Assembly (NCBI GenBank): GCA_036172665.1
Contig: CM069876.1
Location: 37,727,001 to 37,791,000 of the forward strand
Direction of reading: 5' to 3'
Length of the DNA: 64,000 nucleotides
DNA from: Prosopocoilus inquinatus
Taxonomy: Eukaryota; Arthropoda; Insecta; Coleoptera; Lucanidae
A program made the position numbers and the translations under genes. Positions 1 through 64,000 of the stretch are shown here, piece after piece. Under the pieces are notes generated by a model that worked only from the letters and a program-made list of their open reading frames with translations, was not told where the DNA came from and did no database searches. Numbering within the stretch: position 1 is the stretch's first letter; each line of letters starts with the position of its first letter.

Positions 1-500
1 CTGGTTTCTTTTTTAATTCTTCGTCCAAAGATTTATTTGGTTTTTGTTTACTTTTATTCAATCTTCTTTTGTTTTGTTTTTCTATTTCTTCATGCTTTCG
101 TCCTCTGTATTTTCGTTTTGTCTTTCTTTGATTTTTCGCCGCTTCGTTTGTCATTTGTTTTGTGCCTCAAGTTGCGAAATTCTTTTGTTTTGTCCGCTGT
201 GTTTCCTTTCTTTTTTCTTGATTTGTCAACGTATTATTAACCTTTTTCCAGTTTTAATTTTCTACGAATTTTTTTATTCGCCCGGAAAATTGTTGTTTTT
301 CGTTAAGGTTGGTGCTGTCGATCTTGTTTTGTTTCTTTCTTTTGTTCATTTCACGCTTTGTACCTGTCATTTACCTTTGTTTCTGATTTTCTTGCAAGTT
401 TCATTCATTTTTTATTTGTTGTGATTTTTTTAAAATGGCGCTTTTTTGGCTGCATATTGTCAACAAGTTGGCGACGTTGCCTGCAAAAATTCTGACAACC
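1..500 (-). repeat. Purine-rich dispersed repeat (T-rich on + strand)
   Basis: On the minus strand this matches the A-rich insertion at 27300-28251, including the shared stretch around AAAAAGCGCCATTTT next to CGCCAACTTNTTGACA. It is open in several frames only because it is low in complexity. Confidence 0.65.
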
Positions 501-1580
501 CTGAACATCAGGAATGTATTGGAGTAACAGTACATCGCAAGCCTTTTACGCTTTTCGCAAAACCAAATAAATTTCTCACTATTTTTTTCTTTTTCTTTTT
601 ATTTAAGAAATTCCAAATTTTTGTAAACTTAAGATTTAATTAAAAAGCAAGTTATTTGAGACTTTGGGTTATGTGTATTCTTGATATGATTGAGGTAAAT
701 GCAAATCATTTTATTTAAAATAGAAAGGGATTTTTTTTTCAGTTAAGTATACAAGACAAATAAATTTACAAATGACTTAAAATTAAGTCAAAATACTGAC
801 GTTTCAAAAAATAAAATAAATACACGCAGAAATCAGAAAATATGTATAATATGTCCCCGAATTCAGTTTACAAGTGGAAAAAAGATATTATTTTTAATAT
901 TACAAAATAAAAATGCCGAAGGAAAAAAGTTTTGCTTTGTTTGTAACGATCTTCAAACTATCGAATAATTTGAAATTTTGATTTTGTTTTTTATTTTTTG
1001 TTTTCGATTTTAAGCACATACTGTATTAATGTATGAAATTTTAATTACAGACATGTTAGTTATAACCTCAGTTCGGAAGCATACTGTATATATAGAATAT
1101 TTTATATTGCTTCTTGTCTCAGAGTTTAATCTTTCATATTTTCTGCGGAATAAATTCTGAAAATCATTTATAGACAGTAAGTGTTCTAAGTTACAACTTG
1201 TAACGAATCTTAAGAATCAAAAAAGAAAAAGATCACGAAAACCAATCATTGTGAAGGGCAAATCAGCAGTTTTCAAATAAGTACAAATATTCTTTAGCAG
1301 TTTCTGAATAACAGAAAAGTAATGGATAACTGTTTATAACTGTTATCTGAAAACTGCTTTTCGCTTTAAAACTTGTGCACGTCACACCTCCCTTTTGGCG
1401 ACCAACAAAGCTACATGTCAATTAATTAGGCCACCATACATCCATAAGCTATAAAACGGAAATTGCAGTGTTATCCTATTACCGAATTTTCACAAATGGA
1501 AAAACTGTGCTCATCTTAAGCTTACTTTGTTATTTACTTTTGCCAGAATTGCTTGCTTGAATTGATTGCTTACCTTAATG
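501..1580. other. AT-rich non-coding stretch
   Basis: No gene, RNA or clear repeat seen. Confidence 0.5.
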
Positions 1581-1938
1581 CAGTGATTACTAAACCGGAA
1601 GGCGCGGGTTAAAATGCAAAAGGAGGCGCGAAAATTGTAACCGAAATGAAATTTTCATTACGTAACACATGTATACAAAAATGAAGCTGATTCTTATCCG
1701 ATGAGAAATGACGAAGCTATTAATCTATAGCGAAACGTTGAGTGTATTTCCAATCACAATTTTGTCCGGTTCAAGATTTAAAAAAAACAACTTCTTGGTA
1801 ACATATACACATAAATAAAAAAATATATTTGAAGATAAATTTAATAAGTATTATTTTATGACATAAAGGGAGAGGGGGAGGCAGAAAGATTAAATTTTTT
1901 TAAGGGAGGCGTATTAACATAAATTTTGGAAACCACTG
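1581..1938. mobile_element. Non-autonomous hAT element (MITE)
   Basis: Terminal inverted repeats CAGTGATTACTAAACC and CAGTGGTTTCCAAAAT are flanked by the 8-bp duplication CCTTAATG / CTTTAATG (7 of 8). The 358 bp have no coding capacity. The interior holds a decayed fragment of the foldback family, including GACGAAGCTATTAATC...GCGAAACGTTGAG. Confidence 0.75.
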
Positions 1939-3540
1939 CTTTAATGTCTAATCCCTAATATTTTTCTTTTTTTTTGTAATTTATGCTCTAAGTCGAATTT
2001 ACATAATTCATAGGTCTTAGCTGGTAATCTACGTAACATAAACTCCGTCCTAAGTCAACAGTATAATTTCCACTCCCCCCCTCCCCACCCCAAATCGCTA
2101 CACGCAAACACCAATTTCGGTATAATAGGCACCGAGGATAATTGATTTAATAATCGCCGACTTGAAATTGCGATTCCGCCCCCAAAGCAAACCAAAATAG
2201 AATTCCGGAATGCCCGGATTAATTTCCTCCAAACCCGGATCCATTGCATTTAAAAGTTTTGGAAGTTGATTTTAACCCTCCCCATTTCCCTCAATTAAAA
2301 AAAAAAATATATTCAATTAATTTTTACGTCATCACTGCATTATTCAGTATATTTTGATGTCAATCGCTTTGTCTTTTGTGCAGCGGTTTTTGGAGGCTCA
2401 TGGCCTCCACGTCTCTTCTTTCCCGTCTTCAAAGGTTTTCCTCCATCAACGATTTTCTCCGTCTTTTCCTATCAGTGGCCAAATTTTCCCAAATATTTAT
2501 CCCAATTTGCCTTCGGTCTTCTAAAAGTCTGCTAATCATTTTTTTTTTCCTTTGGACGACCTATCCTTCATAATAGGTATTTCCACCAATTTGTATTGGT
2601 ACTCAGTTTTTCTCTAAATCTTCAATATGATCTAGCCCTTTGTAATCGGTAAAAGGGGACGTAGCTCTAGTCCTTATTCACAGCTATTCTTGAGATTTCT
2701 TTTAATGTAAAAAGTGCAAATATTTGATCTGTTACTCATCCACGCGATTTGAATCTTCCTTGGCATTAGTGTTCTTCAGCAAGTAACACTTTCTTCAAAA
2801 TTTTAGTTAACTCTTTGTACATTACAATTCGTAGGGGTATCCTTCTGCAGTTAGAATATTCGATGGCATCCTCTTTCTTGTGAATTAGAACAGTCTTCTT
2901 TCTTTTCGATCTCTTCAAGTTTTTTGGATAAATTCTGATATTCGTTTCAATAAGCATTGACCTCTATTTGAAGTGTTTCAGCAGAATTTCCGTTTCCGCA
3001 CCCTGATGTCGCCCCCTGATGTCTTCCCTTACAATAGCGAGTGTCATTTTCTTCCTTCCTCCTTCCTTCCTTTTGTTTCCTTCTATTCAATTTGTCCACC
3101 AATCCTCCCTCCCATTCCTACAATAAACTGTTGTTTTGCCTTTCCCTTCTCTATTTTTCCTAACTTCCTCCTAATAAAGATTTCTGATTTGTTTATTCAT
3201 GTTGTTTGTTATTCATATTATTGATTGTTTATTCATCGAGATTTTGACTAAATATCGTCTCGTTTAAATACTTACGTTTCTTTCTCTTTAAAACTACTTT
3301 TACTTTCACTTGTTCTGATTTTTTAAGCTGGCTTTGTTCCTTTTCTCGTATCGTGTTTTACAATCCTTGTCGTTCCAATCTTCTGCTGGTTTGCCTCCTT
3401 GCTGGATTGATCTTCAATCATTGCTGATTTGTCATTTATCCTTCATTCTTTGCTATTCCTTTTATTTTTCATTTGTATTTTACTTTACCATTATCTTCCA
3501 ACTTGTCTGAGAGTTTGCTCATTATTTTGTATTTTTTAAT
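1939..3540. other. Non-coding stretch, T/C-rich after 2.3 kb
   Basis: No supportable gene. From ~3040 the + strand is strongly pyrimidine-rich (CTTCCTCCTTCC type). Short open frames here lack codon structure. Confidence 0.5.
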
Positions 3541-3704
3541 TTTGTAACAAATCAGTCACGACAGCAATGATTTCTATTGCAAAGTAGATTAAAAAAATCG
3601 ACATTGAACTGTCTGTTTCAATGTTGACTTTTTTATCTCTCTTCCGATTTCGTAAACTTATTTTGCAATAGAAATAATTGCTGCCGTGACTGGTTTGTTA
3701 CAAA
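3541..3704. mobile_element. Near-perfect palindromic MITE
   Basis: TTTTGTAACAAATCAGTCAC pairs with its inverted copy ending in TGTTACAAAA. A second inner pair around CGACATTGAA / TTCAATGTTG means nearly the whole 164 bp folds as one hairpin. Confidence 0.8.
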
Positions 3705-4930
3705 AGTAAAAAGCGCAAAGGGTTCGATTTTACTTCTCTCATCATCTTGGATGCGTTTTTTTTTCTATTTTTTCATCGATCAAAATAATTTTAAGAAATT
3801 ACTTGTGTTACATCGATATTTGTATATCCATAACTTTTGTTTCTTCTTTTTTCTTAGTTTTTATTTCTTATTGAAAAAATACTTACTTGTTACATCGATG
3901 TTTTAGGTATTCATGAGTTTTGATTGTTTTTTTTTTCTCTCATTTTTCATTTATTCATTTTTTTTGATGTTTTTACTTCTCTTAGTTATTTTTTTTTTAG
4001 CAGTCAAACTAATAAGTCACAATCTAATTCTTTTTTGTTTGTTTCTACTTCTGTCAACGATTAATCAATTACGCCAACGTTCAGATGTACCGCGTTGTAA
4101 ATCCTTTTGGCCGACGTTTCGACCTTTCTTGCAAAAGAATTATTTCCTCAGGGTCTGCTCTTTTTCAATGAAAGCTGAGAAACATCGACAGAAAAAAGAA
4201 TTTGTGACGCACTACAACCAGAATCCAGAAGAAAATAGACAAAGACTACTTCACCAGTTGAATGTCGGTTTTATTCATCAACAGTCTTTTGTTATTTACT
4301 TTGTTACTTGTTTTAATTGCCTAATTTTACCGTTTCTTTCGTTATTTTTTCTTCCTATAAATAGATTTGTATCAGCTTTTTGATTTCATTTATTCATTTA
4401 TTTTTTTTATATTTTATAGATTTATCTATATTTTATTTATGCTTTTCTTTTCATTCTACATCACTTGGTTGATGACGATTCGGTTAGTCCAACTTTTATA
4501 TTTTTCATTTCTTAATTTCCGTGCATTGTAATATAACTTCTAAGGTTATAGTGAGTCACTTTTCTTTTTGTTTTATTCATTCACCTGACGTCTTTTGCGT
4601 TCTACGTTTTTTAATTAAGGGTTCTATATACACAATTTTTCCTCTTCGTTGTTTTTTTTTTTTTCTCTTTTGCTTCTCAATCTATTATTTCTTCTAAACC
4701 ATCCATTACTGACCGAAGTCAAAGGATCGATCGATTTCATTTGGAACTGATTCTTCATCAATCATTTTTTTTCATAATTAATCTGCATCTCTTTTTTCCT
4801 CCCTTGTTCAATATTACGTGGCTCTCATAATTAGGTAATTTTCATTTGGGTCGGCTTGGGTTTCAATGTTGGGTTTTGCCAAATGCTTTCCATTTGAAAA
4901 AGTTGCATTTTAAAATGTAATCCTAACAAT
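3705..4930. repeat. Pyrimidine-rich low-complexity region
   Basis: Long T-rich runs on the + strand. A degenerate minus-strand CTGAGGA...GAAACGTC motif lies at ~4100-4160. Confidence 0.5.
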
Positions 4931-5226
4931 AGGCGATTTTAAAAATCTTATCTCCCTCTTGCTATCATTTTGCGAACCTGTAAGACGAGTAATGTCCAGC
5001 GCCCTCATCAGGTGTTTACGGAAACTCCAATCCGATTGATCCGATCATTTTCTCACTCTTACATGCACGAAGTCTTTATATGTTTTCTCTCACTCGAATA
5101 AATCGGATTGGAGTTTACGTAGACGCCTTTCGCTGGCTAAAATTGCCAATTTGGCGATTTTAAAAATCTAAACTCCCCTTAATGGTCCTTTTGCAAACCT
5201 AAAAGACGAGTAATGTACAGCGTCCT
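4931..5226. repeat. Direct repeats flanking a palindrome
   Basis: Two ~75-bp direct copies (4931-5006 and 5153-5226, from GGCGATTTTAAAAATCT to AATGTACAGCG) flank an inverted pair at 5011-5038 and 5100-5127 centred on AACTCCAATCCGATT. Confidence 0.7.
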
Positions 5227-5547
5227 CTGTTAAAATCGCAAATTTGTTGACCTCTTTGTATGTGGTGACTTTAATAGCCACCGCTGCTTTGGGTCTGGCT
5301 CCACAATATTAGGTCAACAAATAACCGTGTGGTGTCGCGAGTTTTACTGTTTTAATCTTAACAGTCTAGAAATCATAACAGTGATCTATCTATCTTATCG
5401 TCCATTATTTTCTTTTTTGATCGCTCCATATAATTTCAAGATAAACGATTTGAAAAGATGTGGCGCGCCGGGAGATCCGCTCATCCCGTTCTATAGAAAA
5501 CGCGGTTTGGAAATCGCGCAACAATAACGGTCCCACTCTGCCCCCAG

Positions 5548-8500
5548 GGTGCAGGAAATCGATGGCTCCTACTTCGAAAGTTTCACCGCCCTGGCGTGGA
5601 AACAAGAGAATCAACGTCAAAGTGTCCTGAAAGCGGCGGAAGCGGCCGTGGCGGAGGCACCTCCTCATGAAGTTGAGCTGGGAATTACGCCGATCGACTA
5701 CAGCATGCAGCAGAATGAGAAAGACAAGCTCTACATTGAAATGTTGTACACCATTGCCAACGCGGTAAGAGATTAAATGAATTAGACAAGTAAGTAACGT
5801 AAACAAACTTTGAGGTTAAAAGAACCTGTCAACTGTCAACAAAATGTCAAATGATTTATTTTTTAGACAGTTTAAGAATTGCTTTGATCACGCGCGTATA
5901 TCGAAAATTCAAAGAAACAAAGTAGGTACTCTCCTTGGCTAACCTCTCGAGTACACCTACAATTTTCTTTTTTAATCTCTTGGTATATGCGCAGCAACTT
6001 GGATATCCGATTGTGATACTAATCGAAATGAATTTAATTCATAAGTAATTTCAACAATCCGGTTCATTAAGGACGTTATCGGCAATCGTGGCCACCGAAA
6101 ACGAGCAAAGTTATATCAAAGGTTAACCTCCGGCAAACTGCTGGAGCAGAACCGCAGCAGTAATGAAGTTATCCGGTGCCTATTCGGCACTAATGAGTTT
6201 ACAAATTCGCGCACGCCGCAGCTTCTAATTAAATGATGATTTCAGTGATTTTGAGGCACGCACAGTCGAACTTGTTTAACGCTTTTCCGTGATTGGGTAG
6301 GTCGGCGCACCCGCACCCGGAGGACAATTCGGACATTACAAGGAGGACCTCTACCTTTATGGCCAGAGGGCTTTCGCCGTCCCTCCCGATCGACATTACA
6401 GGATGTTACATTTGGCTGGGGAGGAGAAACCACCAATCGTTGTTCTTAGCGTAGTAGTAATCGAAGCAGAAGGTTTAGAAGCAAAAGACGCCAATGGTAA
6501 GGACACTATTATCTTTAAATTTCACGAAAAAAAAAGCCGCGTTGCTTAAGGTAAGTATCCATACATGTTGGCGCCGAGTATAGTTACGGCCACAGCCTCT
6601 TATACTGCGAGCCATACTATTTAAATTCCAACAAACGCGAACTTATGTACGATCCTCTCTTCTTCTCTCGCCCAAATAAACAACGTACCTAAATAAAGAA
6701 ACGAGATAACAACGGCGTAATCCTCAAAGCGAGGCGAATTTACGACAGTTTACTGAACAGTAGTTACGTATAATCACCGCCAGCTCGGAAATCCTCCGTT
6801 TACTTCATAAATCAGAACTTTCCTTCCGTTTCTTTGGCGCGGACTGTCTCCGAGTGCTGCGGAGATTATTCGCTAAATTTTGAAGCGCTTAAAACGATTT
6901 CCTGTTTATTTGGGGTTTATTCTTTGGATGCTTTCGCCCGCCGAATGGAAAAGGGAGACGGGGGGACGCTGTTTTTAATAAATTATTCAGAAATGTCGCC
7001 GCTGGAAATCGGCGCGCCTCGCTGATTTCGTATTTGCAGCGGCGAATTTATGGAAAAAAAAGTACAGCTGAATTGCCCGGGGGGTTGTCTTTATAGGATT
7101 GTGAAAGTTGTAAAACAATTTAAATAAGAAGAACTTTTAAATTTTGTAATTTTGACTCATGACCCCTGAAGACTTTAGAATAGACAACCCATCAATCAAA
7201 CTAAAAGTAACTTCGTGTTTTCCTGTTATACTATAAGCACCGAAGTTGAATGGGTTGCCTATTCTCAATTTTGAAGGCGTCACGGTTTAAAACAGGGATT
7301 CCCAACGGGGTCGACATCGACTGCCAAGGGGTCAATAAAATAGTTAAAACGGTCGGAGAAGTCGATTGGGGGTCACCGAATCGACTCCACCGACCGTTTT
7401 AACTATTTTATTAAAACGATTCCGTGTTTATTTGGGGTTTATTCTTTGGATGCCTTCGTCCGCCGAATGGAAAAGGGAGACGGGGGGACGCTCTTTTCAA
7501 TAAATTATTCAGAAATGTCTCCGCTGGAAATCGTCGCGCCTCGCTGATTTCGTATTTGCAGCGGCGAATTTATGGAAAAAAAAAAATACAGCTGAATTGC
7601 CCGGGGGGTTGTCTTTATAGGATTGTGAAAGTTGTAAAACAATTTAAATAAGAAGAACTTTTAAATTTTGTAATTTTGACTCATGACCCCTGAAGACTTT
7701 AGAATAGGCAACCCATCAATCAAACTAAAAGTAACTTCGTGTTTTCCTGTTATACTATAAGCACCGAAGTTGAATGGGTTGCCTATTCTCAATTTTGAAG
7801 GCGTCACGGTTTAAAACAGGGATTCCCAACGGGGTCGACATCGACTGCCAAGGGGTCAATAAAATAGTTAAAACGGTCGGAGAAGTCGATTGGGGGTCAC
7901 CGAATCGACTCCACCGACCGTTTTAACTATTTTATTAAAACGATTCCGTGTTTATTTGGGGTTTATTCTTTGGATGCCTTCGTCCGCCGAATGGAAAAGG
8001 GAGACGGGGGGACGCTCTTTTCAATAAATTATTCAGAAATGTCTCCGCTGGAAATCGTCGCGCCTCGCTGATTTCGTATTTGCAGCGGCGAATTTATGGA
8101 AAAAAAAAGGACAGCAGAATTGCCCGGAGGTTGTCTTTATAGGATTGTGAAAGTTGTAAAACAATTTAAATAAGACGAATTTGTAAATTTTGTAATTTTG
8201 ACTCATGACCCCTGAAGACTTTAGAATAGGCAACCCATCAATCAAACTAAAAGTAACTTCGTGTTTTCCTGTTGTACTATAAGCACGGAAGTAGAATGGG
8301 ATTTGTTTTGATATCTGAAGGTGACTTTATATTTAAAGGCTCCTTTAGTTCGATTATGAAAAACAACTTTAATCATTCAAAAAAAAAATACATTTTTTTA
8401 AAGCCGCGATCAGCCTTACTTTTAAAATTCAACTAAAATAGTTTACGCTAGATGGCGTTTTATCGATGATGATGATGATGTCTCCTTTAAATATCTTCAG

Positions 8501-11500
8501 TTTTCTTTGAAAAGGATTTTTTAAAGCTAAATGTAGAAGATGAGATGCGATAAGAACGTCGGCAATGAAACATGTTTTGAAAGTCGACTGAAAGAGTTAT
8601 CGCTTTCGGCCAAGAGATGGCGCTCTAAATGATGATGACGATGATGATGTCTCCTTTAAGTCTTCTATGAATATAAATAACAAAACCTTTTTTAAGTTAA
8701 AATTAGAAGATGAGACGAGATGAAACATGTTTTAAAATTCTACTAAAATAGCTTTCCGTTTGAGCCGAGAGATTGCGCACTAAATGATGATGATATCTCC
8801 TTTCCGTTTCTTTTGTTTCTCTTGAAAATAGTTATTAAAAAAATTACTAAAATTAAAAGATGAGGTGAAAACGTCAGCGACGAGATATGTTTTAAAAGTC
8901 GATTGATGTTTTTCTTTTTGCCAAGAGATGGCACTTTAAATGAATTCCTGACGCGCTTTGATTTTGCATAATTTCGATTTGATTTTAAAAATAGATTGCT
9001 TCCGCCTAGATTTATTAAGACGAAGTCGCACTCTTGAAGATCGATTAAGACAACTTCCATTTTTGAACAAATCAAATAATAGATAGATGAGCGAAGAGCG
9101 AAGAGATGGCGCTCCAAATATTACAATGCGATGAATTTCGTTTTAAATAAAATAAAAATAAATACAAATGAGAAGGCAAAGTTAGTTTCCTTTTTGGTTA
9201 AGAGATGGCGCTCTGAAAAGTAGCAGGCCTTTTAGATTATTTTCAATTTAATTTTGGAATTAAAATCATGGCGCCTACTTATATTTTCAGAAATATTGAT
9301 ATTACAAAAAACTATTCGGAGAAAAACATACCGTGAGGAGTTGTATCTTCATTCGCGAAATATAACAATAACAATAAATATTTGGATGGAGATGCTAATA
9401 AATAACACTGTTTGATAATATATTTGAACTGTAATAATTAAAAGAGCCGCAATCACTTGTTAAGACAGCCGTATGGCTCGCGAGCCGCAAATTGCCGACC
9501 TCTGGTCTAGAGGCTTCACTCGAGAGATCCGACAGATCGATTTCTTGGACTGTCCCGCATTACTTAAGCACTGTTCCCTTCTCGATTGTTACGTAAGTGA
9601 GAAATATCCTTAATTGAATGCATAAACTGCGTGCAGCTTTCGTATGCACACGTTCAAAATTCGAAGAAATCCTGCCTCTGCTACTTGGCTCTGACCTTGT
9701 ATGTACGTGTTATGTTTGATCATAATATTATTTAATCGCAAGATATCTTTTTATATAAAAAAAAAACATTGCATCTCCGCGTACTGAATATCCGAATCCT
9801 AACACTTGGACCACTGAATTTACATTAAATTAACGAAAATTCGGTTACGATTAAATTGTTTATTATAAACCAGAAGTCACATCATGAAGAGTTGTTTCTT
9901 CATTCGCGAAAATAATTACAAACTGAGACAAAAAAGACAAATGATTAAAATTTAAAGAATAAAAGAAAAATCTCAACGGGGAAAAGGAAAGCGTTAACAA
10001 TCAACCAAATCAAGAACTTCTCTGCTTTTTTCGTATGTCGCAGCTCTCCCCTATCATGTCATATTGTAGAGCACATTTTATAATTAGTGCATCACAAACG
10101 CATGGTAATTCCCACCGATTGTCAATGTTATTTTATATAATAGACGTAAGCTTAAAGTTCGTATAGTATGCATTTTATCAAGTCGCAGTTTCTCGTCTGA
10201 ATTGCGTTGTAAACTACATCTTGATAAAATATTTGCTGTCATGTATACTTGCTTTGTTTTACGTGGCGCCGACGCGCAGTTGAGTTCTGAGAGAGAGATG
10301 CTATTCTTCAAGGCTGACCTTGCACATGTTCTGTTTTCGTGTTATAATATTATTAAATTGCGAGATTAATTTCTAAATTATTTTATTTATGAGTACCGAA
10401 TCCTTCCAAAGATATTCGATTAAATTAATTTTCTTCTCGAGGCAGTTCAACATTTAAATAAGTTTGTTAACCGACATGGATTGAACATATTATTTGTTAT
10501 TTGGTCTAAATTGAATTGAATTTTTTTAAAATAAAAAATCTTAATTCAATATCACCCCTGTATATGTCGATTTAAATTTACGCACATTATTCTATAGTAA
10601 CAATTAAGTGTGAAATGGGGGAAGGGGGAGGGCGCTGACAACTATTTTCTTCTAAGGGTTCGATGCTTGAAAATGGTTGAGAATCCCTGGTTTAAAAGAT
10701 GCCTGATAATTATTGAAACGTCAAAGTTCACGTATAATTAAAAGCACAGGACCGTACGAAAGAAAAAAAGATTTCGGAATGAACTTTCACCCCTTGATGT
10801 TTCAGGTTTCAGTGACCCGTACTGCATGCTGGGAATTCAACCGGTGGCCGCCCCGTCGTCTCCTCAGCCTCTCACCCCCAACCGCACCCTATCAGACGCG
10901 TGCAACGACGGCCAGGGTAATCACGAGAAGCTCCGGAAGCACCACAGCTTCAAGCTGAGCTTCAAGAGGAAGGACGGTCGCGTCCGGGAGCACAGGGATA
11001 GTCTGGGGGGTGCGCTTCCCGCCAAGTTCATACGCGCCACATCCGTCAAGCCACACACGCTCAACCCCCGATGGAACGAGAAGTTTCGTTTGTGAGTATC
11101 CCCCTTTTTCATCCCCCCAGTGCTAATTGTCTTTGGAGGACGCGCAGAATATAATTAAATTAAATTTCTGTGTATAAATATATGTATAAATGTAATTAAG
11201 TTAAATTTATTTTACAAAAACGATTTATCCTTGAAAATATCTAATCAATAGTTTAATAGAAAAAGAGAGATCTTAAAAAAGTGTGCAAACCAGAAAGAAA
11301 GAATTTTCCCCGTCGTCATGTTATAATCTGGATACCTTCCAGGAGATTTCTTTAAGGGAAACCTAATTGATATGATTTGAAACGATTTAATAGAACATAA
11401 CAACAGAAAGTGTGAAAATAATTTAACATGCAAGAAAATTTTTTGCTTTTTTTACAATTCCAAATTATTTTGTCATACCTTTTTTTCATGTCACTTTTGT

Positions 11501-14500
11501 TTTTATTTTATTAAGTTGCAATTCTTCATCTGATTTTGATAACCTGCGGCTATTATTTTTTATTTTTGACTGCATATTCGATTAAAACTCGAATTTACTT
11601 TCGTTCTATTGTGTATTTTTTTTTCTTTCCAATTTTCTTTAATTCATCATTTTTCTTTGTTTTATTTCGGGGTAAAATAATTAATTTAAAAATTGATTAC
11701 TTCAATAACACATTTTGAAGTAACTCGGGCAGGAGAAAATTGGGGAAAACACCACGTCAAGCACATACCCAGAACTCCTCGACGTCTTGTTGCAGAAGCG
11801 TCGGCCTCGATAACTTAATAAAAGCAAAATTTTAATTAAACGCTTAATTACGAGCTCTAATTGGCAAAGCTAATTTACAAAAGGATTACATCGCCTTATG
11901 ATCGTAAAATTTCGCGAAGGCCGCCCCCGGGGCCGGGGGAAAAGAAAATCGATGTGCATTTTCCGCATGGGGGAACCGAGTTTGGCGTTTGTTGCTTCTT
12001 TGCTTTTGCGAAATAAAAAGAAAAGTGGAGCTTGCAGTGAAAGTCCCAAGTTGATAAAATGGGGCGCAAAAGCAAGCGATGGATACACTTGGGGAATTTA
12101 TCGGCATCGGGGAGCGTGTAGATTTATGTTTGTTTGTTTTTTTCCTGTTGGGTTTCTTTATTGTCCGTTTGCGGCCTTAAGATAATTTATTTGGCGGGAA
12201 TTAAAACGGTTTCTTACTGTTAAATAAATATCGCAAACGGTGACATGTGAACGAATTAGTTGTGTTAGTGTCTTCATGAATACGAAGCTTCCTATCACAA
12301 AAAGAAGGCAAAAACGTTTTTCTACAGATACAGTGAAATCTCTTTAAGACGGACATGGTTCGTTCCCGATTACGTATTTAATCTATACCCACAAAAGAAG
12401 TTTCATTATGATCGCAAACGGTGACTTTTGGACGAATGAACGGTGACATTTGGGTTTTAGTTTATTAGTGAATAGTCTTCTATTACGAAAAGAAGACAAA
12501 AACATTTTTTCTACAAATACAGTGAAACCTCGCTAAGACGGACACGGTTCGTTCCCGATTACATATTTAATATTTAAACTGTAACCATCATGGGTGTAAC
12601 CGAACTTTTTTCTAAACCCTTGCATATTTTAAAAATCAGTAAAACTACCAATAATTATTATTAATTATTAATATAGGTATAGATATATTGGTTTGAGAAA
12701 AGCATAACTAAATTTTTTAAACATTTGAAAAGTGAGTTGTTTCCATTTTTAAAAATATTAATTTTTTTCGTTTAGAATATGAACTCCGGACAAATTCCCG
12801 GGCTTGTCCACACTTGCCTACGCCCATGGTATCCATAAAGACGTCTATTTAAAAAAATCTTCACTATGATCGCAAACAGTGACATTTGGACGAATTGGTC
12901 GCGTTAGTTTATTAATAATTAATATTAATTTATTAATATTAATGATTAATTTAATTATTATTAATTAATATGAAGCTTTCTAGACAAAAATATTTTTCTA
13001 CAAGTACAGTGAAATCTCGTTAAGACGGACACAGTTTGTTTCCGATTACACGTTTAATCTGTACACATTAAGATGTCTATTTAAGAGAAGCTTCACAATA
13101 TTACAGCGACTTATAAAATTAAATTTCTTCTTTTGCTTGAATTGTTGTATGTACAGCGCGAGCAAAAATGACTGATCTGTGTGTATAAGCTACAACCTCA
13201 CACACATCACTCAAAAATGACTACTACTGTGTATAAGCTGCAACTTCACACACATAAGTCATTTATTCACGTATTTCGTATACTATTATAATGCCTAGAC
13301 GTTTCCTCAAACGACCGGCACGTGGAAGAAACTGGCAAACAAATTTGGCATGAAAAATCACAATTGTCAAGGTTGGTAGACCTGTATTATTCAGTTTTGT
13401 TAACCTTGACAATTGTACTTTTATACTTCAAATCTTATTTTCAGTGCGCTTTTCTTAACGCCCCAAGTATATTTTCTGCGAGTTCAAGGATCAACAATCG
13501 TGACGTAAGTCGAATCAAGTAAACATAGAAATTAAAGACAAAATAATCGGATATTTTAGATAAAATATGTATAGAAATCGCGTTCTTCTTTACCAACTAC
13601 CAACAAACTTTTGGGTAAGAAAAAACTACATTCTAAGGTTTTCGCGCCGAATCATATCATTCCGCCCAATTAAGGATAATTCCGAGAATTTTTTGACGTT
13701 TAGTACATAAAGGACATAAAAAATATACAGGGTGATTCATATCTAGTGTAACAAACTTTGGGCATTTTGTTGGGGAGGTCATTTTAAGTGAATAATGTTA
13801 TATAAACCTAAGTCATATTTCACTTCGTTGCAAAATTATAACAGATCAAAAATTTAAAAAAAAAATGATAATTATAAGTTGTATAATGTTTTGTTGCTAT
13901 GCCAATAAAACTTTGGTCTGTTGTAATTCTGCAACGAAGTGAAATAGGACCTAAGTTTATATAGCTTTATTCACTTAAAATGACCTCTCCAACAAAACGT
14001 CAAGTCTGTCACACTTGATATGAATCAGCTTGTATATTTTGTTTATTTTTTTTAGATCTTTTATGTACTAAACGTCAAAAAATTCTCGGGCTAACCTTAA
14101 TTGGGCCGAATGATATGGTTCTGCGCTCCTGCATAATGATGGAAAATCTTCGAAAGTAGTTTTTTTCCACCCTGTATATAGGGTGTTTAAAAAAAAACGT
14201 TCGGATATTATAACCATGAATAGTACTCATCAAGAGCAACAAAAGGTCTAAGTGTAGGTCCGCAAATAATTTTTTTTTCAAGAATAGAGTTGAGTTTCCA
14301 TTGTAGTTAAAAAATTGTATTATTATAAAGAAACAAACAGTTACTGGGTGATTAACTAATAATACATTTTTTTAACTTCATTGGAAAATCAACTCTATCC
14401 TTGAAAAAATTATTTGCGGACCTACATACACTTACTTAGACTTTTTGTTTCCCTTGGCGAGTACTATTCATGGTTAGAGTATTCGAACGTTTCTTTTTAA

Positions 14501-17500
14501 ACACCCGGTATAGTGCAGGCTAAATTAACTGATAAGTGTGAAATTAAAGCTGCAACTTCACTCGTATCAATCATTTTTGCTCGCACTGAACACATTTTGT
14601 TTATTATTTTTTTTTTGTCTTTCGAAAAAGAAAACGTGTTTAAGTATTCTTATAAACACTTGTGCTTTTGTTTCAGAGTCGATTATGTTTTGTTTTTTAC
14701 GAGAAGAAGAAAGTTGAAATTAGATATTTTCTTTCATGTCTAACAACAATAACTTTCTCGTTTTGTTTCAATTCTTTTTATTAAGGCTTTTTAATGTTGA
14801 TGCCTATTTTTTTTGTAAATATAACGGGTTTTGCTCATGCCAGTGTAGCCAACCCTAGCGTGTTTGATATTTTCGGCGTTTGCGTTTATGCTATATTTGA
14901 TTTAGCGCATATTTTCACGAAAGAAAAAATAATATTTAGTCCGCGAATCAAGTTTATTTTAATTTTCGCAGTGGATTGGCTTTTTTTCAATTACATTTGT
15001 TTTCTGTTTTCAAATTTGTTTCTTTTTACGATTTCGTACAAATTTATTACATTAGAGAAAAAAAATGAAAATTGAATCATTGTAGACTGATGTTTATATT
15101 TATTTATGTTTATTCAATTTTATTTTGCAAGCAAGATATAATAAAAAAAATTAAATATTCTTTTAAAATTAAAATTAAATTGATTTGAAATAATACATAC
15201 TCGTATATCTGATTTTTCCCGCCAGAAATGAGAAAAAATCTAATTATTAACGAAATAGTACTTTTTCGTTGGAGATACGCTTTCGTTTTTTTTTTCTTTA
15301 GTTATACTTCGTGCGTTCATTTGTTTCATTTCATACAATTGCGATAAAAGAAAAATAGAATTCGGCCCCAAATACTTCAAAACTGATTTCGGATTTGCAA
15401 ACAAAATTGAATTTATGAATTATGAATTGCAGTTTAAATAAGAAATGTGTGAATTTAATTAAAAGTTTAAAGTAAATAAATTAATAGAAGAAGATATAGA
15501 ATAGAGTATAATTTAAAAGGAAACTGAATAGCAAAAATCGCGTGTATTGAAATATCAATAACATTAAGATTGGGCCAAAGTGTAACTAAACTTCCTGAAT
15601 AAATACATGCGACAAAGAACGCACTCTAAAAATAAAGATAAAATATAAGTACTCACGCACACTTGACGTATTGGCGAGGTTCGGGGCACTCCCCGGGCCA
15701 TTCGCAGTTAGTACAATTAGTGAACCAAGAAGAAAGAAAATATTACATGACATAAGATAACAATTGCAATACCTTACCAGGCGGAACGTACTAACAGAGG
15801 CTTTGAGATGCCCTGGGGGGTTTTTGATTGGATTCTTGGTTGGTTTTCTCCGCGTGTACAAACACACACATTCACCCATATTGCCCTGAACGGGGTTAAA
15901 CTCCTCCAGCAAAAACAACCGCACAGTTGAACGGTTAAGTGGATAACTATTTTATTTTGCATTTGCTCAAGCCGCAATGCCTGAATGTTTTTATTTAAAA
16001 AAAATGTCACCTCCCTCGCTTGACTTGCAGGCGTTACGAAAGTTACAAAAGTCAGGGGCAACTTTAACAAGCTTTCAGCGTTAATATGGCACGGTGGGGA
16101 AGGAGGGAACATGGTCGCACGGTTTCTGTGGGTATTGCGATCTTAATTATTATTGTTATGTTTGCGGTATTTCCTGTTCAGTTCATTATCTACTGGGAAA
16201 GATAAATAAAACATATTAAATTCCACTCGCATAATCAAACTAAATAAAATTTCAAGTGAAATACATTTAAGATCGACTTTCCGTGCGTTTACAGCGGTAA
16301 GAAAAAGATGTTTGAAGCAATATTCTAAGGTAATTTAAAAAAGAAAACAATTCGTATCTACTTAAAAGTTATTCTCAAGAGAAGAAACGGCATTCTGCTG
16401 ACAACGTCTGAAGCATTTGTCAATTCTGAAACTAATTGGCAATCGAAATTGATTTTTTGCTCATATACTAGCATACGAAACGTTATTGTATATAAAAGAG
16501 ATGTAATTCTGTTCATCAACTACAGCTTTTGTTAGATCTTAAACTAATTGGCAATTAAATGTATTTTTTTGTTCATCATGAGTCGATGATGGCAGAGGAT
16601 CATTTTCATAATACGAATTTAATAATTTAAAATCGAAAGCAAAAAATTTACTCGATCGGAAGTGATGTTATGATAAAGAAAAGTATATAAAATGGAGTCA
16701 GAACTGATGCGCCCCCGTGCTTTTATCCCTCTGCGCTTTTCCCAACAACTTTACCCCATTTTCTACTAGTAAAGCACGGATTTAGGAAAATTTTTAAGTA
16801 GTGAGTTATCATTCCGCACGACTAAACGAATAACCTAAATATACTAAAATAAAAAAAATAAAGTCCCTCCCCCCTCAATTATGCAATCAAAAAACAAACG
16901 AGGATTTTTTATGTAATAATGGATGTTGACCTTTCTTAAATGATTCAATTAGCAAATTATTACTTTTTTTGCACTTAAATTCCTTTGCGATTTTTATTCA
17001 TTAAACAGTCCCCCAATCTACCCAGTCTGGTTGTAAAGGGATGGTATTTATTTGTCTGGACAAATACAGCACGCAATTTAATATCAATTATAGGCCATAA
17101 ACGTCCGATATCCGACCGATCGGCAATAATTCTGAAACTAATGGGCACAATTGGAATACATAGGAGAAGCCAGCTAAATTAATGAGGTTTATGTTTCTGC
17201 TTTTTGGGGGGGAATACCTCGCGTAATATTACGGCGGAATTTCAGACGAGTCGTGTTCGTGTTTGTTTGAGGATTTACCTGTTCATTTCGTGCAAATATT
17301 TGCGTTTGCAAAGCGAGAAGCAGGACTCCGTAAATGCACTACCTATTTGCTTGTTAAATTGTAACATCCGTGCAGTGCCGCAGGGTGAATCAATTTCGCC
17401 TGCCAATCTCGTTAAAAATCATCGAAAATCAAAATTTAATGTATGTGTATGTATTGACAAAAATTTTAAAGTCAGGACACTCCCCAGATTATTTTTAAAA

Positions 17501-20500
17501 AGACCGCACAATAAAAACGAATTAATTTGAATTTTTGATGACGTCGAAATACGTAGTTCCGAACTCTGCATACTATTCAAATTTATATCAAAACAAAAAA
17601 TGGATTGGGCTCGTTTACCGTTTTTGTTTTGTGTCAAGTCTTGATACTTTATCTTGTGTTTCATTAATATTTCTAACAAAATGTATCTATCCGTATTTTA
17701 AAACATAAAAAAAAATAATTAGAATAATCGACCGATAAACGCTAGCCCCCATATTCGGACTTTTAAATTGTTTAAAAATATTTTATAAAAAATTTCGTGA
17801 AATGTTTTTCACCTTCAATGAAATGTTCTGTAATGTCATTTTTTTATTGTCATTAATTTTTATAATTTCAAAATTGACAATCTGCATTTCAATGTTCATG
17901 CTTCGTGTACGATGAGAGCAGAAATATGAGCGAGAAGAAATGTGTTTTAGTGCATGCAAGAGCGAGAAAAAAATTCGAAGAGTAGGCCGCGAGAATCTTC
18001 AACTTCTCGAATCCAAAAAAAAAATGGGAAATCAAATTTTTCCAAATGTAAATTTTCACCTACCGTCTTCAAATAATTATAACCTTTTTACGCCTACTTC
18101 TAATAATAATAAATAAAGATCGGAATCACTTATTTTGACGTCATCAATAAGAGTTTGGGTTTACACAGAAAATTATTTTTAAATTATAAGTTTTTATTAC
18201 GTAATTCTTTCCGGAATAATCCGGGAAGGTGGAGGAGGGGAGGGGGCATCCTGCAGTTGGTTTGCGGCCTATTCTTCATAATAGGGCGGCACAGTACTGT
18301 CAATTCGCCAAGTTTCAAATTCGATTTTTGTGTAGAAAAAAGTTGCACGTTAAAAATCGTATTATCCAGATTAGACGCTTAATAATAATAATAATAATAA
18401 ATTAAACTCCACCAACTGAAGACTTGTGAAAAAAACATGATTAAAAAACAGCGAGTTTATTAAAAACAAAAGTAACGTTTTGTTTTGTTTTTTTTTTTTC
18501 AATTTATTTGTTTTGTTTTTTTCTTTTTCGAACATAACGCGATACTTTTTTTCTTCGATTATCGAAAATATCTCGCAGCGGTTTTGATTTATTAATCAGT
18601 TTACTCTTTTTATTTATTTTTTATATTTCATAAAATTGTTTCTGTTCTTTCGTAAATACCTACACACTGCTGTTTGCCGTAAAACGTGCGATAGTCATTT
18701 GTTTTTCTTTCTCTTCTTTTCTCGTTGAAGTTTTCCATTTTTTTTTTCAATTTAAATTCCGATTACGTTTTTCCAAAAGACGAAAATTCTTCTTCTTTTT
18801 TGTTTTTATTTTCCTTGTCATATATTTTCAAACTGAATAATTAAAAACTTTTTACAATCTACGATCGAATCGTTGCAATCGTCTTTTGTTTTTGTTTTTT
18901 CTTTTTTACTTTTGTATTATGATTGTGATTTGTCTTTCTTCGTATGCACTCTTTTTGTAAATTTCGAATTGCGGTTGTGTAATGTTTCTTTTTCTAATGA
19001 TGATGGTCGGTAAGAATTTTTATGTTACTTTTCCTCGACTGTTAAAAAAATTCTTCATATTCTTTTTTATTTTCAATTGTTTACCGTTTTTTTTTTTTAT
19101 AAATTCAATGATTATAATTTCCTTAGAAATTTTTGATTGTGTTTCTCGACCATCAAAAAGTTTTTCACTTTTCTTGTTTTTGATTGGGTGCATGCATATC
19201 TTTTTCTGTTCTTGTATCTTTTGTTTTTGTCTTTTCCTTGCTTTTGTATTATGATTGTGATTTGTCTTTGTTCGTATGCTCTCTTTTTTGTAAATTTCGA
19301 ATTGCGGTTGTGTAATGTTGTTTTTTTTCTAATGTTATAATCGGCGGTAAGAATTTTTATTTTACTTTTCCTCGACTGTTAAAAAATTCTTCATATTTTT
19401 TTTTATTTTCAATTGTTTACCATTTTTTTATAAATTAAATGATTATAAACATATAAAATAGCGACATCTTACTATCGCTTTTTGACCTAACATTGCAGTA
19501 GGATAGACAAATTGAAGCGGGATTTGCTCCTAATGAGTCCCCCATGCAAGGCGGCCATGCTTGCTGTCAAAGCATAATGAAAGATTTTAGAAAAATTTTG
19601 TGCAAATCGTTTTTGATTGCAGTGAGAACCTCGAGCAGCCTCTGGACAGCTGTTTCAGCCCTGCTTGGGGCTTCTTCAGCAGAAACGTAGCTCGACATTC
19701 CCACTGCAGACCAAAAATGACTTGCCCAATTTATTCGCAAATGCGATGTAAGAATGATGAACAAATAAAATAGCGACATCTTACTATCGCTTTTTGACCT
19801 AACATTGCAGTAGGATAGACAAATTGAAGCGGGATTTGCTCCTAATGAGCTGTCCAGAGGCTGCTCGAGGTTCTCACTGCAATCAAAAACGATTTGCACA
19901 AAATTTTTCTAAAATCTTTCATTATGCTTTGACAGCAAGCATGGCCGCCTTGCATGGGGGACTCATTAGGAGCAAATCCCGCTTCAATTTGTCTATCCTA
20001 CTGCAATGTTAGGTCAAAAAGCGATAGTAAGATGTCGCTATTTTATATGTTCATCATTCTTACATCGCATTTGCGAATAAATTGGGCAAGTCATTTTTGG
20101 TCTGCAGTGGGAATGTCGAGCTACGTTTCTGCTGAAGAAGCCCCAAGCAGGGCTGAAACAGCTGTCCAGAGGCTGCTCGAGGTTCTCACTGCAATCAAAA
20201 ACGATTTGCACAAAATTTTTCTAAAATCTTTCATTATGCTTTGACAGCAAGCATGGCCGCCTTGCATGGGGGACTCATTAGGAGCAAATCCCGCTTCAAT
20301 TTGTCTATCCTACTGCAATGTTAGGTCAAAAAGCGATAGTAAGATGTCGCTATTTTATATGTTCATCATTCTTACATCGCATTTGCGAATAAATTGGGCA
20401 AGTCATTTTTGGTCTGCAGTGGGAATGTCGAGCTACGTTTCTGCTGAAGAAGCCCCAAGCAGGGCTGAAACAGCTGTCCAGAGGCTGCTCGAGGTTCTCA

Positions 20501-23500
20501 CTGCAATCAAAAACGATTTGCACAAAATTTTTCTAAATGATTATAATTTCCTTAGAAATTTTTGATTGTGTTTCTCGATCATCAAAAAGTTTTTCACTTT
20601 TCTTGTTTTTGATTGTGTGCATGCATATCTTTTTCTTTTTCCTCGCAAACTGTTTCGACTGTCTTTTGTTTTCCTTTTTCTTTTTCTTTATCCATCAATT
20701 TCATTTTGAATGTTTGCTATTAATTACCATCTTGAGAATTTTTAAATCGGCCCTTTTTGAGTTTTATTGCGCACGACTTAGGGCCAGTTTTTCAATTGGG
20801 GTTTAACTTTAAGCTCCGTTTTATGCCTGTGGAAACAATTGTCCTTACAATTGTTACCATGGGAATAAACCGAAGCTTAAAGTTAAACTGTGATGGAAAA
20901 ACCGGGCCTAAATGTAAAAGGAAGAAAAATATCATCTTCGATCTCAAAATCCAAAATCCACGATTCTGAAGATGAAATCGTACATAGTACCAACTACTAA
21001 AATAATCATGCGGTTGGCAACATTGCTGCAGAGCTACGCTTGACAAGCGCCACCCAATGATGACATCAAGTTAAAATATGTGACTGCGATCTCTACTAAT
21101 AAATCATAATAAAAACACTAAGAGAATCTGTATACATAATTTTTTTATGTTGATAATGAAATGTACAGGGTGTAACTTTAATGAGGAGCCAAACTTTAAG
21201 GGCCAGTTCCTCACACCGAAATATGAAAAAAAGTTTATATAAACATAGGTTCGCAAACGCGTAGTTTCTCGGATATAACAAAATCATCGTAGGCAGCCAC
21301 GATTTCATATTTGAAGTCTCATAACTTTCCCGAACAACTTTCCCAAATAACCAAACACCAAATCATTGGCAGACGCGCAAACATTTCCTGCGCGGCAAAT
21401 TTAAAATAAGTTTCATGAAATTTCTGAATGCTACGAAATATTATTATTATTATTATTATTTACATGAAATGAAATCTTTTGGCTTTACAACACTAGTTGT
21501 GACGCCAGCCTATCCGTCGTACAGGGGTGCGTTCGAAAACTAGCGGCACCTTCAAGTGCGTCGTCTTGGGTGTCTAATCGCATTTTCACGAGTTTTAACT
21601 CATTTTGCATCTCGTTCACCTGTTTGCGTTGTGTACATGACAACAGGCAAACTTTTAGTAGGTAAAATTAAAAGTTAAAAGTGGAATAATCGATAGAATG
21701 AATTTACAATAAAATAGCAAGTAAGAAAGTCGAAGGCGGAGCTTCTACTGTGGCTGAGGTACGTTTCAAGATTCGTGTGCTAAACAGACGAACACATTCA
21801 GTATGACGTCACATAAACATGGCGCCTAAGATGGCGCAATTCAAACTCAACGATTTTTTATTATTCATTGACATTTTTAAATTGAATTTAAACCCAGTAA
21901 TTAGTAATTGATGATTATTAGACAATAAGGAATCAGGGCCGTAGCCAGACTAAATATTCAGGGGAGGCTTATCGTAGCGTAGGACAGCCTCTGTAAGTTT
22001 TTTTTTTATTCTAATTTTTTCTTCTTTTTTTTTCTTTTTACGGATTTAAAATATTTTATAAATAAAAAACATAACAAATTAAATTGTAAATTATTGCATA
22101 AAATAATAACATTCAAAATAATAGCAGTTTTTGTTGTTTGAAATAAAGTTCCTTTAGTTTTTCACATTTAAATTACTCAATAGATAAATATCTGTTCAAA
22201 AATTGAAAGACCGGCGTCGGCGTTGCCTTGCGAAAACTTAAACCGGCAACAGTGCCCTAGAGTTAGAAATTTTGTGATAAATTTGCCGAGTGTGTGAAAT
22301 AAGTGACAAGGTTATGAATGAATATCTAATAATTATGGTAGAATAATGAGTGATGAATACTTTTATCTTAACATTTGAAATGCTTCTATATACAAATACA
22401 ATTAACGAACATCAAGTGATTGATTTCCCACATACCGCAATTGCATGCGCTCGAGAAACATGAGTTTTCAAAAGTTACACCGCAAAACAGACACCAACAA
22501 AGCAAGGAAAAGATAAACGAAGAATGTATGTGTCATTTCGTGTCAGGTTGGGCCATTGTAGGGCAGGCTTAAAACTTTCCAGGGCAGGCTCAGCCTCCCT
22601 TGGCGCCCCTCTGGCTACGGCTCCGTAAAGAATGCACTCTTATTAAAAAAATGCGAAATAAAAAACAACCCTATCCCTTCTAGTGACATAGATGATACAA
22701 ATAGCGATAGCCTCCACCTGGACATTTGGGACCACGACGACGAAAGCTCAGTGCTCGAGGCAGTCAGCAAGCTAAACGAAGTCCGGGGAGTCCGGGGCCT
22801 CGGCCGCTTCTTCAAACAGGTCTGCCAGTCGGCCAGGCAGAGTTCGCAGGATGACTTCCTGGGGTGCGTCACGATCCCGCTGCAGGACATCCCCTCGACG
22901 GGCGTGGAGGGTTGGTTCAAGTTGGACGCGAGGTCGCAGAGGAGCTCCGTGCAGGGGAGGATACGGCTGAAGATGTGGCTGTCGACGAGAGAGGACAGGG
23001 GGATCTCCGAAGAGGACAATTGGACCGAGCTCATGCAGCACGAAAGTTTGTACGCGATGTTCATCGATTACGAGCTGAGGAACTGGAATAAGGAGACGTG
23101 GACGTGGAACGGGGATTTACCGGGGCCGGCGCTTACCATTTTACATCAACATGCCGTGCAAGGTATGATTATGGTATAAATTACTTTTCTAAATCTTAAG
23201 AATGTAAGTTACTAAATCAACAGACATTGAGGCGTATTCTGTAACTTTTTAACGGCCTGTTAAAATTTAGAGATCCTTTAAAATTTTAAATACAATGCTG
23301 TGATTGGTTGTTAACGTAGCAACAAAATTTAACAGTCCTTTAAATTTAACGCTTTTGATATAGAATAGGCCCCTTTGTGTACAGATAGCGACATTACAGA
23401 TTTCTTTTTATCTATCCTTGACGCACAATACGCTCATCTAATTTCGTTTTCCGCTGACTGCACCGGTGTGCAATGAGTGTATCTTCATCTCGGTTCAACT

Positions 23501-26500
23501 TTATGTAATAAAACGAGATGAAGATACACTCAGTGCATGCTAGCGCAGCCAGTGGAAAACCCTATAAGTAGCCAGGAATAAAAAAAAAACAGTCGAAAGG
23601 GATGTTTCTTTTACTTATTTATAAACTGACTACCCGATCTATTAATATTTGCCATTGCGACGTTGCCAAGTTTAAGTCCCGTATCTATTTACTTGTTGTT
23701 TGGCATCCTCTTTTTTGTTATTATTTACTGCTCCCCGATTGCTGCGCCACTGTTCGTTGTTAATAATATTCTTCCAGGTGACTTAACCGACTTGCAAGGC
23801 GCAATGGCTCGATTTGTGGCCGCGTCGAGGGTGTACCTAAAATACCCCCTCGATCCTAGATGGATGCTGCAGCTCCTCACGGACATAGAACACTCCTGGT
23901 CCAATTCAACCATCACCAGGGAAGAAGAGATGTGGTTGGCGGAGAGCTTCACGGCCATGTTAGGTGGGGACATTCATTCATACCATTTTTTTTTCAAAAA
24001 AGAAAACCATTACTGGTTTTTCCAGAACGATGGCTGCATCAACTTCGCCATCACAGACAATTATTCCCCGCCCTGCACACCCCCTCGTTGACGAGGCTCG
24101 AGCATCTGCTTCGTTGCTTGGGTTATTTATCGAATATGGTAAGTTGAGCGTGGGGGTTGAGCGTGAGGGTTTATGGTAATACTATCGCGTTGCAGAAGGC
24201 GTTTTGGAAATGCTGCCCTTTCAACAAGGAGATCCGCGGGGAAATCGTCGCCACCCTCCGCAAGGGCACCCCCGAATGGATTGCAAACCTCAAAAATAGC
24301 ATCATGACGCCGGAGGAATACGACCACACTTTCGTCGATTTCTGCTCCGAAGTTTACGTCCACCTGCAGCACGCTTTATCACACTACCATCCCCTGTTTG
24401 AGGGGTAAGTGAAACTGTTTGCTGTTTTGAAACTAGAAACGTTTCGACTTGCACTCATTTATTTTTTAATAAAATAACTATGAAAGGGCATTTCTGTTCT
24501 TTGGATCACCCTGTATATCCTGCACTGTTTAAAAATAAAAGTTGATTTAAGTGGAACTCGTTGTAAACAGTTGAAAATCTAAATTAGGGCCGATTTCTTC
24601 ACCTAAGGATAAATTTATCTGCCAGGTAGTATCCTCGGAAACTATTACCGGTAGAATGGTTGCCAAGGGCAGATAAACTTATCAGGAAGTGAAGAAATTG
24701 GGCATCAGCCATTTCAATTAAATGTTGAATAATATTTACTTCTCTTAACAAAAATTACTATAATAAAATCGAATTTTCTATAATTTAATTTATTTTATTG
24801 CCAGAGCGTTTTCTTTAAAGCCGCGAAACAAAACAAAAAAGAAAAACAGGAAAATAACGTCGGGTTACGGCGTCGTTCGGGTTTCCCCCCCCCCCCCCCC
24901 CCCCGATTTTTACTGCGCGAATGTTTATGATTTCCGTTCATCCGGGGCCGTAAAGAGCCCAATATTTAATCCACAAAAATTGCGAAGGAGCTTTTATTTA
25001 ATTCGCGAGCCGAGGGCGATTTACGGGCCGTAAATTTTATGCGCTGTAAAAGCGACGATATTCTTTTATTAACCTGTTTCGACCCTGATACCATAATTGC
25101 CTTTAATGAAAAAAAGCCAACCCTTACGTGTTTTTATTAATAACTGACCACTATGATAACACCGTGAATAAAAAAGCAATTGAAAACACGTACAGGGACT
25201 TCATAATTGATTGTATGTACTTAACTTACAAGACCAAATTATGCAACCAACAATACACTTGTCGAGCATAATTTTTCACAGTATCCTGGATCAACAATTT
25301 TATATATTTTAGCCAAAAGTTAAGTCAGGATGAAATACAGAATAAAAATAATTCTCTTCATGCCCCCCTCCCCCTCCCTCCTTGACGAAGAGTTTTCAAT
25401 TAACTTTTTTTTTGTTTCAGAACAAACGGCATTCCGTACTTCAGCGTGGTCTTCAAGCAACTGGACAAGCTCCTATCCGACGAAATCATTTCTTTCTTGA
25501 ACTTGCAGGAACATCCGGACAGTAGATTGATTTTCTCCGTCTATCTCGAAGTCAAAGACCTGGCATCTTTCAGCCAGCACTTGCCCAGCGGGGGTGACCA
25601 CAAACTCCTCTTACCCCGATGTCACGAGTGGTTCGAACCGTCTGTAAGCTGCTGGCTGACCATATGCAAGGGGAAAGCTCTTCAAAGAGTAAGAAGCAAC
25701 ACCCAAATTTATTTTTTATGATAATGTAACGACCGCGAGTTATTTATCTAACAATTTAAGGATGGACGGAAGTTGACAATCCTCAGGACGCAATACCTAA
25801 ATTTATTTTGATGCTAATGTATCCACCGCGAGTTATTTATCTAACAATTTAGGGATGATCAGAGGTTGACGATCTTAAGGACACAATGACTCTATTCTGG
25901 CTTTCGTTCGAAAACTTCTGGGAACGCATTTTTGGCTATAAATCTCAAACCATCTACCGAAGAAGAAAATCGTCTTCTTCTCTAAGTGACAACGGAACCC
26001 TCAACCCACCCACCCTGCCCCGAGTTATTGATAACCCAATCAACTCTTTTTAAGTCACGAGCCACCCCCTGGAAGACCCGGTGGAAGGTTTGAGATTTAC
26101 AGCCAAAAATGCGTTTCCAAAAGTTTTCGCACGAAAGCCAGAATAGAGTCGTTGGGATGGACAGAAGTTGACAACCCTCAGGACACAATACCTAAATTTA
26201 TTTTGATGCTAATGTATCCACCGCGAGTTATTTATCTAACAATTTAGGGATGATCAGAGGTTGACGATCTTTAGGACACAACGACTCTATTCTGGCTTTC
26301 GTGCGAAAACTTCTGGGAACGCATTTTTGGCTATAAATCTCAAACCATCTACCGAAGAAGAAAATCGTCTTCTACTCTAAGTGACAACAGAACCCTCGCC
26401 TCACCCACTCTCCCCCGGCTTATTGATAACCCAATCAACTCTTTTTAAGTCACGAGCCACCCCCTGGAAGACCCGGTGGAAGGTTTGAGATTTATAGCCA

Positions 26501-29500
26501 AAAATGCGTTTCCAAAAGTTTTCGCACGAAAGCCAGAATAGTGTCGTTGGAATAGACAGAAGTTGACAATCCTCAGGACACAATACCTAAATTTATTTTG
26601 ATGCTAATGTATCCACCGCGAGTTATTTATCTAACAATTTAGGGATGATCAGAGGTTGACGATCTTTAGGACACAACGACTCTATTCTGGCTTTCGTGCG
26701 AAAACTTCTGGGAACGCATTTTTGGCTATAAATCTCAAACCATCTACCGAAGAAGAAAATCGTCTTCTACTCTAAGTGACAACAGAACCCTCGCCTCACC
26801 CTCCTCCGGCTTACTGATAACCCAATCAACTCTTTTTAAGTCACGAGCCACCCACCCCCTGGAAGACCCGGTGGAAGGTTTGAGATTTATAGCCAAAAAT
26901 GCGTTTCCAAAAGTTTTCGCACGAAAGCCAGAATAGAGTCGTTGGGAAGGACAGAAGTTGACAATCCTCAGGACACAATACCTAAATTTATTTTGATGCT
27001 AATGTATCCACCGCAAGTTATTTATCTAACAATTTAGTGGTGATCAGAGGTTGACAATCTTGAGGACAGACACAACGACTCTATTCTGGCTTTCGTGCGA
27101 AAACTTCAGGGGACGCATTTTTGACTATAAATCTCAAACCATCTACCGAAGAAGAAAATCGTCTTCTACTCTAAGTGACAACGGAACCCTCAACCCACCC
27201 ACTCTCCCCCGGCTTATTGATAACCCAATCAACTCTTTTTAAGCCACGAGCCACCCCCTGAAAGACCCGGTGGAAAGTTTGAGATTTATAGCCAAAAATG
27301 AAAATGAAAAAGTGCCAATTTTTCTAAAGTCAAAGGCCAAAATAATGCCGGTTTGGGATCATCAAAAATCAGAACAAAAAACAAACCTGTTAAAAAAAAT
27401 ATTAAACAAAAAAAAGAAATTGAAAGCAACAGCTACAAAATACAAGGCGCGAAGTGAACAAAAACAAAAAAAAAAAACAAAGGAAGATCGACGACGCCAG
27501 GCTGAACGAAAAACAACAGTTTTCCGGGCGAATCAAGAAATTCCTATAGAATTAAAGCGAATTGTAAAAGAAAGGCAACGATGCGATTAAAAAAAAAAGA
27601 AAATAGAAAATACAGTGCGCAAAACAAAAGATCACAAAAACAAGAAGAATTAAGTAGATTTTTAGGTTAAGATCCTGAAATGTCACTGGTTCAAGGTTGC
27701 CAGAATTTTTGCAAGCAGTGTCGCCAACTTATTGACATATTGTACCCGAAAAAGCGCCATTTTTTTAAAGTAAAAGGCAAAAAACACAAAATATCGCGGA
27801 TTTGAGATCATTAGAAATCAAAACAACTAAAAAACAAAAGAAACCCCGTTAAAAAATCAGAAACGAGAGAGAAATGAAAGTAATAGCAACAAAATAGAAG
27901 GCGCGAAGCGAATAAAAACAAAAAAGAACAAACAAAGGAAGATCGACAACGCCAAGCTGAACGAAAAGCGACGGTTTTCCCGAGTGCATTAGAAAATTCG
28001 TAAAAAAAGCAAACTGTAAAAAAATCGATAATACGATTAAACAACCAAGAAGAAACGAAATCCAGCGCGCAAAACAAAAGAAGATCACAACCGAGACACG
28101 AAACAATTGATAAACGATTAAGTACATGCAATCAAGCCTCAATGAAACGCGCAACATCAATTACGAAAACACAAAGAACAGAAAAACAGAAACAAAAGAA
28201 GATTGACGATTAAAAAATTTGGAAAAAAAAAACTATGGTAAGAAACAAAAGTCCAAAAGTTTTCGCACGAAAGCCAGAATAGAGTCGTTGTGTCCTAAAG
28301 GTTGTCAACTTCTTTTTCCTCGTTGTCTCTCTCAATAACTTTGGTTTCCTAGAAAACGGTAAACGTCACCGTCATCTAAAAATATATAAAAGGTGCTTTT
28401 AAATGTTTGGACGCATTCGTCTTCTAAATTTGTTAGCAACAACAAATCCAAGTAAACTATTATGTTGCATTACATATTAGGGCCGCTACATTGTGGTGCC
28501 GTTATCCTAGTTTTCTCAAGTTTGTCTAAATTCTTCCTTTTTTTCTATTTTATGGAAACACAATAATTTTGTAAACGTAATAGAAAAAAAAACATGAAAT
28601 ATTTTTCGAATTGGTTTAATGAGAAACCACACAGCATACCGAGAAAAGCAGTTTACTTTTCTTCGCGTGTAAAAAACTTGAGGGCATTTAACGAATTAAA
28701 TTAAACAAAAATAAGACCTGATTTCAAGAAAAGATTAACATTAGCAGTTTTGGTTTCTCAAAGTAATTAAAGCGCAGTGCGCAGCAAATTAAATCACCGT
28801 GACATGTAACACAGCTCATATTTCATTTAGTACGTGACATCTTAACAAAAAGGTGAGGCATTGTTTTTGTAAACTGGCGTCGCGAGTTGTCTCAAGCCGG
28901 GAGACTAAATAGGATTAGTTATTTTAGTTGATGTTTTTACTTCAAAATTTGAAGAAATTTTTCCAAGCAAACATAAAACGTGGGTTCCAGGTTCGAACCG
29001 CCGTGGAGCTGCAGAAACCTTGCGATGGCGAGAAACTAGTGAAGCACAGCTCATCGGCGGTCGATATCGTGGCGATGTTCTGTCAATTAAGAGATTTTTG
29101 GAGACTTCTGCAATGGCCTAAAGCCCACTCGATTCCTCTGCTTTCGCAACTCCTGGACTGCATTTGCTCAGCTGCTTTGCTCTACGCGGACATCACCTAC
29201 CAGGCGCTCATGGAAACGGGTTATTTCGATAGACTGGGTCCTTTTAGGATATGTGATGAAATGTGCATTGCTTCCAATAATTTGGAGTATACGTATAAAT
29301 TCATATCATTATTAGGTGAGTGAGTTAAGTCAGAGGAGGTGAGTTTGGATCGAGCCGAAATCTTTTTTTTTTTTTTGTTTCAGAAAATTACTTCGACTTT
29401 GTCACTTTGGAAACGATGGCATCGGAAACGCAATGCGCAACTTTGACCAGCCAATTGGACAGCACGTTAAGTCAACTCCAGGCTAGGGTCTTGGACATTT

Positions 29501-32500
29501 TGCAACGAGTCGGACCACAGATGCAAGAAGCCCTGCGCAAAGCGATGTTCCACGTCGCTTGGTCTCCGGATACTCTACCCACTAATCAGGCTGTGGATCC
29601 CCTGTTTGAGTATCTACACAATAATCTGAGGGCACTCAACATCGCTTTGCTCTCGCAAAATTTCCAGCGCATATTATTCGAGGTGCGCATTAATTTTTTG
29701 ACTCCTCAAAAAGGGCGACATGTTAATAATTGGTCGTTTAGGTTTGGGAATACACCTTATCAGAACTGAATCGACAAATGGATGGAAGCACAAACAGCGA
29801 AGAGATGCCCGCGATGTTCCACGAACGTCTTCACTCGGCTTTGGAATTGATGGTCGACTTCTTCCACGCCGAAGGCCAAGGCCTACCAACGGAAACTTTA
29901 CACTCAGACACCTTCTGTCACGTGGAACAGAGGCTGCAGTACCATCGAACCAACACGGAATCTCTAATTGAAATATTTTACAGCCAACGACTGCAAGAGC
30001 AGATAAACACGACGAACAGCGCTTATGGCAACCTGGCGGTCAGGGCTTACTTCAACCACGATTCATTGTGCGTGGAGGTATAAAACCAGGGCCCTTCACA
30101 CTTAAAACCGCTTCAGCCTTTTGTTAATTTGCTTTCGTAGGTCTTGCACGCCAGGGATATCATCCCATTGGATCCGAATGGCTTCAGCGATCCCTTCGTA
30201 ATCATCGAACTGTTGCCTCACAGGGTATTCCCCCACTGCACCGAACAGCAGACCAACGTCCATAAGAAAACCTTGCATCCCATTTTTGATGAGTGCTTTG
30301 AGTTCAGCGTCTCTTTGGATCAGTGCAGATCACCAGGGGCGATGATCGCCTTTACTGTTATGGACCATGACGTGTTGACTGCCAACGACTTTGCGGGGGA
30401 GGCGTTCTTGGCACTCGGAAGTATACCTGGCGTTGCCGATTCTGGACTTGGCGTTGATAATTTCCACGGATTGAAGCCTGTCGAGTTAGTTCTTATGCAA
30501 CAACATCAGAGAAGTAAGTGATTTTTTTTGGCACAGTTTAATCAGCGGGGTTCAAACCCCAATGCCAAGCCATTTTTTATTTGTTTGTAACCGCAGTAAG
30601 TCTAACGAGAATATAGTTTTCATGTACGTAACTAAATTTTGACAATAAATGTCATTTCATTTAGAATTTTTATGTTACTCCGAATGTTACAACATTTTCT
30701 TTATTTGCAATATTTCCTTTTCATCACGAGGTGCCAAGTTCTTCACATCCAAAATTAACATAATTGGTAACACCGTGTTACGGTTTGAAAAACTGTATTC
30801 AAAGTCACCCTGTAAATTATGAATTTCGTGTCGCATTTATTTTAATAATGCAATAAACGGCTGGCGAGGTTAGGTGTTGTGTAGCTGCGTGTTTTCTTCG
30901 CCTTCATTTATTACGCTGGAAATAATTTTTTATTGCAATCTCCGTCGTAGCGCAGAGGTATATTTTATAGCGCTCATCACTTCTCACGGTTTCGATCTAC
31001 TATTTTTTTTCTTTTGCGATTCATAGAGAGTCTTTGATACACGTGTTTGGATACTCCTGTTATAAATCCTTACGAGTTTCTAATTCGGCATTATTGCAGT
31101 TGCCCTAATTTAAAATTTTCATCGGCTCGGAGTCTCTTTTGCGTTGGTTTCGCAATTATCTTGTAATAGTCGTCAGTTACATTTCACAATATTTCGTGGG
31201 AATTAAACGAATTGTTTATCTTACGTCGAAATTAGGTTGTAAAGCTCTACAGGGACGGAGGAAGGGTAGTTGGCGCTGTAACTGATAATGTACGAAAAAA
31301 TTAAGTCCGGCTTTTAACGGGTTTTCTAGATTTTTTTATTGACGTTGAAATTAGTTGAGCTTCATTTTAACTGATTTTTAATTTTTAATAATCTTTATAC
31401 TTTTAATTTTTCTTTCAGTTTTTTTATTTGTGTTAAATGAAGTTAGAGATGAGATGAGATGAGATCAGAAGTTGAGATCAGTTGAATTGGATTGACCTTA
31501 ACATTTTAAGCTTTTTAAAAGTATTATTTACTTTCAATGTTTCTTGTAATTTTTAATCTTTTCCTTGTGTTAGATGAGGTTAGGTTGACGTCAGCAGGTT
31601 GGATTAATCTTGAAACTGGTTGAATGGAGGTTGAGTGCAGTCAGATTAAGTTGACATTGAAAATCTTTTCTCATTTAATCTTTTTACTTTAACTTTTTTA
31701 TTGTTTTTTGATTTTATTTTTTGCTTGAGTTGAATAGAACGAGATTCTCAGACGTATCTGGAGATTCTGGACTCGCGCTGTTTTCCACAGACACCGCAGT
31801 CAGTTCACCGCCATTCGACTGTATCGGAGTTAGGGCTCCTTCGAGTTCAGTTGTTGAGTTGAGTTTGATTGACCTTGATATTGACGAACTTCGCTGTAAT
31901 CGTTTTCTAATGTTTTGCTTGAATGCCGTTAACTTGAGTTCAGTTGAATTGTGTTGACCTTGAGATTTTCATTTATCATTTTTTTACTTTTAATTTCTTT
32001 AATATTTCTTATTTTTTACTTGGATTGAATGGAGTTAGATTGGGTTCAATTATATTGGGTGGACTTTGACCTTGAGATTTTCATTTTAACATTTTTTTTA
32101 CTTTTAATTTCTTTAATATTTCTTAATTTTTTACTTGGGTTGAATGGAGTTAGGTTGGATTCAATTAGATTGGGTGGACGTTACAATTTCTTTGTCTACT
32201 TTACATTTTTGTATTTAAATTTTTTGTTATTTTTTTAAATTTTTGCTTAGGTCAAGTAGAATTGAGTTCTGGTTGTTGAATCGAGTTTGGTTGACCTTGA
32301 GATTGTTCGAGCTGCGCTTTAGTACTTCTCTAATAAAAATTTGGCGGCCTGCCCTTATACCTTGCTTACCTTACTTACCGCCTTCCGCCGACTTTGAAGC
32401 TCTGCAAAATAAGCTTTCTGCCAACTTTGTTATTTCGACGGAGTTACAAATTGCTTTTACATTTGATCGCTATTGGTTTCCATTGACATCAATTTCTACT

Positions 32501-33795
32501 CGGTTGGGTCTGATTTATGTTTCTTCGGTTTTGATGCGTTCGAACTCCTTAAGGCAAAGCCAAGTTCGGCTTTGTTCATTTGATGAGTTTTTGTTGCGTT
32601 CAGTCGTCGTCTCGATATCTCCAGGGCATGGCGGTGCTTTATAAGGGAGCCTCCCATATCGTTGTGCTTACATCGAAGGCATGGTTGTGTATCGTTACCG
32701 GCAAAGGCTTCGGGGAAGCCCCTTGCATCTCTACGGCTACGGCCGGTTGTTGATGCTATGCCCTGGAGGATCAAAAGCTCTTTGTAGCTTGTCTCAGCTT
32801 GTCCCCCCTTTGAGTAGAATTTGAACAGATTTGCGGTTATTGCTCTGTCGCATTTTTTTTCCTTACAGGCTTTTAGTTCGAGCTATGGCTGTTCGTGACA
32901 CATTTTTAATGTAAAGAAAAGATGTGTTCATTATTTATTTGTGGTAAATTCATTGCCGTGAAAATTTCATTTTTAATATCACACAAGTTTTGGCTTATTA
33001 AAGCCGCGTACAAAAGTTAACTTTTAATTGAACTCTTAAGATATACATCCTTCTGATGTTCTTAGTTGATTGATTAATGTTGTTGTTTCACTAAGTTGTT
33101 TCCGACATTAAAGTGTTGCATAAAAAAATATTAAATGATGAATTACTTCATTTTCCAATTCTTATATGTATAGGGTGCCCCAAAATAACTAGCTAAATTT
33201 TTACAAGCTGCAGAAGTGTAAAAAATTGTTTAAAAATCAGCGTTAAATTACTTAATTTTTGGATGCAAGTACAGGGTGCTCAACCCTGAGACAAGTTTCT
33301 TTTTTTCTTAATTTTAAGTTACGTGTATAGGGTGTTCAAAACTAATTGGAGTAATTTTTAGTTGCTACATATGAATCTGTTTAAAAAAAAATCATAATTT
33401 TAAAGTTTATTTTAAGTATGCAGGCTGTCTAGGCCGCATAGGTTGAGTCATTTCCTTTTAGTCTCTCTTCGTCTCTGGTTAAGATTAGATAGGACTCAAT
33501 TATTTTTTCGCTTGTAAGTAAACCTTCACGCCCGTCACGACTGAACAGCTGGCTGACTTGAACTGTCACAATTTGATGTGTATTCTAATGATATTGAATT
33601 AAATAAATGATAGCCAACCTATTAAAATAAAATCGCGGCCTGTTGCGATTACAAATAAATAATGAATGATTTATATTTTACTGAACGAATAAACTTTCAG
33701 ATCAACCGATTCTGCAGATCTTGGAGTCTAGGACGATGGACCGCCTCGCCGTAGATTTCGTGCGCAAGCAGAAGCTAAGATTCGCCAACAAATGA
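5548..33795 (+). CDS. BAIAP3: BAIAP3/Munc13-4 family C2-MUN protein (13 exons, 5' partial)
   Basis: Exons: 5548-5764, 6301-6496, 10806-11091, 22684-23162, 23778-23963, 24026-24138, 24196-24404, 25421-25688, 28991-29315, 29384-29682, 29742-30077, 30141-30513, 33701-33795. All junctions are GT-AG and reading phases join, giving 1126 residues in the window. C2A begins in exon 2 (VVVIEAEGLEAKDANG) with calcium-site motifs FSDPY and DIWDHDDE, and carries a basic low-complexity insert (exon 3). A central MUN/MHD region follows (exons 5-11). C2B has DPNGFSDPF and MDHDVLTANDF (exon 12). The protein ends VRKQKLRFANK. Family members prime dense-core or secretory-lysosome vesicles for SNARE fusion. The first exon seen starts mid-codon, so upstream exons are missing and probably lie left of the window. 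Insects have Unc-13-4 paralogues, so exact orthology (for example to Drosophila staccato) is uncertain. The exon structure itself is firm. Confidence 0.93.
5765..6300. other. Intron 1 (visible part) of the BAIAP3-like gene
   Basis: GT...AG intron of 536 bp. No repeat recognised. Confidence 0.7.
6890..8300. repeat. Three tandem 522-524 bp units
   Basis: Units begin near 6890, 7412 and 7936, tracked by TTTGGGGTTTATTC. Units 1 and 2 end with ~120 bp of hAT left terminus, itself a palindrome (AATAGTTAAAACGGTCGG with its inverse). Unit 3 is truncated. Open frames across the units are repeats of each other, not genes. Confidence 0.85.
8440..9230. repeat. Degenerate array around AGAGATGGCGCTC
   Basis: The motif recurs at about 8449, 8616, 8769, 8925, 9102 and 9204, spaced mostly 150-175 bp. 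It is followed in the first copies by a GATGATGAT microsatellite and GTCTCCTTT. Confidence 0.75.
9471..9504. mobile_element. Terminus of a second hAT element
   Basis: The minus-strand reading CAGAGGTCGGCAATTTGCGG with CTCGCGAGCC is the widespread hAT end type. The partner end was not found. Confidence 0.55.
11092..12228. other. Start of the 11.6 kb intron of the BAIAP3-like gene
   Basis: AT-rich. No gene or clear repeat found. Confidence 0.5.
12229..13090. repeat. Tandem copies of a pogo/Tigger-like terminus
   Basis: Units of ~180 bp start near 12231, 12412 and 12869 at TCGCAAACGGTGAC. Each contains ACAGTGAAATCTCNNTAAGACGGAC, typical of pogo-type ends. The second unit is interrupted at ~12580-12850 by another element with ACCATCATGGG-type ends. 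Confidence 0.6.
13153..14588. mobile_element. Composite of nested palindromic elements
   Basis: Outer ends CAGCGCGAGCAAAAATGACT and (inverted) CAGTGCGAGCAAAAATGATT. Inside are a 13610-14172 palindrome (arms ~235 bp, loop ~70 bp) containing ACAGGGTGATTCATATCTAG, and a second palindrome 14175-14515 with TATAGGGTGTTT ends. Confidence 0.7.
14589..18470. other. Intron interior without recognisable features
   Basis: AT-rich. Short open frames show no domain, and no RNA gene was seen. Confidence 0.5.
18471..19436. repeat. T-rich region with internal duplication
   Basis: Strongly T-rich on the + strand. Segments around ATTCAATGATTATAATTTCC and GTATTATGATTGTGATTTGTC occur more than once here and again at 20535-20700. 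Confidence 0.6.
19618..19708 (-). ncRNA. Type-I hammerhead ribozyme (locus 1, antisense copy)
   Basis: Complete motif on the minus strand in the shorter arm, with the same core, stem II and GTC triplet. Antisense to the host gene. Confidence 0.82.
20103..20193 (+). ncRNA. Type-I hammerhead ribozyme (locus 1, sense copy 1)
   Basis: Core CTGAAGA at 20132-20138. Stem II is AGCCC (20139-20143) with GGGCT (20150-20154), loop CAAGCA. GAAA is at 20155-20158. Stem III is the palindrome ACAGCTGT (20158-20165), giving the A15.1-U16.1 pair, and H17 is C20166, so cleavage is predicted between 20166 and 20167 (GTC triplet). Stem I is GTTTCTG (20125-20131) with CAGAGGC (20167-20173), 7 bp with two wobbles, then internal loop CTAC/TG. 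An outer stem 20103-20120/20176-20193 has 17 of 18 positions paired. Stem III has no loop nucleotides, so activity probably needs a dimer, as in other short-stem-III hammerheads. Folded by eye; cleavage not tested. Confidence 0.85.
20415..20505 (+). ncRNA. Type-I hammerhead ribozyme (locus 1, sense copy 2)
   Basis: Identical in the core to the copy 312 bp upstream. Predicted cleavage lies between 20478 and 20479. In sense to the host gene. Confidence 0.85.
20771..20912. mobile_element. Palindromic MITE
   Basis: TAGGGCCAGTTTTTCAATTG and its inverse ending CCGGGCCTA enclose paired GTTTAACTTTAAGCT / AGCTTAAAGTTAAAC. Confidence 0.75.
21934..22625. mobile_element. Non-autonomous hAT element just before exon 4
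   Basis: The ends CAGGGCCGTAGCCAGACT and (inverted) CGGAGCCGTAGCCAGAGG are flanked by TAAGGAAT / TAAAGAAT (7 of 8). The element stops 58 bp before the exon at 22684. Confidence 0.75.
23228..23374. mobile_element. Palindromic MITE
   Basis: GAGGCGTATTCTGTAAC pairs with its inverse ending TAGAATAGGCCCC. CTGTTAAAATTT pairs with AAATTTAACAG. Confidence 0.65.
23447..23566. mobile_element. Palindromic MITE, family also at 52938
   Basis: GTTTTCCGCTGACTGCACCG and its inverse enclose paired GTGTATCTTCATCTCG / CGAGATGAAGATACAC. Confidence 0.8.
24585..24710. mobile_element. Palindromic MITE
   Basis: TTAGGGCCGATTTCTTCACC pairs with its inverse ending GAAGAAATTGGGCAT. The inner pair is TTTATCTGCC / GGCAGATAAA. 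Confidence 0.75.
24885..24904 (+). repeat. Poly(C) run
   Basis: Twenty C residues in an AT-rich intron. The length may be affected by sequencing error. Confidence 0.9.
25735..27299. repeat. Tandem array of 395-bp palindromic units
   Basis: GATGCTAATGTATCCACCGC recurs at 25810, 26205, 26600 and 26995, an exact 395-bp spacing. Each unit is itself a foldback, with arms of ~130 bp from GACTCTATTCTGGCTTTCG to its inverse CGAAAGCCAGAATAGAGTC. The array starts ~45 bp after exon 8. Confidence 0.88.
27300..28251 (+). mobile_element. A-rich repeat inserted in the 395-bp array, two copies
   Basis: The array breaks inside AGCCAAAAATG and resumes at TCCAAAAGTTTTCGCACG (28252). Two tandem A-rich copies (~27320-27680 and ~27740-28250) share GATCAT...AAATCA...GGCGCGAAG. 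Relatives lie at 1-500 (inverted) and 55440-55960. Confidence 0.65.
28252..28312. repeat. Right-hand remnant of the 395-bp array
   Basis: Continues the unit interrupted at 27300 and ends in GTCGTTGTGTCCTAAAGG. Confidence 0.75.
28313..28990. other. Intron sequence before exon 9
   Basis: AT-rich. No element recognised. Confidence 0.5.
30514..31430. other. Last intron, first part
   Basis: AT-rich. No gene or repeat recognised. Confidence 0.5.
31431..32310. repeat. Degenerate ~110-bp tandem repeat
   Basis: GAGATGAGATGAGATGAG is followed by units containing TTGAATGGAGTTAGRTTGG, GACCTTGAGATTTTCATTT and TTTACTTTTAATTTCTTTAA. The two clearest adjacent copies are at ~31975-32090 and ~32090-32200. 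Confidence 0.7.
32311..33170. other. Intron stretch with mixed composition
   Basis: Slightly GC-richer at 32380-32780. No domain could be recognised in any frame; it could be a decayed transposon. Confidence 0.4.
33172..33440. mobile_element. Decayed MITE remnants (TAGGGTGYCCC type)
   Basis: TATAGGGTGCCCCAAAATAA, TACAGGGTGCTCAACCC and TATAGGGTGTTCAAAACTAA lie within 180 bp, typical of insect MITE ends. No pairing partner found. Confidence 0.4.
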
Positions 33796-34069
33796 ATTTC
33801 GTAACTTAAGTGTTTTTTGTAAATCTATCTTCCTGCAAACAAACAAACAAAAAAAAAGAGAGAAAGAAAAAACCAGAACAAACAGTAACCGAATAATAAT
33901 TATTATGATAATACAAAAAAAAAAAAAATGTGTACCATCACTATTTTTTCTACGTGGTGTGTCTGCTGCTGTGCAAACTAACAGATTTCTAAAGACCGAG
34001 TCTGATTAGGTGTACATATTTAGGAGGTCCGTAGTATTTTTTATATGTTGACTGTTCGTTAGCCAACCA

Positions 34070-34075
34070 AATAAA
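34070..34075 (+). terminator. Poly(A) signal of the BAIAP3-like gene
   Basis: This is the first AATAAA after the stop codon at 33795, giving a 3' UTR of about 290 bp. Another AATAAA near 35550 could serve a longer transcript. Confidence 0.5.
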
Positions 34076-34079
34076 AGAA

Positions 34080-36300
34080 AAAAAGATTAAAAACAATAAT
34101 TTAGAAATCTTGTTAGTTTGTCATATACTGTGTATACTTCAATCTGTAGGTGACTTTTCTATCGTCCGAACGACTTTTCTATTATGTGAGTGATAACATT
34201 CGATGTCTGTAGATTTGTTATATATTCAGAATAACGATATGCGTTTGATTGTGTAAGTAGGTCAAATTTGCCAGATTTATTTTTGCTAACTTTAACGAGG
34301 ACGCCGGAGATACTGCGGGATTCAGCACCAAATTGTTAGTTCTTCTTCTCATTTTGTATCATATTATTATATATAATATATAAATAATTAATGCGTAATT
34401 TATATTAAAAAAAATATATATATAGAGACAATCGAACTAATAATGCAATCAATAATAAAACGGGCATGGATCGCTTAGAGAGAAAGACAGAGAAAGAACA
34501 AGGACGTACTTCCTGGCAGGTTTTGGCCAACTAAAAACTGTATCGTAGTTGATCGCCTCCTTAGAAACTTGATGTATCCCTGCTTGCAATTTAATGTACA
34601 ATTCAGTAAAACGTGCAAATATTTTCAATAATTAACCTAAACAAACAATACCAAGACTGTACCGTTAAATAAGACCAAAACAATTTAAACCAATAGTTGC
34701 CAAACACGAAATGAAATTCGTTGCTGAATTAACACCTTTCTTTGTCGAATCTAAATAACCAGCAATTTTAAAAAAAGTAGGTGTATCTATGGCGCCATCT
34801 TTTGACCAACATTATAAGTATTTTGTTCTTTTTTCATTATAATCTGCCCCGCACTGTATATTATTGTCTCTTTTTTTCAATATCCTGTGTTTGGTAAACA
34901 TTGGTTTAAATAAAAGAAATTCATATAAATTTAAGCAGAAACAAGAATATTTTTTAAATATCACACTTCATTACGGTTCCTATTTACATACAACCAGTAC
35001 TGCCCAACGTCAACGTCGGATCAAAACACCCTCCCCCGCCTCCCCGCCCCCTAAGTTTTACTGAAGTGTATAAATCATCTTCATACAACCTAACAAGTAC
35101 TGACAGACTGTTTTTTCATTTGAAACGTTTCCAGAAAGTAATGGCTTTTGGAGTAATTTACGAATAAATTTCAAAATTAACGCACACCTATTTTCTACAC
35201 AAACACACACACCTATACATGTTACTAAAAGACTAAATAATAAAATAATGTATTGTGTACCTCTACTTAAATGATTTCCGATGCGATTCAATTTATAAAA
35301 CTTATACATATCTTCTTGCACTTGTAATGAAGTAAATGCAACAATCATTCTATATTTTATTATATTATTAGGGACATTTCGCGAGAGCTTTCTCCCGACT
35401 GGTCGGGGGTCCTGCGCTTTTCACGCGTTTCGCATTTTCGGTTTCATCTGATCCTTCTTAACGAGCTTAATGTACTATATGTCAATTGAAATCAAAATAC
35501 CATATTCTGTATTTAATTATATGTGATATACCCCTGTCTTTGTCTACAGAACAATAAAATGCTGTACACAAAAAAAGTCTAGTTTTTTTTACAAAGTTTG
35601 CGTTATGAAAAATATTAATGAGAAGTAATTGTGTTTAAAAGACAAATCAAGTTTTTGACTCTGCTATCAATGCTTAGAAATAGATTGCCTCTATACTTAC
35701 ACTTTTGAATGTAAAACAAAATCACAAAATTACAACTGTGTTGCCCACTTACGGGATTTCCCGATAGTTCTAGCTTGGTTGAATCATATTTGAAGTCAGA
35801 AATTTCCAACTAGCTGCTAGCGGATTTTTTTGGCTTATTTACGTATTTTGTTCAGCGGAATTATGGCTTATAAATTTTGTAAAAAAACCAAATTATAATA
35901 ACGAAGTTAAAATAATTTCAAAATTATGTATAATAAAAGATATACATAGAGAAAAAGAAAATCGATTTTCTTACATTTTTATTAATATCTCAAGAAGAAA
36001 TAAGAAAAAAATCATTCTCTCAATGGATACGAATTAGGCATTGATTCGTGCAACTTTTCTTTCATTTAACCATATTTGTATCTCTTACGGTTTAAGAGAT
36101 CCCTTCAGTGCACACCCAATTCGAAAAAGCCGGTATTTAAACTAACAATCAACTATTTATTCCTGCACGAAACGCTTATTGTGACATTTGGAATTGCAAA
36201 GGTTTGATTTTTTACATTAAAATATTGAAATTTATTACGTTTACCATCAATAGAAAAAAAATATTAATAACTGTAATTAATTAATTTTCCCAAATTTATT
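34080..36300. other. Intergenic, AT-rich
   Basis: May include distal 3' UTR of the BAIAP3-like gene. Nothing else recognised. Confidence 0.5.
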
Positions 36301-36329
36301 AATTTAACGTATTAATAAACATGCGATAT

Positions 36330-36545
36330 GTTTTAAAGGAAGTAGGAGAGAATGCTACACATTTTAGAGAAAATACTACACTGCAGAAGCACATACAACA
36401 GCTAGAGAAGTATTTACTTCGATTTGGAGTAGTGTCTTTATAAAACGAAGTAAGTGCTGCCGGAAGTTAGTAAATACTACAGCGTCGGAGTAAATGCCAC
36501 GTAGAAGATGCTAATACTTGAAGCATTAGTAGATACTTCATTTTT
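36330..36545. repeat. Short irregular repeats of AGTAAATACTAC type
   Basis: GAAAATACTACACTG, AGTATTTACTTCG, AGTAAATACTACAGCG and AGTAGATACTTCA recur in ~210 bp. Confidence 0.4.
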
Positions 36546-38400
36546 ATTCATACCACCAGCGAAGGCTCTGCGTAATATATTTGGCGACCGTTCTGCGTCG
36601 TGTATTGTTTGTTCCCTGTTCATGTGTGTTAGACAGAGCAAGCGCTCTGGGAGTATGTCTGCCGCCTACCCAAATATGTTATGCACGAGCCGGCGCTGCA
36701 TACCACCCAATAAAAACAAAAGCGAATTTAAAATGTACTCACCGCACTGCAAGCCAATCAGGAACTCGACGTGGAACTGAAATTAAACAAAAATAAACGA
36801 AATTGCCTAATAAAAAAAACTTATTCGTAATACTTACCCTACCTTTTATCGATGCGTGCCGTTCTGACCGTTCGGAACCGACGCGACATCAGCCACAACA
36901 CCGCATTTGTCACTGAGAAATAAAAATTAAAATAATGTTGAGGAAAATGCGTATAAAAAATTACCTGTAAAAGTCATATTAATCTAAGGCGACCACAGAT
37001 ATTAATTTCGGCAAGGCTAAGGTTAACTCAAATCAACTTAATCCACAAAATAACTTCGCTTTTAAAGAGTACTAATCGATAAAATACCAAAAAACAAACC
37101 ACTTTTGGGGGAAATAGAGAGAGAGAGGGAGGGGGGACGACTTTTTTTGTACAGAAGCAAGAGCAAGCAATGCAAGTTGCCTACCTTACGATGCCAACAG
37201 GCGTAGTCGACAATGCGCGTTCCGTACGATTATAATTTTTAAGCTTAGATTAGGTAAAAGAAGGGATGCCTTAATCCGTATGTAACGCATGAGCGACCGC
37301 TGTTAAAGACCAAATTAAGAACGCTTTACATTGGACAAACGCGGGCCGTTTTTTAAAGTTATAAAAGTGAATGAAACAATTTTGTTATAAAAGTGAATTA
37401 CGTTGTAGCCAAAGTTAATTTTTTGTTGCAATAATGAATGACACAGATACTGATAGTTTATAGAAACAGTGTGCAATGTGTAGCAAAGCCGGCCGGAGAA
37501 GAAAGAGCCCGGAATAATATTTCACAGATAAAAAGAAGCGTCCTTGATTTGGACTCTTTTAGTATCAGATGCGTCTCGCTTGTTCGTAATCCCCTCGCTT
37601 ACCTAATCTAAGTTTCTATGCAAATCGGCGCTGTCCTGCCAAAATCGGGACGTATGGTCACTTTACATGAAGCCAAAAACAAATAATTAAAACATTAATT
37701 AGTAGATGTTATAAACAGAAGAGGAAGTCTGAATTTAGTACAATTCTTGATTCAAATAAATAAAATTTGATATGATTAAACAAAATTTAAGTATGAACCC
37801 CTACCTACACCATATAAATGGCTGAGAACGTAGCTGAGGAAGAATTTCAAAAAGAAGCCAGGGGACAAACGCAAAAAACTTAACGGATTTCAAAATTCAC
37901 TTACCTCTACACGACACTAATGTACAGTTATAATCACTCACACTGTTTTAATTTACAATTAGGCGAATTTATTACAGACAAATAGATTAAAATTGATTTA
38001 AATTTATACGGAGTCCGATCACTTCTATTCGTTTACCGAATTGTTCGTGACTGAAAAGCGCATGCATCTCTGAACAAATGAGCAAAAAAACACGTTAAGC
38101 AAAGCCTGCTTTTTTCTTGCAGTTTTTTTTTTTGCGTGAATCACAACTACAGAAAACATGACTTTTAATTATTAAAAAGTTTTCAATATCGCCAGGAGAT
38201 AATATTATATCGACGAGAGAATCGTTTTTTATATAATTTCTTGCAATGAGAACGTTGTAAAATTAAAACACCTACCTCTCATCTAATCTAAAACAAATAT
38301 TCAGTGATTATATCCAGGAGCAAATAAGGTGGTGTTATTTGTGAAAAAAATTCAGTTAATTAGCCAACTAATTTTCTTAGTTGAAGTTTGTTCTTGTCCG
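36546..38400. other. Intergenic, no gene seen
   Basis: Short open frames at 36508-36796 show no domain. An inverted pair AGCTTAGATTAGGTAA (37235) / TTACCTAATCTAAG (37598) suggests an old element. Confidence 0.45.
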
Positions 38401-38462
38401 ATGAAAATTGTAAGTACAAAGTTTTTTTTAATCTCAAACCGGACAGAAAAATGAAGGGAACA

Positions 38463-38504
38463 CACTCAACGTTTCGCTGTAGATTTATAGCTTCGTCAGG
38501 AGTG
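38463..38504 (-). ncRNA. Hammerhead-like motif, left arm of foldback element
   Basis: The minus-strand mirror copy has CACTC/GAGTG as stem I, CTGACGA and GAAACGTT. Stem II is weakened by one change (ACAGC for ATAGC). Confidence 0.45.
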
Positions 38505-38829
38505 AAGAAAAAGTAAATAAACAAGTTGTCAAGAGAAACAAGTTGTCAAGAGAAACAAGTCGTCAAGAGAAACGAAAAGGTAACACGATTTTAAACTAAA
38601 ATATGTACGGACTTTGAAAATTTAAATGACATATTTTGTAGTTTTCTAGACTCTTTAAACATGATATAGATCTGTCAATTAATTATAAAAAAAAAATTTA
38701 GTTTTAATTTAGTTCTAGTTACTTTTCTCTTTATTCCGGACAACTCGTATTTTAGTTTAAAATCATGTTACCTTTTCGTTTTTCTTGACGACTTGTTTCT
38801 CTTGACAACTTGTTTATTTACTTTTTTTT

Positions 38830-38870
38830 CACTCCTGACGAAGCTATAAATCTATAGCGAAACGTTGAGT
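38830..38870 (+). ncRNA. Hammerhead-like motif, right arm of foldback element
   Basis: CTGACGA at 38835-38841, then stem II GCTATA/TATAGC with loop AATC, and GAAA at 38859-38862. The palindrome ACGT serves as stem III, with H17 = T38866. Stem I is ACTC/GAGT. One extra A lies between CTGACGA and stem II, so it may be inactive. Confidence 0.5.
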
Positions 38871-38933
38871 ATGTTACCTTCATTTTTCTGTCCGGTTTGA
38901 TATTAAAAAAAAAACTTTGTACTTATAATTTTC

Positions 38934-39303
38934 TTAGGTTGAGTTGCTCAATGAAGGTTTAAACTGCGTTTAACGTTAACTAGAGTTTTATTCTTTTTTT
39001 GGTTGTTCACATGAGATTAAGATGTAAAACGTAGTTTAACTATGAATTAAGATGTAAAACGTGATTTGACTGACTTGGTCGATACGTGGTGGAAATCCAT
39101 TTAAATAAAGATAAGTAAAAAAGTTTAGTTTTTTTTCTACATCTGCGTCTACGTCTACATGTAAAACGTGGTTTAATTACGAAAGAAAACTGAGGTTTGA
39201 CACTTAATCCGCCGTTAATAAATTACTGGTTTAATCAATTAATAATATAATAATAATAACTAATAATTAATCAGTTAATGAAACTGAGCAACTCAGCCTT
39301 ATG
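38934..39303. mobile_element. Palindromic MITE adjoining the foldback element
   Basis: TTAGGTTGAGTTGCTCAATG and the inverse of GAAACTGAGCAACTCAGCC form the ends. The interior repeats AAGATGTAAAACGTRRTTTRAC. Confidence 0.65.
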
Positions 39304-39532
39304 CCTGATTGCACCGCATTTTTAATCATTGATTAAATTTAAGACGTGTTTAGAATATGACATTCGTGAATACATGACAACATATGTCAGTCACAATCTA
39401 ATTGACACTTAAACTTCAATTTAAGTATCAGTTAGAATGTTCCTGACATTATGCTAGATGTACGTTAATCATCATATCTAAACACGGCTTAAATTTAATC
39501 AATGATTAAAAATGCGGTGCAAATGTCCGTTA
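39304..39532. mobile_element. Palindromic MITE
   Basis: TTGCACCGCATTTTTAATCA pairs with its inverse (39500-39525), continuing through AAATTTAAGAC / GGCTTAAATTT. Confidence 0.75.
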
Positions 39533-40129
39533 ATCAGTTAATGAATTGATGAAAATTTTAACCGGTTACCCCCACACTGTGTAGAAATCCTTCCAAGGAG
39601 CGATGTTTCCTTTCATCTGGCAACACTGTGTCGGTGTTGTATTGTTTATTTTTAATAATACAGGTATCTGAACGCAACCTAACTGATTGTTATATGTGGT
39701 GACGCCTATGGAGTAATTGCAGAATTAACCTCGATTGGCGGTTCTCCTTTTTTGTTGTTATTGTTTAAATGTTTATAATTATTATTAGTGAATAATATCG
39801 TGGATTATTATTAGTGAATAATATCGTGGATATAATTAGTACTACTATACTAACGAAATAATTTCAATGAGTGTAATGCAGCAACATAGATCTGTTAAGT
39901 TGGTTGCCTATATCAACGATATGATTGGTATGATTTTTATTAAAAAATTTTAAGTTTATCAGCAAGTATTGCGTAAACCTTCATTAGGATCAAAAGGTAA
40001 GTTGATTGATAGTATTTTTGTTTTTTTAAGGATTTTGTTTTAAAAAATTTGACAGCTTGTCAGATATTTTTTTTAAGTGTAAACAAAAAAATATAGGTTA
40101 TAAAACCCGCAAGAAACTGTAAATAAAGC

Positions 40130-40531
40130 GCGTTTCTGAGTCGAAAAACGAATTTTCCAATTCGCGTGTTAGTTTACAAAATATAGATTTCGTACAGTTC
40201 AATACCAAAAGAGCTCGTAGTAGTCGCACTGCCCTTGGGGCGACGGACTTGCGCACGTCGCATTCGTTCACATCCGAAGTAACGAGAAGGTCCGCGCGAG
40301 TGTTTGCTATTGACTTTGTGTTGAATGTAAATCGTGGGTAAACAAAAAGTTCACTCGATCTCGTACCGGCTGCGTGGCACTCGTCGCTACCAGGTGCACG
40401 CCGTGATAGATATGCAATTTATGCACCATTTGACAGGAAGATAGCATTAATTTGCCTTACACAATACGGTAGGTGGTGCGTGCGAACAACGCGGGGTTTC
40501 TGCTGTGTTTGCACGTGTTTTTCTCGCAGGA
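40130..40531 (+). promoter_or_regulatory. Promoter / 5' UTR of the USP36-like gene
   Basis: This stretch is GC- and CpG-richer than its surroundings and sits just upstream of the USP36 start codon. A possible short 5' UTR intron runs from about 40470 (GTAGGTGG) to the AG just before GAATG at 40530. Transcription start not identifiable by eye. Confidence 0.4.
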
Positions 40532-43500
40532 ATGCCGGCATCCACTTTCGATTCCGTTAACGCGGCACTCCGCAATTCCCTATCCAAGTCCACCTCAGAG
40601 AACAACTTGGACGCCCAATTAGCCGGGGCCACCAAGAAGGCTCTCCTCACCAATATAGAGTTCGAGCCAGCCGGAAGCTATCAGAGCACCGTCTTAGACA
40701 AACTCAAAACCAAGTACATTGTTTTGAAATCCTCGGAGACACCGCAAGCAAGGTACCTACCCATCTCATTCACTCTGAAGATAAGTCTAATTACAACATA
40801 ACTTAACATCTTCGCAGCAAGCAGCCAGAAAAAATGGGTGCTGATGAAACACTAACGCTTGCTAAGCACGAACTGTATCCCTTGGAAGATGTCCAGCTAG
40901 GCTGGAGCAATATAGACTGGGCTGTCGGGGCTGGCATGGTAAACATGGGCAACACCTGCTATCTAAACTCCACTTTGCAGGCACTCTTTCATGTACCTGC
41001 TCTTGTTAACTGGCTCTTGTCAGATAAACAACACATGTCAGAATGTGAAGACTCAGGTGAGCAGCTTTCTTTTTTTTTTTTTAATCCCTGTATGGCTTGA
41101 TCCAAATGCAAAACTAGGCTAACCTGGCAAATTTATTTTTATTTGTTATTTATTATTTATCATTTATCATGTGGTCGTCAGTTGTGTGATAATTGGAAAC
41201 ATTTGAACGACTCGTTTGTGCAGCTTTTCTGCACTAGATGGCATGCACTGGTGTGCTTAAACTAAAACAAGTAATTAAAATAAGTTTGCCCTATTGACAT
41301 ACTTAATTATAGAAAAACATAATTTAGTAAACCACAAACAAAATGAGCGAGTTAAGTGGATTTTAGGGTCTCTACCCTAACAAATTCTTATAATTAAGAA
41401 GTTAGTCAATCTACTAACTGGTCACAAGAAATTAAAAAAACAAAAAAGAAACATTCTTTTATTGAATTTTTTTAATTGGCGTCGATGAAAATTTCCTCGA
41501 GAATGTAACGCACACAATCATGAATTTTCAAAAAAAAAAAGCAATGAAATGTTTTAAGTTGGCAGACGGGTTGGTCCTGCATCCACCTACAAATGAATTT
41601 AATTGAAAATTCCCAGGAATCTAACGATATTGCATTGGCAAGGCTCAGTGTTGCCAAAGGAAATGTTTTTTTTTTTTCTCTAAAATGGGAAAATTTTAAA
41701 TGGTTGGATAACAAGTTTTAGGGAAAATTTTTCAGAAAAAGTAATTCTAGTGAGTTATTGTAAACTAAATTTGCCCAAGAAATAAAATAAAATAGCTCAA
41801 GTGGTGGTAAATTAATGATTTTTAGATGTTTTGCATCAAACAAGACAATAACTTAACCTAAAATAAATTTATTATGACAAGTAACAGTGATGTCAAATTT
41901 TTATAGACAGTGGGAATGCGAATTTGAAACAATCGCAAACGATGTTTATTCAGGGTTGCCACTTACTGGAAAAATTCAGGAAAGTTCATAATGTCAGGGA
42001 AAAGTGTTAGGGAATTGTTTGTTTTTACACAAAAATCAGTGAAATTAATAGAAGAACCGGAAATTAACTTTAATAATTTGTTGTACGCAATATTATTTAT
42101 TTCTCTCCATATATTTTTAGTTTATAGTTTAGTTTCTTTTCCTTTAATTTGACATTAAAAAAATGAAATTCCAGTGGACATCAAAAAAAGGAAGTTCCAT
42201 CTGTTGCAAATATTTTGAAAACCAAACTCAAACGTTTTCATGGAAACTAAATTAAATGGGTCAATATATTTTCAACTTTTCTTTTATTTTTTAACATGAC
42301 CAATACTGTACGTTTAATAAAACATTCTAAAAATATCTACTTAATGGGATTATTTGACTTTTTTTTGCTTTTTAAACGCACTTAGTAATAAAGAATAGTT
42401 TTACTTATAATGAATTAGGGAAAAAAATGTAAAATTGTAACCCCCCAGTTTCACTAAAATTATATAATCACTGATTAATTTAACAGCGTGATTAAAGTCT
42501 GTGATTGGTTGGGTGGAAGAATGTAATTGGTTGTTTCAAATCCATTGTTAACTTCGTCCAATGACGTTCCTTAATCAGAGAATTGAATTAATCGCTGATT
42601 AGGAATTTTTTTTGTGAAACCCACCGTAATTGCTTCAAATATTTAACAAAATTAAGAAAATTGCATAATTTGAGCGAATAGTAAAAAAAAAAGTTTACCA
42701 CATTTTCCTCAAGAGAAACTCTTATTCTTCAATATAGGCAAAATACGAACGGCTGTGTATATTGGGTTGCCTATATGAAGACTTTTTTCTTTGGAAAAAG
42801 CACATTTTTTTAAACAAAACAGGTAGGTTATAAACATTGTTTATCTATAATTCTTGAAAGTAATTTAAATTTAGATTTGTTTCCTGAAATTGGAAAAAGA
42901 AATGCAAAACTGTTTCTGTCTCAAATATTTGAAAAAAATTACATAATCTGAGTGCTACGGTAAAAAAAAAACATTCTTGGCCTTTCAATGTAGGCAACTT
43001 ACAAACGGCAGTGTACATTGGGTTGCCTATACTAAGACTTGTTGTTTCTTTTGAAAAATCCTGTTTTTTAAAAATTTCTAAAATCTGTAAGAAATAGAAA
43101 ATTGTTTAAAGATGTAAACGTTGGGAAAGTAGCAGGGCAGGTTTTTGACGAAAAGTCAGGAAAAACGTAGAAAAGTCAAGGAATATTTTAATGAAAATAA
43201 AGTGAGAACCTTCTTATTTGTCATTGTTGTTTCTAGTTTATTTGCTACCGACAGTACAATATGTTGCTTGTATGGCGGAGTCACGTGGGTTGAAATCATT
43301 TCTGATGTCTCAGTATTTGGTGACCTTTTTGCATCGAACGAGAACGACACAGTTGTCATCAACTGTAACCTAAAATAAATTGATTATGACAATTAACAAT
43401 ATTATCAGATTTTTATAACCAGTCCGAATTTATATAAACAATCGTGAACGATGTTTGTTCGTTTCTTTGTTACCAACGTGTTGCCTAAATTGCATTTCTA

Positions 43501-46500
43501 ACGACTCTACATATAGCTATTTGATGACCTTTTTTGTTTGAATAAAAAATGCATATTATGGTTGCATAAAATACAATAGAAACAGAAACCAAATAATAGA
43601 CGAGAATATGGTTATAAACATCATTCAAATCAATAAAAAAATTTTAAAAAATCAGTATTTATATCATTTTCAGTTGACTGCTCTAGAGCATTCTCTTGAG
43701 TATTTCCATCTTGTTTTAACCTCGTGTAATAACAAGGGATGGAGATACTCTTATCCTGGGTTTCCACACCTCCGCCACCCGGCATTCGGAATCCTATTCG
43801 TGATTGGTTGATTTAAAATTTTTGAACGTTGAAACATTCATAAGTTTTAGATCAACCAATCATGAGTAGGATTCCGAATGCCGGAGGTGTGGAAACGCAT
43901 CTTTGGGCAATCAGTTGAAAATGCTATTAAATTCTAGTACGTACAGTAGCAACCAAAAAATAATTGGGCTTCGATGTCATTCATAAATTTGACGGAACCG
44001 CCACAAATTATTTAAGTCAGGTGTGTTAGATTTTAATTAATTTAACAAATAGAAAACATATGGCATTCTCACTGTACAAAGAAGTTCAGGACAATTGACC
44101 TTTGTCAAAGAAGAATACTTACGACCAATTTTTTTGCTCACGTTTGCACCAAAATATAATTGGGTAAAATATAAAGTTTGCTTCCAACAAATAAGATTGC
44201 ATGAACATCCCTAATTAAGCTTAGATAATTCATTATTTTTCTAAAAAAAAAGGACCTGACATTGTTGCAATTGCCTGTAAAAGGAATTTTAACTTTTGTT
44301 TGACATTTAAAAAAATATATTTTGTTAACGTTATTCCTAATTATTGGCTGGCCAATACAGTCAATCCTTTGCTCTGCAGCAACTCTTTTTACTGTCGTGG
44401 CTTTACTTATTTTCCGGAAAACGAAATAAATAAAAAAAATGTAATTTGAGGATTTTTTTCCCAAAAAACCAAGTTTCTGTGAAATTCTCAGGTGGTCTTT
44501 GCATAATATGCGCGATGAGAAAGACCCTCCAGGATTCCCAGCAGCGCAACACAAACTCAATCCGTCCTTTTCTCATATACAACAAACTGAGAGTGGTCTG
44601 TCGCAACCTGATCCCGGGAAGACAGGAAGACGCCCACGAATTCCTGCGTTACCTGGTCGAAGCGATGGAGAAGGCTTACCTCAACAGATTCAAAAACCAC
44701 TCGGAGTTCGACACCAGAACGAAAGAAACCACCCCCTTGAATCAGATCTTGGGGGGATATCTCAGGTCGACGGTGCGCTGCTTGGAGTGTGGACACGTCA
44801 GCACCACCTTCCAGCATTTTCAAGACTTACTGTTAGATATTAGGAAAGCACAAACGCTGGAGGAAGCGCTCGATGCTTATTTTTCACGGGAGAAACTCGA
44901 CGATGAGTCTTATCATTGCGAGTCATGTCAGAAAAAGGTAGCTACTTAGTATAAAGTGATTTACAATGCAAATTTATTAGTAAATTAGAAAAAGCACTCT
45001 ACGTTTCACCATTGCTTGATAGCTTCGTCAGAAGCGAAACGTATCCTTCTAATTTAAATAGTTTCCAAAACTATTTACGTACGAATTTCTTCGTACAAGG
45101 GTCGACTTCATTTACAATTTTATTATTGTAGGTTTCTGCGACCAAACAGTTCTCGTTGGAACGTGCCCCCATGGTCCTGTGCATACAGTTGAAGCGGTTC
45201 TCAGTAAGCAATAATAAAATAACTAAACACGTGCAGTTTCGGCAGAGGTTGAAACTAACAAAATACGCAAGACATCGACTGTCCATTCCACTAGTTTATA
45301 GGCTCGTTGCACTCGTCACACACATGGGGCCCACAGTGGGGTGTGGCCATTATACGGCTGTTGCTCAAGCACCCTGCGGAAATTTCTATCAATTCGATGA
45401 TAGTATGGTAAGATCACTTTTTAATTTAAATCGAGCAGAAAATTAATGTTGATTTCCTTAAGAGTGGGTTGCATAAGTTTTAAGCCAAAGCAAATGTGAT
45501 GCCACCCCGCTTTAAAAAAAAAGTTTAAAAATAAAGTGCGGGAATAGTTATAACATTAATCATTTTTATTTAGGTCCGACCTATCTCTCACCAAGCAGTA
45601 TTCAACACGAATGCTTACATAATGCTATACGAACTGGAGTGCACATCATTTCCTCACAAATCCTCAACGACCAACGGCACGATTAAAGCAAAGGATTCCC
45701 CTCCATCCACTAGCAAGTGCATCCCGTTACAACAAACAATAGAAAAAGCTCCCAGTCCCAATTCCAATCCCAATCCCAATCCTTGTAAGCTACAGCTGAA
45801 CGGAATCACGAATAACAACAAAGTGTACGGACCTGAATTACCCCCGGTTGTGAAAGCCGAAAAGTTGCTAGGTCAAAATGGAATTGTCACGAGCACCGTG
45901 AACGGAACGACGAGCCACCAAGACGCCTCCTCCTCGAGCGAAAGCGAAATCGAGCATTTGTTTTCGAAGACGCCCCCCAACAAAGAGGAATTGAATCCTC
46001 CGAGTAGAACCTCGACCATCAGTGATATAAAGTCTAAGTCACCCGTTATACGGGCAAATGTAAACGCTCCTGCCTGTACTTCGCTGAGTGCTTCGACTGT
46101 TTCTAGTAGCAAAGACATTGTACATCCTCAAGACTCGGCTGTTGTTAGTTCGACGACACAATCAGTGACTAAATTAGTGCCCTATGAGGACGACGAAGAA
46201 AGCAACTGTTCGTTAGAATTAATTCCCACGAACGTAGACTTGAGTGCGAGGGTACCGACTAAAGCAACGACAGTCGGGGACTGGAAGGTGACTTCGTCGA
46301 CTGACACTACCACACATGAAGCTTTGAGTGAGACGTCTAAATCTTGGGAGAAAAAGAAAGTGCAACAGGGTGACAGAAGTACAGTAAATGATTTATTGAA
46401 AATGTCCCATAGCGGTTACTCCGCACCCGTTTCTTCCTGGAACGGCACGAGAGCTCAGCTCGACAAAGAAATTAGCAATGAACGGAGAGAAGAGAGGAAG

Positions 46501-46827
46501 AGGCCTATTGTGGATAATTCCGAGCAAGGTCGCATTAAACATCCGAAAGCTAATTCTAATGGGAATTTTAAATCCAATCCGGGATATAATCCCATTCAGG
46601 TAATTATATTTTTTACAATACAGACAGAATTGAAATGTAGAAAATAAAGTAGTCTTCTTGAACGATGATTTTCTCTTGTCTTTTCTTTTTAGGAATATCA
46701 TAATATGAAAAACTGGGGCCAAAGTAATGGTTCGTACAGGTTCTTCAACACAGGTAGCAGAAATCGAAACAGACGTAATTTCCACCATAAAAATAATTAC
46801 CATAAAAACTATCGTTTTAGGCAGTAA
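40532..46827 (+). CDS. scny: Ubiquitin carboxyl-terminal hydrolase 36 (scrawny)
   Basis: Exons 40532-40752, 40818-41056, 44492-44937, 45132-45407, 45574-46599 and 46693-46827, all phase-consistent, encode 780 residues. The USP catalytic domain has the Cys box [14 protein letters not shown] (catalytic Cys121), the [16 protein letters not shown] box, zinc-type CxxC pairs ([13 protein letters not shown]), and the His box [12 protein letters not shown] (His375) with FDDS near 391. It is followed by [11 protein letters not shown], the usual end of the fold. The tail is Ser/Thr-rich and ends in a basic Arg/Asn/His stretch. In the family, USP36 removes ubiquitin from nucleolar proteins and histone H2B and is needed in stem cells. 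The protein is shorter than the human and fly forms (about 1100 residues), mostly in the tail. The 3.4 kb intron 2 carries repeats. Confidence 0.95.
41853..43462. repeat. Repeat-rich part of USP36 intron 2
   Basis: Direct repeats of ~100 bp bound the region (41853-41960 and 43366-43462, from CCTAAAATAAATT). Two ~115-bp copies at 42655-42775 and 42930-43045 contain TAGGCAA...GGGTTGCCTA; a third relative is at 50875-50985. Confidence 0.65.
42447..42626. mobile_element. Inverted-repeat MITE in USP36 intron 2
   Basis: GTTTCACTAAAATTATATAATCACTGATTAATT pairs imperfectly with the inverse of AATTAATCGCTGATTAGG...TGTGAAACC (motif given in parts: TAATCACTGATTAATT / AATTAATCGCTGATTA). Confidence 0.65.
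43757..43899. mobile_element. Palindromic MITE in USP36 intron 2
   Basis: GGGTTTCCACACCTCCG and GGCATTCGGAATCCTA pair with TAGGATTCCGAATGCC and CGGAGGTGTGGAAAC. The central pair is GATTGGTTGAT / ATCAACCAATC. Confidence 0.85.
45005..45052 (-). ncRNA. Degenerate hammerhead-like motif in USP36 intron 3
   Basis: On the minus strand CTGACGA is followed by an imperfect stem II (GCTAT/ATGGT) and GAAACGTA. Five stem I pairs form between CGCTT and GAGTG, including wobbles. Same extra A as the foldback family. Confidence 0.35.
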
Positions 46828-47371
46828 CGTGATTTATTAATGATGGAACAGTGATGTGAATGTTTATTAGATAGACTTCATATTGGTCTTACTGTACAGT
46901 TGTGTATATTTGGCTAAGATTGTGCTTTGTATTCGGACACTAATTTAGTAATATCATAGGACCTGTTTGCTTTCTAAGTATTTTATTTAAAATTTTATTT
47001 GACATTTTTCCAATCTCTTCGTTACATATAGTAAGCTAAATGTTACTTTTAAAGAAAAATTAGCCCTAGTTTGTCCTTCATGAAAAGTAACGGCTTTTAT
47101 AATTCACTTATTGCATTTAACCCCCCATTCTCCACTTGTACTATACATCTCTTTTTTTCCTCCTTTTTAAATCATCAACGCTGTACAGAAAAACACACAT
47201 GTCTAAGTGGACCTTTTAATTAATTTATTGTCATCTTTATCCGATGTTATTGATTAAATTATTATTTTGTACACACCTATTAATTAGTAAGGGTCATGAA
47301 ATTATTTCTACATTGTAAGACACTAAAATTTTTTATTAAGAATGGATTTACAAATCCCATTTGTAAAACGC

Positions 47372-47377
47372 AATAAA
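47372..47377 (+). terminator. Poly(A) signal of the USP36-like gene
   Basis: This AATAAA lies about 545 bp after the stop codon at 46827, in an AT-rich 3' UTR that faces the convergent THUMPD1 gene. Confidence 0.55.
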
Positions 47378-47731
47378 GTGTTCTTAAACATGAATTTTAT
47401 ATTCAGATGCTATTGTTTACCTCGTCATCTACAACTTTATTCCTAGTATTATTTTTGTTCTTTATAAATGAAATTTTATTTTGAAATATCTTAGAAATAT
47501 GCAAAAATATATAAACATTTTTCTACGTGTTTTATTTATTAAGTCTGAACCTGTGTAATTAATTTGAATCCTTTACGGTCACTAGCCAAAATTTCAATTT
47601 TTTTAAATAGAAGATTAAAATAAACGCAACTTCAATGCTAAACATTTATTTATAATGCATTGTTGATTTTATACCCAGTTATGAAATTTAGCTGCTTCTT
47701 CCTTTATAACTTGCTCTGCTTATTTTGCTTC

Positions 47732-47737
47732 TTTATT
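47732..47737 (-). terminator. Poly(A) signal of THUMPD1
   Basis: On the minus strand AATAAA lies about 25 bp downstream of the THUMPD1 stop codon, predicting a very short 3' UTR. Confidence 0.6.
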
Positions 47738-47761
47738 CTTCGCCTTTTCTGCAGTGCTCAA

Positions 47762-48832
47762 TTAATTACTCTGTATTTCTGTACTGCCCACTTCATTATT
47801 CTCTACTTCTGTCTTACTGCTCACTTCATTACTCTCTACTTCTGCACTGCTGCTTACTTCATTACTCTCTACTTCTGTCCTGTTGCTTACTTCATTACTC
47901 TCTACTTCTGTCCTGCTGCTTATTTCATTACTCTCTACTTCTCTCCCATTGCTCTGTTCATTATTCTCTGCTTCTGTCCTGTTGCTGACTTCATTCCCCT
48001 CTACTTCTGTCCTGCCCACTTCCTCTGCTTTAGATACTTCCTTACTTTCAACTTTATCATCACCATTGCTTGCTTCCTTTTCTTCTTGGCAAATCAAATG
48101 CAAATTATACTTTTTATACTTAAAATAATCAGGCACAACTGCCAAAAAAGCAACACCCCTAATAACTTCGACAACCACAGAAATTTCTGGGTTTTTCAAG
48201 TCGACTTTGTGTTGACCATTCTGTTTACTAATCAAATCAGCGATTTCTCGAATCACGACATCCCTGGATAAACTATTATTATTTCTGTGATTGAACACGA
48301 TCGAGAATGATTTCGCCCCGTCTGTGAAATGTTTCTTGGCGAGTGGCTCGAAAGCCTTCTTCACGTCGTCCATGTATGCCTTGCACGTGACTTCAACGGG
48401 GATTAAACGTAATAAAAAGCGAGCTTGCTCCAGCTTGGTGCTGCTTATATCAGTTACTATAGCCTGAGCCAGTTCTACTGGATTATCTACGGTGGTTTGT
48501 ATGAAGAGAAAGTTCTTGGCACCGGAATCGATGTGCTGGAATCTTCTTTCCCCTTCATGCTTCAACGCCTCCATTTCACGCTTGAAGTCATCGTCGATGT
48601 CTCCCCGACGGGCTTCTGGTTCGTTCTCTTTGCTTGGCTCGGCCCCATAAAGCAGTTCCGCATATTTATTCAGGATGTTGTAGGACTCTCTGATGCATTC
48701 TTTTTCACGGTTGTTACAGCTGCACAGAAAGCCTTTTAGCCCCGGAATGAGGGCGTGTTTCCTGGGCTTCTTGTTAGTACTAGAGGAATTGTGTGAATAG
48801 TACGGTTTTCGACGTTTTGCAGATTGTTCCAT
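47762..48832 (-). CDS. Thumpd1: THUMP domain-containing protein 1 (tRNA acetylation adaptor)
   Basis: A single exon encodes 356 residues. The N-terminus is basic (MEQSAKRRK). The sequence GLKGFLCSCNNREKECIRES is the THUMPD1/Tan1 N-terminal signature, and residues ~150-250 form the THUMP RNA-binding domain, including the conserved segment VVVEVIRGVAFLAVVPDYFKYKKYNL. Family role: THUMPD1/Tan1 brings tRNA-Ser and tRNA-Leu to the acetyltransferase NAT10/Kre33 for N4-acetylcytidine at position 12. Residues 276-356 are an unusual acidic tail of seven 11-residue repeats (type EVESNEVSNRT), encoded by a 33-bp minisatellite; this tail is not part of the family core. The gene is divergent from NDUFV2, with start codons ~410 bp apart. 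Confidence 0.93.
   Translation of the reverse strand: MEQSAKRRKPYYSHNSSSTNKKPRKHALIPGLKGFLCSCNNREKECIRESYNILNKYAELLYGAEPSKENEPEARRGDIDDDFKREMEALKHEGERRFQHIDSGAKNFLFIQTTVDNPVELAQAIVTDISSTKLEQARFLLRLIPVEVTCKAYMDDVKKAFEPLAKKHFTDGAKSFSIVFNHRNNNSLSRDVVIREIADLISKQNGQHKVDLKNPEISVVVEVIRGVAFLAVVPDYFKYKKYNLHLICQEEKEASNGDDKVESKEVSKAEEVGRTEVEGNEVSNRTEAENNEQSNGREVESNEISSRTEVESNEVSNRTEVESNEVSSSAEVESNEVSSKTEVENNEVGSTEIQSN
47765..48007 (-). repeat. 33-bp coding minisatellite in THUMPD1
   Basis: About seven tandem 33-bp units encode the 11-residue repeats of the THUMPD1 tail. All units keep the reading frame and vary by point changes; the last unit is one codon short. Confidence 0.9.
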
Positions 48833-49241
48833 TTTGTGAAGGTTATGTCTGCGAAGTACAGAGTTTGCTTAAAAACTGAGAGATTTTTGTAAGTGCATTG
48901 TGTAGGATTTACTTTCACGTGTAATTTACCACATTTTCAAAAAGTTTTAAATAAATTGTTTAAATTGTCTTTCAATGTCACCAACCTTGTGTGAATGATA
49001 GAAGTGGAATCGTGGCAGAATTCAATCTGCACTAAAATTTATTTTTTGTTATATTCTGAATTGTCTTTTATTATTTATAGTTATTAAAAAATAGATTTCT
49101 TTTTATGAATATAAAAAGAATTGTCAGCTTGAGGGATTTCTTTTCTTCTATGCCATTGATGCGATGGCAGCATTGAATTCAGTAGTTGGCCAACCTGGTC
49201 AAATATCAAAATAAATTTCATTTTCTCAAGAAATTTAGAAA
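48833..49241. promoter_or_regulatory. Divergent promoter between THUMPD1 and NDUFV2
   Basis: The 409 bp between the two start codons must hold both 5' UTRs and promoters. It is AT-rich and I see no transposon in it. No TATA box or initiator can be assigned with confidence. Confidence 0.6.
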
Positions 49242-50489
<1,248 letters not shown>

Positions 50490-51370
50490 ATATTGTAAAT
50501 TCTGAGTAAAATTAAATTAATTTGAAATCGTATTTCGATTAGCCCCTTTTCTGAACGGTATAGAGAGCTCAGAATAGATCACTTTAATTACTAAAAGTTG
50601 CTTCTCAGTCTAATCTCATAAAAGTTACATTATAATTTTTAAAGGTAATTCAATTTTTCTCCACAATTTACTTGTTTTAATGCAAAAGTCAGAGTGAAAT
50701 TAATCGAAGAACTATAAATTTGAATGCAAATTTGTTCTCTAGAAATAGAAACTTGTTTTAAATATTAAAAAAAATTTAATTGCAAAAGTCAGAGTGAAAA
50801 TTAATTGAAGAACTATAAATTTGAATGCAAATTTGTTCTCTAGAAATAGAAACTTTTTAAATATTAAAAAAATTAGGAGAATTACATCATTTAAGTAAAT
50901 TGTGAAAAACTATCACGTTAAAAAAAAAATTCAATATAGGCAACCATACAAGCGGCTGTGTTCATTGAATTGCCTATTCTACGATTTACTGTTTTCTGAA
51001 AAATCTTTTATTTTTCAACGACTAATAATAAGTAATTCAACAATTTTTCCACAAAACACGTCATGATGAAGAATAAATACTAATACTAATTTTGGTACAT
51101 CTACTATTTCTGTTTTGAAATCATAAAAAAAATGTTTAAACATAAAAATTAGGAAAGTTGCTTAATTGAGGGCTATTTTTGAATAAATGCAATTTAATTT
51201 AGTTGAAGTTTATTAAATAAAAACGAGACTGCACTTTACAAAAAGGAAAAATTATACTAAATTACACTTAATAAATACACTTAAAATAACGGTTTAAATT
51301 TAAAATATTCTACTTAAGAACTTTAAACCAAAGAATTAAATTAAAATAACGCTACGCAACGTACTCACAA
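50490..51370. other. Convergent intergenic region between NDUFV2 and TGS1
   Basis: Holds both 3' UTRs. Two tandem ~100-bp copies at 50682-50781 and 50782-50878 share TGCAAAAGTCAGAGTGAAA, followed by a TAGGCAACC...TTGCCTA repeat. Confidence 0.65.
51209..51214 (-). terminator. Candidate poly(A) signal of TGS1
   Basis: This minus-strand AATAAA lies about 160 bp beyond the TGS1 stop codon. Confidence 0.45.
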
Positions 51371-63762
<12,392 letters not shown>

Positions 63763-64000
63763 AGTAAAACTTACGTGCTAATTATAAAAACTAAAAACAC
63801 ATAATTTAATACAAAAAAGCTAGGACTTCTAAGAAGGAACAACGCTTGTGTCACATCATAAATACGTCAGTGCGTTGTGTTGGTACCCCTTGGGGAATAT
63901 TCACTTCATTGATCCGATTTCTTGACATTTACCATTAAAATTAATCATGTTGCAAAGAGAAACAATTATTTTAATAATGAAGTATGCAAATTACTCATTC
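63763..64000 (-). promoter_or_regulatory. TGS1 upstream region
   Basis: This is sequence upstream of the TGS1 start codon up to the window edge, AT-rich, presumably 5' UTR and promoter. No other gene is visible in it. Confidence 0.4.

What the first reader, a model, noticed from the sequence alone, without database searches (positions are those of the whole stretch)
19448..20534. A 312-bp tandem repeat in which every monomer encodes a complete type-I hammerhead ribozyme
Seen: CTGAAGA, a 5-bp stem II, GAAA, a stem III palindrome ACAGCTGT ending in the GTC cleavage triplet, a 7-bp stem I, an internal loop and an 18-position outer stem, all in canonical order (20103-20193 worked out base by base). 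Known: hammerheads occur in satellite DNAs, Penelope-like elements and plant/animal retrozymes. Inference: the transcript self-cleaves into 312-nt units that may circularise, making this a retrozyme-like family.
Basis: partly seen in the sequence, partly recalled or inferred. Interest (0 to 1): 0.93.

Follow-up and report, generated by a model that had tools for sequence, protein, structure and literature searches.

The report
Hammerhead-ribozyme retrozyme in a beetle
A 312-base non-coding mobile element in a beetle genome carries a hammerhead-type self-cleaving RNA motif, and its insertions have the same paired-arm layout as the resident Penelope-type retrotransposons, which points to the machinery that spreads it.

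Summary
The ribozyme is real as sequence and predicted structure. Rfam gives no gathering-level hit, but a covariance model from 25 relatives outside the family hits all 8 units (83-87 bits). Stems I and II covary, and 11 core positions are invariant across copies (0 of 440). The 'tandem repeat' is really two inverted arms, head to head. In the copies fetched, 33 of 37 two-armed insertions pair one outer end at unit position ~312 (A) with one near 175 (B), usually between 12-13-bp target duplications and with microhomology at a variable inner junction. Resident Penelope-like elements look alike: 47 of 48 neighbouring endonuclease hits are head-to-head, and 12 of 12 examined have one short and one tailed end. 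Best reading: a metazoan non-LTR retrozyme whose RNA, probably circular, is copied from both cut target strands by Penelope-type machinery, one strand starting at A and the other at B. Cleavage, circularity and the enzyme's identity are inferred. Known kind of element; the insertion anatomy is the news.

The parts
19448..20537 (.). Insertion 1 of the 312-bp retrozyme family: two head-to-head arms; outer ends A (left) and B (right)
19448..19849 (-). Minus arm of insertion 1: outer end A (unit position 312), inner end at unit position 223; 402 bp
19848..20537 (+). Plus arm of insertion 1: inner end at unit position 109, outer end B (unit position 174); 690 bp, about 2.2 units
20052..20363 (+). 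Reference 312-bp unit used as query (unit positions 1-312)
20125..20173 (+). Type I hammerhead; predicted cleavage between 20166 and 20167
20437..20485 (+). Type I hammerhead, next unit; predicted cleavage between 20478 and 20479
19638..19686 (-). Type I hammerhead in the minus arm; predicted cleavage between 19645 and 19644
20082..20212 (+). Extended stem-I rod enclosing the hammerhead (unit positions 31-161 in the predicted circle)
20236..20348 (+). Hairpin domain (unit positions 185-297) lying between RT start sites B and A in the predicted circle
19436..19448 (+). Left target-site duplication TAAATGATTATAA (boundary ambiguous by a few bases)
20534..20546 (+). Right target-site duplication TAAATGATTATAA
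53117..54600 (.). Insertion 2 of the same family: two head-to-head arms; outer ends B (left) and A (right)
53117..54183 (-). Minus arm of insertion 2 (first bases shared with the target duplication)
54177..54600 (+). Plus arm of insertion 2, outer end A; 7-bp overlap with the minus arm at the junction
54362..54410 (+). Type I hammerhead in insertion 2
54119..54167 (-). Type I hammerhead in insertion 2
53807..53855 (-). Type I hammerhead in insertion 2
53495..53543 (-). Type I hammerhead in insertion 2
53183..53231 (-). Type I hammerhead in insertion 2
53118..53130 (+). Left target-site duplication TTATAATAGGTAT of insertion 2
54600..54612 (+). Right target-site duplication TTATAATAGGTAT of insertion 2

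Best explanation
It is a non-autonomous, non-coding, non-LTR retrozyme of the metazoan kind, in a beetle. Proposed cycle: transcripts of the arrays cut themselves with the hammerhead, and the 312-nt pieces are ligated into circles (inferred). A Penelope-type protein, with reverse transcriptase and GIY-YIG endonuclease, cuts both target strands about 12 bp apart at an AT-rich AAC-N12-GTT-like dyad. Each 3' end primes DNA synthesis on the RNA, one strand starting at site A (unit position 312) and the other at site B (about 175). Both copies run toward the RNA's 5' side, often more than once around. Their ends meet by 1-7 bp of microhomology and are sealed. The result is two head-to-head arms with two fixed, different outer ends, a variable junction and a target duplication. 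Shown here: the anatomy, the paired ends, the duplications, the junction microhomology, and the same layout in resident Penelope-like elements. Inferred: cleavage, circularity, and which enzyme does it.
For: Hammerhead: 8 descriptor hits against none in 100 resamples. Covariance models from 25 relatives without this family hit 8 units at 83-87 bits. Covariation on 28 sequences: 25 cells with changes on both sides against 12.2 shuffled, 0 of 500 shuffles as high; 81.8% of cells paired against 34-42% with partners slid. Core 0 of 440 variant against 2.3% elsewhere. Two-sided copying: of 41 insertions kept from 64 clusters, 37 are two-armed and 33 of 37 have one A and one B end (16 A/B, 17 B/A; 2 A/A, 1 B/B, 1 unassigned); for 33 of 36 assigned, P 1e-7 if ends were independent and equally likely. 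Target duplications: 25 of 41 are 12-13 bp and 30 of 41 are at least 12 (one of these 30 is element sequence), against 3 of 300 mismatched-flank controls. Junction overlap of at least 2 bp in 25 of 37 against 17% expected. Template not a linear cut monomer: 68 of 74 arms cross the cleavage site, 115 crossings in all, and 0 of 74 end within unit positions 113-119. One molecule usually serves an insertion: 14 segregating columns differ in 4.4% of comparisons within an arm, 5.2% across arms and 34% between insertions. Longest arm 2124 bp, 0 differences in 6258 same-arm comparisons. Penelope link: the resident element has RVT_1 and GIY-YIG. Of 48 neighbouring GIY-YIG pairs, 47 are head-to-head (150 of 2232 candidates scored). 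12 of 12 insertions examined have one short and one tailed end with duplications of 12-16 bp. Its flanks show a similar dyad. In PMC11167929 (main text read) a purified Penelope-like protein cuts and extends both strands, prefers ATT sites and starts internally at two sites.
Against: No RNA data. No Rfam hit, but neither is the resident Penelope element's hammerhead hit. The A10.1-U11.1 pair and loopless stem III suggest a weak or dimer-dependent ribozyme (recalled). Core invariance is only moderately strong: 214 of 312 columns are invariant, so 11 random columns would all be invariant with P 0.015, and single units do carry core changes (6 cells among the 11 core columns). Uncut multimeric transcripts could also give arms that cross the cleavage site. 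In 6 of 37 insertions the arms differ at 2 or more segregating columns, and one plus arm is a mosaic, so a single circle cannot explain all. Retrozyme ends do not match the ends of the Penelope families fetched, and no Penelope copy with retrozyme sequence was found. The spacing of start sites differs (137 against 39 nt). The copies are the best-scoring ones, not a random sample.
Confidence: 0.68

Rival explanations
1. Same two-sided, Penelope-type insertion, but the template is an uncut linear multimeric transcript; the hammerhead is idle, weak or used for something else.
For: Arms cross the cleavage site without stopping. In PMC11167929 hammerhead mutants did not affect insertion in vitro and unprocessed RNA was the main substrate. 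One plus arm is a mosaic of haplotypes. The ribozyme looks sub-optimal (A10.1-U11.1).
Against: The core and the stems are conserved. Arms of up to 6.8 identical units exceed most arrays seen, so a linear source would itself have to be long. Inner ends are spread over the whole unit with no common 5' end.
Confidence: 0.2
2. Twin priming by a LINE-type retrotransposon.
For: Twin priming makes inverted insertions with microhomology at the junction (recalled).
Against: Twin priming should fix one outer end and leave the other variable, in a minority of insertions (recalled). Here both ends are fixed, and 37 of 41 copies are two-armed. No poly-A tail is seen at the printed ends.
Confidence: 0.05
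3. Snap-back (self-priming) of one cDNA or antisense template makes the head-to-head arms, as proposed for bdelloid Penelope elements.
For: PMC3846280 (passages) proposes it from palindromes at Penelope junctions.
Against: Snap-back predicts that the two arms break off at the same unit position. The inner ends differ by at most 20 nt in 5 of 37 junctions (counted by hand), which is the chance value (4.9). It does not explain one A and one B end.
Confidence: 0.04
4. An ordinary satellite grown by unequal exchange, with a chance or dead hammerhead.
For: Tandem units; no Rfam hit.
Against: Small dispersed arrays with target duplications and fixed ends; covarying stems; model hits from relatives.
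Confidence: 0.03

Closest known systems
Metazoan non-LTR retrozymes (Cervera and de la Pena 2020, PMC7229834: abstract, first third of Results, Discussion and passages read)
   Same: Type I hammerhead in a small (about 170-400 nt) non-coding repeat, under 50% GC, multi-copy, target duplications longer than 4 bp, highly self-paired RNA, co-occurrence with Penelope-like elements; that paper already names these as the likely mobilisers.
   Different: Here most copies are two head-to-head arms with two fixed, different ends. 'Inverted' and 'head-to-head' do not occur in that paper's main text (supplements not seen). Expression and circles not tested here. Minimal stem III and A10.1-U11.1.
Penelope-like elements with GIY-YIG endonuclease (PMC3846280 passages; PMC11167929 main text)
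   Same: Head-to-head arms, an optional 'tail' on one of the inverted ends, 8-12-bp duplications, type I hammerhead with short stem III, AT-rich targets. The element in this genome shows all but the first-hand biochemistry.
   Different: The retrozyme codes for nothing, its RT start sites are 137 nt apart instead of 39, and its end sequences are not those of the Penelope families fetched.
Small hammerheads of Penelope elements that cleave as dimers (Lunse 2017; paper not held, title seen in a reference list)
   Same: Palindromic, loopless stem III.
   Different: Longer rod-like stem I; located in a non-coding 312-bp unit.
Plant LTR retrozymes (PMC4918200, search listing only)
   Same: Non-autonomous, hammerhead, circular RNA idea.
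   Different: Type III hammerheads in LTRs and 4-bp duplications there (as cited in PMC7229834); type I, no LTR layout, 12-13 bp here.
pDo500 satellite of Dolichopoda cave crickets (PMC2808323, listing only)
   Same: Insect repeat with a hammerhead (recalled).
   Different: Longer satellite unit; insertion anatomy not compared.

Membership tests
Metazoan non-LTR retrozyme | Type I hammerhead in each complete unit | tested here: met
   Descriptor 8 hits; relatives' covariance model 8 hits at 83-87 bits; Rfam gathering not reached
Metazoan non-LTR retrozyme | Unit of about 150-450 bp, tandem, GC below 50% | tested here: met
   312 bp, 43% GC; tandem within arms
Metazoan non-LTR retrozyme | Non-coding | tested here: met
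   A 96-aa sense frame exists, but 61 of 239 changes are synonymous (25.5%) against 24.6% expected, with 17 deletion events and 2 stops
Metazoan non-LTR retrozyme | Target duplications longer than 4 bp | tested here: met
   25 of 41 are 12-13 bp
Metazoan non-LTR retrozyme | Absence of LTR, primer-binding site and polypurine tract | not tested
   No dedicated search; the paired-arm layout is not an LTR layout
Metazoan non-LTR retrozyme | Expression as linear and circular unit-length RNA | not testable with these tools
   No transcriptome held
Metazoan non-LTR retrozyme | Self-cleavage in vitro | not testable with these tools
   Bench assay needed
Autonomous Penelope-like element | Open frame with RT and GIY-YIG | tested here: not met
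   No such frame in the 312-bp unit; it is not a Penelope element
Insertion by Penelope-type machinery (works like) | Head-to-head arms with one short and one extended end and about 12-bp duplication | tested here: met
   33 of 37 two-armed retrozyme insertions; 12 of 12 Penelope insertions examined
Insertion by Penelope-type machinery (works like) | Shared end sequence with a resident Penelope family | tested here: inconclusive
   No significant match to the loci fetched; other families in the genome were not fetched

The most novel reading that the evidence does not exclude
Penelope-type insertion is a paired reaction: a dimeric enzyme cuts both strands about 12 bp apart, and one strand always starts on the upstream RNA site while the other starts on the downstream site of a structured RNA. 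Two head-to-head cDNAs then anneal. Retrozymes are its circular-RNA parasites: they carry the two start sites on either side of a hairpin domain and go round the circle. This single rule would explain the 'optional tail', the inverted pseudo-LTRs of Penelope elements and the head-to-head arrays of retrozymes.
Probability: 0.5. Interest if true: 0.82.

Novelty: new variant of a known kind. Interest (0 to 1): 0.66.

Why it matters
What mobilises animal retrozymes is open; Penelope-like elements were proposed because both carry type I hammerheads, form tandems and co-occur (PMC7229834, Discussion). Here dozens of young copies carry a written record of the insertion: two fixed start sites, one per target strand, 12-13-bp duplications and microhomology joins, the same in layout as the resident Penelope elements. 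That makes the hypothesis directly testable, and it offers a simple reading of the odd inverted structure of Penelope elements themselves. In nine full-text searches I saw no report of the A/B paired-end rule for retrozymes; the library lacks most subscription papers.

Tried and rejected
Rfam at gathering level on the window: no match; at E up to 10 the top hits are microRNA models matching the long inverted repeat, and HH9 at 14.5 bits. RF00163 on the genome: 8 matches, 7 over the cut-off, none of them this family.

The 96-aa sense frame was considered as a coding gene and rejected: synonymous fraction 25.5% against 24.6% expected.

I first took the 21 arm differences of insertion C8:16593800 (729) as two different templates; they are mostly one 17-bp deletion, so I dropped that case.

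Sequence kinship between retrozyme and Penelope ends was sought and not found. A shared CTATTT-like end and a TCGAGG..CTCACT stretch were noticed by eye and are not claimed.

The Penelope tail as a stable hairpin: folds no better than shuffles (z -0.46, 59 of 200 as good). The retrozyme's 137-nt domain is moderately better (z -2.3, 3 of 200).

The two-template (two RNA molecules) reading: 26 of 36 insertions with comparable columns have no arm difference at segregating columns, 4 have one, 6 have two or more. Left open.
Full report
What the window is. It lies on contig C8 of a 650-Mb assembly. The greatwall kinase frame at 61831-63531 matches beetles best among named hits (Nicrophorus 70%, then other Coleoptera, with moths near 50%), so the host is most likely a beetle.

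The observation. A 312-bp unit is present and each complete unit carries a type I hammerhead in canonical order. A strict descriptor finds eight in the window and none in 100 first-order Markov resamples. The ribozyme region folds at z -5.8 and the unit at z -6.4. A second insertion, 53117-54600, has the same build.

Is the ribozyme more than a look-alike? Rfam has no match at its cut-offs. Elsewhere in the same genome RF00163 has eight matches, seven over the cut-off, and some of these loci carry 73-86% relatives of the unit. Twenty further relatives were found by DNA similarity to one of them (40 of 315 candidates scored; 20 of the 45 matches fetched). In the 28-sequence alignment the ribozyme and a downstream block (TGCAATCGAAACTGACTTGCAA) are conserved; positions N7 and H17 vary most, though other core positions also carry losses in these old copies. 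H17 is G in 4 of 28, which should block cleavage (recalled). Stems I and II covary: 25 cells with changes on both sides against 12.2 in shuffles, and 81.8% paired against 34-42% when partners are slid. Stem III shows no compensatory change. Seven of the 28 were found by the Rfam model and so lean towards the motif. A covariance model from 25 sequences, none of this family or its two closest relatives, hits the eight units at 83-87 bits (with stem II alone 78-81 bits). Across 40 insertions the 11 core columns show 0 of 440 majority changes, against 1.96% in the rest of the rod and 2.3% in the rest of the unit; H17 is C in 35 and A in 5, both cleavable by the NUH rule (recalled). The statistics are moderate: 214 of 312 columns are invariant, P 0.015 for 11 random columns; 37 of 43 columns of the hammerhead are invariant, P 0.005.

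Insertion anatomy. I mapped all unit fragments in 46 stretches (275,340 bases) around the copies: 64 clusters. I dropped duplicated loci (five named), clusters at the edge of held sequence, those with under 200 bp matched and those under 90% identity, leaving 41. Of these, 37 have two arms and 4 have one. Among the 37, outer ends are A/B in 16 and B/A in 17; 2 are A/A, 1 B/B, 1 has an unassigned end (the last and one A/A are neighbouring halves of one locus on C11). Target duplications are 12-13 bp in 25 of 41 and 12 or more in 30 of 41 (one of the 30 is element sequence); of 300 mismatched flank pairs, 3 reach 12. Flanks outside the duplication show a dyad: A-A-(C) on one side, (G/A)-T-T on the other (29 insertions).

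The junction. Inner ends lie all over the unit. Arms overlap by at least 2 bp in 25 of 37 junctions, against 17% in random joins; 9 of 37 have a gap instead. The two inner ends agree within 20 nt in 5 of 37, the chance value (by hand), so snap-back is not the cause.

The template. 68 of 74 arms cross the predicted cleavage site, 115 crossings in all, and none ends at unit positions 113-119. A linear cut monomer is therefore not the usual template; a ligated circle or an uncut multimer is. At 14 segregating columns units differ in 46 of 1035 comparisons within an arm, 52 of 992 across arms of one insertion, and 34% between insertions; over all columns 1.25%, 1.7% and 3.5%. So an insertion usually copies one sequence type many times; the longest arm has 6.8 identical units. 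Against a single circle: in 6 of 37 insertions the arms differ at two or more segregating columns, and one plus arm is a mosaic. I put circle over multimer at roughly 3 to 1.

The RNA. Folded as a circle, the unit is a long rod holding the hammerhead (positions 31-161) and a hairpin domain (185-297) joined by two largely unpaired linkers; B lies in one and A in the other.

The Penelope link. GIY-YIG hits in the genome (150 of 2232 candidates scored) form 48 neighbouring pairs within 12 kb, 47 of them minus-then-plus, so the Penelope elements are head-to-head too. One 788-aa frame has RVT_1 and GIY-YIG. In 12 of 12 insertions examined (10 chosen from the head-to-head pairs, plus two fetched whole) one end is short and one carries a 39-nt tail, with 12-16-bp duplications and a similar flank dyad. 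They carry their own hammerhead with CTGAAGA and a palindromic stem III, which Rfam also misses. In the literature a tail on one of the inverted ends is on record for rotifer Penelope elements (PMC3846280, passages), and a purified lizard Penelope protein cuts and extends both strands and starts internally at two sites that bound the tail (PMC11167929). The retrozyme thus has the same layout, with the tail replaced by a 137-nt hairpin domain. What is missing is shared end sequence: none was found with the Penelope loci fetched.

Verdict. A new family of a known kind (metazoan non-LTR retrozyme), with an insertion anatomy I did not see described for retrozymes in nine full-text searches. It supports, from independent evidence, the published suggestion that Penelope-type machinery moves these elements, and it suggests a paired-start rule for that machinery.

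Noticed in passing
G000 C1, C2, C4, C5 (L059, L060, L068-L087): Resident Penelope-like elements: 12 of 12 examined have exactly one short and one 39-nt-tailed outer end; 47 of 48 neighbouring GIY-YIG pairs are head-to-head.
   Followed up: yes
L088-L107, L001, L002, L004, L005, L007: Many old scattered copies of a hammerhead plus downstream block TGCAATCGAAACTGACTTGCAACTA, an older wider population of ribozyme elements in this genome; several have lost core bases.
   Followed up: partly
window 19107-19210 and 20536-20639: The T-rich target of insertion 1 is itself duplicated; 19107-19210 is an uninterrupted 97% paralogue, close to an empty site.
   Followed up: partly
window 19954-20244 (+) and equivalents: 312 is divisible by 3 and a 96-aa sense frame spans most of the unit, but substitutions in it look neutral.
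   Followed up: yes
C8:15011523, C8:23792981, C9:24040530, C5:48361392: Insertions whose two arms carry different haplotypes, hinting that two RNA molecules, or template switching, can serve one insertion.
   Followed up: partly
window 25760-27300: 395-bp tandem repeat, 3.9 copies, 94% matches, unrelated to the retrozyme by eye.
   Followed up: no
window 38519-38573 and 38778-38815: A 17-bp repeat (AAACAAGTTGTCAAGAG) in short arrays in opposite orientation 200 bp apart.
   Followed up: no
window 47755-48015: 33-bp minisatellite (8 copies) inside the minus-strand 356-aa frame 47762-48832, giving a repeated acidic peptide.
   Followed up: no
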